From positions 1 through 52,808 of the forward strand of contig JAUSHX010000003.1 of the NCBI GenBank assembly GCA_030648265.1: a stretch of 52,808 nucleotides of DNA. The letters run 5' to 3'. Source of the stretch: a bacterium (lineage in GTDB: Bacteria; Patescibacteriota; Minisyncoccia; Phycocordibacterales; UBA2100). The position numbers and the translations under genes are program-made. The notes under the pieces were generated by a model. The model saw nothing but the letters and a program-made list of their open reading frames with translations, searched no databases and had not been told where the DNA came from. Positions 1 to 52,808 of this stretch are shown here, one piece after another. Numbering within the stretch: the stretch's first letter is position 1; every line of letters starts with the position of its first letter.

Positions 1-1363
1 ACGATGCATTTTGTACATTCCAATAAACCCACGTCGGGTCGCTCTGACGCACCAAAGCAGGCCTCACCTGCAAGTGCCCTGTTGCTGTAAATGTGGTTTG
101 AGTTCCCTTGTGGGCATTCGCTGTAGACGACGTGAAAGTGACTGGTGGCGGCGGGTCGCAAGCGCCTCCCGAACAGCCGTAGGTGCACTGTCCTCTGCCA
201 ACCTCCACTCCGCAATTATTATAAGAGACGAGTTCGGAACCGGGAGCGGAGCCGGAACACAGCCGTTGTGCGATTCCCCCTCGGACGACACAGCTACTGG
301 AACCAGCCCCGCTAGTCCCGGTTCCGCCTCCAGTTCCTCCTCCACTGCCAGTTGATTGCGAACACGAGACGTCAAGACCGCCGTTTGAACCATTGCAGGA
401 CCATGTCCAAGGACCGGAAGAGCCGCCCGTATTGTTTGCGCTCGTGCCTGTATTACATCCCCAGTGACGCGTGTTGCATGAGCCGTCCATCCGAGACAAT
501 GGTCCGCACGTACTAAGGTCGGTTCTTACATATTCATAGTTCGGCGGAGTGGAATTATCATATCTCCATATTTGCCAGGGGTGTTGGTCGTTGGCGCCGG
601 TACAATAATTGGTCCAACTTCTCGCTTCAGAGCATGAGGCGTTGCTGCCGCCATTTATACCGTTGCAAGCCCACGTCCAAGAATCAGCGTTCGCCACTGG
701 ATTTGCGCTCGTGCCAGCACTGCAATCGTAGTGAGTGAGGGCGCAGGAGCCGTCTGTCGTGGGGCACCCGCTCTCCGGCGGAGGAGTTGATGGAATTGGC
801 GCCACAGAATTGTTCGTCTGATAACAGACAAGAGTAGTGCCGTCGTCTGCATAACCAAAAGTGCCAGAATATCCCTGATTGCAAGCATTCAGTGCGCCGC
901 GGCACGAGTCACCGGGGACGCTTGACTGTCCAGTTCCTCCAGTTGACCCACCTGAAGTTGACACGGTTGCTCCTGTTGAGCCAGTGCCCGCTGTTGAACC
1001 GACTGCTGCAGTTGCCACACCCGCACCATCATCACCGCCACAAGTAATCCCCGTCACGCACATAATGGCATCCGTAGTAAGACCGTTTATCAACGCAACT
1101 TCAGCCATGGTCTCCACCACAGGCCCTAATCCCCACAGACTCGCCACACCCCCCTCTAGCGTTGCCGTTGCAACTCCTCCCCAATAAGTAACGCCAGCTT
1201 CACCAACAGTGATTAACGATGCTCCCCCGGTGAAATACGCCACGGCCACGATAGCAACTGTCATAAGTATGGAACTGAGGAGTCCTCCACCGCCGCCTGC
1301 GAGAGCGATAGAGGGAGTAAAGAGCGTTGCCAACCACACCAAAAACGGCTTCTTTTTCGGCAT
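1..1363 (-). CDS. Partial (3' end off window) secreted Cys-rich repeat surface protein
   Basis: Manual translation from ATG at 1363 is open to the window edge: MPKKKPFLVWLATLFTPSIALAGGGGG..., then repeats of the type C..GTSAN..G...WTW.CNG.NGG. Signal-peptide-like N-terminus. Not in the ORF track because it has no stop in the window. Confidence 0.85.
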   Translation of the reverse strand, partial: MPKKKPFLVWLATLFTPSIALAGGGGGLLSSILMTVAIVAVAYFTGGASLITVGEAGVTYWGGVATATLEGGVASLWGLGPVVETMAEVALINGLTTDAIMCVTGITCGGDDGAGVATAAVGSTAGTGSTGATVSTSGGSTGGTGQSSVPGDSCRGALNACNQGYSGTFGYADDGTTLVCYQTNNSVAPIPSTPPPESGCPTTDGSCALTHYDCSAGTSANPVANADSWTWACNGINGGSNASCSEARSWTNYCTGANDQHPWQIWRYDNSTPPNYEYVRTDLSTCGPLSRMDGSCNTRHWGCNTGTSANNTGGSSGPWTWSCNGSNGGLDVSCSQSTGSGGGTGGGTGTSGAGSSSCVVRGGIAQRLCSGSAPGSELVSYNNCGVEVGRGQCTYGCSGGACDPPPPVTFTSSTANAHKGTQTTFTATGHLQVRPALVRQSDPTWVYWNVQNAS

Positions 1364-1412
1364 TTCCGTTCCTTCTTTTCGTTTACCGAACATAGATTGC
1401 ATCGGCTGGCAC

Positions 1413-1673
1413 CTATATGGCAACGATACTAGGAGGAGTTATAAGTCTGGCGCCCAAAATGTATTGACCTAGCCAGAACATAAATGCCGCCCAAATAATG
1501 GTCCAGCAGATGATAATGAGCGCCTCTCTGCGATAGGACTTTTCGGTAAGGAGTGAAAATCCGAAAATGAATCCCGGCATAGGCGGCAGGAAGAGGGCGA
1601 CTGCCATTCCCACCCAAAACCACTTTCTCTTTGATTTCAGAACCATTTCCTTTCCTGTGATTTCACCATTCAT
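1413..1673 (-). CDS. Small two-TM hypothetical membrane protein
   Basis: 86 aa with two hydrophobic segments; same strand as its neighbours. Confidence 0.6.
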   Translation of the reverse strand: MNGEITGKEMVLKSKRKWFWVGMAVALFLPPMPGFIFGFSLLTEKSYRREALIIICWTIIWAAFMFWLGQYILGARLITPPSIVAI

Positions 1674-1846
1674 AGTATTAAAAATTAAGATTAAGCCACT
1701 CGCTCTATGCTATCACAGGAAATACAAGGCCATGCGCAAATAGGAATAGAATGTGGATTAAAAAAACAGCCACCTGGGAAGTACACACCCAGTGGCTGTT
1801 TACATCGTCGGACCGTCAGCCGGGAGCGATAGATGGTGACTTCATC

Positions 1847-2386
1847 TCAACGGGCGGCGGACGCGGACTTTCCTTGAGCTGCCATGATTTTGCCAAGCAG
1901 ATTTGCCGCAATTTCCTTTCCGGCACCGGTCGCGCCTTTTCCTTCTGGACCTCTCTCGGGGCCATTTATATATTGCGCGTAAGCCAGAATGCCTTGCATT
2001 TTCCCGGGGTCTTTTATTGCCCCTTCAGCGGCGATTACGTATTTGCCACGCTCGGAAACGAAGAGAATTTTGGCAAGGAGAGTGATTCCGCCTTCTTCGT
2101 CGTCTTTCGGCACGACACAACCAGTCTGGACGACATTGAAACCTGCTGCCGCAAACGTGCCGACAAACTGTTCCGTGAACGGGATTTCCTCTTTCGTGAC
2201 TTCCTCCGGGACGGAAGCTTTTGGAACGAACTTTGATTTCCCTTCCAGGTAGCAGGTTGTCAAAATAACTTGTTTGGTGTCAAGCGACTTCGTCGGAAGG
2301 ACGAGTTTGTCCGCAGCCTGCGCGACCGCGGCAAACAACAGCACCGCGGCAAAAGCCGTGGCTACAACTTGTAACTTCTTCTTCAT
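1847..2386 (-). CDS. Secreted hypothetical protein
   Basis: MKKKLQVVATAFAAVLLFAAVAQAA signal peptide; 179 aa. Confidence 0.7.
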   Translation of the reverse strand: MKKKLQVVATAFAAVLLFAAVAQAADKLVLPTKSLDTKQVILTTCYLEGKSKFVPKASVPEEVTKEEIPFTEQFVGTFAAAGFNVVQTGCVVPKDDEEGGITLLAKILFVSERGKYVIAAEGAIKDPGKMQGILAYAQYINGPERGPEGKGATGAGKEIAANLLGKIMAAQGKSASAAR

Positions 2387-2619
2387 GGTAGTACCTCTTT
2401 TTTGGTTACGATAGGGGTCCGGAGCAAACTGCTACCGGACTAACAGTGATGCAACTTCCATTATACCACGGCTAATGCCTATCTGTAAACCCCCCGCAAT
2501 GGTCGCAGTTTCAGTTATCTGAAGCGGCTTCTATTGACAAGATACTTTGTTTTGTTATCATGGAGATACAAATGGCCACTAGGCCAATCGAGGAGCCCCG
2601 AAAGGGGCTCCGTTCGTTT

Positions 2620-3021
2620 TTAACTAGTCCTGTGAACCCTTATAAAATCAATTAATTTATCCTGAATGAGCGAAAATTGGTGCGGTGAGATTTTCCTTAC
2701 AAACCGGCGAAATCGTTTGACGCTTATCAAACGAATCTGTGAAAGAATTACGGTGAATGTTTTTCCTTCATGCTCTAAATTATGATAGTAAATTCCATCT
2801 TTCTTTTTTGCGCTCATCGGCAAAACCCACGCAACTTTATTGTTAAACTTTTTCAAGACTAATACAGGCCTTTCAAATAACTCGTTCTTGCCATCTTGTT
2901 CATCACCCAGATTTATACCGATCGAGCACCACCAAATTTCTCGCTCATGAAAAGCGAGGGCATCGTGGCCAGTGTTTTCTAGCCCTTTTTTCTCTGTATT
3001 CCAACTGTCAAAATCTTTCAC
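2620..3021 (-). CDS. PemK/MazF-like toxin family protein
   Basis: EIWWCSIGINLGDEQDG..RPVLVLKKF...WVLPMS...LSQIRLISVKRF resembles the MazF/PemK fold core; no obvious partner antitoxin seen. Confidence 0.65.
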   Translation of the reverse strand: MKDFDSWNTEKKGLENTGHDALAFHEREIWWCSIGINLGDEQDGKNELFERPVLVLKKFNNKVAWVLPMSAKKKDGIYYHNLEHEGKTFTVILSQIRLISVKRFRRFVRKISPHQFSLIQDKLIDFIRVHRTS

Positions 3022-3093
3022 GAATATATTTTAATAGATTTCAAAGCATTTTCCTAATTCTTAGAACAAGTTCCGACAAAACTACGCCGAGGG

Positions 3094-4629
3094 TCAAAAG
3101 CGGATGTTGAGCGCCGCTGTAATAATCGTGTCAGTTTTCTTGGGATGAGCCCCCTCAAAACGCCCGTCGGGATAGATGATACCGGCGCTCTCATTCTTGC
3201 CGGAGATGAGCACCGGTTTTCCATATTCGGAAGCGTAGACGCGGCGGACGAGGTCTACTTCCGCGCGATATTGGCTCCCTGCAAAAGCAATCCACGAATT
3301 GTTGCTCAATCCCAGAAACACATCCGCCCCGCGGAGCGCGAGAGTGCGGTAGCCATCGGGGTAATGTTCATCGGAGCAGATGAGCGGACCGAACGAAACT
3401 CCTTTAAATGCAATCGTCGTGAACGGAACAGGAGCCGGCGAATACTGTCCTGTCGGGCTCAATGCGATAAACTCTTCCCGCCTCAAGGTCGCGGGCAAAA
3501 ACGGGACAGCCATGCGCCAGTAAAACGGAATGTGGTTGCCGAACGGCCAGCGTTCGGTTGCAATCGTTAAATGATATTTTTGCGAGATGCCGATGAAATG
3601 CCCATCTGCGTCAATGAGAAATGCCGTCTGGCGCTTGTTGCCTTCCGCATCAATCGTGTGGAGCGATGAGAGGACGGCAACATGATGTTCTTTCGCGAAC
3701 TGTTGGAACTGATTAAAAATGGTCCCGCCGGTAACAATATTAAATTTCTCTTTCATTTCTGAATTGGATTCATTGAAAAGAAAAAAATCAAACATATTTT
3801 CCGGCAGAATGACGATGTCCGGAGTCGTCGTGCCGAAGTTTCTGCCGATCTGTTCAAGCGTTGTGCTGATATAGGCGCCGAGTTTCGGCGCGCTGAAGCT
3901 TGCGCGAGTCTCGTCAAAGAGATTTGTACCGTCTTCAAATTTTTCGCCCGTTGAAACAAGCATCACCGAAAGCGATTCTTTTTGAGGATTGTCTCTGGCA
4001 AATAATTCTCTCGCCTTTTCAATGCGATAACTGGCATATACGGCACAACCTATGATGAGAACTATGAAGAGCGCTGTGTAGAAAATCTCCCGCTTCGCGA
4101 GCTTAGCAGATTCTTCGTTTACATTTTTCCGGTGCTCAAGAAACAAACGTATGGCATGCGTAATACCGACATTCACTGCAATGACAAGGAGCGACAAGCC
4201 GATAAATCCTCCGAACTTTGAAAGCGGGAGAAAGAAAGTTCCCGCAAGCGGTAATCCTGAAAGCGCAACAAATGTCGGCAGGGGCGCGTACCAGGCGGAA
4301 AAATATTCACTCACGAAAAAAGATACGCCGGCGAGCAAGAGGAACGGCAGGGGCGCGAGCCGTAATCGTTTGCCGATGAGCACCAAAAAGATAAACGGGC
4401 TGAAAACGACGATTTCACTCAATATAAGGAGCGGTTCGGGGGTATAGGATACGATGAGAACGAGAGAAAGCGCTCTGAATAGGACGATGCCGATAACTAA
4501 TTTTCTCCATTCCGTGTTCCGTGCGATAAAAAGAAAAAGCGGCACCAAGAAAAAAAACGAGAGGTAGGAGAAGGAAAGCGGAGGAAAGGAAAGAAATTGC
4601 AACAGTGCCGACAGAATGGGAAGCGCCAT
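3094..4629 (-). CDS. lnt: Apolipoprotein N-acyltransferase-like / carbon-nitrogen hydrolase membrane protein
   Basis: N-terminal multi-TM region then CN-hydrolase domain (PDIVILPENMFDF; LICSDEHYPDGYR; GLSNNSW). Start placed at internal MALPILSALL; ORF track start is 4662. Confidence 0.7.
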   Translation of the reverse strand: MALPILSALLQFLSFPPLSFSYLSFFFLVPLFLFIARNTEWRKLVIGIVLFRALSLVLIVSYTPEPLLILSEIVVFSPFIFLVLIGKRLRLAPLPFLLLAGVSFFVSEYFSAWYAPLPTFVALSGLPLAGTFFLPLSKFGGFIGLSLLVIAVNVGITHAIRLFLEHRKNVNEESAKLAKREIFYTALFIVLIIGCAVYASYRIEKARELFARDNPQKESLSVMLVSTGEKFEDGTNLFDETRASFSAPKLGAYISTTLEQIGRNFGTTTPDIVILPENMFDFFLFNESNSEMKEKFNIVTGGTIFNQFQQFAKEHHVAVLSSLHTIDAEGNKRQTAFLIDADGHFIGISQKYHLTIATERWPFGNHIPFYWRMAVPFLPATLRREEFIALSPTGQYSPAPVPFTTIAFKGVSFGPLICSDEHYPDGYRTLALRGADVFLGLSNNSWIAFAGSQYRAEVDLVRRVYASEYGKPVLISGKNESAGIIYPDGRFEGAHPKKTDTIITAALNIRF

Positions 4630-4716
4630 AACACGGGAAGTGTACCATCCTCGCCATCGCATAAAAGAATCGCCGGCACATAGGCCAGCGGTTCGTTTCG
4701 GATTTCCCGAAAACTA

Positions 4717-4775
4717 TACATCATCTTCACATCAATATTGACGCCTGACGGCAGATCAATGTTTGAGAGGGTTTC
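4717..4775 (-). pseudogene. Remnant copy of the rpsJ 3' end (ETLSNIDLPSGVNIDVKMM)
   Basis: tacatcatcttcacatcaatattgacgcctgacggcag differs by 1 nt over 38 from the true rpsJ end at 5693. Confidence 0.85.
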
Positions 4776-4854
4776 TGTGCATACCCATTGAGATGCCATT
4801 CCATTGGCCTTATTCGCGCGAATGGTTCCGTACGGAAAGAGTTATTGAGTTGTG

Positions 4855-5238
4855 CTAGGTTTTCTTGCTGTTTTTCTTGAGCCAGTTCGCAATTTTCTCA
4901 AGTTCAAGATGCTTTTCAATAACTGCAAGCGCGAATTTCTCCACGCCTCCTTTGGCAATTGTTATTTCATGTCCATTCAACTGCAAAAAAACATCCGATG
5001 CCATCATTGCGGTTCGTTTGTTTCCATCTATAAAAGGGTGCGAAAAGATAGTATTCCGGACGTAGACCGCGGCTTTTTGAAACAGGCCTGGATATAACTG
5101 CCTCCCGAAAGCTTCTTGCTTCGGCAGATGTTCGAGCGAAGCAATAGCATTTCTATCGCGCACACCATGGTTGCCGCCGGTCTCATCTATAACAACAGAA
5201 TGGAGGCGGAGAATATCTTCCGCCGATAGATAATCCAT
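4855..5238 (-). CDS. doc: Fic/Doc family (death-on-curing) toxin
   Basis: HPFIDGNKRTA motif; 127 aa; adjacent AbrB-type antitoxin. Confidence 0.9.
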   Translation of the reverse strand: MDYLSAEDILRLHSVVIDETGGNHGVRDRNAIASLEHLPKQEAFGRQLYPGLFQKAAVYVRNTIFSHPFIDGNKRTAMMASDVFLQLNGHEITIAKGGVEKFALAVIEKHLELEKIANWLKKNSKKT

Positions 5239-5241
5239 ACG

Positions 5242-5481
5242 CTACTTGCGAGCGAGCGCCTCCAAGTCCGCGCGATACCGGTTGACGAAGTTGAGTGCGA
5301 GCTCGGTAATTTCCTTGCCGCGGGCAGATTCTGTCTTCGCAGACTTAAAAGAAACGACCTTGCGGGCAGTGTCAACGTTTACTGTTACAGAATCTCCTAT
5401 CTCAAGACCCAATTCTTGCAGTGACCTTTTCGGAATAGTAACCGCGGCCGAAGACCCGACTCTAAGTACTTTTTGAATCAT
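5242..5481 (-). CDS. AbrB/MazE-like antitoxin
   Basis: SSAAVTIPKRSLQELGLEIGDSVTV swapped-hairpin motif; directly upstream of doc. Confidence 0.85.
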   Translation of the reverse strand: MIQKVLRVGSSAAVTIPKRSLQELGLEIGDSVTVNVDTARKVVSFKSAKTESARGKEITELALNFVNRYRADLEALARK

Positions 5482-5497
5482 AATTATTCACGATTAT

Positions 5498-5522
5498 GTG
5501 ATTATAATATTATTATAATCAC
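5498..5522. promoter_or_regulatory. Palindromic operator overlapping the promoter of the AbrB-Doc module
   Basis: gtgattataat-att-attataatcac (11-bp arms); on minus strand TTGACA precedes TATAAT inside the palindrome. Confidence 0.65.
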
Positions 5523-5561
5523 TCTTTATTGCTTGTCAATGGCTTCCTAACCACAGAGAAA

Positions 5562-5680
5562 AAGGCCTTGTCGTTTCTGACGGTGCGGGTTCATCTTCCC
5601 GTCTACAGGCGAATTAGCAAATTCGTGGCTCGGCCATAAACCTATCAAAAACGATAGGCCGTCAGAAACGACAAGGCCTT
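5562..5680 (-). repeat. Long inverted repeat with internal hairpins downstream of rpsJ; possible branched terminator
   Basis: 22-bp perfect arms AAGGCCTTGTCGTTTCTGACGG / CCGTCAGAAACGACAAGGCCTT; internal cctatcaaaaacgatagg; TTTTTCT follows on minus strand. Confidence 0.7.
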
Positions 5681-5691
5681 CGAACACCTCC

Positions 5692-6168
5692 CTACATCAT
5701 CTTTACATCAATATTGACGCCTGACGGCAGGTCAATATTGGAAAGCGCTTCTATGACTTTCGGTGCCGGATTCAGAATGTCTATCATTCTTTTGTGGATG
5801 CGCATTTCAAACTGCTCGCGCGAATCTTTATCAATGAAAGCCGCGCGGTTCACCGTGTACTTTTTTATGTCTATCGGAAGCGGAACGGGGCCGATGATTT
5901 CGGCATTGTAGCGGGAGGCGGTGTCTATTATTTGCTTAACGGAAGAATCCAATATGCCGTGCTCGTAGGCGCGCACGCGGATGCGAAGGCGATGGGCCAC
6001 CTGCGGAGCAGTTTTTGATGGCCTGGCAGACTTTGGTCGTGGGGTTGTTGCAGAAGACTCACCCGCCTTCCCGCCTCGCGCCGACTCAACGCGAGTCGAG
6101 GCGGGCTTAGCGGTGCGTACGCGCGGAGCGCGACTGCGTGCTGGCTTTTTTGCTGTAGCGTCCGGCAT
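5692..6168 (-). CDS. rpsJ: 30S ribosomal protein S10 with basic N-terminal extension
   Basis: HRLRIRVRAYEHGILDSSVKQIIDTASRYNAEIIGPVPLPIDIKKYTVNR... Confidence 0.97.
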   Translation of the reverse strand: MPDATAKKPARSRAPRVRTAKPASTRVESARGGKAGESSATTPRPKSARPSKTAPQVAHRLRIRVRAYEHGILDSSVKQIIDTASRYNAEIIGPVPLPIDIKKYTVNRAAFIDKDSREQFEMRIHKRMIDILNPAPKVIEALSNIDLPSGVNIDVKMM

Positions 6169-6296
6169 ACGAATTGAAATGAACCCGCAGAGTATGCACT
6201 ATGTGGAAAAAATGCGCAAGTCCATACACCACATTTGGCATCCGTTCTATTTTGCCCCAAACCCATTTCATCAATCGGCTCTTGTAAGTGAACCCA

Positions 6297-6365
6297 ATAG
6301 GCCGTCTACAGGTGCCTATCACTACCCGATAGGCCGTCTACAGGTGCCTATCACTACCCGATAGG
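6297..6365. repeat. 32-bp tandem repeat, 2.2 copies, each containing a hairpin
   Basis: ataggccgtctacaggtgcctatcactacccg x2 then atagg; gcctatc-actaccc-gataggc hairpin. Confidence 0.85.
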
Positions 6366-6425
6366 CCCGCTCACAAGTATTACTCTCGGCAAAATTATGC
6401 CAAAGGTGGTGTCGGGGCAACAACA

Positions 6426-6454
6426 GGAAACCCCGGCTTTTAGCCGGGGTTTCC
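6426..6454 (-). terminator. Intrinsic terminator downstream of tuf
   Basis: GGAAACCCCGGC TTTTA GCCGGGGTTTCC. Confidence 0.7.
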
Positions 6455-6490
6455 TTCTACGTACTACGTTCTACAAACTACGTACTAGTT

Positions 6491-7687
6491 TTATGCTACC
6501 ACCTTAGTGACAACTCCGGCTCCGACAGTTTTTCCACCTTCGCGGATGGCAAAACGCTGTTGTGCCTCAATCGCAATCGGGCCCACGAGCTTTACCTTGA
6601 ACGTGACAGTGTCTCCGGGCATAACCATTTCTACGCCCTCCTTGAGAGTCACCTCGCCCGTTACGTCGGTCGTTCGCATATAGAATTGCGGCTTGTAGCC
6701 GGTGAAGAACGGGGTGTGACGGCCTCCTTCCTCCTTGGTCAAGATGTAGACTTCAGACTCAAATTCAGTATGCGGTTTGACGGTGCCCGGCGCGCCGAGA
6801 ACTTGTCCGCGGTGCACGTCATCTTTCTTCGTTCCGCGCAAAAGCACGCCCGCGTTGTCGCCTGCCAGCCCTTCCTGCAAAGATTTGTTGAACATTTCAA
6901 TACCGGTAACGATGGTCTTCGTGGTGTCAACGATGCCGACGATTTCCACTTCCGCACCGACTTTGATGGTGCCGCGCTCGATACGGCCGGTGACTACAGT
7001 ACCGCGCCCTTCAATTGAGAACACGTCTTCAATCGGCATGAGGAAAGGCTTGTCAATTTCACGCTTCGGTATCGGGATGAATTCATCAAGCGATTTGACG
7101 AGCTCCATAATCTTGGCGGACCACTCGTTGCCCGGCTCCGGATTTTCAAGCGCCTTGAGGCCCGAGCCGCGGATAACAGGAGCCGCTTTGCCGTCAAATT
7201 CGTATTTGGTGAGGAGTTCCCGCACTTCCTCTTCAACGAGGTCAACGAGGTCTTTGTCGTCAACTTGGTCTACTTTGTTTAGAAAGACGATGACTTTCGG
7301 AACGCCAACCTGGCGAGCGAGCAGGATGTGCTCGCGGGTCTGCGGCATGACACCGTCGGATGCGGCGACGACCAAAATCGCGCCGTCCATTTGTGCCGCG
7401 CCGGTAATCATGTTCTTGATGTAGTCGGCGTGACCGGGAGCGTCCACGTGCGCGTAGTGTCTGTTCGGAGTCTCGTATTCAGAGTGAGAGAGCGAAATGG
7501 TAATTCCACGCGCCTTTTCTTCCGGCGCCTTGTCAATGTCGTCAACACCCTTCACGGTCGCCGAGTAGCCGTTCCCCGCCTTTGAGAGAACGTGGAGAAT
7601 CGCCGCGGTCAATGTTGTCTTGCCGTGGTCAACGTGCCCGATTGTGCCGACGTTCACGTGCGGCTTCGTACGATTAAATTCTGCCAT
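6491..7687 (-). CDS. tuf: Elongation factor Tu
   Basis: [21 protein letters not shown]...; [26 protein letters not shown]. Confidence 0.98.
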
Positions 7688-7841
7688 ATGATTTTTATTG
7701 ATTAATAATTAACACTAATAATTTTTTCTCGCTAACGTAACTAACACCCGAAGGCGCCGGCAATACAAAAAGCGCATGAATGCAGTCGGACAATAGTAAC
7801 AGACCGCATTTCCACGTCAAGCCAAATTTGCGCATTAGGTG

Positions 7842-8117
7842 TTACCCGAATAGACGCTTGAGGCGGCGGTAAACTTCATCGTCCCCGCGCTTCCCGATGA
7901 GCGGAATCTTGAGGACGTTGCCCTCCACAAAATAGATGATTCGATAATCACCAGATTGAAGACGGCGGAGAGGGGTGTATCCCTCAAGCATTTTCGAGCG
8001 CACGGGCATCGGATGTCCTGAAAGAAGAAATATCTTGGCACTCACCTGCCGCTTTTGCTTTGTTGAAAGCGTCTCAAGAAAATCTTTCGCTTCCGGCCAA
8101 ATGTCAACCTTCAGCAT
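7842..8117 (-). CDS. RelE/ParE-family toxin
   Basis: MLKVDIWPEAKDFLETLSTKQKRQV...LEGYTPLRRLQSGDYRIIYFVE. Confidence 0.85.
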   Translation of the reverse strand: MLKVDIWPEAKDFLETLSTKQKRQVSAKIFLLSGHPMPVRSKMLEGYTPLRRLQSGDYRIIYFVEGNVLKIPLIGKRGDDEVYRRLKRLFG

Positions 8118-8367
8118 GGAGAATCTTGCGCAGATATGCCTCGCTCGCCTTCACGCCAAGCGACTTGCTCTTTTGCATAATCTCCATCGCACGAGCGCCT
8201 AGGTACAAATCCTCTATAGACTCCATGTCTGCAGGCGAAATTACAAACGCGACGCGGCGGCCGTGGCGGCTAATCGCGACCGGCCTTCGCTGGGCGGCAT
8301 CAATAAGTTTGCCGAAGTTGTTCTTCGCTTTACTCGCTTCAAATGTAACTGTCTCTAATTTGCTCAT
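8104..8367 (-). CDS. Phd/YefM-family antitoxin
   Basis: VTFEASKAKNNFGKLIDAAQRRPVAISRHGRRVAFVISPAD; overlaps the toxin gene. Confidence 0.85.
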   Translation of the reverse strand: MSKLETVTFEASKAKNNFGKLIDAAQRRPVAISRHGRRVAFVISPADMESIEDLYLGARAMEIMQKSKSLGVKASEAYLRKILHAEG

Positions 8368-8458
8368 GCGTCCATAATAGCCCAGTTGGCCAATTCGTCA
8401 AGACTCCGCCAGCAGTGAACTCTTGCGAGGGACTTTGCCAACGCCATTGGCGCATCGC

Positions 8459-10804
8459 TTATCTCAATCTCTGGAGCAGTGACTTCAATGCCGACTCAAG
8501 CGCTGTCGCAGAGCTCGCGAGATTAGCGCGTCTTGTGTCATCGGAGCTTGTTGTCGGTGATGACTGGACCGTAAACGAAGTCCGTGCGAGTTCTTTGTCA
8601 GCTGTGTCATTCACATAGTACACAAGCTGATAGTTACCAGGAGTAGTTGGCGCTATGAGGGTTTTCGTGCCACTTGATAAGCCGTCAGTGTATACCCATG
8701 TCTTATCAACCCCGTTATTCCCTGCGCTTGGCCATGCCTCACCATTTTTTACTACAGTAACCCAATCTTTGGGATACGTAGTTCCTGGATTACTCCACGT
8801 GACGTGGATCGCTTCACCTGGAGTGAATACTGGTTTTGGTAGAGCAAGCTGAACACCAACTGCAATTGCAACTTGTTGCACGGTAAAGCTTATGGGGTAA
8901 TCATCAGTATTTATATTTCCGGCATTATCCATGCACCTTACATAGAAGGTATTTGCTCCTGATTGAACATTTACTGTTGTTGAATGATCGGTTGAGTTGT
9001 TAAAATTCCAAGAAGAGAAGTCATTCATGCCCCAGTAAGAGGTGTTTGGGTAACTCCCATTGACATACTTACAACGCGCCGGTTCATTGGTCTGCAAGCT
9101 TAACGTAAGCGAGGAAACTGGCGGTGTAATACCGGTCGGGCTACCGCTTGAACGAACTGGTTGGGTTGTGTCGGTAGCACTTACCAAAGTCACCGTAACT
9201 GCCTGTGAAGCCGAAGGACCATCCTTACCTGTTCCCGGATCATTTGCGCACCAAAGTTTGTAAGAGGTGGTTTGTAAAGGAGAAACTGTTTTTGATGCAC
9301 TGCCACTTGGAGGAACGCTCTCCTCGCTTGCGCCATACTGGAGAACGCAACGATTTGCGTCAGCTATCTTCCATGAAAGAGTGGCCGACTGACCAGCGGT
9401 AATTGTCGTTGGATTTGCGGTAAGGGTAAGCGTCGGCGTTCCGACGAAAGTAACGGTAACCGCCATTTCAGCGCTGGCAGAACCCGCGCTGTTGGAGACG
9501 GTGAACTTCGGCTTGTAGACGCCGTTGTATTTGTAGATGTGAGTGAATGTGGCTGATGTTTGGATTGATGTTTGGACCGGGCTGGATGCCATAGGAATGA
9601 GACTGGATCCTTCATCGCTCCACTGTACCGAGTATCTCAATTGCGCCCCTGCCTGATTCGGGACGGATGCTATGACTGTCCACGTGCCAGTCTGCCCTGC
9701 GTTCAGAGATGCCGGGCCTTCAATACCCTTCACAACTGGCGCACTGACGTTTGAGTTTGAATTGGTGACAATAATTGTTGCGGTGCCGACAGTGTCAACG
9801 TGCCCGTCTTGATATTGTTCCGGATTTGTTTTTAGTGTTGCAACGTACGAGCCTGGGGCAGTGTACACGTGGCTCTCATTTACATTGAGCGACGTGCATC
9901 CTTCAGCACAAGCAACAAATGCAGGTGTGGAACCATCACCAAAATCAAGGATGTAATGAATACCTACTGAAGCAGTGCCGAAAAACGCCACCTTAAGCGG
10001 CGCGGAACCAGATGCCGGCGAAGCGGTGAAGGATGAGGCAATGCCGCAACTAAAACTTGCAGATTCATTGTTACCGTCAATTGTTGTGTTCGCGCTTCCT
10101 ACACAATCACTCCTCCACGTGATTGAGTTGCCTTTGGATCCCTTTACGTTAGCTACACATGAGGCAACACCAGAACAACTAAATTGGAATTGAAAATCAT
10201 CCGCAAGACGCATGGTTCCATAGCATTTTCGTTCTGTCGTCGCACCATTGAAGACGCATTTTACTTGTTCAGAAACAGTAGAGGGGCGAACTGGTGATGT
10301 TCCTGAGGTCGTTGGTTGTGTCGGTTGAGGTGTCGGTTGAGCCGGCGTTGTTGCACCCCCACACGTCGCATCCTTAATCTTTCCACGGGTCAATGGCCCT
10401 GTGTATCCAGTCGGGTTGAGTGAAAGACCTGTTTGATAACTTTTAATCGCATTGACTGTCATCTGTCCATAAAAACCAGTCGGCTCGGTATTTAGATATC
10501 CATTTGTCTGAAGGAAATCCTGCAATTCAGAAACATCGCCGCCTGTTTTAAAGTCGGTTGAGCGATAGCCAATATTGTTTTGTAAATCTACGCACGTTGA
10601 GGGCGCGCTTGGGGGAAGGTCGCCTTGATTTGGAAACGTTGATACTTGCGTCGCCGTAGTACTTTGAGCGCTCTTTAGTTGATTAATTTGCGCAAGTAGA
10701 GCACTAACCTGCGCCTGCAAATCGCTTAAAGTGTCTGCGGAAGCGAGTAATGGAGTAACGAGCAACACGAGACCAAGACCAGCTAACGCGGTTCTTTTAA
10801 GCAT
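8459..10804 (-). CDS. Large secreted surface protein with peptidoglycan-binding and PKD/Ig-like domains
   Basis: Signal peptide MLKRTALAGLGLVLLVTPLLASA; PG-binding-like GDVSELQDFLQTNGYLNTEPTGFYGQMTVNAIKSYQ; PKD-like DFGDGS. Start moved to internal Met (track 10843). Confidence 0.8.
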   Translation of the reverse strand: MLKRTALAGLGLVLLVTPLLASADTLSDLQAQVSALLAQINQLKSAQSTTATQVSTFPNQGDLPPSAPSTCVDLQNNIGYRSTDFKTGGDVSELQDFLQTNGYLNTEPTGFYGQMTVNAIKSYQTGLSLNPTGYTGPLTRGKIKDATCGGATTPAQPTPQPTQPTTSGTSPVRPSTVSEQVKCVFNGATTERKCYGTMRLADDFQFQFSCSGVASCVANVKGSKGNSITWRSDCVGSANTTIDGNNESASFSCGIASSFTASPASGSAPLKVAFFGTASVGIHYILDFGDGSTPAFVACAEGCTSLNVNESHVYTAPGSYVATLKTNPEQYQDGHVDTVGTATIIVTNSNSNVSAPVVKGIEGPASLNAGQTGTWTVIASVPNQAGAQLRYSVQWSDEGSSLIPMASSPVQTSIQTSATFTHIYKYNGVYKPKFTVSNSAGSASAEMAVTVTFVGTPTLTLTANPTTITAGQSATLSWKIADANRCVLQYGASEESVPPSGSASKTVSPLQTTSYKLWCANDPGTGKDGPSASQAVTVTLVSATDTTQPVRSSGSPTGITPPVSSLTLSLQTNEPARCKYVNGSYPNTSYWGMNDFSSWNFNNSTDHSTTVNVQSGANTFYVRCMDNAGNINTDDYPISFTVQQVAIAVGVQLALPKPVFTPGEAIHVTWSNPGTTYPKDWVTVVKNGEAWPSAGNNGVDKTWVYTDGLSSGTKTLIAPTTPGNYQLVYYVNDTADKELARTSFTVQSSPTTSSDDTRRANLASSATALESALKSLLQRLR

Positions 10805-10898
10805 GGAGAAATTTGCTACTTTGTAATCTAGAAATGATGGCACATTTTTAGCTTTTGTCTATAGCGTTTTTCAGGATTTTGGGAATAGTGCCGCACCA

Positions 10899-11621
10899 CT
10901 ATTTCCAGGGTAATTTCCGGCGTTTCTTGTATTCGAGCACAAGTGCAAGAAGATACGGAGCGCTGGGGCCTCTCCGATCATTGTGAGTATATTCATCGAG
11001 CAACCGGACAATGTTCGTAGTTGATTTGAGCCCGACACTTTCAGTCATGTGCGGAAATAATTCCTGAAAACTCGGCTTCTTTCCGGATAAGAAATCCGTC
11101 TGTGCAAAATCCATCTCCGCGGCGGTTGCGCGAACCCATTCATCCGGCGTAAGTTCCCGTGCGAAGCGAGACCTTATATCCCTCTCTGCACTCTCTTGGT
11201 CCACAACTGTTTCAGCCAGTTTATCAAGAATTCCAAAATACATGTCCAGTATCGCCCAGAAACGGTTTGGTTCTTCTATCAGTTGCTGATGTGTGAAATG
11301 AGTTATTAGATAACTTATTGCCGAGAAATCTTCTGGCAGTTGTTTACGTGCTTCGGCGATTGCCTCAGGCGAAAGAGCTGGGCCGGCTTTAAGTTCGTCT
11401 AACATTTCTCCAGCTTTGATTACAACACTCTTCCTTCGTACTCTGTCTGGGTTGTCCCAGTCACTGTAGACTGCAAAACCCTCGGCTCTCACGGAGGCTG
11501 CTATTTTTGCCTGTTCCTGTTCCCTGCGTTGCTGTGCGTTTTTTTCAATTCTATCGCGGACAGAAAATACATTGTTCCTAACAAGAGGAGGTTTTGGTTT
11601 TTCGGGGCCTGACTCATCCAT
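10899..11621 (-). CDS. Hypothetical protein, helical
   Basis: 240-aa ORF with no overlapping competitor. Confidence 0.6.
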   Translation of the reverse strand: MDESGPEKPKPPLVRNNVFSVRDRIEKNAQQRREQEQAKIAASVRAEGFAVYSDWDNPDRVRRKSVVIKAGEMLDELKAGPALSPEAIAEARKQLPEDFSAISYLITHFTHQQLIEEPNRFWAILDMYFGILDKLAETVVDQESAERDIRSRFARELTPDEWVRATAAEMDFAQTDFLSGKKPSFQELFPHMTESVGLKSTTNIVRLLDEYTHNDRRGPSAPYLLALVLEYKKRRKLPWK

Positions 11622-11669
11622 ACCTCAAGTATACCCGAAACGGAAATACGGGTGCGCAACATCCTCCCA

Positions 11670-11702
11670 CTACTTTCTTGAAGCGATTATCTCGTCTGCA
11701 AC
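11670..11702 (-). pseudogene. Diverged duplicate of the fusA 3' end (VADEIIASRK*)
   Basis: Minus strand GTTGCAGACGAGATAATCGCTTCAAGAAAGTAG versus fusA end encoding VADDIIASRK*; preceded by a CCCC..GGGG hairpin. Confidence 0.8.
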
Positions 11703-11757
11703 CCCAGTAGTAGAGCAAAGCTCACTACGGGGCAGGCATTTTTCGGCACTGTGACTT

Positions 11758-13896
11758 TTACTTACGCGAAGCGATGATGTCATCGGCTACATTCTTGGGA
11801 ACGATTGCATAGTGAGAAAATTCCAAGTTTGGAACTGCTCGGCCTTCCGTGAGAGAGCGAAGTTGTGTGGTGAAGCCGAAGAGTTCTGATAACGGAACTT
11901 TTGCGGTGATTAATTTCACTTGTCCGCGCTCGCCCATCGCTTCAATCTGTCCGCGTTTGGAATTGATGCTTCCCGTAACATCGCCCATGAATTTCTCGGG
12001 CGTGACGACTTCCAACTTCATAATCGGTTCAAGAATGACGGGCTTTGCCAATCGCATCGCTTCCTGCATCGCGTTGATTGCCGCAAGTTTGAAAGCAATT
12101 TCTGAAGAGTCCACATCGTGGTACGAGCCGTCGTACAATTCCACTGAAACATCCACCACCGGGAACCCCGCTTGGATGCCGCGCCCCATCGCTTCTATTA
12201 TTCCTTTCTTTACGGGCTGAATATACTCTTGAGGAATCACGCCGCCTTTGATGCTGTTGATGAATTCAAAGTGGTCTTCTCTGTCAACATTGTTTTTTAT
12301 CTTCTTCCCCTCAACGACCGGTTCCATCGGCTTCACGCGAATTTTCACGTGGCCGTACTGGCCGCGGCCACCCGTTTGTTTAATGTGTTTGTATTCCACA
12401 TCGGAAGTTCCCTGCACCGTTTCGCGATAGGCGACTTGCGGTTTGCCCGTGGTTGCCTCAACGCCGAATTCACGGCGCATACGGTCAACAATTATTTCAA
12501 GGTGAAGCTCGCCCATGCCGGAAACAATCGTCTCCATAGTCTCCGGGTCGGAAGCGACGCGAAATGTCGGGTCTTCGTCCGAGAGGCGCGAAAGCGCCAT
12601 GCCCATCTTCTCCTGGTCAACTTTTGTCTTCGGCTCAATGCGCATGGAGATGACGGGCTCGGGGAATATAATTGCCTCAAGTGCAATCGGGTGGTCCTCG
12701 TCGCACAGCGTCTGGCCGATTTTTATTTCTTTGAGGCCGACTCCCGCGGCGATTTCTCCCGCATACACTTCTTTCAAGTCCTCGCGCTTGTCTGCTTGCA
12801 AACGCACGATGCGCCCCAAGCGCTCCTTCCTGCGAGTAGTCGCGTTATATATAAAATCACCCGCTTTGATGGTGCCGGAATATACGCGGAAAAAGGAGAG
12901 TGCGCCCACGAACGGGTCTACCTGCAATTTGAAGACGAGCGCGGCGAAAGGCGCGTTATCATCTGAAACTCGCGTCTCCGCATCACCGGTGTCCGGATTG
13001 TTTCCCTTCGCCGGAGGTAAGTCAAGAGGGCTCGGTAGATAATCCACTACGCCGTCAAGCACTAGCTGTACTCCTTTGTTCTTCAACGATGAGCCGACGT
13101 AAACAGGGAAGATTTTATTTTCTACAACCGCCTTGCGAAGCGTCTTTTTGAGCATTTCAACTGAAATTTCTTTTCCTTCCAAATATTCGCTCATGAGCGC
13201 GTCGTCATTCTCAACAATTCTCTCCACTAGCTCGTGGCGGAGCACATCCACTTCGGTTTTCAAGTCGGCCGGAACTTCTCCGGCGACGACAGTCGCGCCC
13301 ATTTCCCCTTCAAAGTGATAGCTTTTCATCATGAGTAAATCCACGACGCCTTCAAACTTGTCTTCAAGTCCGATGGGGAGTTGCATACGCACCGCTTTGG
13401 TGGAAAGACGCTCCAAAATGCTCGCGTATGATTTATCAAATGATGCGCCAGTGCGGTCTAGTTTATTTATGTAGCACAGGCGGGGCACATTGGCCTCCTC
13501 GGCGTAGCGCCAGTTGGTTTCTGATTGCGGTTCCACTCCTGCAACGCCGTCAAAAACGACGACCGCGCCGTCCAACACGCGCATGGAGCGCTTCACTTCG
13601 GATGTGAAGTCAATGTGGCCGGGGGTGTCAATAATATTGAAACGGTGTTTGTAGGAAGTGTCGGCGCCCATGTAGGAAGGATTCCAGAAACATGTGATGG
13701 CGGCGGCAGTGATGGTGATTCCGCGCTCGCGCTCCTGTTCCATCCAGTCGGTCACCGTGTTGCCCTCGTGCACCTCGCCGATTTTGTGCGACATTCCGGT
13801 ATAAAAAAGGATGCGCTCGGATGTGGTCGTCTTACCCGCGTCAATGTGCGCGATGATTCCAAAATTCCTCACCTTCTCTAAGGGGTAATCTCGCAT
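11758..13896 (-). CDS. fusA: Elongation factor G
   Basis: NFGIIAHIDAGKTTTSERILFYTG...; full-length 712 aa. Confidence 0.98.
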   Translation of the reverse strand: MRDYPLEKVRNFGIIAHIDAGKTTTSERILFYTGMSHKIGEVHEGNTVTDWMEQERERGITITAAAITCFWNPSYMGADTSYKHRFNIIDTPGHIDFTSEVKRSMRVLDGAVVVFDGVAGVEPQSETNWRYAEEANVPRLCYINKLDRTGASFDKSYASILERLSTKAVRMQLPIGLEDKFEGVVDLLMMKSYHFEGEMGATVVAGEVPADLKTEVDVLRHELVERIVENDDALMSEYLEGKEISVEMLKKTLRKAVVENKIFPVYVGSSLKNKGVQLVLDGVVDYLPSPLDLPPAKGNNPDTGDAETRVSDDNAPFAALVFKLQVDPFVGALSFFRVYSGTIKAGDFIYNATTRRKERLGRIVRLQADKREDLKEVYAGEIAAGVGLKEIKIGQTLCDEDHPIALEAIIFPEPVISMRIEPKTKVDQEKMGMALSRLSDEDPTFRVASDPETMETIVSGMGELHLEIIVDRMRREFGVEATTGKPQVAYRETVQGTSDVEYKHIKQTGGRGQYGHVKIRVKPMEPVVEGKKIKNNVDREDHFEFINSIKGGVIPQEYIQPVKKGIIEAMGRGIQAGFPVVDVSVELYDGSYHDVDSSEIAFKLAAINAMQEAMRLAKPVILEPIMKLEVVTPEKFMGDVTGSINSKRGQIEAMGERGQVKLITAKVPLSELFGFTTQLRSLTEGRAVPNLEFSHYAIVPKNVADDIIASRK

Positions 13897-13934
13897 ATTT
13901 TTGTTATGAGCCTTGGCGAATTAGAAAAACAGCG

Positions 13935-14050
13935 ACCCAGCACCATTTTGATATCCCATAACTGTATCTCGAGGTCTCGAGTCGGTTGAGACAGTCTCAA
14001 CAGAGTTTCAACGTCTTACCAAGAGCTCGGATACCAAAATGGTGCTGGGT
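13935..14050 (-). promoter_or_regulatory. fusA 5' leader inverted repeat with internal hairpins
   Basis: 22-nt arms ACCCAGCACCATTTTGATATCC / GGATACCAAAATGGTGCTGGGT, 1 mismatch; internal ttgagac-tg-tctcaa and ctcgag-ac-ctcgag. Confidence 0.75.
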
Positions 14051-14163
14051 GATGAAAACAATAGTCACTATCGTTCCTTTGTTTTCTATCAAAATAAAAA
14101 CGCCGAAGGCGTGGAGGGATAATACCGCAAATTTATAAAAAGTGAAGAGGCAAATTGCCAATA

Positions 14164-14463
14164 CTAGATTGCCATGCGGCCTGTTTGAGTCCCGATACAG
14201 ACAGAACTTTTACAGGAACACGTGACTACCATAACCGCAACGGACATACCAGGCGGGGATATGCGCGTATTTTGGCCTTTTGTTATACAGCCCCCAAGAA
14301 ACTGTTCGCAATCAGTATCAGTAGCGCACGTATTTACACAGCCGATTTGACCCTTTTCACGGTCATAAACACATCCTGCCGTTCGAATATCCAGCGTTCG
14401 CCACACGTAGATGCCTCCCCCTGCGAGAAGTAGCATGACTAAGAGTCCGAGAAAGTACTTCAT
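14164..14463 (-). CDS. Small secreted Cys-rich hypothetical protein
   Basis: MKYFLGLLVMLLLAGGGIYVWR N-terminal anchor; many Cys. Confidence 0.6.
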   Translation of the reverse strand: MKYFLGLLVMLLLAGGGIYVWRTLDIRTAGCVYDREKGQIGCVNTCATDTDCEQFLGGCITKGQNTRISPPGMSVAVMVVTCSCKSSVCIGTQTGRMAI

Positions 14464-14509
14464 ATCTTTAGCATATAACGCAAAGTGTGCGGATTTCGGG
14501 TTCCTGTTC

Positions 14510-14653
14510 CTATTGTTCTATCAGTTGCTTGCGCTCTCGCTCAAACTCCTTGAGTCGCGAAAGGTCGCGGTTCGTCCAACGGCAGGCTCCGCACATTTTG
14601 TGCGGCTTGCACAACGTACACGAACGTTTTTTCAGTTTCGTCCTTTTGCGCAT
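14510..14653 (-). CDS. Small Cys-containing (Zn-ribbon-like) protein
   Basis: MRKRTKLKKRSCTLCKPHKMCGACRWTNRDLSRLKEFERERKQLIEQ; start moved inward from 14737. Confidence 0.55.
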   Translation of the reverse strand: MRKRTKLKKRSCTLCKPHKMCGACRWTNRDLSRLKEFERERKQLIEQ

Positions 14654-14675
14654 ACCATTGCAGTATAATCCTTTA

Positions 14676-15017
14676 ATGGCCAACCGAAAGATTCTTAAAC
14701 GGCTCAAGAGGAAATGCAGTGTCTGCGGCAAAAACATCTGTGCGATTGTTTATAACAATCGCAAAATTCGAGGCGGACATTACTTCGGGAAGATACCGCT
14801 CTATCGAAAATCCGAGATGAACAAAATGGGCCGAAGCGGGGCACACAAATCAAAAATAAGTCGGACATGGACGGTTAACGTCTACAACTACGATCCAAAA
14901 TCTTATGCGCATTTTGAATATTGGGAGTGCCCGCAATGCTATTGGCATCCGACAATGAAAGCCAGTCCGATACAGCAAGCCGCAATCAAGGCAACGCTGA
15001 AAAAACGAAAACGGTAG
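14676..15017 (+). CDS. Small Zn-ribbon basic hypothetical protein
   Basis: MANRKILKRLKRKCSVCGKNI...YWECPQCYWHP; TATAAT just upstream. Confidence 0.6.
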   Translation: MANRKILKRLKRKCSVCGKNICAIVYNNRKIRGGHYFGKIPLYRKSEMNKMGRSGAHKSKISRTWTVNVYNYDPKSYAHFEYWECPQCYWHPTMKASPIQQAAIKATLKKRKR

Positions 15018-15028
15018 CTGGCTGATTA

Positions 15029-15466
15029 TCACCGTTCGAAAAGCTTGACAAGATCTCCCGGTTTAAGAATCTTAAGATTTCTTTGTTTCGCAACTTCAAC
15101 AATAGCCGCTTTAAAAAACTCATTGTCGAGTGTTACCAGAAAATCGCTTTCAGCAATTGCCGAAGCGAGAATCGGAGCATCTTTCTTGGAAATCAACTTT
15201 TCCGCGGCGGTCACTTCCCGCTTGCTGGGGTTTGAAATTGTCGCTACATCTGCAAGCCCAATCGTGGCAAACAAGTTAGAAATAAGTGCCGGTTGGTCGC
15301 TAAACTTTATTGTGAGCGTCCTCCGTACTTCCTCAAAAACGTACTCATTGATTTCAAGAGCAAGGGCATCAGAAAGCTGCGTAAGAAGATAGTAGCTGCC
15401 GCCCCGCGGAGAAAGAAGAGCGGCGATGATGACGCTTGAGTCGAGAAATACCCTCGGCTTATGCAT
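15029..15466 (-). CDS. PIN-domain (VapC-like) toxin
   Basis: RVFLDSSVIIAALLSPRGGS...KKDAPILASAIAESDFLVTLDNEFF. Confidence 0.85.
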   Translation of the reverse strand: MHKPRVFLDSSVIIAALLSPRGGSYYLLTQLSDALALEINEYVFEEVRRTLTIKFSDQPALISNLFATIGLADVATISNPSKREVTAAEKLISKKDAPILASAIAESDFLVTLDNEFFKAAIVEVAKQRNLKILKPGDLVKLFER

Positions 15467-15629
15467 ACCGCTCTTTATAGAGCTTTGCGCGAACTTTTTT
15501 AACCGTTGCCTTTACTTTTCGCCAATTCTTTTCATCAATAGAGAAATCCGGCTGAGGCATAGCCCTTTTTAACAATTTTACTTCTGTCTCAATTCTCGTA
15601 AGACGTTTTTGTATCGCCGCATTGATCAT
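15459..15629 (-). CDS. 56-aa putative antitoxin overlapping the PIN toxin start
   Basis: Manual translation MINAAIQKRLTRIETEVKLLKRAMPQPDFSIDEKNWRKVKATVKKVRAKLYKERYA*; below the ORF-track length cutoff. Confidence 0.75.
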   Translation of the reverse strand: MINAAIQKRLTRIETEVKLLKRAMPQPDFSIDEKNWRKVKATVKKVRAKLYKERYA

Positions 15630-15728
15630 TTAACAATTATAGCATGCGGCTTATTGCCAGGCAAAATGCGCGCATTCATGCGGACATGTTCTATTTTGAA
15701 ACTCGAATTGCTTCGCTACTGCTCGAAA

Positions 15729-15761
15729 TTACCAAGCAAAATATGCGAATGCTTTGTTGGC
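15729..15761 (-). pseudogene. Diverged duplicate of the rpsG 3' end (ANKAFAYFAW*)
   Basis: Minus strand GCCAACAAAGCATTCGCATATTTTGCTTGGTAA versus rpsG ANKAFAHFAW*; similarity continues past the stop (TTTCGAG). Confidence 0.88.
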
Positions 15762-15835
15762 TCCCTCCGAGGCTTATGCTTCGGACGGACACAGTCGGCC
15801 ATTCAGTAGTGAGTTACCACGCGAAGTGGGCGCCA

Positions 15836-15936
15836 CAGCACCAAAATCCTCACCGCAATCTGGTAGACAAAAAATTGTTACAGCTCGTCAACATTCCGCG
15901 ATAAATTGAATCGCGGGTCGGTTGGATTTGGTGCTG
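15836..15936. repeat. Inverted repeat between rpsG and its 3' remnant
   Basis: cagcaccaaaatcc ... ggatttggtgctg arms; same CCAGCACC core as the fusA and nusA leaders. Confidence 0.6.
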
Positions 15937-15985
15937 GACGCTACATTTTGCAACTGGAATTTCTTCGTCGCTTTGCGACTCGAAA

Positions 15986-16447
15986 TTACCAGGCAAAATG
16001 TGCGAATGCTTTGTTGGCCTCCGCCATTCTGTGGGTTGTTTCCTTTTTCGTAACCGCTGCCCCCTCCCCTTTGCGCGCGGAGCGGATTTCGTTGGTCAAG
16101 CTCTCGTGCATAGGTTTCCCTTTCGTTCCTTCTGCGGCTGCAACTATCCAGCGCATACCGAGCGAGAGCCGGCGTTCAGGGCGCACCTCGCGCGGTACCT
16201 GATAGTTGGCACCTCCCACACGGCGGGAGCGTACTTCCACTGAAGGGCTTGCTTTCTCAAGCGCCTCTTCAAGAATAACAACCGGGTCACCATCTTTCTT
16301 CAACTCCTCCATGACTTTGTAAACGATTTTTCTTGCAATGTCCTTTTTGCCGCATTCCATGACGCAGTTAATAAGCTTGGCAACCTTGTAGGAACCGTAG
16401 ATGGCATCAGGCGGCACAATATTCTTCTTTTTTGTCGGACGTCTCAT
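15986..16447 (-). CDS. rpsG: 30S ribosomal protein S7
   Basis: MRRPTKKKNIVPPDAIYGSYKVAKLINCVMECGKKDIARKIVYKVMEELKK... Confidence 0.97.
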   Translation of the reverse strand: MRRPTKKKNIVPPDAIYGSYKVAKLINCVMECGKKDIARKIVYKVMEELKKDGDPVVILEEALEKASPSVEVRSRRVGGANYQVPREVRPERRLSLGMRWIVAAAEGTKGKPMHESLTNEIRSARKGEGAAVTKKETTHRMAEANKAFAHFAW

Positions 16448-16531
16448 ATAGATAGTTATTAGCCACTAGGATTTAGGGTTTAGTGAATTTAAATGTATTT
16501 TTTCTAATGGCTAGTCGCTAGTGGCTAACAC

Positions 16532-16951
16532 CTATTTTTTAGCCGCCTTCGGTAGCTTTGCGCCGTAGCGGGAACGGCCGCGACGGCGCGCATCAACGCC
16601 CGTAGCATCCAACTTCCCGCGCACAATTGTGTAACGCAAACCGATGTCTTTCACGCGCCCTCCGCGTACGAGCACAACCGAGTGTTCCTGAAGGGCGTGC
16701 CCTTCGCCGGGGATGTAGGCGGTGATTTCCATTCCATTAGTCAAGCGGACACGGGCGATTTTTCTTATGGCCGAGTTCGGTTTGCGGGGGGTCTTTGTCG
16801 TCACGCGTGTGCAAACTCCGCGCTTGAACGGGGCGTTAAAGTAACTGGGGCGATTTTCAATCGTATTAAAACCGCGCGAAAGTGCCCCGGTCTTCGTGCG
16901 CCACGTTTTCTGTTTGCGCCCTCTTCGGGCAAGCTGATTTATGGTAGACAT
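16532..16951 (-). CDS. rpsL: 30S ribosomal protein S12
   Basis: [15 protein letters not shown]...[27 protein letters not shown]. Confidence 0.98.
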
Positions 16952-17110
16952 TTTTGATAGTGACTAGCCACTAGGGTTTAGTGATTAGTGAAAAGAAATA
17001 CGCGCCATGCGCGCATGCGAAATCTACTACATCTCATGGCTAAATGCAATCCTTTGTGTATCCGAGCTATTCGATTACCTATTGGCTATACCCTAACCGC
17101 TAGCGGCTAT

Positions 17111-17749
17111 TTATATCCCCGCAATCGCACCCGCGATTCCGTAGACCAGTGTCCCGAACGAGCTGCCCAAGAGAAGAATTATGATGAGCACGGTTCCCAT
17201 GCCCATAAATGGGTTGCCCTCCATTCTGATTCTCCACTGGTCGTATCCGATTGAAAGCGAACGGGGCAAAAGAGCCGGAAGCACTTTGGAACCGTCCAGA
17301 GGCGGAATTGGAATAAGATTGAAAAGAAACAGCATGACATTGACCACGACGATGAGAAACACGACGTCGCTCTGTTCGGAAGTAAGAATTCCTGTGCGAA
17401 TTATAACTCCGCCTAAAAGCGCGATAGCGAGATTGGAAGCGGGGCCGGCGCCTGCGACGATTGCCTCGCTGAACCGGCCCGGGCGGAGATTGTAGGGATT
17501 ATATGGAACCGGTTTCGCCCAACCGAAAAGCAATGGAGAATTGGTGAGGGTAAGGATAATCGGCAAAATAATTGAACCAAACATATCCAAATGCACAATC
17601 GGATTAAGGGTGAGCCGCCCCATGAGCCGCGCGGTCGGGTCTCCTAATTTATTGGCGGCAACACCGTGCATTAGCTCATGGATGACAGCCGAGAACATTA
17701 TGACGGCGACGAGAAATACAGCGTCTAGAAGTTGCATATGAAACATCAT
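17111..17749 (-). CDS. Site-2 protease family (M50) membrane metalloprotease
   Basis: HELMH zinc motif, GAGPASN; start moved to MMFHMQLL. Confidence 0.85.
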   Translation of the reverse strand: MMFHMQLLDAVFLVAVIMFSAVIHELMHGVAANKLGDPTARLMGRLTLNPIVHLDMFGSIILPIILTLTNSPLLFGWAKPVPYNPYNLRPGRFSEAIVAGAGPASNLAIALLGGVIIRTGILTSEQSDVVFLIVVVNVMLFLFNLIPIPPLDGSKVLPALLPRSLSIGYDQWRIRMEGNPFMGMGTVLIIILLLGSSFGTLVYGIAGAIAGI

Positions 17750-17788
17750 GTTATCACATTCACTTTCCAAATTCCTTGCATGCTTCCT

Positions 17789-17818
17789 TATATGCTTATT
17801 CGCACGAATAAGCATATA
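17789..17818. repeat. Palindromic repeat (copy 1)
   Basis: tatatgcttattcg-ca-cgaataagcatata; near-identical to 46409..46442. Confidence 0.85.
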
Positions 17819-17891
17819 GATACAGTGGCAGAGCAGCGCGACAAATTTTTTTGACTTTTCACTTTGTACACGATAGTATGCGCGGACTCAT

Positions 17892-18134
17892 ATGGGACGC
17901 GTGTGCGACATAACAGGTAAGACTTCCCTTGTTGGCGGAGGGTATTCTAACCGCGTCCGTGCAACCAAATTCAATCCTACGGGCAAACGCCGCCGACACG
18001 TGAATCTTCAGAAGAAGACTCTTTTCATCCCCGAGCTCGGAAAAAGAATGACGATTATGGTTTCCGCAAAGGGCCTGAAGACAATGAAGAAACGGGGCGC
18101 ACATTTGACCTTAAAAAAGGCAAATCTCATATAA
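17892..18134 (+). CDS. rpmB: 50S ribosomal protein L28
   Basis: MGRVCDITGKTSLVGGGYSNRVRATKFNPTGKRRRHVNLQKK. Confidence 0.93.
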   Translation: MGRVCDITGKTSLVGGGYSNRVRATKFNPTGKRRRHVNLQKKTLFIPELGKRMTIMVSAKGLKTMKKRGAHLTLKKANLI

Positions 18135-18138
18135 CAGC

Positions 18139-18166
18139 ACGGCGTCGTTCCTCGGAACGACGCCGT
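18139..18166 (+). terminator. Hairpin terminator after rpmB
   Basis: ACGGCGTCGTTCC TC GGAACGACGCCGT. Confidence 0.6.
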
Positions 18167-18565
18167 TTACTTCTCTTCTTTTCCCACAGTGTAACTAATG
18201 TTCTCGTGGAAAACTGCTACCGCCAAGAGCGTGGCGAGTGTTGCGATGTTCTGCCACAAATGGTCCTCCCGTTCTAGGGAATAATACAATGCGGAAAAAA
18301 CTACATCCGCGCACGCTGCAACGAAAACCGGCGCTATCGGACATGGCTCTAGCATGAAGTTCCTGATTGCTTTACTTATGACCGTCCACGCTGCCAAGCT
18401 TGCGAGAATAATGCTGATTGGACCAATTCCTATCACCAGCATGTACTCCAGTAGGACAGTTCTTAGTAAGCCCGACACTAAGGTTACAGCGCCAAAAGCT
18501 AAAAACATCAGTATAAGATCTATTATATTCGGCGGCTCAAGAAGCCGCTTTAAGTATGCGAACAT
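18167..18565 (-). CDS. Hypothetical multi-TM membrane protein
   Basis: 132 aa, hydrophobic segments. Confidence 0.55.
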   Translation of the reverse strand: MFAYLKRLLEPPNIIDLILMFLAFGAVTLVSGLLRTVLLEYMLVIGIGPISIILASLAAWTVISKAIRNFMLEPCPIAPVFVAACADVVFSALYYSLEREDHLWQNIATLATLLAVAVFHENISYTVGKEEK

Positions 18566-18636
18566 CTTGAATCTCCCGATTATTTGACAGACAGAGTTAT
18601 ATCAGATCCGTAGATTTCCACAATCACCGCCATTTT

Positions 18637-18680
18637 CTCTGTTCCTTATTCATAACGGTCGTTATGAATAAGGAACAGAG
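18637..18680. repeat. 20-bp perfect-arm hairpin
   Basis: CTCTGTTCCTTATTCATAAC GGTC GTTATGAATAAGGAACAGAG. Confidence 0.8.
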
Positions 18681-18685
18681 CTTTT

Positions 18686-19540
18686 TCAGAACTGTTTGAT
18701 AGTTTGACCGTCCGACACGAATGTAACCGTGCCGTCTTTGCAGGTATCTGATGTTGAGATTTCGAATCGTTCAAAGAGTGCGGTCACTTCGGGTGCCGGA
18801 TGTCCGTATTTGTTGTTGCATCCGCGCGAAAAAACGCCATACGTAGGATTTACATATCCCAAAAAGAGTTCCGATGAAGAATTTTTTGAGCCGTGATGTC
18901 CGGCTTTCAATACATCCGAGTGCAGATCGCCGGCATCTAACCGTACAAGATAATCCTCAATTTCTCGCGGAGCGTCGCAAGAAAGCATAAATGATGTTTT
19001 TCCGTAGACAAGACGTGTAACGACACATCCGGTATTCGTTTCTACATTCCTAACGCTTCTGTCCGGCGCAAGTATCTCCAAATATGCGCCGCCGCCTAAA
19101 TCTACTATCTGCCCACGATGTGCGATTATCTGCTGTGCGCCTTCCCTCGCCATTCCAGCTACAAGCGCTTTCGCCGTCGCGGTGTCACCTTCCACATCGG
19201 AGTGAATTATCGTACCGACTTCATAGCGCGCAAGAACATCTATCAACCCGCCGATATGGTCGGCATCGGGGTGCGTCGGGATTACGATATCAATCGTGCG
19301 GTCATACCACGGAATGACTTTTGATAGTTCGCGCAAAACGACTCCGCTAGCTCCGCCGTCTATAATCACCTGCCTGCCGGAGGGCGTATCTATAAATATT
19401 GAATCCCCTTGGCCGATGTTAAGGAAGGAGACCGTGAGAAGACCGTTGCGAGATTCCTGAATAACTGCGTACCAGATGCAGAGAGTGAAAAACAGCAGTG
19501 CCAGTATCGCGTACCCGGTAATCTTCACACTCCTGCGCAT
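18686..19540 (-). CDS. ComEC-like metallo-beta-lactamase-fold protein (stand-alone C-terminal part)
   Basis: SFLNIGQGDSIFIDTPSGRQVIIDGG...PTHPDADHIGG...LKAGHHGSKNSS. Confidence 0.85.
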   Translation of the reverse strand: MRRSVKITGYAILALLFFTLCIWYAVIQESRNGLLTVSFLNIGQGDSIFIDTPSGRQVIIDGGASGVVLRELSKVIPWYDRTIDIVIPTHPDADHIGGLIDVLARYEVGTIIHSDVEGDTATAKALVAGMAREGAQQIIAHRGQIVDLGGGAYLEILAPDRSVRNVETNTGCVVTRLVYGKTSFMLSCDAPREIEDYLVRLDAGDLHSDVLKAGHHGSKNSSSELFLGYVNPTYGVFSRGCNNKYGHPAPEVTALFERFEISTSDTCKDGTVTFVSDGQTIKQF

Positions 19541-19695
19541 ATTTCAAATGTAAGGTGCAAGCGCCAAAACGCAAAATGTAATGTGTGTGTGACCGTAATT
19601 TCCATGTACCGATTCTGCGCGACCGCGTATAATCGGTACATGCGTTTTTTCAGAGGGGGTGGAAGCCATATCATTCAAACTTCATGAAGCGGTGC

Positions 19696-19840
19696 TATAA
19701 TTTAGAAAAATAAGGAGCTGTATGAGCGACTATATTTTTATTAACCCTGTTAAATCCTCGCTTTGCGAGGCGCGGCAGAGCCGCGATTTAACAGGGTGTA
19801 AGAGCTTCTAAGCTCGTTTTACTCGCTAATAATCTCTAAC
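19696..19840 (+). promoter_or_regulatory. Promoter plus three-way-junction leader and 29-aa leader ORF upstream of sod
   Basis: TATAAT 19696; GGAG 19714 before ATG 19722; P1 19744-19755/19786-19797, P2 CCTCGC-TTT-GCGAGG, P3 CGCGGC-AGA-GCCGCG; ORF 19722..19811 MSDYIFINPVKSSLCEARQSRDLTGCKSF*. Confidence 0.7.
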
Positions 19841-20431
19841 ATGTACGCCTACGAAGCAAAAAAATTCAATCTTCCGTCTCTGGACGGCATCTCGGACGAG
19901 TCGGTCAAGCAGCACATCGGGCTGTACGAAGGGTACGTAAAGAATTTCAACGCTATTTCGGCAAAGCTCGTTGAGTACGCCGCAGATACGGAGAAGAATG
20001 CGCACGCGCTTTCTGAACTTATCCGCCGGAAGTCATTTGAATTTGACGGCATGCGGTTGCATGAACATTATTTTGAACAATTTGAAGGCGGGCCAAAAGC
20101 GTTTGACGAGAGCTCTCCGCTTGGGACTGCGTTCGCGCAGGGGTATCACGGGCACTTCAACGAGTATTTCAAAGCGATAGGCAGTATGCGCGGACCCGGT
20201 TGGGCGATTCTCTACTACGATACGGTTGGCAAACAATTCCAAGCAGGTTTTGCCGGCGAACAACATCAAGGGCATTTTGTCACGCTCCCCATAATTCTCG
20301 CGCTTGATGTGTGGGAGCACGCGTTCATCCTTGATTACGGCGCGGCGGGCAAAGGGAAATATATTGAAGCATTCTTCAAGAATCTGAATTGGGGAGTGAT
20401 GGAGAAGCGGTTTGCTGAAATGCAACAGTAA
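19841..20431 (+). CDS. Fe/Mn superoxide dismutase
   Basis: LHEHYFEQFEGG; GWAILYYD; DVWEHAFILDYG. Confidence 0.9.
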   Translation: MYAYEAKKFNLPSLDGISDESVKQHIGLYEGYVKNFNAISAKLVEYAADTEKNAHALSELIRRKSFEFDGMRLHEHYFEQFEGGPKAFDESSPLGTAFAQGYHGHFNEYFKAIGSMRGPGWAILYYDTVGKQFQAGFAGEQHQGHFVTLPIILALDVWEHAFILDYGAAGKGKYIEAFFKNLNWGVMEKRFAEMQQ

Positions 20432-20476
20432 TTTCCCGTAAATATCACACCACGAATATGACGTTTGTTTGGTGCC

Positions 20477-20510
20477 TGACCCCAATTGTCCCATGACCCC
20501 AATTGTCCCA
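20477..20510. repeat. 17-bp tandem duplication
   Basis: tgaccccaattgtccca x2. Confidence 0.85.
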
Positions 20511-20560
20511 AGAATCTGAATTGGGGCGTTGTGGAGAAACGGTTCGCGGACGTGTCCTAA
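20510..20560 (+). pseudogene. Diverged duplicate of the sod 3' end (KNLNWGVVEKRFADVS*)
   Basis: In-frame match to sod C-terminus KNLNWGVMEKRFAEMQQ*, with its own stop. Confidence 0.9.
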
Positions 20561-20644
20561 TTTTCTATTTGACTCTCTCTCTCTGATTTATTACAATCAA
20601 GGTAGGCCCATCAGCCGATGGGTAACTTTGAAAAGGAAAAGGCC

Positions 20645-20977
20645 ATGAGCGCAGCAAAACACTGGTCGGCTCTGTTGGTTGATCAAAAGTTTGAAGTCCC
20701 GGGAGGGACCACGCGGGCTTCCGAGCTCGCAAGGCAGTTAGTGGAAGCATTTGATCCAGCGGAGGACATTGGTATCATTCCCGACCTGGAAACCCGTAAG
20801 CTGGAATTACGCGGCGTTCACGACACCCGAGCGTCCGAGGTAGCGGACACGATATGGCGTACCGTCACCGCCTTGGAAGAGCGCATTCAAACCGCGACGC
20901 AATCCTCGGTGCCGGCGGATGCGGAACCAAGCGACGAAATGCGGGTCGGCGAGAACGATATGAGATTCGCCGGCTGA
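20645..20977 (+). CDS. Hypothetical protein
   Basis: MSAAKHWSALLVDQKFEVPGG...; start moved inward from 20618. Confidence 0.55.
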   Translation: MSAAKHWSALLVDQKFEVPGGTTRASELARQLVEAFDPAEDIGIIPDLETRKLELRGVHDTRASEVADTIWRTVTALEERIQTATQSSVPADAEPSDEMRVGENDMRFAG

Positions 20978-21042
20978 ATCCCCGCAGCCCAATGTCCGAG
21001 GTCACGAAGCGCTTCGTAGTATCAGGACGGCGAGAGGAAGAT

Positions 21043-22536
21043 TCACCCTCCCGCCGCTCCTTTTTTTATGTATACAAGCCAGCCAAACATCCCCGCATAC
21101 GCCAGAAACATCCACCACGCGCTGAATGCGGTTATTGCTACAGATGCAAACGGCAACGAAGCGAAAAATTTTGCAATTTCAATAATGTAGGTAAGAAGCA
21201 GATATGCGGGAAAAGCTATTATGGGAGCAACGGGCTCTGCCATCAATCCTGCTACAGATGCAATCGCAGTGGCGGCCATAGCAGGAGGAACAGCAATGAG
21301 CGCCAGCAAATTTGCCGGAAGAGAAAAAAGCGGAAGCTGGCCGTTTTGATACAGAAGCAAAGGAAGGACGGCGAGTTGTGTGCCGAGGGTAGAGGCGGCA
21401 ATTTCGCGCAGGGCGAATTTTGCGGTAATCCACTGCAAGCGCGCGGAAAAAATCGGCGTAAACCAAATGAGGCCGAGTGTCGCGAGAACCGATAATTGAA
21501 ATCCCAAATCAAACCCAAGAATGAACGGGTTCCAAACGACCATCCCAAACGCCACGATTCCAAGTACGCGCGAAGCAAAATACAGTCGCCCCGTCGTTCT
21601 TCCCAAGACCGCAATCATCGCCATCAGCGCGGCACGCACGGATGACGCGGCGCCTCCCGTCATAAGCGCAAAAAGAATCGCTATACACGCAGCTCCGGAA
21701 AAATAAAATAATCGGGGCAGGCGCGAGAACGCGAATCGTGCGGCATTGATGACGATAGTAATGTTGTAACCGGATAACACTAAAACGTGCACCAGACCGA
21801 CTGTTATAAAAATATCATTAAGGTCACTCCCAAGCCCCCGTTTTGCTCCCACGGTAATTCCTCCACCCAATCCACCCGCAGGCTCCGGAAGCGCCCGTTC
21901 AAGGCCTCTCAAAAAACTTTGTTTAATAGAAATTGCTCCCGCCTTTAGAACATTCGCTTCATTATCGCCTTCCACTTTCTCAACGTATGCAAACGCAAGT
22001 TCGTACCCGATGCCGTCTTTGGCGAGATATTCCGGATAGCTAAATTGCCGCCCCTCGCCTGTGTCAAAAGCTTTCGGAAGACGAAGTGTCCCCTCTGCCC
22101 GTACGCGGTCGCCATATTTTACTGGCGTATTGCGCGGGGCCACGACAAGCACTCCGGCACTAATCGGAATTGTATTTGTCGCCGACACAAAATTGTCCGC
22201 TTTCAATGAAATCCGGATGTTGCTCTCCCGCACATCCGGCTCATCAGAGATCACTCCTTCAATAACAACTTTTGTTTCAATCCGGCTCGTGAGTTCCGGG
22301 TCTCCGATTAGTACGGCGCTGTTCATTCGCCAGATACCGCCGGCACATGCCAGAAGAGCGACTGCAATAACAATCAGCGGCTTTCTTTTCGTTTCATCTA
22401 TGTATGCGAGAAGAAAAGAGGCAAGAGCAAGAAGCGCTGCAAATCCTGTAACTGCAGAACCGAGCAAAAAGAAGGAACGCGCGAAAACGCCTGCAAGAAA
22501 TCCGAAGATGACTGCAAAGAGGAGGTATTCTTTCAT
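21043..22536 (-). CDS. comEC: ComEC/Rec2 family DNA-uptake channel protein (no C-terminal MBL domain)
   Basis: GLVHVLVLSGYNITIVINAARF; multi-TM; 497 aa. Confidence 0.85.
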   Translation of the reverse strand: MKEYLLFAVIFGFLAGVFARSFFLLGSAVTGFAALLALASFLLAYIDETKRKPLIVIAVALLACAGGIWRMNSAVLIGDPELTSRIETKVVIEGVISDEPDVRESNIRISLKADNFVSATNTIPISAGVLVVAPRNTPVKYGDRVRAEGTLRLPKAFDTGEGRQFSYPEYLAKDGIGYELAFAYVEKVEGDNEANVLKAGAISIKQSFLRGLERALPEPAGGLGGGITVGAKRGLGSDLNDIFITVGLVHVLVLSGYNITIVINAARFAFSRLPRLFYFSGAACIAILFALMTGGAASSVRAALMAMIAVLGRTTGRLYFASRVLGIVAFGMVVWNPFILGFDLGFQLSVLATLGLIWFTPIFSARLQWITAKFALREIAASTLGTQLAVLPLLLYQNGQLPLFSLPANLLALIAVPPAMAATAIASVAGLMAEPVAPIIAFPAYLLLTYIIEIAKFFASLPFASVAITAFSAWWMFLAYAGMFGWLVYIKKGAAGG

Positions 22537-22556
22537 TTTTCAATCGGTTCCCGTAA

Positions 22557-22593
22557 AGACCTACCCACGAGGTGAAACCTCGTGGGTAGGTCT
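22557..22593 (-). repeat. Hairpin shared with 41618..41646
   Basis: AGACCTACCCACGAGGT GAA ACCTCGTGGGTAGGTCT. Confidence 0.8.
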
Positions 22594-22999
22594 ACAACGC
22601 TTCGTCTATTGCTTCATTAACCAGGCGGTCCGCCTCTTTGTTTTTCTCCCGCGGAATGTACGTAAAAACTGCGCCGAGAAAATGGGCGACGAGTAAATTG
22701 TGCACCTTCATATACTGCGGCCAGAGCGTTTCTTCTTTTATCTGATACCGGTTTGAGAGCTGTTCGGAAACAAGCTGGCTGTCAAGCCGCACTTCAATTT
22801 CGCGTTTCGCAAAACCGCGTTTTTTTGCCTCCTGCAAAGCGAGAGCGACCGCTTCATATTCCGCCCAGTTGTTTGTCTGGTTGCCTAAGAATTTCTTCAG
22901 CTCGTGCTTCTTTTGTCCGTTAATAATCACCACGCCCGCTCCTGCGGGCCCCGGATTATTCCTCGCACCCCCATCCGTATAAATAATTATTTTTTCCAT
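22592..22999 (-). CDS. rnhA: Ribonuclease HI family protein
   Basis: IYTDGGARNNPGPAGAG; NWAEYEAVALAL; REKNKEADRLVN. Confidence 0.93.
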   Translation of the reverse strand: MEKIIIYTDGGARNNPGPAGAGVVIINGQKKHELKKFLGNQTNNWAEYEAVALALQEAKKRGFAKREIEVRLDSQLVSEQLSNRYQIKEETLWPQYMKVHNLLVAHFLGAVFTYIPREKNKEADRLVNEAIDEAL

Positions 23000-23020
23000 A
23001 GAGGTATTAACCTATATTAG

Positions 23021-23081
23021 CTCCTCGGCTCGGAAATGTGAAAGAAATCTTTCACATTTCTCTCGCTCTACGTCGCCAATA
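23021..23081. repeat. Conserved-frame repeat with variable hairpin (copy 1)
   Basis: ctcctcggctcgg-[hairpin]-ctcgctctacgtcgcca; second copy at 29447..29508. Confidence 0.75.
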
Positions 23082-23103
23082 AAAGCTGATTTTATCACCG
23101 TTT

Positions 23104-24774
23104 TCAGGCTGCCGGAATGATATCAACAATCCGCAACGCAAGACCGCCACGAAACGAATCGCGCTCTATGGTAGCGAGAATATGCACATCATTACCAGCT
23201 ATCGGCGTGTGCGTGAACGACTCTGCGGTCTTAAAAAAATCGAATGCGCGCGCCGTTATTCCTGTCCGAGCGCATGAAAGCAAAACTTCAATGTGATTTT
23301 TGGCGCGCCCGAATGTATTGACAGCGGATACGGTGGCACCCGAGACCAGAAACACGGGTTTCGGATTGCCGACCCCGAATGGGGCAAGGCAGGAAATTTC
23401 TTTAAGTAATGCAGGGGTAACTTCGGAGAGCGTAGCGCGCGCATCTGATTTTGATTCTGCGTTCTCACCAGCAGTCACGCGCCACAAATCTTTTGATGCG
23501 AGAACAAGACCCTCGTGCAGGGTGTGCACGCGTTCGTGCGAAACTGAAAAACCTCCAGCCGCGTTGTGCCCGCCGTATTCCAAAAGCGCATCGCCCGAAT
23601 TCGCAAAAAGTTCAACGACTGAAATGTTTCCGTCGGACCGGCACGAACCCTTGAGATTTCCTCTAGCATCTCTCCCCCACAGACATACGATACCGCCCCG
23701 TTCTTCCACAATAGAATTGGCCGCAAGCCCGAGAAGAGCCGGCTTCCATTCCGTGTTGCCAAGAACCACAACTTTTTCTTCAGCATTGAATCGCTCTTTA
23801 ACTCTCTTTTTTGCCTCGCGTACGACACCGCCCACTATTCCCTTCCTACTGGTATTCAGCCGGTCAAGATTGGCGGCAAGACGTTCGGCCTCGTTGGCAT
23901 CTTTTGTTATTAAAAGCTGTAAAGCCAAGTCAGGATTATCCATTCGCGAAGCAGCATTGATGCGCGGAGCGAACGAAAATCCGACGTCATCCTCCGTAAG
24001 CTCGCGCTGCCGCAGACGCAAACGGTTGCACAGCGCCTGAATCCCCGGCCTCGGCGATTTGCGCAAGACCGCCAGCCCGAAATGTGCGAGCACTCTGTTC
24101 TCGCCGTGGAGAGGAACCATGTCGGCAATCGTGGCGATGCCGACCAAATCCAAAAGCCACTTTTCCCATCCAACCGGAACGTCGTGAAAATGAGGAGCGC
24201 TGTGGGCACGGCCTTCCGCAAGCAGTGCCTGCACCAATTTGAACGCGACCGCGGCTCCGCACAAATCGCGGAACGGGTACGTTCCAATCTTCGGATTTAA
24301 AACGGCGATTGCCTCGGGCAACGCTTCCAAAATTTCATGGTGATCGGTGACAATCACATCAACACCGAGTTTCTTTGCATACAGTACCGCATCAATCGCA
24401 GAAGTCCCCACATCTATTGTGATGATGAGAGTAACCCCGCGCTCCGCGAGACCTTTAATCGCCTCTTCGTGAAATCCGTAGCCTTCTCTGTCCCTATGCG
24501 GAATATATATTTCCACGTTTCCATACTCTATTTTCGCAAAGAAATCCGAGAGCAGCGCCGCGCCCGGAATCCCATCGCAATCAAAGTCGGCATAGATTGC
24601 AATCCGCTCACTGTTTCTGATTGCGGAAAACACCCGCGCCACGGCCCTGTCCATCCCCTCCAAAAGCATGGGCGAGTGGGTATGCCGTTCGTAATCCGGA
24701 TTTAGAAACGCTTCAATGGCGGCAGGGTTTGTGATTCCGCGCTTTTCAAGAAGCATTTTGATGAAGTCAGTCAT
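23104..24774 (-). CDS. recJ: Single-stranded-DNA-specific exonuclease RecJ
   Basis: IYADFDCDGIPGAALL; VIVTDHHE; GGHNAAGGFSV. Confidence 0.95.
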   Translation of the reverse strand: MTDFIKMLLEKRGITNPAAIEAFLNPDYERHTHSPMLLEGMDRAVARVFSAIRNSERIAIYADFDCDGIPGAALLSDFFAKIEYGNVEIYIPHRDREGYGFHEEAIKGLAERGVTLIITIDVGTSAIDAVLYAKKLGVDVIVTDHHEILEALPEAIAVLNPKIGTYPFRDLCGAAVAFKLVQALLAEGRAHSAPHFHDVPVGWEKWLLDLVGIATIADMVPLHGENRVLAHFGLAVLRKSPRPGIQALCNRLRLRQRELTEDDVGFSFAPRINAASRMDNPDLALQLLITKDANEAERLAANLDRLNTSRKGIVGGVVREAKKRVKERFNAEEKVVVLGNTEWKPALLGLAANSIVEERGGIVCLWGRDARGNLKGSCRSDGNISVVELFANSGDALLEYGGHNAAGGFSVSHERVHTLHEGLVLASKDLWRVTAGENAESKSDARATLSEVTPALLKEISCLAPFGVGNPKPVFLVSGATVSAVNTFGRAKNHIEVLLSCARTGITARAFDFFKTAESFTHTPIAGNDVHILATIERDSFRGGLALRIVDIIPAA

Positions 24775-24834
24775 GAATTTTCTTGTGCAGAAAGGTATTT
24801 ACCCTCTATACGCCATACACTATACTCTATACGT

Positions 24835-25245
24835 ATGGGTGAATGTATTTTCTGTAAAATTGTAGCGGGTGAATTATCCTCATTTAAAGTGTACGAGGAT
24901 GACGAAACGTTCGCATTCCTAGACATTCGTCCCGTTAACCCCGGTCATACGCTCGTCGTTCCTAAGCACCATTCGGTAAATATATTTGATGTTGGGGCGG
25001 AGGACTGGACGGCAGTTATAAAAGTGGTCCGTTCTTTATCTGCCGTAATTGAAAGGGCCACTGAAGCCGACGGCATCAACATAAACATGAATAACCGCGA
25101 GCACGCGGGGCAAGTCGTGGATCACTTGCACGTACATATCATTCCGCGATTCAAAGGAGACGGCTTCAAGCTCTGGCACCAAACGCCATACAAAGAAGGT
25201 GAGGCCGTAAAAGTGCAGAAAAAGATAAAAGCGCAACTATCCTAA
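24835..25245 (+). CDS. HIT family protein
   Basis: CIFCKIVAGE; HLHVHIIPRF. Confidence 0.95.
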   Translation: MGECIFCKIVAGELSSFKVYEDDETFAFLDIRPVNPGHTLVVPKHHSVNIFDVGAEDWTAVIKVVRSLSAVIERATEADGININMNNREHAGQVVDHLHVHIIPRFKGDGFKLWHQTPYKEGEAVKVQKKIKAQLS

Positions 25246-25305
25246 ATCCTATGAGATGTCACCTCATTGGTTTCAGTGAGGCGTCGCCTCACTGTATTTT
25301 GGCGT

Positions 25306-26445
25306 TTAGTTCAGCGCCTCAATACCAGGCAAAGTGCCTTTCAATAAGAACTCTAACATCGCCCCTCCTCCCGTTGAAAAGAACCCCAATTTCTCTTCCG
25401 GAATGCCGGATTCTTTGAGCGCGGCAATTGTGTCCCCGCCGCCTATGACGCAGTGCAGGCCTCCCTTCTCCACCCTTTTAGCAATGAGCTCCGCAATCGC
25501 ACTCGTATAAGAAATGTACCCTTCTTCAAAAATACCGGTGGGGCCGTTCCACGTGATAAATTTCGCTTCTGCGATATACGGCGCGAGCGTTGCGACCGTA
25601 TCCGGTCCGATATCCACTATTTTATCGTCGGGAAGAACGTCTTGCGGTTTTTTCACAAACGCCTGTTTTAGGGAACTTTCCGTTGTCACGTCAGTGGGAA
25701 TAATCAGACGTGGATTTTCGCATACTTCCCTCGCCGGAGCGTGCTCTGAAATGCGCGAACGTCCAACCGGAAATCCTTTCCCCTTTAAACAATCATTGGC
25801 GATGGCACCCACGACGCAGACGTGGTCATATACTTCCAGAAAAGAGCGGATAACGGGGTCTTTTGTCTCAAATTTCGCGCCGCCCACGATTGCTAGAGAC
25901 GGATGCTTTGGATGAAGCGCCGCCGTAAGTTGTGCGACTTCATCTCGCATGAGAAATCCCGCATAACTTGGAAGTAATTTCGGAACGCCGACTATTGACG
26001 TGTCCTCACGATGAGCCACTGCGAACGCATCGCTCACATATATGTCCGCAAGATTTGCGAGCTCATGTGCGAATGTTGCGTCGTTCTTTTTCTCGCGCGG
26101 GTCGCGCCGCAGATTTTCTAAAAGCAGTATCTCTCCATCGTGCATTGCACGTGTGGCGCCTTTCGCGGCAGGACCGACAATGTCCGGAATGTAAACTATA
26201 GCGCCAAATTTCTTGAGTGCGCGGACAACTGGTTCAATTGATTCCTCGGGCTTGCGTCCGATATGCGAGATAACAATCGTTCTCGCGCCATGTTTTGAGA
26301 GGTATTGAATAGTTTCCCATCCGCGCCTTAAGCGGAAAATGTCGGCAACCTCGCCATCGGCACCCATGGGCACGTTGAAATCGGAGCGGACAAGCACGCG
26401 CTTTCCCTTTAATTCCCCTGCCGGTATTTCATCTATGCAACGCAT
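25306..26445 (-). CDS. pgk: Phosphoglycerate kinase
   Basis: RVLVRSDFNVPM; NGPTGIFEEGY; GGGDTIAAL. Confidence 0.96.
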   Translation of the reverse strand: MRCIDEIPAGELKGKRVLVRSDFNVPMGADGEVADIFRLRRGWETIQYLSKHGARTIVISHIGRKPEESIEPVVRALKKFGAIVYIPDIVGPAAKGATRAMHDGEILLLENLRRDPREKKNDATFAHELANLADIYVSDAFAVAHREDTSIVGVPKLLPSYAGFLMRDEVAQLTAALHPKHPSLAIVGGAKFETKDPVIRSFLEVYDHVCVVGAIANDCLKGKGFPVGRSRISEHAPAREVCENPRLIIPTDVTTESSLKQAFVKKPQDVLPDDKIVDIGPDTVATLAPYIAEAKFITWNGPTGIFEEGYISYTSAIAELIAKRVEKGGLHCVIGGGDTIAALKESGIPEEKLGFFSTGGGAMLEFLLKGTLPGIEALN

Positions 26446-26451
26446 GTTTTC

Positions 26452-27207
26452 CTATGATTCTTTTTTAAGCGCCTGCAAAAGAGCGGTGAATCTTTCCGCG
26501 TTCGTGCTCACGTGCCCGACAATAAATCCCCGCACATCGCCGTCTCGCATCATGGCAGTGGCATTTTGCTCGCCGACAGACGCGCCGTAGAGAATGGTAA
26601 CTTTGTGCCCGACATCCCCGTAGACGCCGACTACCGTTTTCCGGATAAAAATCGCCATCGTGTGCATGTCGCGCGGGCTCATGGTTGTCTCGCCTCCGAT
26701 GGCCCAGACCGGCTCATACGCGATGATAACTTTGGAGATTTTTGCAGGCGGAACATCTCTAATCCCCGCTAGCAATTGCTCGGCAATAATACTGAAATGC
26801 TCTCCAGAAGACGAGCGGCTTGTCTCGCCGATGCAAAGAACCGGAGTCATTTTTAGAGACAAAGCCGCGGCAACTTTTTTCCGCGTGTCATCGTTAGTTT
26901 CCCCTACCGCTCGCCTCTCCGAATGGCCTACGAGCACATAACCGGCTCCGGCATCGCGCGCTTGAGCGATGGAAATTTCTCCGGTTTGGGCGCCACTCTC
27001 TTCAGAATGCGCGTTCTGCACGGCAAAAGAAATTCGCTTCCCTTTATAGTTCGCGGAAAGTTCGTGCAGATAAATTGCCGGCGGCGCGATTATCAAAGAT
27101 ATGTCCCTGCATCTCTCCGCCGCTTTCTTCGTAGCGTCAAAAAGTTTCTTCGCCTCCCGAAACGTTGGCGGATTCATTTTCCAATTCGCAACGACGATGG
27201 ACTTCAT
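26452..27207 (-). CDS. tpiA: Triosephosphate isomerase
   Basis: SIVVANWKMNPPT; VLVGHSERRA; IAYEPVWAIGG; start moved to MKSIVVANWKM. Confidence 0.95.
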   Translation of the reverse strand: MKSIVVANWKMNPPTFREAKKLFDATKKAAERCRDISLIIAPPAIYLHELSANYKGKRISFAVQNAHSEESGAQTGEISIAQARDAGAGYVLVGHSERRAVGETNDDTRKKVAAALSLKMTPVLCIGETSRSSSGEHFSIIAEQLLAGIRDVPPAKISKVIIAYEPVWAIGGETTMSPRDMHTMAIFIRKTVVGVYGDVGHKVTILYGASVGEQNATAMMRDGDVRGFIVGHVSTNAERFTALLQALKKES

Positions 27208-27307
27208 GAAAACGATTGTAGCACGCGATTTCGCAAAATCATGCCGCGCAATCGTCCTTGAAAGCGCGGCCGTCAATTCTTTCTTCCTCAACCTCCAGCG
27301 AGGCTGA

Positions 27308-27664
27308 AGTTTAAAAGATATTGTCTACAACAAATTCCTGTGGCCGGAGAGTCCTACGACAGAACAGAAGAAAACTGTTGAAGAAGCGGCGCAGGCAGTG
27401 CTCGATGCACGCAAACAGTTTCCAGATGCAACACTGGCCGACCTGTACGACCCGAACACCATGCCGAAAGTCCTTCTTGACGCGCACCACAAGCTAGATC
27501 GTGCCGTTGACGCCTGCTACGGCCCTCCTTCGCCACCTACTTCGCTAAAGCTACGAAGGCCGAAGAAGGCTTCGGAAGGGCACAGCAAAAAGAACTTCAA
27601 ATCCGAACCTGAGCGGCTGGAGTTTTTGTTTGAGCGGTATAAAGAACTGGTGGCGAAAGAGTAA
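27308..27664 (+). pseudogene. C-terminal fragment of an MmeI-type DNA methyltransferase
   Basis: DIVYNKFLWPESPTTEQKKTVEEAAQAVLDARKQFPDATLADLYDPNTMPKVLLDAHHKLDRAVDACYG...EPERLEFLFERYKEL; only the C-terminus is present. Confidence 0.75.
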
Positions 27665-27727
27665 CTCAAACACCCCAAAGTACGAACTTCACCAGGTTAT
27701 TTTTGGAGCGTGGTAGAATGACACGTT

Positions 27728-28462
27728 ATGCCCTCGAATCCTTCAGAAGAATCCCCTCTGAAACGCTATGCGTTTATTGATGTTGCTAATACAAAAAGCA
27801 CGACAAAGGAGACACTCGGTTTTTCAATAGCATGGGAACGTCTGTATGCACTCCTTACGGGAGAAAAATGGCTCTGTAAACGTATATTTTACTATGAGGG
27901 AAGCATGGACGATGGACGGTATGCCAAAAGGCACGAGAAACTTTCAAGGGATGGATACGTTGTCAAAACTAAGCAGATATTTTTGCATAAAATTAAAGAG
28001 AAAATGGCGCGATTCGACTGCGCTAAATGCTCAAAACCTAATCAATTACCAATTTCTGAAGCAAAATTTGTTTGTACAGATTGTAAGGAACTGAACTCAA
28101 ACAACACTGTCTCTTTAACACACAATCCAAAAGCGAACTTTGACGTTGAGCTCACCGTTGATTCATTGGAATATGCTGGCTCGGATACTGAAATACTGAT
28201 TTTTACCGGCGATGGGGATTTTAAATACTTGGCAGAAAAACTTCTTGAAAAGGGTGCTCTCGTTACCTTTATTTCCACGAATAAAAGAGACCCTAATAAC
28301 AGATGGAGATTCTCAACCCGACTTAAGGACTTAATTAGAGAAGAAGAGGCGTGTGTCAAAAGTACGGGTGGAAAACCACGAGTACGGCTCATAGAAATAG
28401 ACAACTGGAAGATCCAAATGCAAAAAGAAAACGCCGCGAAGCGCGACGTTTTCGAGCGATAA
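27728..28462 (+). CDS. NYN/PIN-like domain nuclease with Zn-ribbon insertion
   Basis: RYAFIDVANTK...; CAKCSKP..CTDCKE; ILIFTGDGDFKYLAEKLLEKG. Confidence 0.75.
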   Translation: MPSNPSEESPLKRYAFIDVANTKSTTKETLGFSIAWERLYALLTGEKWLCKRIFYYEGSMDDGRYAKRHEKLSRDGYVVKTKQIFLHKIKEKMARFDCAKCSKPNQLPISEAKFVCTDCKELNSNNTVSLTHNPKANFDVELTVDSLEYAGSDTEILIFTGDGDFKYLAEKLLEKGALVTFISTNKRDPNNRWRFSTRLKDLIREEEACVKSTGGKPRVRLIEIDNWKIQMQKENAAKRDVFER

Positions 28463-28564
28463 CTGGAGTATACGCATATTACATGTAGTGTCAATGAACT
28501 CCTGTGGATATGGCTCAAAATATCAAGAAATACATTACCGTCGTTGAAAAGGGAGGGGTAAAGC

Positions 28565-28736
28565 AAAAACCTGGCATTTAGCCAGGTTCTGCGAAAGGTA
28601 ACCCGTATCCACGGGCAGGTACTCGCAGTATACGTAGCGTCAAGTGAATTGCAAGTCACTCGGGTAGGGGTCCGATGGACTCCCTGCAAGCAATGTTCGG
28701 GGCGAATCGCCTCAACTCTTGAGAGATGAGGCGATT
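28565..28736 (-). ncRNA. Candidate free-standing structured RNA with terminal hairpin
   Basis: Minus strand: CGCCTCA..TGAGGCG hairpin, GCAGGGAGTCC-ATC-GGACCCCTACC, CTGCGA..CCCGT-GGAT-ACGGG..TCGCAG, then AACCTGGC-TAAAT-GCCAGGTTTTT terminator; no convincing CDS. Family not recognised. Confidence 0.35.
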
Positions 28737-28753
28737 ATGGTATCCTAATTGGA

Positions 28754-29359
28754 ATGGCTGACGATGCTCAAAGTGTGCCTGCGCCGGACGAACCGACGCT
28801 CCCGACGACCGAAGGTGTCGGGACCCCGACCGCGAGCGTCGGGGCTGAATCAGAACCCGCTCCCACATCAGAACCAACTCCCACAGAATCCGTTACCCCT
28901 GCAGAGCCAACTCCTGAAGTTATTCCTGAAGTATCGCAATCGCCTTCAGAACCGACGGCTTCGCCGGTATCAGACCGTCTACAGGCGATTGAGTACAATC
29001 GGATGCCAGACCCATCGGCACCTGCTTCTCCCGAACCTCAACCAATACCATCTGCTTCTGTACCCCCTCCCCCACAACAACCCTCTGCGGAACAAACTGT
29101 CCAAGCAACGCAATCAAAAAGATGGAGTGATGCGGATAGGGCGCGCGCCAATGCAACACGTGCACGTAAGTATGAGGCGCGCCTCGCCAAGATTGTTCTA
29201 TATGCGCGCACGCACGGCCGTGTCGCCAACGATAGTATCGTGAAATTGCTCCGCGTATCAGACGCTACGGCAAGCCGATACGCAAAAATGTTAGTTGCAA
29301 GAGGCGCGCTGGCGCAAGAGGGAAAAGGGCGAGGCGCGCATTATAATTTCAAGCCGTAA
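28754..29359 (+). CDS. Protein with long Pro/Thr/Glu-rich region and C-terminal winged-helix-like domain
   Basis: RKYEARLAKIVLYARTHGRVANDSIVKLLRVSDATASRYAKMLVARGALAQEGKGRGAHY. Confidence 0.7.
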   Translation: MADDAQSVPAPDEPTLPTTEGVGTPTASVGAESEPAPTSEPTPTESVTPAEPTPEVIPEVSQSPSEPTASPVSDRLQAIEYNRMPDPSAPASPEPQPIPSASVPPPPQQPSAEQTVQATQSKRWSDADRARANATRARKYEARLAKIVLYARTHGRVANDSIVKLLRVSDATASRYAKMLVARGALAQEGKGRGAHYNFKP

Positions 29360-29442
29360 ACCGGCTCTTTCGAGCCGCAGGGCGTTAAACCCTGCGGCTC
29401 GAAAGACGCCCTGCGCACAAGCGCAGGGCGTTGTGCCGGTTT
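29358..29442 (+). repeat. Three-way-junction inverted repeat after the HTH gene
   Basis: AAACCGGC/GCCGGTTT enclosing CTTTCGAGCCGCAGGG/CCCTGCGGCTCGAAAG and ACGCCCTGCGC/GCGCAGGGCGT. Confidence 0.8.
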
Positions 29443-29446
29443 CTGA

Positions 29447-29508
29447 CTCCTCGGCTCGGAGATGCGAAAGCTGCGCTTCCGCATCTCACTCGCTCTACGT
29501 CGCCAGTA
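29447..29508. repeat. Conserved-frame repeat with variable hairpin (copy 2)
   Basis: ctcctcggctcgga-gatgcg...cgcatct-cactcgctctacgtcgcca. Confidence 0.75.
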
Positions 29509-29525
29509 AATAATCCTTCCCAACT

Positions 29526-31016
29526 CTACTGTTCGCGCCACATCGTCAATTTGTAATCCACTGTTGTCGCCGGAGTAAACGGAGGCGGGGAAAAGGCTAA
29601 GATGCGGTCGTAGGTAGTAGTTCGCGTATTAAAACCGCTGTAATCAGAACTGCTCCCGCCTCCTGCGCACCCCCACCCGAGGGAATTATATCCCCACCTA
29701 GCCACCGGCCTTTGTTTTGATACGATAGTGCCCTGCAGAGTAAGCGATGTTTTTCTGGAATCAGCACCGCCGTAATAACAATTATAAAAATTGCGTCCGT
29801 AGTATCCGCTTTGCGCGACAAAAATTCCCCGCACGCTCATCTGGTCAGGAACAATCAGCGGGTACAGAACCGAATGCTGCGCCACTGCCGTTAAACCGGT
29901 TGTGCCGTCTCCCGCCGCATAGCTTATATTATTTTGCAAAATAATATCCGGATTTATAACCCCTGTCGTATCCGCCGCAATGACCGTAATTTTCCCTGAC
30001 ACCGTTCCCTCCAGCCAAACCTTCGCTTGAGAATAAATGATTGAGCATCCGGAAGGAATCGTGAACGGGCTTCCGGTCAACAATGTCTCCGAAACTATCG
30101 TGTGATAATCAGTTGCCCATTGGCTTGTGTTGTCTATATGTATGCTTGTAACAGCGCTTGTTCCAGTAACTCTGTATGCGTCAATCTTGCCGTCGGAACG
30201 AAAAACTATGTGATAGCCGTGTTGGTCGTCGGAGCCGACAGAAGAATACGAAGATCCCTGCTGGACGCCTGCAACATATGCGGCTGTAGGCGCAAGATAT
30301 ATTCCGCTCGTCTCTGCATATGTTTTGAGAGTTGAAAAATTAACACTCATTGAGTCAAAAACTATGTCCGCGGCTGGATAGCTCCACAAATTAAAACCGG
30401 TCCCGTTGCCCCATATGCCCGGTTTTGACTGCGAAGGACTGCATCCGTATGTTGAATCACATGTCCATGTGGAAACCTTGCTTGTTACATTTGAATTATT
30501 AGCGCCATCCATGTGGATTCCGCCGTTGGAATGATAGGGGCCCACGACATCTGACCCCTGCCACACATTGCTGTTCAGAATATAAGAGTATTCCGCAACT
30601 GAAGACTTCAGATAGCGCGCCTGAAGCGTCCGTGGAAACGTCGGTGCGCCACTTGCAGTTCCGACAGATGAAAGATCAAACCATTGAGCGGCCCCGCATT
30701 GCAACGTAGGAGTTGCTGTTACTATCGCACTTCCCAAATTACCGCCCTCCGGATCATTTACTTGGTATGTGTATGGGCTCACGAGACCTGTCCCATTCGG
30801 AAGGACACTCGTATTGTGGGCGAGATACCAGCGATAATATTCAAGACCCGCTTCTGCTATGTGGACAGCTTGTTCGCGCGCAGTAAGAGCACGGCCGTAT
30901 TTACCCTGTTCAAAAACATACCCGACGATGCTTCCCGTGAGCAGGGCAAATATGCCCATGAACACGAGAACGAGAACTACGGTGACACCGCGCGAGCGGG
31001 AATAGCGATTAGCCAT
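29526..31016 (-). CDS. PilX-like pilus-associated protein
   Basis: MANRYSRSRGVTVVLVLVFMGIFALLTGSIVGYVFEQG...EQAVHIAEAGLEYYRW; start moved inward from 31064. Confidence 0.65.
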   Translation of the reverse strand: MANRYSRSRGVTVVLVLVFMGIFALLTGSIVGYVFEQGKYGRALTAREQAVHIAEAGLEYYRWYLAHNTSVLPNGTGLVSPYTYQVNDPEGGNLGSAIVTATPTLQCGAAQWFDLSSVGTASGAPTFPRTLQARYLKSSVAEYSYILNSNVWQGSDVVGPYHSNGGIHMDGANNSNVTSKVSTWTCDSTYGCSPSQSKPGIWGNGTGFNLWSYPAADIVFDSMSVNFSTLKTYAETSGIYLAPTAAYVAGVQQGSSYSSVGSDDQHGYHIVFRSDGKIDAYRVTGTSAVTSIHIDNTSQWATDYHTIVSETLLTGSPFTIPSGCSIIYSQAKVWLEGTVSGKITVIAADTTGVINPDIILQNNISYAAGDGTTGLTAVAQHSVLYPLIVPDQMSVRGIFVAQSGYYGRNFYNCYYGGADSRKTSLTLQGTIVSKQRPVARWGYNSLGWGCAGGGSSSDYSGFNTRTTTYDRILAFSPPPFTPATTVDYKLTMWREQ

Positions 31017-31082
31017 TAGGGTATAGCCATTAGAAATTCCGTTTCTTCTTTTTTCTGTATTCATATTCCTAGTGGCTAATTG

Positions 31083-31781
31083 CTATTTAAGGTTCCTCAA
31101 TGCCGCGGACGAACTCATGGTCAGCTGATTCGGCAGTTTGTTCGGATCCACGTTGACAGCCAGATTCACATTCACGAAACGCACGTTCGCCCACTTTGAG
31201 TAATCCGTTATTTCGGCTCCATTCACATCATAGTAGCGGAATGTGGAAACGTTCTGGCTGATATTGCGGACGTAATCCGAGAGCGTGGAGGTGGCTTCTG
31301 CTGTCGTATATCCTGGCGGGTCGCCGGTCGCATCTGTTATTCCCTGCATCAAATTTGTACCTGAAATGTAATAATGAACCTTCTCTATCAAAAGGTCGGC
31401 GTCTACATCGGCGTAAAACACAAAATCGTTGGCTCCTGTTGAAACGACAGGGAACGCCCCCTGGCTGGAGTAGCTCGCCTCGCGGATAATGCGCACCAAT
31501 CTGTCTATTCCGTGTTGTGCGGAAGTAACTGCAGTAGATTGTTCCACCGCATATTTATTTGTTCTGTAGAAAAATAACAACGACGCATTGAGTGCCAGCA
31601 GTACAAGGGTCAGTATTGAAACCCATACCGCAGCTTCAAGCAGAGTCATCCCGCGCGCGGGGTAGCGACTAGCCGATATCCAATAGCCTCCCGATTTGTC
31701 CGCGGATAGCGCGGTTACAAATCGCAGTCCTGTATGGGCAATAGTGGTTCGTTTTTTCGTTTTCTGATTTTCCTGTTTCAT
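31083..31781 (-). CDS. Prepilin-type (PilW-like) protein
   Basis: ARGMTLLEAAVWVSILTLVLLALNASLLFFYRT. Confidence 0.75.
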   Translation of the reverse strand: MKQENQKTKKRTTIAHTGLRFVTALSADKSGGYWISASRYPARGMTLLEAAVWVSILTLVLLALNASLLFFYRTNKYAVEQSTAVTSAQHGIDRLVRIIREASYSSQGAFPVVSTGANDFVFYADVDADLLIEKVHYYISGTNLMQGITDATGDPPGYTTAEATSTLSDYVRNISQNVSTFRYYDVNGAEITDYSKWANVRFVNVNLAVNVDPNKLPNQLTMSSSAALRNLK

Positions 31782-31806
31782 ACTCCTAGTGGCTAAACCC
31801 TAGTGG

Positions 31807-33612
31807 CTAATTACTATTCAATATCACCGACAGACGGGACGTCCCCGATACATTCACGCCGGAGGTTGAGTACATCTGGTAGCCGGCCGCGGAAACAGAG
31901 ATTGAATAATTTCCGTTTGTCAGACTACCAAAGAACGTCTGCCCGCACGCGTCCGCTATTACTGTTTGGTCATATGAACCGCCCTTTGTCAGGTGCACAG
32001 TCGCTCCCGACAAAGGAGCTCCCGCACTGCTCTTTACATCAACAAGAAGCGAGTCGGTCGTATGCGGAGATACGTATAGCTGTACTGTGACGGAACTATT
32101 CGGCGCAACTACGATTGGCTGGGGCGAGCATGAGGATGTAATGTCGTATCCGGTTTCTGCGGCGACAACCATCGTATACGAATCCCATTCCAGATTCGGA
32201 ATCGCAAGCGCTCCAGAAGAATTCGCGGTCAAAGACTGGCTGTATTTATAAATGGTACCGCCCGGCCCGCTGCCGATTGTCTTCGCGCCGGTCATAGTAA
32301 ATGGAAGAGCAATCCCCTGTCCGCTCTGATACGTAAGGCCCCAATCTTGTATGGAGGGCGACGGCGCATTCGGATCAAGCGCAACAAGATATGCTTCCGG
32401 GATGAGACTCGGATAGGAAGCTGCAGGTATTGAGCTCAAATCAACAGACGTGCCGGAGGCAAACCCAGAACTATTTCCCGGAAGGACGGAATCCGGCACG
32501 AGCGCGGAGGCGGAGCCGGCAGGGTAGTACATGTGATACGTAATAGTTGTACTTGACGGACGAGTATCGTTCCAGCTAAAAATTCCCCACCGCGAAAGCG
32601 CGACCGGAGTGATGGTCTCTGCGCGCAAATCCGCCGGAGCGGTCCATGGCTGATTGCCCGCAAGGCGCGCCTGATTGCCGGAAACTTCAATGTAATAACT
32701 TGTTGATGTATTCATCTTGCTGGTATCCGTAAAGGAATCCGTCCAAGTATTTGTTGAGAGAGAATATGTGCTGACAGCCATATTGGACAGAAGGTCTATA
32801 CGGAATGTCGGACTGGTCGTTTGATTGCTGGAAACCGTAAACGGCCCGGGTGTCGGGTTCGTATTTTGCGAAGTCGCGTTGTATGTCTGGTCCGTGCTAT
32901 ATCCTGATTTTGTTACTGTCACTTGGTACCCCGTGGCAACAGGCGCGCCGACAATAGAAACTACTCCGGCAGTATTCGTGTATGTCGTTATATCTATCCC
33001 GGGGGCTGTCGTCGTATTGACGATGTGGACCTGTGCGTTTAAAACCGGCTGCGTCGACGCATTTAGAACATTGATGGTGAGCGTTCCGCATAGCGCATTG
33101 GCCGGACACGCAGTTTCCATTCCATTCGGAGGAGAAATACGCGTCACGAGAGTGATGTGGCGGATGCCGATGCGCGAGGTCCACGCCGCGTCAACTTTCG
33201 CTACCTTGTAATCCAGCGTTATTCCATTCGTATCCGAGACATCTATTCCATCATTCGGGTCATCAACATATTCCACGACAGTGCGGCGCGTGTATGAGAC
33301 GCCGTTTAAAAGAACCGTCTCTGATTGGGCAATTGTTCCGGAGGGAACTCCGCCCGAAGTCCCTACGGACGCGTACGCGAGAGAGCGTATGTATTCCATG
33401 CGTTCATTCGCGAGTGCGATGGCGCCCGCGCGCACCTTGTTGTTCGTTACCACGTCAACGCTTAGTTTAAAGACTGCCGCGATACCTAAGAAAACCACGA
33501 GCATCAAAGCCGTCCCCACGACAGTGTCTATGAGGGTAACGCCGCGCGAATAGCGATTAGCCATTAGGGTATAGCCACTAAAAATCCCGCCTCTTCTTTT
33601 TTCTGTATTCAT
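31807..33612 (-). CDS. Prepilin-type (PilV-like) protein with carboxypeptidase-regulatory-like repeats
   Basis: SRGVTLIDTVVGTALMLVVFLGIAAVFK; NVLNASTQPVLNAQVHIVN...; start may be the internal MANRYSRG. Confidence 0.7.
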   Translation of the reverse strand: MNTEKRRGGIFSGYTLMANRYSRGVTLIDTVVGTALMLVVFLGIAAVFKLSVDVVTNNKVRAGAIALANERMEYIRSLAYASVGTSGGVPSGTIAQSETVLLNGVSYTRRTVVEYVDDPNDGIDVSDTNGITLDYKVAKVDAAWTSRIGIRHITLVTRISPPNGMETACPANALCGTLTINVLNASTQPVLNAQVHIVNTTTAPGIDITTYTNTAGVVSIVGAPVATGYQVTVTKSGYSTDQTYNATSQNTNPTPGPFTVSSNQTTSPTFRIDLLSNMAVSTYSLSTNTWTDSFTDTSKMNTSTSYYIEVSGNQARLAGNQPWTAPADLRAETITPVALSRWGIFSWNDTRPSSTTITYHMYYPAGSASALVPDSVLPGNSSGFASGTSVDLSSIPAASYPSLIPEAYLVALDPNAPSPSIQDWGLTYQSGQGIALPFTMTGAKTIGSGPGGTIYKYSQSLTANSSGALAIPNLEWDSYTMVVAAETGYDITSSCSPQPIVVAPNSSVTVQLYVSPHTTDSLLVDVKSSAGAPLSGATVHLTKGGSYDQTVIADACGQTFFGSLTNGNYSISVSAAGYQMYSTSGVNVSGTSRLSVILNSN

Positions 33613-33644
33613 ATTCCTAGTGGCTAGTGGCTAACCCCTAGTCG

Positions 33645-34865
33645 CTACCCTATATTCGCCGACAAAGAATAAATCGGAGAAATCATTGAGACAGCGAAAA
33701 ATCCTACGCCCGCGCCGATGAAAACCATGAGAAACGGCTCTATGACCGTGGACATATCTTTGGTTTTGCGGTCAACTTCCTCCTCATAAAATAGCGCTAG
33801 CCGCTTCAGCATTTCTCCTGTCTGTCCGGTTTCTTCGCCTACCGACATCATCTCGCCCACAAATGTTGGGTACAAGTCCTCGCGTCTCGTAAAAACGGCC
33901 GCAAGCTGTTCGCCCTGTCCGACGGCAACCCTCGCATCACGAATAACTTCCTGAAAATACGAATTTTGCACGACTTCGCAAACAATGTCGAGAGACGTGA
34001 GCACGTCAACGCCGGATGAAAGAAGGGATGCAAGCGTGCGCGAGGTGCGCGCGGCATTCACCTCCCGCACCAAGAGGCCGATGAGCGGCAGATGGAGAGA
34101 TACAAAGTCGCCCGCGCGCCGTCCTAATCTCGTGTGGAGCGCAAAATACACCGCCGCAATCGTTCCGCAGATTAATCCGAGCGCGAGCACTGTGTACTCT
34201 ACCAAAAAGTTACTTATTGAAATAATGAGCTGGGTAGATGCGGGCAATGCGACTTTCATTTCGCCGAACGTCTGCGCCAACGTCGGCACAACTTCTATCA
34301 TCATGAGTATGGTGATGCCGACCATCGCAATCACAACAATAGAAGGATAGATGAGCGCCCCGCGGATTTTCTTTTTCAGGTTATACATGCGCTCCATTTG
34401 GTCGGCCACGACATTGAGCGAGGCCGGCAAATCGCCTCCCTCTTCGCCGGCGCGCACCATCGCCACGAGAAGTTTGCTGAATACACCGGGGGATTTTGCA
34501 AGCGACACGTTAAACGCATCGCCCCGGCGAACGCCGCTCGCAAGTTCATTGACGATAGCGGCCATTTTGGGATTTTTTATCTGCCGCTCCATGACAGACA
34601 ACGCGCGGGCGAGCGACAAACCGGCACCGAGCATTGCGCCCAAATTGCGGGCGAAAAGAATCTTTTCGTATTCGGTAACGCTGGAGAACTTTGCATTCCA
34701 ATAGGCAAAGCTCGAGATGCCACGCTTCTGCTCATCTTTAATAGAAATTATGTGCGCTCCTTCGCGGCGGATTATTTCGTAGAGCTCAAAGCGGTCTTGA
34801 GCTTCTGCCACTCCTTTATAAATTTCCCCGTCATTCTTCTCTGCTGTGTAGGTGAATCGGGACAT
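33645..34865 (-). CDS. pilC: Type IV pilus/T2S inner-membrane platform protein
   Basis: FARNLGAMLGAGLSLARALSVM; MVRAGEEGGDLPASL; MSVGEETGQTGEML; start MSRFTYTAEK. Confidence 0.93.
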   Translation of the reverse strand: MSRFTYTAEKNDGEIYKGVAEAQDRFELYEIIRREGAHIISIKDEQKRGISSFAYWNAKFSSVTEYEKILFARNLGAMLGAGLSLARALSVMERQIKNPKMAAIVNELASGVRRGDAFNVSLAKSPGVFSKLLVAMVRAGEEGGDLPASLNVVADQMERMYNLKKKIRGALIYPSIVVIAMVGITILMMIEVVPTLAQTFGEMKVALPASTQLIISISNFLVEYTVLALGLICGTIAAVYFALHTRLGRRAGDFVSLHLPLIGLLVREVNAARTSRTLASLLSSGVDVLTSLDIVCEVVQNSYFQEVIRDARVAVGQGEQLAAVFTRREDLYPTFVGEMMSVGEETGQTGEMLKRLALFYEEEVDRKTKDMSTVIEPFLMVFIGAGVGFFAVSMISPIYSLSANIG

Positions 34866-34923
34866 GTTAACAGTATATGGTATATCGTATTTAGTATCTG
34901 GTATAAAACTGAAAACCGGGGGA

Positions 34924-35304
34924 TTAAATGCGATCCGATGCGGAGCGCAAGAGGCCCGTAAGAAGTTTTCCTGCGCGTTCAATCTGCGTCCGCAACGCTT
35001 GTAATGATTCCTTCGTCACGAAGGTAAGTTCATGGGCAATCAACATATGACTCTCAAGCTCCGAAAGTGAAGCGAGGGCCGTTTGGTAAAATCCTCGCTT
35101 ATCTTTACTGGTGCGGCGAGCAAATCCTTCTGCGATGTTAGCTGAAACAGAAACAGCCGCGCGACGCGTCTGACTCGTTAAGCCAAATTGTTCCTCCGCA
35201 GGAAATGACGAGGTGGCCTTGTATGTCAGAACTGCAAGCAATTTTGCCTCTTGCCATGCGTGCAAGTCTGTAAAATGTCGGATTTTGACGTTGTTGTTTT
35301 CCAT
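34924..35304 (-). CDS. Four-helix bundle (S23/IVP-like) protein
   Basis: FTDLHAWQEAKLLAVLTYKATSSFPAEEQFGLTSQTRRAAVSVSANIAEGFAR. Confidence 0.9.
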   Translation of the reverse strand: MENNNVKIRHFTDLHAWQEAKLLAVLTYKATSSFPAEEQFGLTSQTRRAAVSVSANIAEGFARRTSKDKRGFYQTALASLSELESHMLIAHELTFVTKESLQALRTQIERAGKLLTGLLRSASDRI

Positions 35305-35334
35305 ACAAAATACGATATACCAAATACAAAATAC

Positions 35335-37083
35335 CTATTCCGTAACCACGCGAAGTACTTCCTCTATTGTCGTGATACCTTGCGCCGCTTTAAATATTCC
35401 GTCTTCGCTCATGGTGAGCATGCCCTCCGAGCGCGCCTGTTTTTCAATTGCGGAACCTGCGTCAGCCTTCATCATCAATTCCTTAATCGTGGCGGTGACC
35501 GGAAGCACCTCGTGGATTCCAATGCGCCCGGCATAGCCGGAAGGGCAGAGGGCGGTTTCTTTAGGGTGAGAGAATTGCACGCTCTTCCATGTCGCGTCTT
35601 TCGGGAAAATTTTATCTTCCTTAAGCGCCCGCAGAACAGCGCCGACATCAACCTCCTTCTCAAGCTGCGCCTGTTCATCGCGCGTGAGGTTGTGTTTCTC
35701 GCGCTCCGGGCAAAGCTTGCGCACCAATCGCTGTCCGATAATTACGCGCAGGGTTGAAACAAGAAGGAACGGCTCTACCCCCATGTCTAAAAGGCGCGGT
35801 ATGGCACCCGCCGCGGAATTCGTGTGCAGAGTTGAGAGCACGAGGTGGCCGGTGAGCGCGGCATTAATCGCCAGAGATGCGGTTTCTTTATCGCGGATTT
35901 CGCCGACCATGATTATGTCCGGGTCCTGTCGCACGAGGCTACGCAAACCGTTTGCAAAAGAGAACCCGATTTCGGGACGAACCTGCGTCTGGTTGATGCG
36001 CGTCATCTGATATTCAATCGGGTCCTCTATCGTTGAGATATTCACGTCGGGAGAGTTAACGAGGTCCAAGAGCGTGTACAGCGTCGTGGACTTCCCCGCC
36101 CCGGTCGGCCCAGTGGCCAAAATCATTCCTGTCGTACCGCGCATCGCTTCGTGCATGCGCTCCAATGCGATACCATGAAAACCGACGGCCTCAAGCGTGA
36201 ATCCGGAAATATTGTCGCGCAAAAGGCGCATTACGATTTTCTCTCCGAAGTAAGTCGGCAAAACGGAAACGCGGAAAGATATTTTCTCGCCGCCGGATTC
36301 CGCTCCGAAGCGGCCGTCCTGCGGGAGCCGGTGTTCGTCAAGGCGCATATTGGCAAGCACCTTCACGCGCGCGGTAATCGCATTCGCGGCGTGTTTCGGA
36401 AGCTCCATCGCATCATGCAAAATACCGTCTATGCGGTAGCGTATGAGGAGCGATTCCTCCATGGGCTCTATGTGGATGTCGGAGGCGCCCTGCGCATTTG
36501 CGTGCCGGATGAGCGTGTCCACAATTCGGACAGCCGGCACTCCCTCGGCGACCTGGCGCAGGTCTTCCTCCTCCCCCTCCTTCCCTCTCGGCGCGGATTT
36601 GAGAAGCGCCGCGGTTTCGCGCTCAATAACATCGCCCAAATTATCCTTGAGCGACTGCTGATATTCCTTGAGGGCGTACTTTATCGATGCCACGTCGGTA
36701 AGCCGGGACAAAATCTTGAGATGCGTTTTCTTTTTAATGAAATCAATCGCCGCCAAATCGTCGGTGTCCAACATCGCAACCTCAAGTTCATCGCCGCGGC
36801 GGTTATACGCAACGATATTGTTGCGCCGTGCGACCGGCTCCGGAATAAGCGAGAGGGTCTCAAAGGGAATTTTTGTTCCGGAGAGCGAAACAAACGGAAT
36901 TCCAAGAATGTACGCATACGTCCTGCGAAGTTCATCTTCGCCTATGGCGCTCTTTGCGACGAGAATTTCACCGATTGACCGCCCCGATTCTTTTGCCTCT
37001 CGTTCCGCAACATCAAAATCTTTCTGCGAGACAAGACCCGCGTCCGCGAGAAACGATTTTAAATGTGTGTCGCTGATATACAT
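35335..37083 (-). CDS. pilB: Type IV pilus/T2S assembly ATPase
   Basis: ATGPTGAGKSTTLYTLL; GEIRDKETASLAINAALTGHLVLSTLHTN. Confidence 0.95.
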   Translation of the reverse strand: MYISDTHLKSFLADAGLVSQKDFDVAEREAKESGRSIGEILVAKSAIGEDELRRTYAYILGIPFVSLSGTKIPFETLSLIPEPVARRNNIVAYNRRGDELEVAMLDTDDLAAIDFIKKKTHLKILSRLTDVASIKYALKEYQQSLKDNLGDVIERETAALLKSAPRGKEGEEEDLRQVAEGVPAVRIVDTLIRHANAQGASDIHIEPMEESLLIRYRIDGILHDAMELPKHAANAITARVKVLANMRLDEHRLPQDGRFGAESGGEKISFRVSVLPTYFGEKIVMRLLRDNISGFTLEAVGFHGIALERMHEAMRGTTGMILATGPTGAGKSTTLYTLLDLVNSPDVNISTIEDPIEYQMTRINQTQVRPEIGFSFANGLRSLVRQDPDIIMVGEIRDKETASLAINAALTGHLVLSTLHTNSAAGAIPRLLDMGVEPFLLVSTLRVIIGQRLVRKLCPEREKHNLTRDEQAQLEKEVDVGAVLRALKEDKIFPKDATWKSVQFSHPKETALCPSGYAGRIGIHEVLPVTATIKELMMKADAGSAIEKQARSEGMLTMSEDGIFKAAQGITTIEEVLRVVTE

Positions 37084-37203
37084 GTTAGAGATTCTTACGA
37101 GCCTGCGAGTTAGAAGCTCTTACACCCTGTTAAACGCGGCCTCGGGGCCGCACCGCCTTTGGCGGGTTTAACAGGGTCTGAAAAATATAATCGCATATGC
37201 TCA
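37084..37203 (-). promoter_or_regulatory. Three-way-junction leader with 28-aa leader ORF upstream of pilB
   Basis: P1 37124-37135/37166-37177; inner GCGGCC-TCGG-GGCCGC and CCGCC-TTT-GGCGG; minus ORF 37110..37196 MRLYFSDPVKPAKGGAAPRPRLTGCKSF*. Confidence 0.65.
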
Positions 37204-37473
37204 TTATTTTTCTAGACACCCTGTTAAATACGATTTGAGGCGACTGCGTAAAAACATTTTGCCGTGATACGTCTTCAGATAAGACTCACGGTGTCGGGCA
37301 TCCTTGCGGTCTCGACATGCTTCATAATACACGAGTTCTAGCGGGCGCCGGTCTTTCGTTGACGATACACGACCGTGGCAATGTTCCTCAAATCGTCCTT
37401 TCAAATCATCGGCACTTCCAGTGTAAAACTTGTTATCTTTGCCCGACAACAAGACATACGTATAAAAATACAT
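37204..37473 (-). CDS. GIY-YIG nuclease family protein
   Basis: MYFYTYVLLSGKDNKFYTGSADDLKGRFEEH; enclosed by arms 37218-37229 and 37490-37501. Confidence 0.9.
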   Translation of the reverse strand: MYFYTYVLLSGKDNKFYTGSADDLKGRFEEHCHGRVSSTKDRRPLELVYYEACRDRKDARHRESYLKTYHGKMFLRSRLKSYLTGCLEK

Positions 37474-37585
37474 AGGTGGATTTGAAAGGATTTAACAGGG
37501 TTAATAAAAATATAGTCGCTACGCTCCTTATTTTTCTAAATTATAGCAGGAAAAACCGATGCAAAGTCGCATAAGCAACTTTTTC

Positions 37586-37613
37586 TTGACATAGTTTTTT
37601 TATCGTATATACT
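37586..37613 (+). promoter_or_regulatory. Promoter upstream of nusA
   Basis: TTGACA, 16-nt spacer, TATACT. Confidence 0.6.
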
Positions 37614-37625
37614 CGCCTTATAAGT

Positions 37626-37779
37626 TCCGGCACCAGCCGGACGCTTTTTTTAGAAAAATAACAAATGGAACGAAGTGTAATGCGTATATTTTTCTTAATC
37701 CAGCACCTTCGTTTCTCAATGAAACAAAGGTGCTGGGTGTAAGATATTCTAATTCGCTTCGCTCATAACAATATCTAAC
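37626..37779 (+). promoter_or_regulatory. nusA leader: terminator-like hairpin, 20-aa leader ORF, inverted repeat
   Basis: TCCGGC-ACCA-GCCGGA then CGCTTTTTT; CCAGCACCTT/AAGGTGCTGG 37700-37736; ORF 37680..37742; AGATATT/AATATCT stem before ATG. Confidence 0.6.
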
Positions 37780-39003
37780 ATGGCTCTCCTTGACCTTAAA
37801 ACCCTAAACTCCGCCCTTGAGGAACTCCAGCAAGAGCGCGGCATTTCGCGCGAGTCTGTGATTGAGGCTCTCGGCACGGCACTCGCAGCCGCATACCGCC
37901 GCGAATACGGCAAACGCGGGCAAATTATCCGCGCGACATTCAATCCGGAAACAGGCGATATGGAATTCCGCCAGGCGAAAATCGTCGTGGACAAAACTCT
38001 CGTCCGGACGGAAGACGAAGAGGAGGCAGTGGGTGACGTGTCCTCCGAAGCCTTGGCGAAGGAGGACCATCGCTCGCGCTTCAACCCGGAACAGCACATC
38101 ATGCTTGAGGACGCGCGCCGCATAAAGAAAGACGCGCAGATTGACGAGGAAATTTCCTTTCCTCTCCAGGCACGCGAAGATTTCGGCAGAATCGCCGCAC
38201 AGGCGGCGAAACAGGTCATCATGCAAAAGGTCCGCGAGGCGGAGCGCGCGAGCATCATCGCCGAATACGGCGAGCGCGAAGGAGAGATTGTGACGGGCCA
38301 CGTCCAGCGCTTTGAGCGCGGCAACCTCTACATTGACCTAGGACGCGCGACGGCAATCCTCCCCTACGAAGAACAGATTCCCGGCGAGCGGTATCGCCAG
38401 GGCGAACGCGTGCGTGCGCTCTTGCTCCATGTTGATGAGGGCGTGCGCGGCACGTTCATCCGCCTCTCGCGCTCGCACCCTCGCTTTTTAGTTAAACTTT
38501 TTGAAACCGAAGTACCGGAAATGGCTTCCGGAGTTGTTGAGGTGAAAGGTATCGTGCGCGAGCCCGGCAGCCGCGCGAAAATCGCAGTATTTTCAAACGA
38601 CGACCACGTTGACCCTGTTGGAGCGCTCGTCGGACAGCGGGGCGTGCGCGTTGCCGTCGTAACATCGGAATTGGGCGGTGAGAAAATAGATGTTGTTGAG
38701 TGGTCGGAAAAACCTTCCGAGTACGTTCAGGAATCATTGAAGCCGGCGCAGGTGTTGGAAATAGAACTGTTTGAAGACGAGGCGCGCGCGGTAGTGAAGG
38801 TCGCCGAAGACCAACAGTCGCTCGCCATAGGCCGCGGCGGGCAAAATGTTCGTCTTGCCGCGCGCTTGACCGGATGGAAAATAGACATCCGCTCGGCGGG
38901 AGGCGATGCCGCAGAAGCAGAGAAAACGGCGGACGCAGAAAAAGCCGTTCCAGAAACAACAGAGGAAAAGCCGGCGGAACCTGCTAAGGAAGTTCAGGCC
39001 TAA
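37780..39003 (+). CDS. nusA: Transcription termination/antitermination protein NusA
   Basis: VGALVGQRGVRVAVVTSELGGEKIDVVEWSE; AIGRGGQNVRLAARLTGWKIDIRS. Confidence 0.95.
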   Translation: MALLDLKTLNSALEELQQERGISRESVIEALGTALAAAYRREYGKRGQIIRATFNPETGDMEFRQAKIVVDKTLVRTEDEEEAVGDVSSEALAKEDHRSRFNPEQHIMLEDARRIKKDAQIDEEISFPLQAREDFGRIAAQAAKQVIMQKVREAERASIIAEYGEREGEIVTGHVQRFERGNLYIDLGRATAILPYEEQIPGERYRQGERVRALLLHVDEGVRGTFIRLSRSHPRFLVKLFETEVPEMASGVVEVKGIVREPGSRAKIAVFSNDDHVDPVGALVGQRGVRVAVVTSELGGEKIDVVEWSEKPSEYVQESLKPAQVLEIELFEDEARAVVKVAEDQQSLAIGRGGQNVRLAARLTGWKIDIRSAGGDAAEAEKTADAEKAVPETTEEKPAEPAKEVQA

Positions 39004-39037
39004 CTATACGCGAGTTCACAAACGCTATCCTACACAC

Positions 39038-39075
39038 ATACACACAACTCGGACGGCCGTCCGAGTTGTGTGTAT
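39038..39075. repeat. 38-bp perfect palindrome
   Basis: atacacacaactcggacggccgtccgagttgtgtgtat. Confidence 0.9.
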
Positions 39076-39127
39076 GGCCAAGAAAAAGAAAAAGTCACCG
39101 AATAATGAAAACGGTGGATGGGCGGTT

Positions 39128-39163
39128 AACAAAAATGGCTCGCGAATGCGAGCCATTTTTGTT
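39128..39163. terminator. Bidirectional terminator between nusA side and hppA
   Basis: AACAAAAATGGCTCGC GAAT GCGAGCCATTTTTGTT. Confidence 0.85.
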
Positions 39164-39176
39164 ATGGCACTGCGTC

Positions 39177-41177
39177 CTATGCCAAGAAGCTCACAATCAA
39201 TAGAGCTACGATATTCACCACCTTAATCATCGGGTTAATCGCGGGACCGGCTGTGTCTTTGTAGGGGTCGCCGACGGTGTCGCCGGTAACCGCCGCGGCG
39301 TGAGCGTGTCCGGATTTCCCGCCGTGGTGCCCGTCCTCAATGTACTTCTTCGCGTTATCCCACGCGGCGCCGCCCGATGTCATAGATATCGCGACAAAAA
39401 GGCCAGTAACGATGACGCCGACCAGAAGCCCGCCGAGCGCCTGGAGTCCGAGAACCCACCACACCAAGACCGGCACGAGCACCGGAAGAAGCGCGGGAAC
39501 AATCATCAGCTTCTGTGCGACAGCCGTTACAATTTCCACCGCAGTTCCATAATCAGGTTTTGCGGTTCCCTCCATGATTCCGGGAATTTCCCGAAACTGG
39601 CGGCGCACTTCCTCAACAACTGCGTGCCCTGCCTTTCCTACAGCCGCCATTGCCATTGATGAAAAGAGGTATGGCAGAAGTCCGCCGATGAGAAGTCCTG
39701 CGAGAACTGCGGGGTTGCTCAAATCAAACGTGAGCGCGCCGGATGCGAGGTGCGAGATTTCCTGCGTGTACGACGCGAAGAGAACCGTCGCGGCGAGCCC
39801 CGCTGAAGCGATGGCATATCCCTTCGTTACGGCCTTGGTCGTGTTGCCGACAGCGTCAAGCTGGTCCGTAACCGAGCGCACTTCCGCCGAGAGCCCCGAC
39901 ATTTCCGCGATGCCCCCGGCGTTATCGGTAATCGGTCCGAACGCATCAATGGCGATGACAATGCCCGTGAGAGAGAGCATGGACATGACGGCGACTGCGA
40001 TTCCATAGAGTCCCGCAAATTGATATGCAAGAAGGATGCTCCCCGTGATGAGCAGGACTGGGAGAGCGGTCGCTTCCATGGAGACGCCGAGCCCCGTGAT
40101 GATGTTTGTGCCGTGTCCGGTCGTAGAAGCCTTCGCGATGGACTTCACCGGATTGTAATCCTTGCTCGTGTAGTAATCGGTGATGACGAACATGCCGATG
40201 GTCACGGCAATGCCGATGAGCGCGCAGTAGAAAAGATTCAGCACGGTGAATGAGCCGTTGCCCGACATAATCATGTTCGTGAGCGGATAGAACGCGGCGA
40301 CAGAAAGCACGGCGGAGACAATGAGCCCGCGGTATAAAACCCTCATGATGGCATCCTTGGCTCCGCCCCGTACGAAGAACGACGCTATCACGCAGGCCAA
40401 GAGGCCGACAGCGCCGAGCGCGAGCGGGAACATAATCGCGCCGGGAAAAGCCGGCAGAAGTAGTGAGCCGAGAAGCATGACGGCTACCGCGGACACAACA
40501 TACGTTTCAAAAAGGTCCGCCGCCATACCGGCTGTGTCGCCGACGTTATCGCCGACATTGTCGGCGATAACCGCCGGGTTGCGCGGGTCGTCTTCGGGGA
40601 TTCCGGCCTCAATTTTCCCCACCAAATCGGCGCCAACATCGGCGCCCTTTGTGAATATTCCTCCGCCAAGGCGCGCGAAGACTGAAATGAGCGATGCGCC
40701 GAACGCAAGCCCGACCATGGCTCCCAAGTCCCCCGTTACCCAATAGAAAACGGTGACGGAAAGAAGCGCCAGAGCAGCGACCGTCAGCCCGGTTACCGAG
40801 CCGGCGCGGAATGCCGCACTAAGAGCGGCGGGGATTCCGGAACGGGCGGCCTCTGCCGTCCTGACATTTGCGCGGACGGCAACCGCCATGCCGATATAGC
40901 CGGAAAGCGCGGATACGAATGCCCCGATAAGAAAGCCTGTCGCCGAGAGCCACGAGATGAAGTATCCGAGCAGGAGAAAAAAGACAACGGCGACTAAGGC
41001 GACGACTTTATACTGCCGGACGAGATAGGCATTCGCGCCCTCTTTAATCGCGTCGGCGATGTCGGTCATTTTCTTGCTGCCGTCTGCGAGGCTCAAGACC
41101 TGCATCGCGAGAATTCCGCTGAAAACGAGCGTTACCACACCGGAAATAACTGTCCACAAAAAAATCGCTGACTGCAT
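39177..41177 (-). CDS. hppA: Membrane-bound proton-translocating pyrophosphatase
   Basis: [45 protein letters not shown] suggests the K+-independent type. Confidence 0.95.
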
Positions 41178-41258
41178 AGTATGTATACTGATTACGTAAT
41201 TAATTAACCCAGATTTCGCGGAGTGTAACGTACTTCAATCTCTTTGACAACCGGCCGA

Positions 41259-41315
41259 AAATCCCCAAGGTCGCTCCTCGGGACTTTTGAATTTGAGGTG
41301 CGACCTTGGGGATTT
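41259..41315. repeat. 16-bp-arm inverted repeat
   Basis: aaatccccaaggtcgc ... gcgaccttggggattt. Confidence 0.8.
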
Positions 41316-41352
41316 CGCACCTGTACGGTGGTATACTGTTTTCATCGCACGT

Positions 41353-41586
41353 ATGGACGAATTCAACAAAGGGAACGAAGCCATCCAAAATCAGCCGGTC
41401 AAACCAGTGGAGAAGCCGGGCGGAGCAGGTTCAATTATCGGCGCGATAATAATTATTCTTTTGCTTGCCGCCGGCGCCTTTTACTTCTGGGGAGCAAAAC
41501 TAAACACCGTAGACAATAATCCCCCGCCGCTTATTCTTGGAAATGAAACTGCGGATGCGGACACTTCAAGCACTTCTGCATCATAA
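41353..41586 (+). CDS. Small single-TM hypothetical protein
   Basis: MDEFNKGNEAIQNQPVKPVEKPGGAGSIIGAIIIILLLAAGAFYFWG; start moved inward. Confidence 0.65.
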   Translation: MDEFNKGNEAIQNQPVKPVEKPGGAGSIIGAIIIILLLAAGAFYFWGAKLNTVDNNPPPLILGNETADADTSSTSAS

Positions 41587-41617
41587 CTTCCCGCTCGCTG
41601 AAGTCGGAATGGGGCAA

Positions 41618-41646
41618 CTACCCACGAGGTTTCACCTCGTGGGTAG
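41618..41646 (+). repeat. Hairpin shared with 22557..22593
   Basis: CTACCCACGAGGT TTC ACCTCGTGGGTAG. Confidence 0.8.
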
Positions 41647-41682
41647 CTATCTGAAATGTTAAAAGTGTGATAAAAAATACCG

Positions 41683-42795
41683 ATGTCTGACGAGATAAAA
41701 ACTGGAACAAAAACTAATCCTCACGAAACTGGTGTTATGATCACGCGCGATACGGAGCGCTGGGAGGTTGAAGTAAAGGCGGAGATTCCCACGGAGATTC
41801 TTATCACGTACCGCGACCACGCACTGAAAGAAATCCAGAAAACCGCGAAGATAGACGGGTTCCGCCCAGGGCACGCGCCCGAATCGGAAATCATCCGCGT
41901 CTATGGCGAACCGGCAATCCTCCGGCACGCGGCGGAAGATGCCGTTCAGCATGAACTGCCGGAAATTCTTGCTTCGCAAAAATTGCCGATTGTGGAAACG
42001 CCCCGCGTGACGATTAATGCTCCCGAAGCAGGCAAACCGCTTGCATTCACCGCGCGCGCGGCGCTTGCGCCGGAAATTGAACTGGCTGATTACAAAGCTA
42101 CCGCGAAAAAACATCTGAAAAACAAGAAGGAAGCGGAGGTTTCTGATGAAGAGCACGCAAAAGCGATGACCCACCTGCGTCGTGAACGTGCGCGTATTGA
42201 GAAAGTAGAAGCGGGCAAAAAACCGGCGGAGGCCGCAGATGAGGCGCGCGCGATGGAAGAGAAGAATTTGCCGGAACTTGATGATGCGTTCGCGATTAGT
42301 ATCGGCTATGAGAGCATCGCCCACTTTCATACAAAAATCCGCGAGAACATGAAGGCGGAAAAGGAGCGGCAGGAAACGGACAAGCGACGGCAAGCAATCA
42401 TTGAAGACCTTGTTAAGAATTCCAAAATTTCCTATCCGGCAATACTGCGTGAATACGAAATAAATGAAATGGAGGCGCGTTTGAAAGACGACCTCGCAGG
42501 TGCCGGCATGAACCTTGAAGCCTACCTCGCGCAAATGAAGAAAACGTGGGAACAAATTCTCGCGGAGTGGAAAGCCCCTTCCGACTCGCGCGCAAAAACA
42601 CGCCTAATCTTAGGTGAAATCGCGCGCAAAGAAAACATAGAGCCCGACGAGACGCTTCTCGCGCAAGAAGTTGAACACGCCAAAAAGCACTACAAAGACG
42701 CCGCGCCGGAAGCGTTAAGAGCCCACATAGCCCACGCCATGCGCAACGAAGCAGTCTTGAAATTCTTGGAATCGCTGGGAGCAAAAAATAATTGA
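41683..42795 (+). CDS. tig: Trigger factor
   Basis: WEVEVKAEIPTEILITYRDHALKEIQKTAKIDGFRPGHAPESEIIRVYG. Confidence 0.92.
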   Translation: MSDEIKTGTKTNPHETGVMITRDTERWEVEVKAEIPTEILITYRDHALKEIQKTAKIDGFRPGHAPESEIIRVYGEPAILRHAAEDAVQHELPEILASQKLPIVETPRVTINAPEAGKPLAFTARAALAPEIELADYKATAKKHLKNKKEAEVSDEEHAKAMTHLRRERARIEKVEAGKKPAEAADEARAMEEKNLPELDDAFAISIGYESIAHFHTKIRENMKAEKERQETDKRRQAIIEDLVKNSKISYPAILREYEINEMEARLKDDLAGAGMNLEAYLAQMKKTWEQILAEWKAPSDSRAKTRLILGEIARKENIEPDETLLAQEVEHAKKHYKDAAPEALRAHIAHAMRNEAVLKFLESLGAKNN

Positions 42796-42825
42796 TTCTT
42801 AAAGAGAAGTTGCTATGATGTCCGT

Positions 42826-42951
42826 ATGAATCCCGTTAGAAGTCGCGGAAGTTCGGAGTGTGGTATGCTCGTGGAATATAATATGTCGATCGAATGCTTA
42901 CAAGCAATAACTTTCGAGTCGGAAGCGCAAGCTTCCTACTTCTAACGGGAT
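42826..42951 (+). promoter_or_regulatory. clpP leader: 39-aa leader ORF and 14-bp stem overlapping the clpP start codon
   Basis: ATCCCGTTAGAAGT 42830-42843 / ACTTCTAACGGGAT 42938-42951; ORF 42826..42945 [48 protein letters not shown] upstream. Confidence 0.65.
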
Positions 42952-43552
42952 GAAAACCGAAAACGCACCTCGTGCCCAAATGCTCGTGCCGATGGTCGTT
43001 GAGAAGAGTTCCTTCGGCGAACGCGCGTACGATATTTTCTCCCGTCTTTTAAAGGAACGGATTATTTTCCTTGGTGGGCCGATAGAAAGTGAGACCGCTA
43101 ATCTCGTCATTGCTCAACTTCTATTCCTCGCTTCGGAGGATCCGAAGAAAGAAGTCTCGCTTTATATCAATTCTCCGGGAGGTTCCGTCTCCGCGACGCT
43201 CGCGATGATAGACACGATGAACCACATCCAGCCCCCGGTCTCTACGGTGTGCGTGGGGATTGCGGCATCCGGCGCGGCATGGCTTCTTTCATCGGGGCAA
43301 AAAGGCAAGCGCTTCATATTGCCGAATGCGGAGGTGATGATTCATCAGCCGCTCGGTGGCGCGGAGGGCCAGGCATCCGACATCGCCATTACCGCCCAGC
43401 ACATCCTCGCGACACGCGACCGTTTGAATAAAATGATGGCCAAGAATACGGGCCAACCGTTGAAGAAAATAGAGTCCGATGTAGACCGCGACTTTTTCAT
43501 GACAGCCGAGGAAGCCGTTAAGTACGGAATCGTGGATAAAGTACTGGTTTAG
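42950..43552 (+). CDS. clpP: ATP-dependent Clp protease proteolytic subunit
   Basis: [41 protein letters not shown]. Confidence 0.97.
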
Positions 43553-43655
43553 CCACTAGAGAATGGGGGTTTTCGGGCCGGTATTTCCTAAACCCTATTC
43601 CCTATTGGCTAATCCCTATTCCGATGGTATACTCCCGATACACTAATTAATATTT

Positions 43656-43757
43656 ATGAATTTGCATCCTCTTCTCGCATCTGGATTCGCACCTGAAGTT
43701 CATGGAACAAGTCTCTTGTTAATTAATCGTTCTCACAACTTTGGCGTAGTGGTTTAA
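43656..43757 (+). CDS. 33-aa leader ORF upstream of rny
   Basis: MNLHPLLASGFAPEVHGTSLLLINRSHNFGVVV*, after TATACT; below the ORF-track cutoff. Confidence 0.3.
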   Translation: MNLHPLLASGFAPEVHGTSLLLINRSHNFGVVV

Positions 43758-43791
43758 GCATATACAGATGCGCGAGGGGAAACCCACGCGT

Positions 43792-45321
43792 ATGACATTA
43801 AAAATAGCACTTCTTCTTTTCGCCCTTGCGGGCGCAGTCGGTATTGGACTCGGATACTATCTCCGGTTCATTATCAGTTTAGGAAAGCGCGGTTCAATGG
43901 AAATTCTCGTCCGGCAGATGACGCTGGACGCGGAAGTGAAAGCGAAGCGTATCACCGAAGAGGCCGAGAAACGCGCCGCGGAGAAAAGAGATTTGCAGAC
44001 GAGCGAATTTAAGGAGCGCGAGCGCGAATTGAAGCAGACGGAGGAACGTCTCGTGCGCAAAGAGGAGCTTGTGGACAAGCGCCAATCAAACAATGATGCA
44101 GAGCAGGAATCTCTGGCCAAGAAGACTGAAGAGGTTCAAAAAGCCAGGGAAAAAGCCGAGGAATTGGTGCGCGACCGGCAGGAAAAACTGGAAAAAACCG
44201 CGGGTCTCACTGCCGAAGAGGCAAAAAACGAGCTCATCAAATCAATTGAAAAACGCTACGAGAGCGACCTTGAGGGCCGGATGCGGAAACTGGAAATATC
44301 GGGCAACGAGAAACTTGAACAGCGCGCGAAAGAAATCCTAACGGTCTCCGTGCATCGCCTTGGTAATTCCGTTGTCTCCGATGTGCTCGCGACGACAATG
44401 ACAATCCCTAATGATGAAATCAAGGGAAAAATTATCGGGCGGGAGGGCCGCAATATCCGCGCGTTTGAGCGCGCGACTGGTGTTGACGTTATTGTGGACG
44501 ACACGCCGGGTACCATCACACTTTCGTCGTACGACCCGATTCGCCGGCAAATTGCCCGCATCGCGCTGGAAAATCTAATTCTGGATGGCAGAATCCAGCC
44601 GGCAAAAATTGAGGAAGCGGTTGTAAAAGCGGAGGGAGAAATAAATACCATCATCAAAAAGAAAGGTACCGAAGCCGCCTACGAAGCGCGTGTGCCGAAT
44701 CTTGACCCGAAACTTCTGATGATTCTCGGGCGCCTCTATTTCCGCACAAGTTACGGCCAAAATGTGCTTGACCACTCCGTGGAAGTGGCACACCTCGCGG
44801 GAATGCTCGCGGAAGAACTGGGCGCAGACGCAGCCGTCGCGCGCGCGGGAGCGCTTATGCACGACATCGGCAAGGCGGTTGACCACGAGGTAACGGGAAC
44901 ACACGTGGAAATCGGCAGAAGAATTCTGCAAAAATTCGGTGTCAGCGAAGAAGTGGTTAAAGCAATGCAGGCGCATCACGAGGAGTATCCATACGAGACT
45001 CCGGAATCAATGATTGTGCAGGTTGCAGACGCGATTTCGGGCGGCCGTCCGGGAGCGCGCCGAGACTCTGTTGAAAATTACATCAAGCGTCTTGAGGAAT
45101 TGGAAGCGATTGCCAACAAAATGCCCGGCGTTGAGAAAACATACGCCATCGCCGCCGGCCGCGAAGTGCGCGTGATTGTAAAACCCGCCGAAATAAGCGA
45201 TTTGGAAGCGCGCAAACTGGCGAGAGACATCGCAGACAAAATAGAAGCCGACCTGCAGTACCCGGGGGAGATAAAAGTTTCTGTCATCCGCGAAACGAGG
45301 GTTATTGAATACGCCCGCTAA
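43792..45321 (+). CDS. rny: Ribonuclease Y
   Basis: KIIGREGRNIRAFERATGVDVIVDDTPGTITLSSYDPIRRQIAR; HDIGKAVDHE; start chosen at MTLKIALLL. Confidence 0.96.
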   Translation: MTLKIALLLFALAGAVGIGLGYYLRFIISLGKRGSMEILVRQMTLDAEVKAKRITEEAEKRAAEKRDLQTSEFKERERELKQTEERLVRKEELVDKRQSNNDAEQESLAKKTEEVQKAREKAEELVRDRQEKLEKTAGLTAEEAKNELIKSIEKRYESDLEGRMRKLEISGNEKLEQRAKEILTVSVHRLGNSVVSDVLATTMTIPNDEIKGKIIGREGRNIRAFERATGVDVIVDDTPGTITLSSYDPIRRQIARIALENLILDGRIQPAKIEEAVVKAEGEINTIIKKKGTEAAYEARVPNLDPKLLMILGRLYFRTSYGQNVLDHSVEVAHLAGMLAEELGADAAVARAGALMHDIGKAVDHEVTGTHVEIGRRILQKFGVSEEVVKAMQAHHEEYPYETPESMIVQVADAISGGRPGARRDSVENYIKRLEELEAIANKMPGVEKTYAIAAGREVRVIVKPAEISDLEARKLARDIADKIEADLQYPGEIKVSVIRETRVIEYAR

Positions 45322-45364
45322 CGCGTGGTTGCCTGTTCCATAGCGTGCTTCGCTCTGCTACGGG

Positions 45365-45379
45365 GAGTACGCGAGATAG
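45365..45379 (+). pseudogene. Possible diverged remnant of the rny 3' end (EYAR*)
   Basis: GAGTACGCGAGATAG versus GAATACGCCCGCTAA; short, preceded by a hairpin resembling the one after fusA. Confidence 0.45.
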
Positions 45380-45601
45380 CTAGGCGCGTTTCGCGTAAGC
45401 AGAGAGAAGTTTATACCTTTTGTTGCGATACGAAACGCGCACACGCTTAGTGTCTTGCTTAATCTGTTGTCGTTCCCTTTTCGTCTTGTATTCTTCCATC
45501 CGAACATAACAGTGTGCCCAAATACGATTGTCCCCTCTCCGTTTTTTGTCGAAGAATATCTCCGCGAGACGTCCGTTCACCATTGCAAAACACCATCCCA
45601 T
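45380..45601 (-). CDS. Small conserved-looking hypothetical protein
   Basis: 73 aa: MVNGRLAEIFFDKKRR...AHCYVRMEEYKTKRERQQIKQDTKRVRVSYRNKRYKLL. Confidence 0.55.
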   Translation of the reverse strand: MGWCFAMVNGRLAEIFFDKKRRGDNRIWAHCYVRMEEYKTKRERQQIKQDTKRVRVSYRNKRYKLLSAYAKRA

Positions 45602-45653
45602 CGCTCCATTAAATCACACTTGTCCATGAGATGTATCGTGATACACTGGCGGT

Positions 45654-45902
45654 ATGAAATCTTCGCACAAGCAATTCAAAATCGTTATCGAACGGGATGA
45701 GGATGGCTATTTTGTGGCCGACGTCCCTGCGCTTCCGGGATGTCATACCCAGGGGAAGAATATGATTGAACTTCAAAAAAATGTGCGCGAAGTAATCGCT
45801 CTCTGTCTGGCCGAGTCAAAATCAAACACAGCATACCGGCGGCACATTCGCGAGTTTTCCTACGAGCCGTCATTCGTCGGCATTGATACAATAACCGTAT
45901 AG
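45654..45902 (+). CDS. hicB: HicB-like antitoxin
   Basis: FKIVIERDEDGYFVADVPALPGCHTQGKNMIELQKNVREVIALCL. Confidence 0.88.
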   Translation: MKSSHKQFKIVIERDEDGYFVADVPALPGCHTQGKNMIELQKNVREVIALCLAESKSNTAYRRHIREFSYEPSFVGIDTITV

Positions 45903-45907
45903 AGCGT

Positions 45908-46138
45908 ATGTCTCCAGGCCGCATGCCCATGCTTACGGCGCGAGACGTAGTGCGCTTGCTGATTAAGCTTGGTTTTAGTAAAACGAGGCAGGTCGGTTCG
46001 CATGCCTTCTTTGAGCATTTTGACGGACGTGTAACCACGGTATCAATCCACTCTGGAGAAGATATTGGCCGCGGACTACTCCGCAAAATCTTGCGCGATA
46101 TTAAATTAACGCCGGACGAGTTAAGCGAGTTGCTTTGA
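45908..46138 (+). CDS. hicA: HicA-like toxin
   Basis: LTARDVVRLLIKLGFSKTRQVGSHAFFEHFDGRVTTVSIHSGEDIGRGLLRKILRDI. Confidence 0.9.
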   Translation: MSPGRMPMLTARDVVRLLIKLGFSKTRQVGSHAFFEHFDGRVTTVSIHSGEDIGRGLLRKILRDIKLTPDELSELL

Positions 46139-46155
46139 GGTATCACACTTCCCCT

Positions 46156-47208
46156 TTACCGAAGCGGAGAAAGCGTAGTGATTGGACGGCTCTGCATGAT
46201 GTAGAACTCTCCCTGTTCGTACGCCCATTCAACATCCACGGGAAAACCGTAGTGAGATTCAAGCTTCAGTACCAGATCCGTGAGTTCAAAAACCTGCTCG
46301 TCCCTTAATGTCGGCTTTTGGCCTTCTTTTTCGGATAGCTCCCGCCACTCATTTGGTTCCCCTGCCGAAGCTTTACGCGAAGGAGGGCCGTCATTTATTT
46401 TCTCTCCAACTATATGCTTATTCGCGCGAATAAGCATATAGTTTGCTTTTGAATTTGAGCCAGCGCGGACAAGAGAGCGCGGCTGCACCGTTATGTTTTT
46501 ATCAATGATACGGCGCGGGTTTTTCTCCACCACATAGCTATCGGGGGTTACTTGGCCGGAGACTATCGCCTCCCCCAGTCCGAAGCCAGCTTCAATAATG
46601 AGTTGATTTCTGTCCTCGGTAACTGGATGAACCGAAAAAGCAATCCCTGAAACTTCACTTTGAATCATTTTCTGTATGACAACGGCAACGGATATTTTCT
46701 GCCCGTGCATCCCCTTCTCAAAGCGGTAGAAAATCGCACGCGGAGTAAAAAGAGACGCCCAGCATTTTTGCACGTTCTCTAATAGATTTTCTTCTGTGGT
46801 GTTTAAGAAGGTGTCCAACTGCCCTGCCCAAGCGGTAGATGTACTGTCTTCTGCCGTAGCGCTTGAGCGCACCGCCACGTATTTCGCACCAAGTTTTTTG
46901 AACGCGGATTTAATTTCGCGCGCGATATCCGCCGGCATTCTCGCACTCAATATCAGCTGTTGTATTCTTTCTGATGCGATATCAACTGTCCGCAGTTCCT
47001 CGCGATTGACCTCATGGTCTAGAATCGTATCTAATTCTTGATTCAAATCCGACTCTGCCAAAAATCGCTCAAAAGCGGAGGTGAGTATGACGAAACCCGG
47101 AGGTACTGGGGTTCCCGCTTGAGTCATTTCTCCCAGTGACGCACCCTTGCCACCAACGCTTGCCACGTCATTCTTATTTATCTCCTTGAATGTGCGAATG
47201 AAATCCAT
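46156..47208 (-). CDS. PEP-synthase-type ATP-binding (PPDK_N) subunit, stand-alone
   Basis: VGGKGASLGEMTQAGTPVPPGFVILTSAFERFL; VRSSATAEDSTSTAWAGQLDTFLN; VEWAYEQGEFYIMQSRPITTL. Confidence 0.9.
   Translation of the reverse strand: MDFIRTFKEINKNDVASVGGKGASLGEMTQAGTPVPPGFVILTSAFERFLAESDLNQELDTILDHEVNREELRTVDIASERIQQLILSARMPADIAREIKSAFKKLGAKYVAVRSSATAEDSTSTAWAGQLDTFLNTTEENLLENVQKCWASLFTPRAIFYRFEKGMHGQKISVAVVIQKMIQSEVSGIAFSVHPVTEDRNQLIIEAGFGLGEAIVSGQVTPDSYVVEKNPRRIIDKNITVQPRSLVRAGSNSKANYMLIRANKHIVGEKINDGPPSRKASAGEPNEWRELSEKEGQKPTLRDEQVFELTDLVLKLESHYGFPVDVEWAYEQGEFYIMQSRPITTLSPLR
46409..46442. repeat. 34-bp perfect palindrome inside the PPDK_N CDS (copy 2)
   Basis: actatatgcttattcgcgcgaataagcatatagt. 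Confidence 0.92.
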
Positions 47209-47211
47209 ACT

Positions 47212-48291
47212 TCATGCTACGTCATATACCGTCTTTAGATACTCAATCCCAAATTTCTCATAAAATTCCCCGCGCGAGATATTGTATGTTTCCACTGTAG
47301 GAATTAGCTTCTTTCCTCTGACTCGCTCAATCGTTTCTTGTGACGGCCTCCAATCATGTCCCGTAATATCAAAAAGCGTTTTAAGTTGATAGCCGAGTTG
47401 ATATAGCCAAAACTCCTTTTGTTTTTCAAAACCAAGTCCCTGATATTCAACATACAACTCACTCGCTGACTTGAGTAATTTATCGCGTACGCTCTTTAAC
47501 TCCCCAAGAACGTTAGCCGATTTTCCGTCTACCTCAACCTGAAACGCCACAAGATTATCGAGCAAATTCTGCTCATAAATCATTTGGCACGCCACGTACG
47601 TGGGGCGCATCTGCACATTGTGATATATAGAGAATACTTCAACCTTCTTGTACGGTTGTGGGGCATGTTCGGGCCAAAGTTCCACAGGATTGAGATCTCC
47701 AAAGGAGCGGACGACAAGTGAAGTACCCTTCCCATAGACACCGCTCGTGTCGTATGGGCCATACACGTCATAAGCAAGGTCTGGGCAGAAGTCATTGTAA
47801 AGTCCGTGAGCAAGTGTCGCACATCCGGTAATTATCTTTCCTATCTCTGAAGCAAGTTCACGGTTGGCAGGAACAAGTTTCTTATCTTTTATAACCGAGC
47901 CGACGTCTTTATATAGACGGATTTTGTTATTAAGCCAGAGCGGCTCGCCGAGCGTTCGCACCTTGATAGCTTCAAGAAAGAAGTCCACGATATTTCTTGC
48001 GTGAAGCGGAGTCGTATGAGCCGATTTCAAGCAGAGGATAACCTCTGAAAGCTTGAACTTCATTGACGCATGATTGGGGAGCTGTTCAACAATCGATTCA
48101 ATTCTGACACCCTTCATCCTTATAGTTGCAATTGCTTTATCAAGTTTATCAATCCACAAGTCGGCAAACAGAGGATAAAAATCCCACCCGCTAAATGGCA
48201 TGTGTGCTTTTACGTCGTGATTCTGGAAAGACGAGTAGAGTGCCTCGGCGTATTCATCAATCCACGCCGGATATGTTGTGCTCATATTCAA
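47212..48291 (-). CDS. Uncharacterised 359-aa component of the split dikinase operon
   Basis: Overlaps the phosphohistidine-domain gene (48288) and abuts the PPDK_N gene (47208), same strand. Confidence 0.85.
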   Translation of the reverse strand: MNMSTTYPAWIDEYAEALYSSFQNHDVKAHMPFSGWDFYPLFADLWIDKLDKAIATIRMKGVRIESIVEQLPNHASMKFKLSEVILCLKSAHTTPLHARNIVDFFLEAIKVRTLGEPLWLNNKIRLYKDVGSVIKDKKLVPANRELASEIGKIITGCATLAHGLYNDFCPDLAYDVYGPYDTSGVYGKGTSLVVRSFGDLNPVELWPEHAPQPYKKVEVFSIYHNVQMRPTYVACQMIYEQNLLDNLVAFQVEVDGKSANVLGELKSVRDKLLKSASELYVEYQGLGFEKQKEFWLYQLGYQLKTLFDITGHDWRPSQETIERVRGKKLIPTVETYNISRGEFYEKFGIEYLKTVYDVA

Positions 48292-48683
48292 TCTGCACTA
48301 TAAACCTTCCCCTCAGTGCCATCTACGACTACGTCTTGTCCGTTTTTGAGAATCTTTGTTCCGTCTTTGGAGTTAACAATGCATGGAATTCCCATCTCGC
48401 GAGAAACAATCGCCGGATGAGAAGTGAGCCCGCCGATATCCGTCACGATTGCGACAGACCTCGCCATCATCATCACCATTGAAGGGTCGGTTATTCTCGT
48501 AACAAGCACGCTCCCCTCTTTAAATGACGGAGTATCTTGAATGTCTTTGACTATTTTAACCACCCCGCGCGCAACACCACCGCTTGCTGGTGTCCCTTTT
48601 AGGATTGGTTCTTTTTCAACCGAATCGCGCGATTCGGTTTTTATTTTTTCTCTGGAGAATTTATATTTTTCAAAGGCTGACAT
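48288..48683 (-). CDS. PEP-utilising enzyme mobile (phosphohistidine) domain protein, stand-alone
   Basis: GTPASGGVARGVVKIV; GGLTSHPAIVSREMGIPCIV catalytic-His motif. Confidence 0.9.
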   Translation of the reverse strand: MSAFEKYKFSREKIKTESRDSVEKEPILKGTPASGGVARGVVKIVKDIQDTPSFKEGSVLVTRITDPSMVMMMARSVAIVTDIGGLTSHPAIVSREMGIPCIVNSKDGTKILKNGQDVVVDGTEGKVYSAD

Positions 48684-48742
48684 AATCTTATTTATTTTTT
48701 ATTTGCAATGAGTTATGTATTGAATTGAGAGAAAAGTGGGTC

Positions 48743-48778
48743 CCAGCAACAACAGCAAGGACTCACTGTTGTTGCTGG
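48743..48778. repeat. Hairpin upstream of the split dikinase operon
   Basis: CCAGCAACAACAG caaggactca CTGTTGTTGCTGG. Confidence 0.75.
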
Positions 48779-48796
48779 TCGTTCCTGCGCGTTCTT

Positions 48797-49435
48797 TCAC
48801 GCGACGGGAACTGGGTAGTACTGGCAGTGGCAGAGTTCCCACTGGCTTGTGTAGGACAAAACTGCGAATGCGCCCGATTGCGTTCCGTTTCCGGGAAGCC
48901 ATCCGTCGTTTTCCGTCACACCCATCTGGAGCCGAGCCAAGCGAATTGCCATGTCCAGGATCCCAAAGTGGGTGCACAGAACACCGAACCCGCCCATACT
49001 GACTCGCGTTGCGCATTTCACGCTTGCAGCCAAAAGTGCATGACCGCTCTGGAACATGACGCCCGGATCCATCGCGAAATACGCTTGCGGTATCGTGTTG
49101 TAGGCATCGTGCAAGAGGTCAATCTTGGCCCACAGTGCTTCTTCCCCGCGCTCGATTCCAAGACGAGAATCCGTCTCGATCCGATTGGCAAGGTGAGGCC
49201 AACGATTCACCAACGTAGTCCGTGTCCTCGGCAGTGGCGAGCAAAGGAGTACCTCTGGTTCGAGGCTGAGAAAATAAGTCGCCACCGTGCGAGCCGCGAC
49301 GATTTTGTCTTCGACATTCACGTCTGCGTCGAAATCCCACACATCCCCTTTTCCCGGATTCCTTTCACGAGAACCATGCCGCATGATAATTACGTGACGC
49401 CTACTCGAATTGAATAGAATCAGCTTGGTAGCCAT
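48797..49435 (-). CDS. Histidine phosphatase-like protein
   Basis: VIIMRHGSRERN; LLCSPLPRTRTT. Confidence 0.7.
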   Translation of the reverse strand: MATKLILFNSSRRHVIIMRHGSRERNPGKGDVWDFDADVNVEDKIVAARTVATYFLSLEPEVLLCSPLPRTRTTLVNRWPHLANRIETDSRLGIERGEEALWAKIDLLHDAYNTIPQAYFAMDPGVMFQSGHALLAASVKCATRVSMGGFGVLCTHFGILDMAIRLARLQMGVTENDGWLPGNGTQSGAFAVLSYTSQWELCHCQYYPVPVA

Positions 49436-49668
49436 CGCTGGCCTCCTTTCTAGTTGAGAAGAACAAGTAACTCATACTCTTGGCTTTCGGGCCTCGAGCA
49501 GTTACCGTGCAATGATAGCCAATGTCTGTCAATGCGTCAAAATATACGACATTGTGTCTGGCATAGAATGGCTTGTCTCCTGCATTCTCTAGGCATTGAT
49601 GCTGAATTATGCCACGTTATGTTGATAATCTTCTTGACACTTTTATCGGGGTGCGCTAGCATCGTTTC

Positions 49669-50397
49669 ATGCCAAACTACGCTTCTTCTCTATCTGAATT
49701 AGGTCTTTCCCAACAAGAGACGGTTGTTTACCTCGCCACGCTTGAACTCGGCGCAAGCTCAATTTCAGATATAGCGAAAAAGGCAGGGATTAAGCGGCCT
49801 ACTGCGTATTACGTGATAGACGGGTTGATGAATAAGAACCTGATATCAAAGGCGCCGAGGGGCAAGCGCATTCTTTATATTGCCGAACCGCCGAGCCGGC
49901 TTTTGGCTAACCTGCGCGTCCAAGAAGAAAAACTCATTAATGTACTGCCACGCCTTGAATCTCTGCAAAACTCCGCCGGAAACAAGCCTAAAGTTCGTTT
50001 TTACGAAGGCAGAGAAGGAATAGGTGCTCTCTACACGGAGATCTTCAAGACTCACAAAAAGATACTGGCCATGGGCTCGCTGCAGAACGTATCGGAAATC
50101 TTCCCTTACGAAGAAACCGCTACATGGTTCAGATTTCTTCGTGATCACGGCGGAAAAATATACGATTTATTGGACTCTTCCGAGGATGCGAAAAAATATG
50201 CGAAAGCTGCCTATAGAAAAGGTCTCGGTCCCATCAAGTATTTGCCGGCAGATTTCAAAATGGGTACCGATATGTTGATTGTCGACGACCAAGTCTTGCT
50301 TATCTCCTACTCATCAATGATAGGAGTCCTTATAGAAAACGCAGATATTGCACAAACGCAAAGACAAGCATTTGAATTCATGTGGAAGCATTTGTGA
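49669..50397 (+). CDS. TrmB-family transcriptional regulator
   Basis: LGLSQQETVVYLATLELGASSISDIAKKAGIKRPTAYYVIDGLMNKNLI. Confidence 0.88.
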   Translation: MPNYASSLSELGLSQQETVVYLATLELGASSISDIAKKAGIKRPTAYYVIDGLMNKNLISKAPRGKRILYIAEPPSRLLANLRVQEEKLINVLPRLESLQNSAGNKPKVRFYEGREGIGALYTEIFKTHKKILAMGSLQNVSEIFPYEETATWFRFLRDHGGKIYDLLDSSEDAKKYAKAAYRKGLGPIKYLPADFKMGTDMLIVDDQVLLISYSSMIGVLIENADIAQTQRQAFEFMWKHL

Positions 50398-50424
50398 TGT
50401 AGTGTGGCATTAAAGCACGGTTTC

Positions 50425-50463
50425 AAGCCAAGATATCAAGGTCTTACCTTGATATCTTGGCTT
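50425..50463 (+). terminator. 17-bp-arm hairpin after the TrmB gene
   Basis: AAGCCAAGATATCAAGG tctta CCTTGATATCTTGGCTT. Confidence 0.6.
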
Positions 50464-50666
50464 GTCTGAAGGTTCCCTAATGTTTTGATTCAGAGCCATA
50501 AACTACAGACTACGTACTATGTACTACTAACTGTATTTTTTGACTTATCCACAGATAGTTGCTGTGGACCTATATCGGTGTTGACAGGGCGATATTAGGG
50601 CTCAAAATGGTGCGACACTAAGGTCGAACATAAATTATTTCTATTAACTAACAAAATCTTTATTTT

Positions 50667-50942
50667 ATGGCAAACAAAATTGACTTGATTGAAAAAGTCG
50701 CAGCTACAATCGGCTGCACAAAAGCTGACGGAGAGCGCGCTGTTGAAGCGGTTATCGCCGGCATCTCGGAGGCGTTGAAGAAAGGCGAGGAGGTTTCTAT
50801 CGCAGGCCTTGGTATCTTTGAGGCAAAGAACCGGCCGGCCCGCACAGGACGCAATCCCCGGACAGGTGAATCCATCCAGATTAAGGCGATGCGCGTTCCT
50901 AAATTCCGCGCCTCCAAGACTTTGAAGGACATCGTTCGGTAA
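50667..50942 (+). CDS. hup: HU family DNA-binding protein
   Basis: MANKIDLIEKVAATIGCTKADGERAVEAVIAGISEALKKGEEVSIAGLGIFEAKNRPARTGRNPRTGE. Confidence 0.96.
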   Translation: MANKIDLIEKVAATIGCTKADGERAVEAVIAGISEALKKGEEVSIAGLGIFEAKNRPARTGRNPRTGESIQIKAMRVPKFRASKTLKDIVR

Positions 50943-50971
50943 TCCGCGAAGATTTGCATTACATAATGTCC

Positions 50972-50997
50972 AAAAACCCGCCGAGAGGCGGGTTTTT
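50972..50997 (+). terminator. Intrinsic terminator after hup
   Basis: AAAAACCCGCC GAGA GGCGGGTTTTT. Confidence 0.85.
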
Positions 50998-51110
50998 GTA
51001 TTGGCGGTTTGCTTGGCTCCCCTCGCAATGGCATCACAAAAATAGCCGCTTGGTTCAAGTGGCTATTTTTGTGGCCATGTGTGTGCACTACGTAGCTTCA
51101 TGCGAAGTAG

Positions 51111-51181
51111 TGCGGGCGGGGAGAATCGGACTCCCATCTCAACATTGGAAGTGTCGTATTTTACCACTAAACTACGCCCGC
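51111..51181 (-). tRNA. tRNA-Gly (anticodon TCC), CCA not encoded
   Basis: GCGGGCGTAGTTTAGTGGTAAAATACGACACTTCCAATGTTGAGATGGGAGTCCGATTCTCCCCGCCCGCA folds as cloverleaf. Confidence 0.93.
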
Positions 51182-51852
51182 ATAATTGCTTTCCTCATCG
51201 CGCTATCTATCCATCCGAGTATCTTTCTTGAAAAAAATACCCCGAACTCTTTCCTGCCACCACTCTTAACACTCAAATGAGCGGTGCCATAAGGGAGCTT
51301 CCCTGCCTTGTTCAATTTCTTATTCCTCCGTCGATCAATTTGCGGCTTTGCAAACTGATCTAATGGGATAGTAGTAGCTTCAGACCAGAATTGCAAACAT
51401 TTTCTCACACTTGAATCAGGATATAGGTGAAGCGTTATGCCAAATTGGTTTTTCAATACTCCCAGAGACATAAACCATGCAATCGCCAAGCGAATCACAT
51501 TAACCTCCGAATTTACTACTCGAACGACATTGGCTGTCTTACTTCCCTCTCCTAAATATAGCCCGATGCCAAACATAAATAAGTCCCGCTTGCTTAGTCT
51601 ATTGATCTCATTTTCTGCATCCTGCCGAGCCTTTAACAATGACTGTTGCTTGATTTGAGTCTTCTTTTCTCCAGACGTGGCCCTAGCTTTCCCAATCGTG
51701 ACCAACGTGTGTTCATTGGGATGATAAGGAACATCGGCCAACCAGTCGCTAAGCGTGCCTTTTGAAAGCCCCGTCTGCGCCGCAATGTATGAATATGAAT
51801 ATCCTGCATGTCGTAGTTTGAACACCTTTTCCCTAACTGATACCTTGTGCAT
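51172..51852 (-). CDS. HTH protein with LAGLIDADG-like domain
   Basis: N-terminal HTH (KLRHAGYSYSYIAAQTGLSKGTLSDWL); FMFGIGLYLGEGSK..VVRVVNSEVNVIRLAIAWFMSLGV. Confidence 0.7.
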   Translation of the reverse strand: MHKVSVREKVFKLRHAGYSYSYIAAQTGLSKGTLSDWLADVPYHPNEHTLVTIGKARATSGEKKTQIKQQSLLKARQDAENEINRLSKRDLFMFGIGLYLGEGSKTANVVRVVNSEVNVIRLAIAWFMSLGVLKNQFGITLHLYPDSSVRKCLQFWSEATTIPLDQFAKPQIDRRRNKKLNKAGKLPYGTAHLSVKSGGRKEFGVFFSRKILGWIDSAMRKAIMRA

Positions 51853-51904
51853 CGGTAGATTATCGCATTGCGCGATGCATTATGCAATGTCCGATTATGA
51901 GAAT

Positions 51905-52657
51905 CTAGCTTCCCAACTCCAACGAATTCCACATAAGCTCAAAAGCAGCCCTCTGCATTTGGTTAATTTCTTTGCTTTCAATAATGACGCCCAGAAAATT
52001 CTCGCGATAAGAAATGAGCGCGACTTTATTCGCGTAAATCTCCATGTCGGCATTGAATCTGAAATTCGTGCTCTCCGCGATGCGAATGTCCCGCAAATCT
52101 TGGACTGCCGTATTTTTCCACGATTGTGCGGTCGGAGAATCCGAGGCAATAACGCGCAGGCGGATTTTTCGCTTCGCACGCTCCCCTATGTAATAACCCG
52201 CGTATTCTTCGGGCATGAGATTTGAGAAATCAGAAAGTCCCGTGTAGCTCAAAATGGTGTCGCCTTCCTTGGAACTGTCCAGCGTATCCTGATAAAGGTC
52301 TTTCATGCCTCCCAAACCTTCATAAAATGTGATGCGGGGTTTGGAAGGAATCACATTTTGGATTGCGAGCAATTCCGGCATCATCCTATCAATCACATTT
52401 CCCTTTTCTTTAATGTCATTCTTGAGCGAGCGCGGGTCCTCTACGAAATACACCTTCCGCTTCTTTTTAAAAGTAGAGGCCACAAGCCCGCGATTAATAA
52501 AATCAGGAAGAATGTTGTAAACAGTCGTTCTTTTTATACCGGCGCTCTTGGCTATTCCGACGACTGATGCCTCGCCAAGCTCCAAAAGCGCCAAGTATAT
52601 TTTGGCTTCTTTCGGTTTCAGTCCGATATATTCAAGCGAAGATTGTGCGTCTCTCAT
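51905..52657 (-). CDS. TrmB-family transcriptional regulator
   Basis: IGLKPKEAKIYLALLELGEASVVGIAKSAGIKRTTVYNILPDFINRGLV. Confidence 0.88.
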   Translation of the reverse strand: MRDAQSSLEYIGLKPKEAKIYLALLELGEASVVGIAKSAGIKRTTVYNILPDFINRGLVASTFKKKRKVYFVEDPRSLKNDIKEKGNVIDRMMPELLAIQNVIPSKPRITFYEGLGGMKDLYQDTLDSSKEGDTILSYTGLSDFSNLMPEEYAGYYIGERAKRKIRLRVIASDSPTAQSWKNTAVQDLRDIRIAESTNFRFNADMEIYANKVALISYRENFLGVIIESKEINQMQRAAFELMWNSLELGS

Positions 52658-52808
52658 ATAATGTCTACTGTTTTAGACATATCCCCACTATATCATATAT
52701 CCATATAATAAAGCAAATCTAGCAGTATGGCCGTGCGGATGGCCTCTTTTTGTCTGCATATATTGACATTTGTTGTATATTGTATCGGGATGTGGTATTT
52801 ATCGAAAC

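Follow-up and report, generated by a model that had tools for sequence, protein, structure and literature searches.

The window analysed here, one entire contig of 52,808 bp from a 943-kb genome in 40 contigs (G000), raises the question of why a small gene for a GIY-YIG nuclease should lie between inverted-repeat arms upstream of pilB. The protein retains the catalytic residues Y6, Y17, R27, H31, and E63. The genome is evidently that of a member of Patescibacteria, given that close homologues come from Patescibacteria MAGs. The features of this locus and the related features of the window are the following.

37204..37473, minus strand: GIY-YIG nuclease ORF, 89 aa (Pfam GIY-YIG, E = 1.3e-14)
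37490..37501, minus strand: P1 5' arm, ACCCTGTTAAAT (sequence and covariation)
37218..37229, minus strand: P1 3' arm, ATTTAACAGGGT, coding for YLTG (sequence and covariation)
37479..37490, minus strand: P2 5' strand, TCCTTTCAAATC, in the leader immediately past the arm (covariation and fold)
37396..37407, minus strand: P2 3' strand, GATTTGAAAGGA, codons D-L-K-G (covariation and fold)
37386..37395, minus strand: P3 5' strand, CGATTTGAGG, codons R-F-E (fold and covariation)
37231..37240, minus strand: P3 3' strand, CCTCAAATCG, codons L-K-S (fold and covariation)
37502..37541, minus strand: left outer hairpin (R1 family) with tandem GA/GA and a GC core (hairpin covariation and model)
37540..37548, minus strand: putative extended -10-like box, TGCTATAAT, 5' of the GIY-YIG ORF (sequence only)
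37177..37217, minus strand: outer hairpin common to the GIY-YIG element and the next, ORF-less element
37124..37177, minus strand: ORF-less Y-shaped element before pilB
37084..37123, plus strand: right outer hairpin, terminating at the pilB start codon
19700..19840, plus strand: ORF-less element with both outer hairpins, 5' of sod
37648..37779, plus strand: nusA leader, with outer hairpins flanking another cassette (CCAGCACC..GGTGCTGG)

The first-pass annotation had placed the ORF 5' of pilB, likened its leader to that of sod, and proposed that its C-terminus is built from repeat sequence, all of which held: a single ORF-less element separates the ORF from the pilB ATG at 37083, the leader TATAATTTAGAAAAATAAGGAGC(..)GCGACTATATTTTTATTAACCCTGTTAAATCC differs from that of sod in the hairpin loop only, and the A-rich box that follows the 3' arm encodes LEK*. 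The ORF does lie inside the P1 arms, as had also been stated, but it does not simply replace the two inner hairpins; its coding sequence itself forms them.

The arms recur throughout the genome. Twelve elements carry ACCCTGTTAAAT/ATTTAACAGGGT arms, 11 of them without a GIY-YIG ORF. Exact ACCCTGTTAAA sites number 23 genome-wide, of which 22 form 11 pairs and the 23rd faces an arm with 1 mismatch, whereas the reversed pattern is found once; hence, the pairing is not a product of chance. With 1 mismatch allowed and the window considered alone, the excess of arms is weak (7 versus 3.1 expected). The layout in this genome is hairpin, P1 arm, interior, P1 arm, and mirror-image hairpin, followed by a start codon, usually CTAACATG, with rplK, rplE, rpmA, pyrE, sod, and pilB among the genes located 3' of such elements. 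Hairpins of the CCCAGCACC type, counted with a pattern that detects short ORF-less copies only, are present in 19 copies in G000 and in none in most relatives, and ORF-less copies of the CCCGTTAG type number 25 in another genome, G003. The second GIY-YIG gene of the genome (G000:C1:51445-51693) lies within ACCCAGCACC arms, with both outer hairpins present. Perfect hairpins of 26-27 bp, CCCGTTAGARGC..GCYTCTAACGGG, in G008, G017, G022, G024, and others are possibly minimal relics of the CCCGTTAG family.

The outer hairpins covary strongly (both sides changed in 11 of 13 pairs; score 0.51 versus 0.20 when shuffled), and their model has 88 matches in this genome. Most of the matches retrieved lie as convergent pairs that enclose one of several CCC..GGG cassettes, predominantly ACCCAGCACC; the nusA leader is one case. 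These hairpins do not belong to the core of the element, because they are limited to one genus (7 of the 17 genomes searched, all seven of this genus) and are missing at the CCCTGTTAAAT GIY-YIG element of G028, from another family. The two ends are mirror images, with the GA/GA motif on opposite strands, which favours recognition of DNA ends over RNA. Dozens of start codons in G000 (L302-L341) are preceded by paired hairpins around differing cassettes, and identical 39-bp cassettes are found between diverged hairpins, a pattern suggesting, from the sequences, that cassettes may have been replaced at old slots.

GIY-YIG homologues are encoded in 38 of 41 related genomes. At the order level, 38 of 75 loci had a flanking inverted repeat whose score equalled or exceeded the 99th percentile of mismatched pairs, compared with none of 69 displaced flanks. 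Across phyla, 80 loci were obtained from a scan of 84,980 species genomes, covering about 30 phylum-level groups, including Thermodesulfobacteriota, Planctomycetota, Bacteroidota, Aminicenantota, and many CPR groups; most are from MAGs, with NaphS2 (L187) and Desulfosarcina cetonica (L205) being named strains that carry no MAG label. Because the mismatched-pair control is inflated here by arms common to different loci, displaced flanks served as the control, and an inverted repeat (score of at least 11) flanked 62 of the 80 loci compared with 2 of 70 displaced flanks. The presence of arms at other GIY-YIG homologues, a check proposed in the first-pass annotation, is thereby borne out, mostly with the same arm type and, for most of these arms, without outer hairpins. 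The arms start with CCC and finish with GGG, the median length over 104 loci is 293 bp, and the stop codon of the ORF falls inside or ahead of the right arm in 91 of the 104. The nuclease is the sole ORF of the element, which is too short for another. Arm type tracks the nuclease tree (21 changes versus 78 when shuffled), the two being not fully independent since the 3' arm is partly coding; of the 155 GIY-YIG loci placed in the tree, 41 lack arms, which counts against a mobile element. By profile match, the nearest solved structures are UPF0213 proteins, followed by SLX1, an enzyme that cuts branched DNA. At 2 loci (L027 and L106), the GIY-YIG ORF forms an in-frame fusion with the beginning of a prepilin gene; the right arm there encodes the prepilin leader (KSGKGGFTL or KVVRGFTL), and the mirror of that leader (MTPYHF) is encoded by the left arm.

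In the CCCTGTTAAAT family, the entire element corresponds to a three-way junction composed of the P1 arms, a P2 stem between the leader and the N/D-L-K codons, and a P3 stem between the R-F-E and L-K-S codons. Covariation was assessed on 44 distinct rows with 500 shuffles. P1 is 97.5% paired, with 22 two-sided cells versus 3.5 when shuffled. In P2, the 12 nt past the left arm pair with the N/D-L-K-x codons at 88.6%, compared with 24-56% for slid versions, and 108 two-sided cells were counted versus 34 when shuffled (maximum 53). P3 has 27 such cells versus 9. For each of the three stems, none of the 500 shuffles reached the observed value. The junction is predicted for 43 of the 55 ORF elements of this family and for the window copy (z = -5.2 as RNA and -6.7 as DNA). 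Each of the 26 ORF-less copies checked also adopts this junction, with inner hairpins of unrelated sequence, indicating that structure rather than sequence is retained after loss of the ORF. P2 and P3 are strand-specific and would be equally serviceable in RNA or DNA, which counts against the mobile-element explanation. The notion that a minimum free energy structure is conserved in every family was rejected, as the GTTAGA family has neither a fixed number of branches nor the leader-codon pairing; thus, the Y-shaped fold is claimed for the CCCTGTTAAAT family only. In 6 loci from other GIY-YIG families (L086, L080, L060, L057, L055, and L061), the predicted partners of the start codon are codons close to L-H-N or E-H-N, so that sequestering the start site may be a recurrent feature.

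Direct repeats of at least 4 bp border 29 of 108 elements, whereas 3.6 would be expected, and their lengths peak sharply at 4 bp. The repeats differ among families, being TGAN at TCCCGTTAG, TATG at CCCG, and AATT at CCCTGTTAAAT elements, and in several CCCGTTAG elements the left repeat copy supplies the nuclease with its sole in-frame ATG. AATT is found at a few CCCTGTTAAAT copies, whereas no target duplication was detected at the window copy or at most copies of that family, which counts against a mobile element. The comparison with empty sites, also proposed in the first-pass annotation, gave an uninterrupted site: the adk-map junction of G021 carries an insert with ATGATT at both borders, whereas six relatives (G000, G001, G004, G005, G010, and G013) have a plain ATGA stop/start overlap without an insert. 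At nusG-rplK, the GIY-YIG form is present in G014, an ORF-less form bounded by the same arms in G000, and other cassettes in G013 and G017, with most relatives being empty; upstream of pyrE, the ORF form in G008 corresponds to a same-arm ORF-less form in G000. The distinction initially drawn between an autonomous element and a MITE-like derivative is supported by these same-arm pairs at the same junctions in different species, with the amendments that there are several arm families, that the outer hairpins are genus-specific, that the inner Y is made by the ORF, and that movement driven by the nuclease is our inference.

Insertions in Patescibacteria occupy many unrelated sites, whereas many of those in Desulfobacterota recur at particular codons, with a few target bases altered. 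Four-helix-bundle genes of Desulfobacterota, Planctomycetota, and Bacteroidota are interrupted by elements of this kind at one conserved position and GxxExxY genes at another (L186, L187, L193, L212, L215, L217, L219, L209, L245, L213, L180, L190, and L199), as are transposase-like genes on the reverse strand; the four-helix genes were identified by profile search and the other 2 kinds by eye. In several genomes, the four-helix genes are broken at positions 41-43 to 45, with intact paralogues also present. From the sequences, the recurrent codon sites in Desulfobacterota look like the outcome of homing and count against transposition.

Collectively, the covarying inverted-repeat ends, the junction built from coding sequence and kept in ORF-less copies, the 4-bp border repeats, the empty site, the agreement of the ends with nuclease phylogeny, the spread of same-arm ORF-less copies within single genomes, and the UPF0213/SLX1 profile match lead us to consider the window locus, with a probability of roughly 0.6, an autonomous representative of a minimal mobile element about 290 bp long, the sole gene of which encodes a solo UPF0213/Slx1-like GIY-YIG nuclease and the folded form of which is the probable substrate of that nuclease. 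By analogy with the action of Slx1-type enzymes on branched DNA, the nuclease may recognise the branched, probably single-stranded, fold of its own element and cut at its base, and the element would then be pasted into a 4-nt staggered cut, with the GIY-YIG protein presumably catalysing the movement. The insertions that survive would be those whose duplication spares the stop/start junction (TGAN, TATG), so that copies would gather directly 5' of start codons. The P2 stem with the leader probably also restricts translation of the nuclease, and the ORF-less Y elements may be non-autonomous derivatives, either mobilised in trans or remnants of elements that lost the ORF. We know of no strand transfer by GIY-YIG enzymes, which weighs against transposition.

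A free-standing homing endonuclease cassette, in which the nuclease cuts a specific element-free allele, recombination copies the element into it, and the arms and fold matter only for expression and tolerance, appears unlikely. Its main argument is that four-helix-bundle, GxxExxY, and transposase-like genes have each been entered repeatedly at one codon; furthermore, the nearest NCBIfam model is a group I intron endonuclease, albeit with a score below the cut-off, and the conserved catalytic GIY-YIG residues are those expected of a homing enzyme. Homing does not readily account for 4-bp duplications at unrelated gene junctions, for same-arm ORF-less copies at many unrelated sites of one genome, or for a fold conserved without the ORF. 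The strand specificity of P2 and P3 and the RNA folding score would suit an intervening sequence acting at the RNA level, in which the stem provides tolerance in mRNA or rRNA (through RNase III removal or bypass), P2 silences translation, and ordinary recombination spreads the unit. A four-helix-bundle ORF of the window likewise lies inside a 25-bp inverted repeat, and GIY-YIG proteins encoded in CPR rRNA insertions have been found only in those that are neither group I nor group II introns, and were judged not to be spread by homing (PMC11270868), a result that also fits the element described here. We consider this RNA-level explanation rather improbable, since it leaves the 4-bp duplications unexplained and the mirror-image outer hairpins suit DNA ends. 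Finally, the hairpins could be regulatory leaders of this genome with the GIY-YIG gene as an accidental passenger, as the position of nearly all copies next to a start codon might suggest; however, the arms accompany the nuclease in many phyla, mostly without outer hairpins, which refutes this reading for the arms, and the junctions are empty in most relatives, making it highly implausible overall. A group I or group II intron was rejected, as neither the window nor ten loci yielded an Rfam intron match; at the gathering threshold, the only Rfam family in the window is a tRNA.

The mobile element resembles several known systems in part. Like REP/RAYT systems and IS200/IS605 derivatives, it combines a small nuclease or transposase gene, hairpin ends, and many intergenic ORF-less hairpin copies, but those systems use a Y1 HUH tyrosine enzyme, absent here, and have no junction built from coding sequence. 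With insertion sequences and their MITEs it shares terminal inverted repeats, short target duplications (29/108, with none at the window copy), empty sites (adk-map and nusG-rplK), and non-autonomous copies with the same ends; it differs in having no DDE, serine, HUH, or tyrosine transposase, in being smaller than 400 bp, and in arms that covary rather than keep a single sequence. Phage T4 has a cassette in which a nuclease travels together with a hairpin bypass sequence. The free-standing Seg/Mob endonucleases of that phage are likewise solo nuclease genes between genes, but undergo allelic homing and have neither inverted-repeat ends nor ORF-less relatives (PMC2988022). Intervening sequences of rRNA with S23/four-helix ORFs also place an ORF in a long stem within expressed genes, but encode another protein, whereas the GIY-YIG element is also found between protein genes and has 4-bp repeats. 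Group I introns and IStrons are similar in carrying a nuclease ORF within a folded RNA inserted in genes and differ in the intron match lacking here. By eye only, the arms resemble the RYYYAAC/GTTRRRY motifs of integron attC sites, in reversed order.

The open-access papers searched contain no account of prokaryotic GIY-YIG elements bounded by terminal repeats, and the small solo GIY-YIG genes common in CPR genomes are annotated mostly as bare nucleases. It is conceivable, though short of probable, that the element represents an undescribed class of prokaryotic transposable elements, in which a solo GIY-YIG protein acts on a Y-shaped single-stranded fold lying partly in its own gene, with structure-only non-autonomous derivatives. 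If so, at about 290 bp it would be the simplest autonomous transposable element known to us, would add a nuclease fold to prokaryotic transposition and explain intergenic hairpin families of streamlined genomes, and would open the GIY-YIG insertions in CPR rRNA genes to testing. It is unusual for a coding sequence to double as the structural substrate of its own product. A second kind of ORF within a stem is found beside pilB: at 34873-35327 on the minus strand, between pilB and the next type IV pilus gene, the 25-bp inverted repeat (92%) encloses the four-helix-bundle ORF (TIGR02436, 34924-35304).
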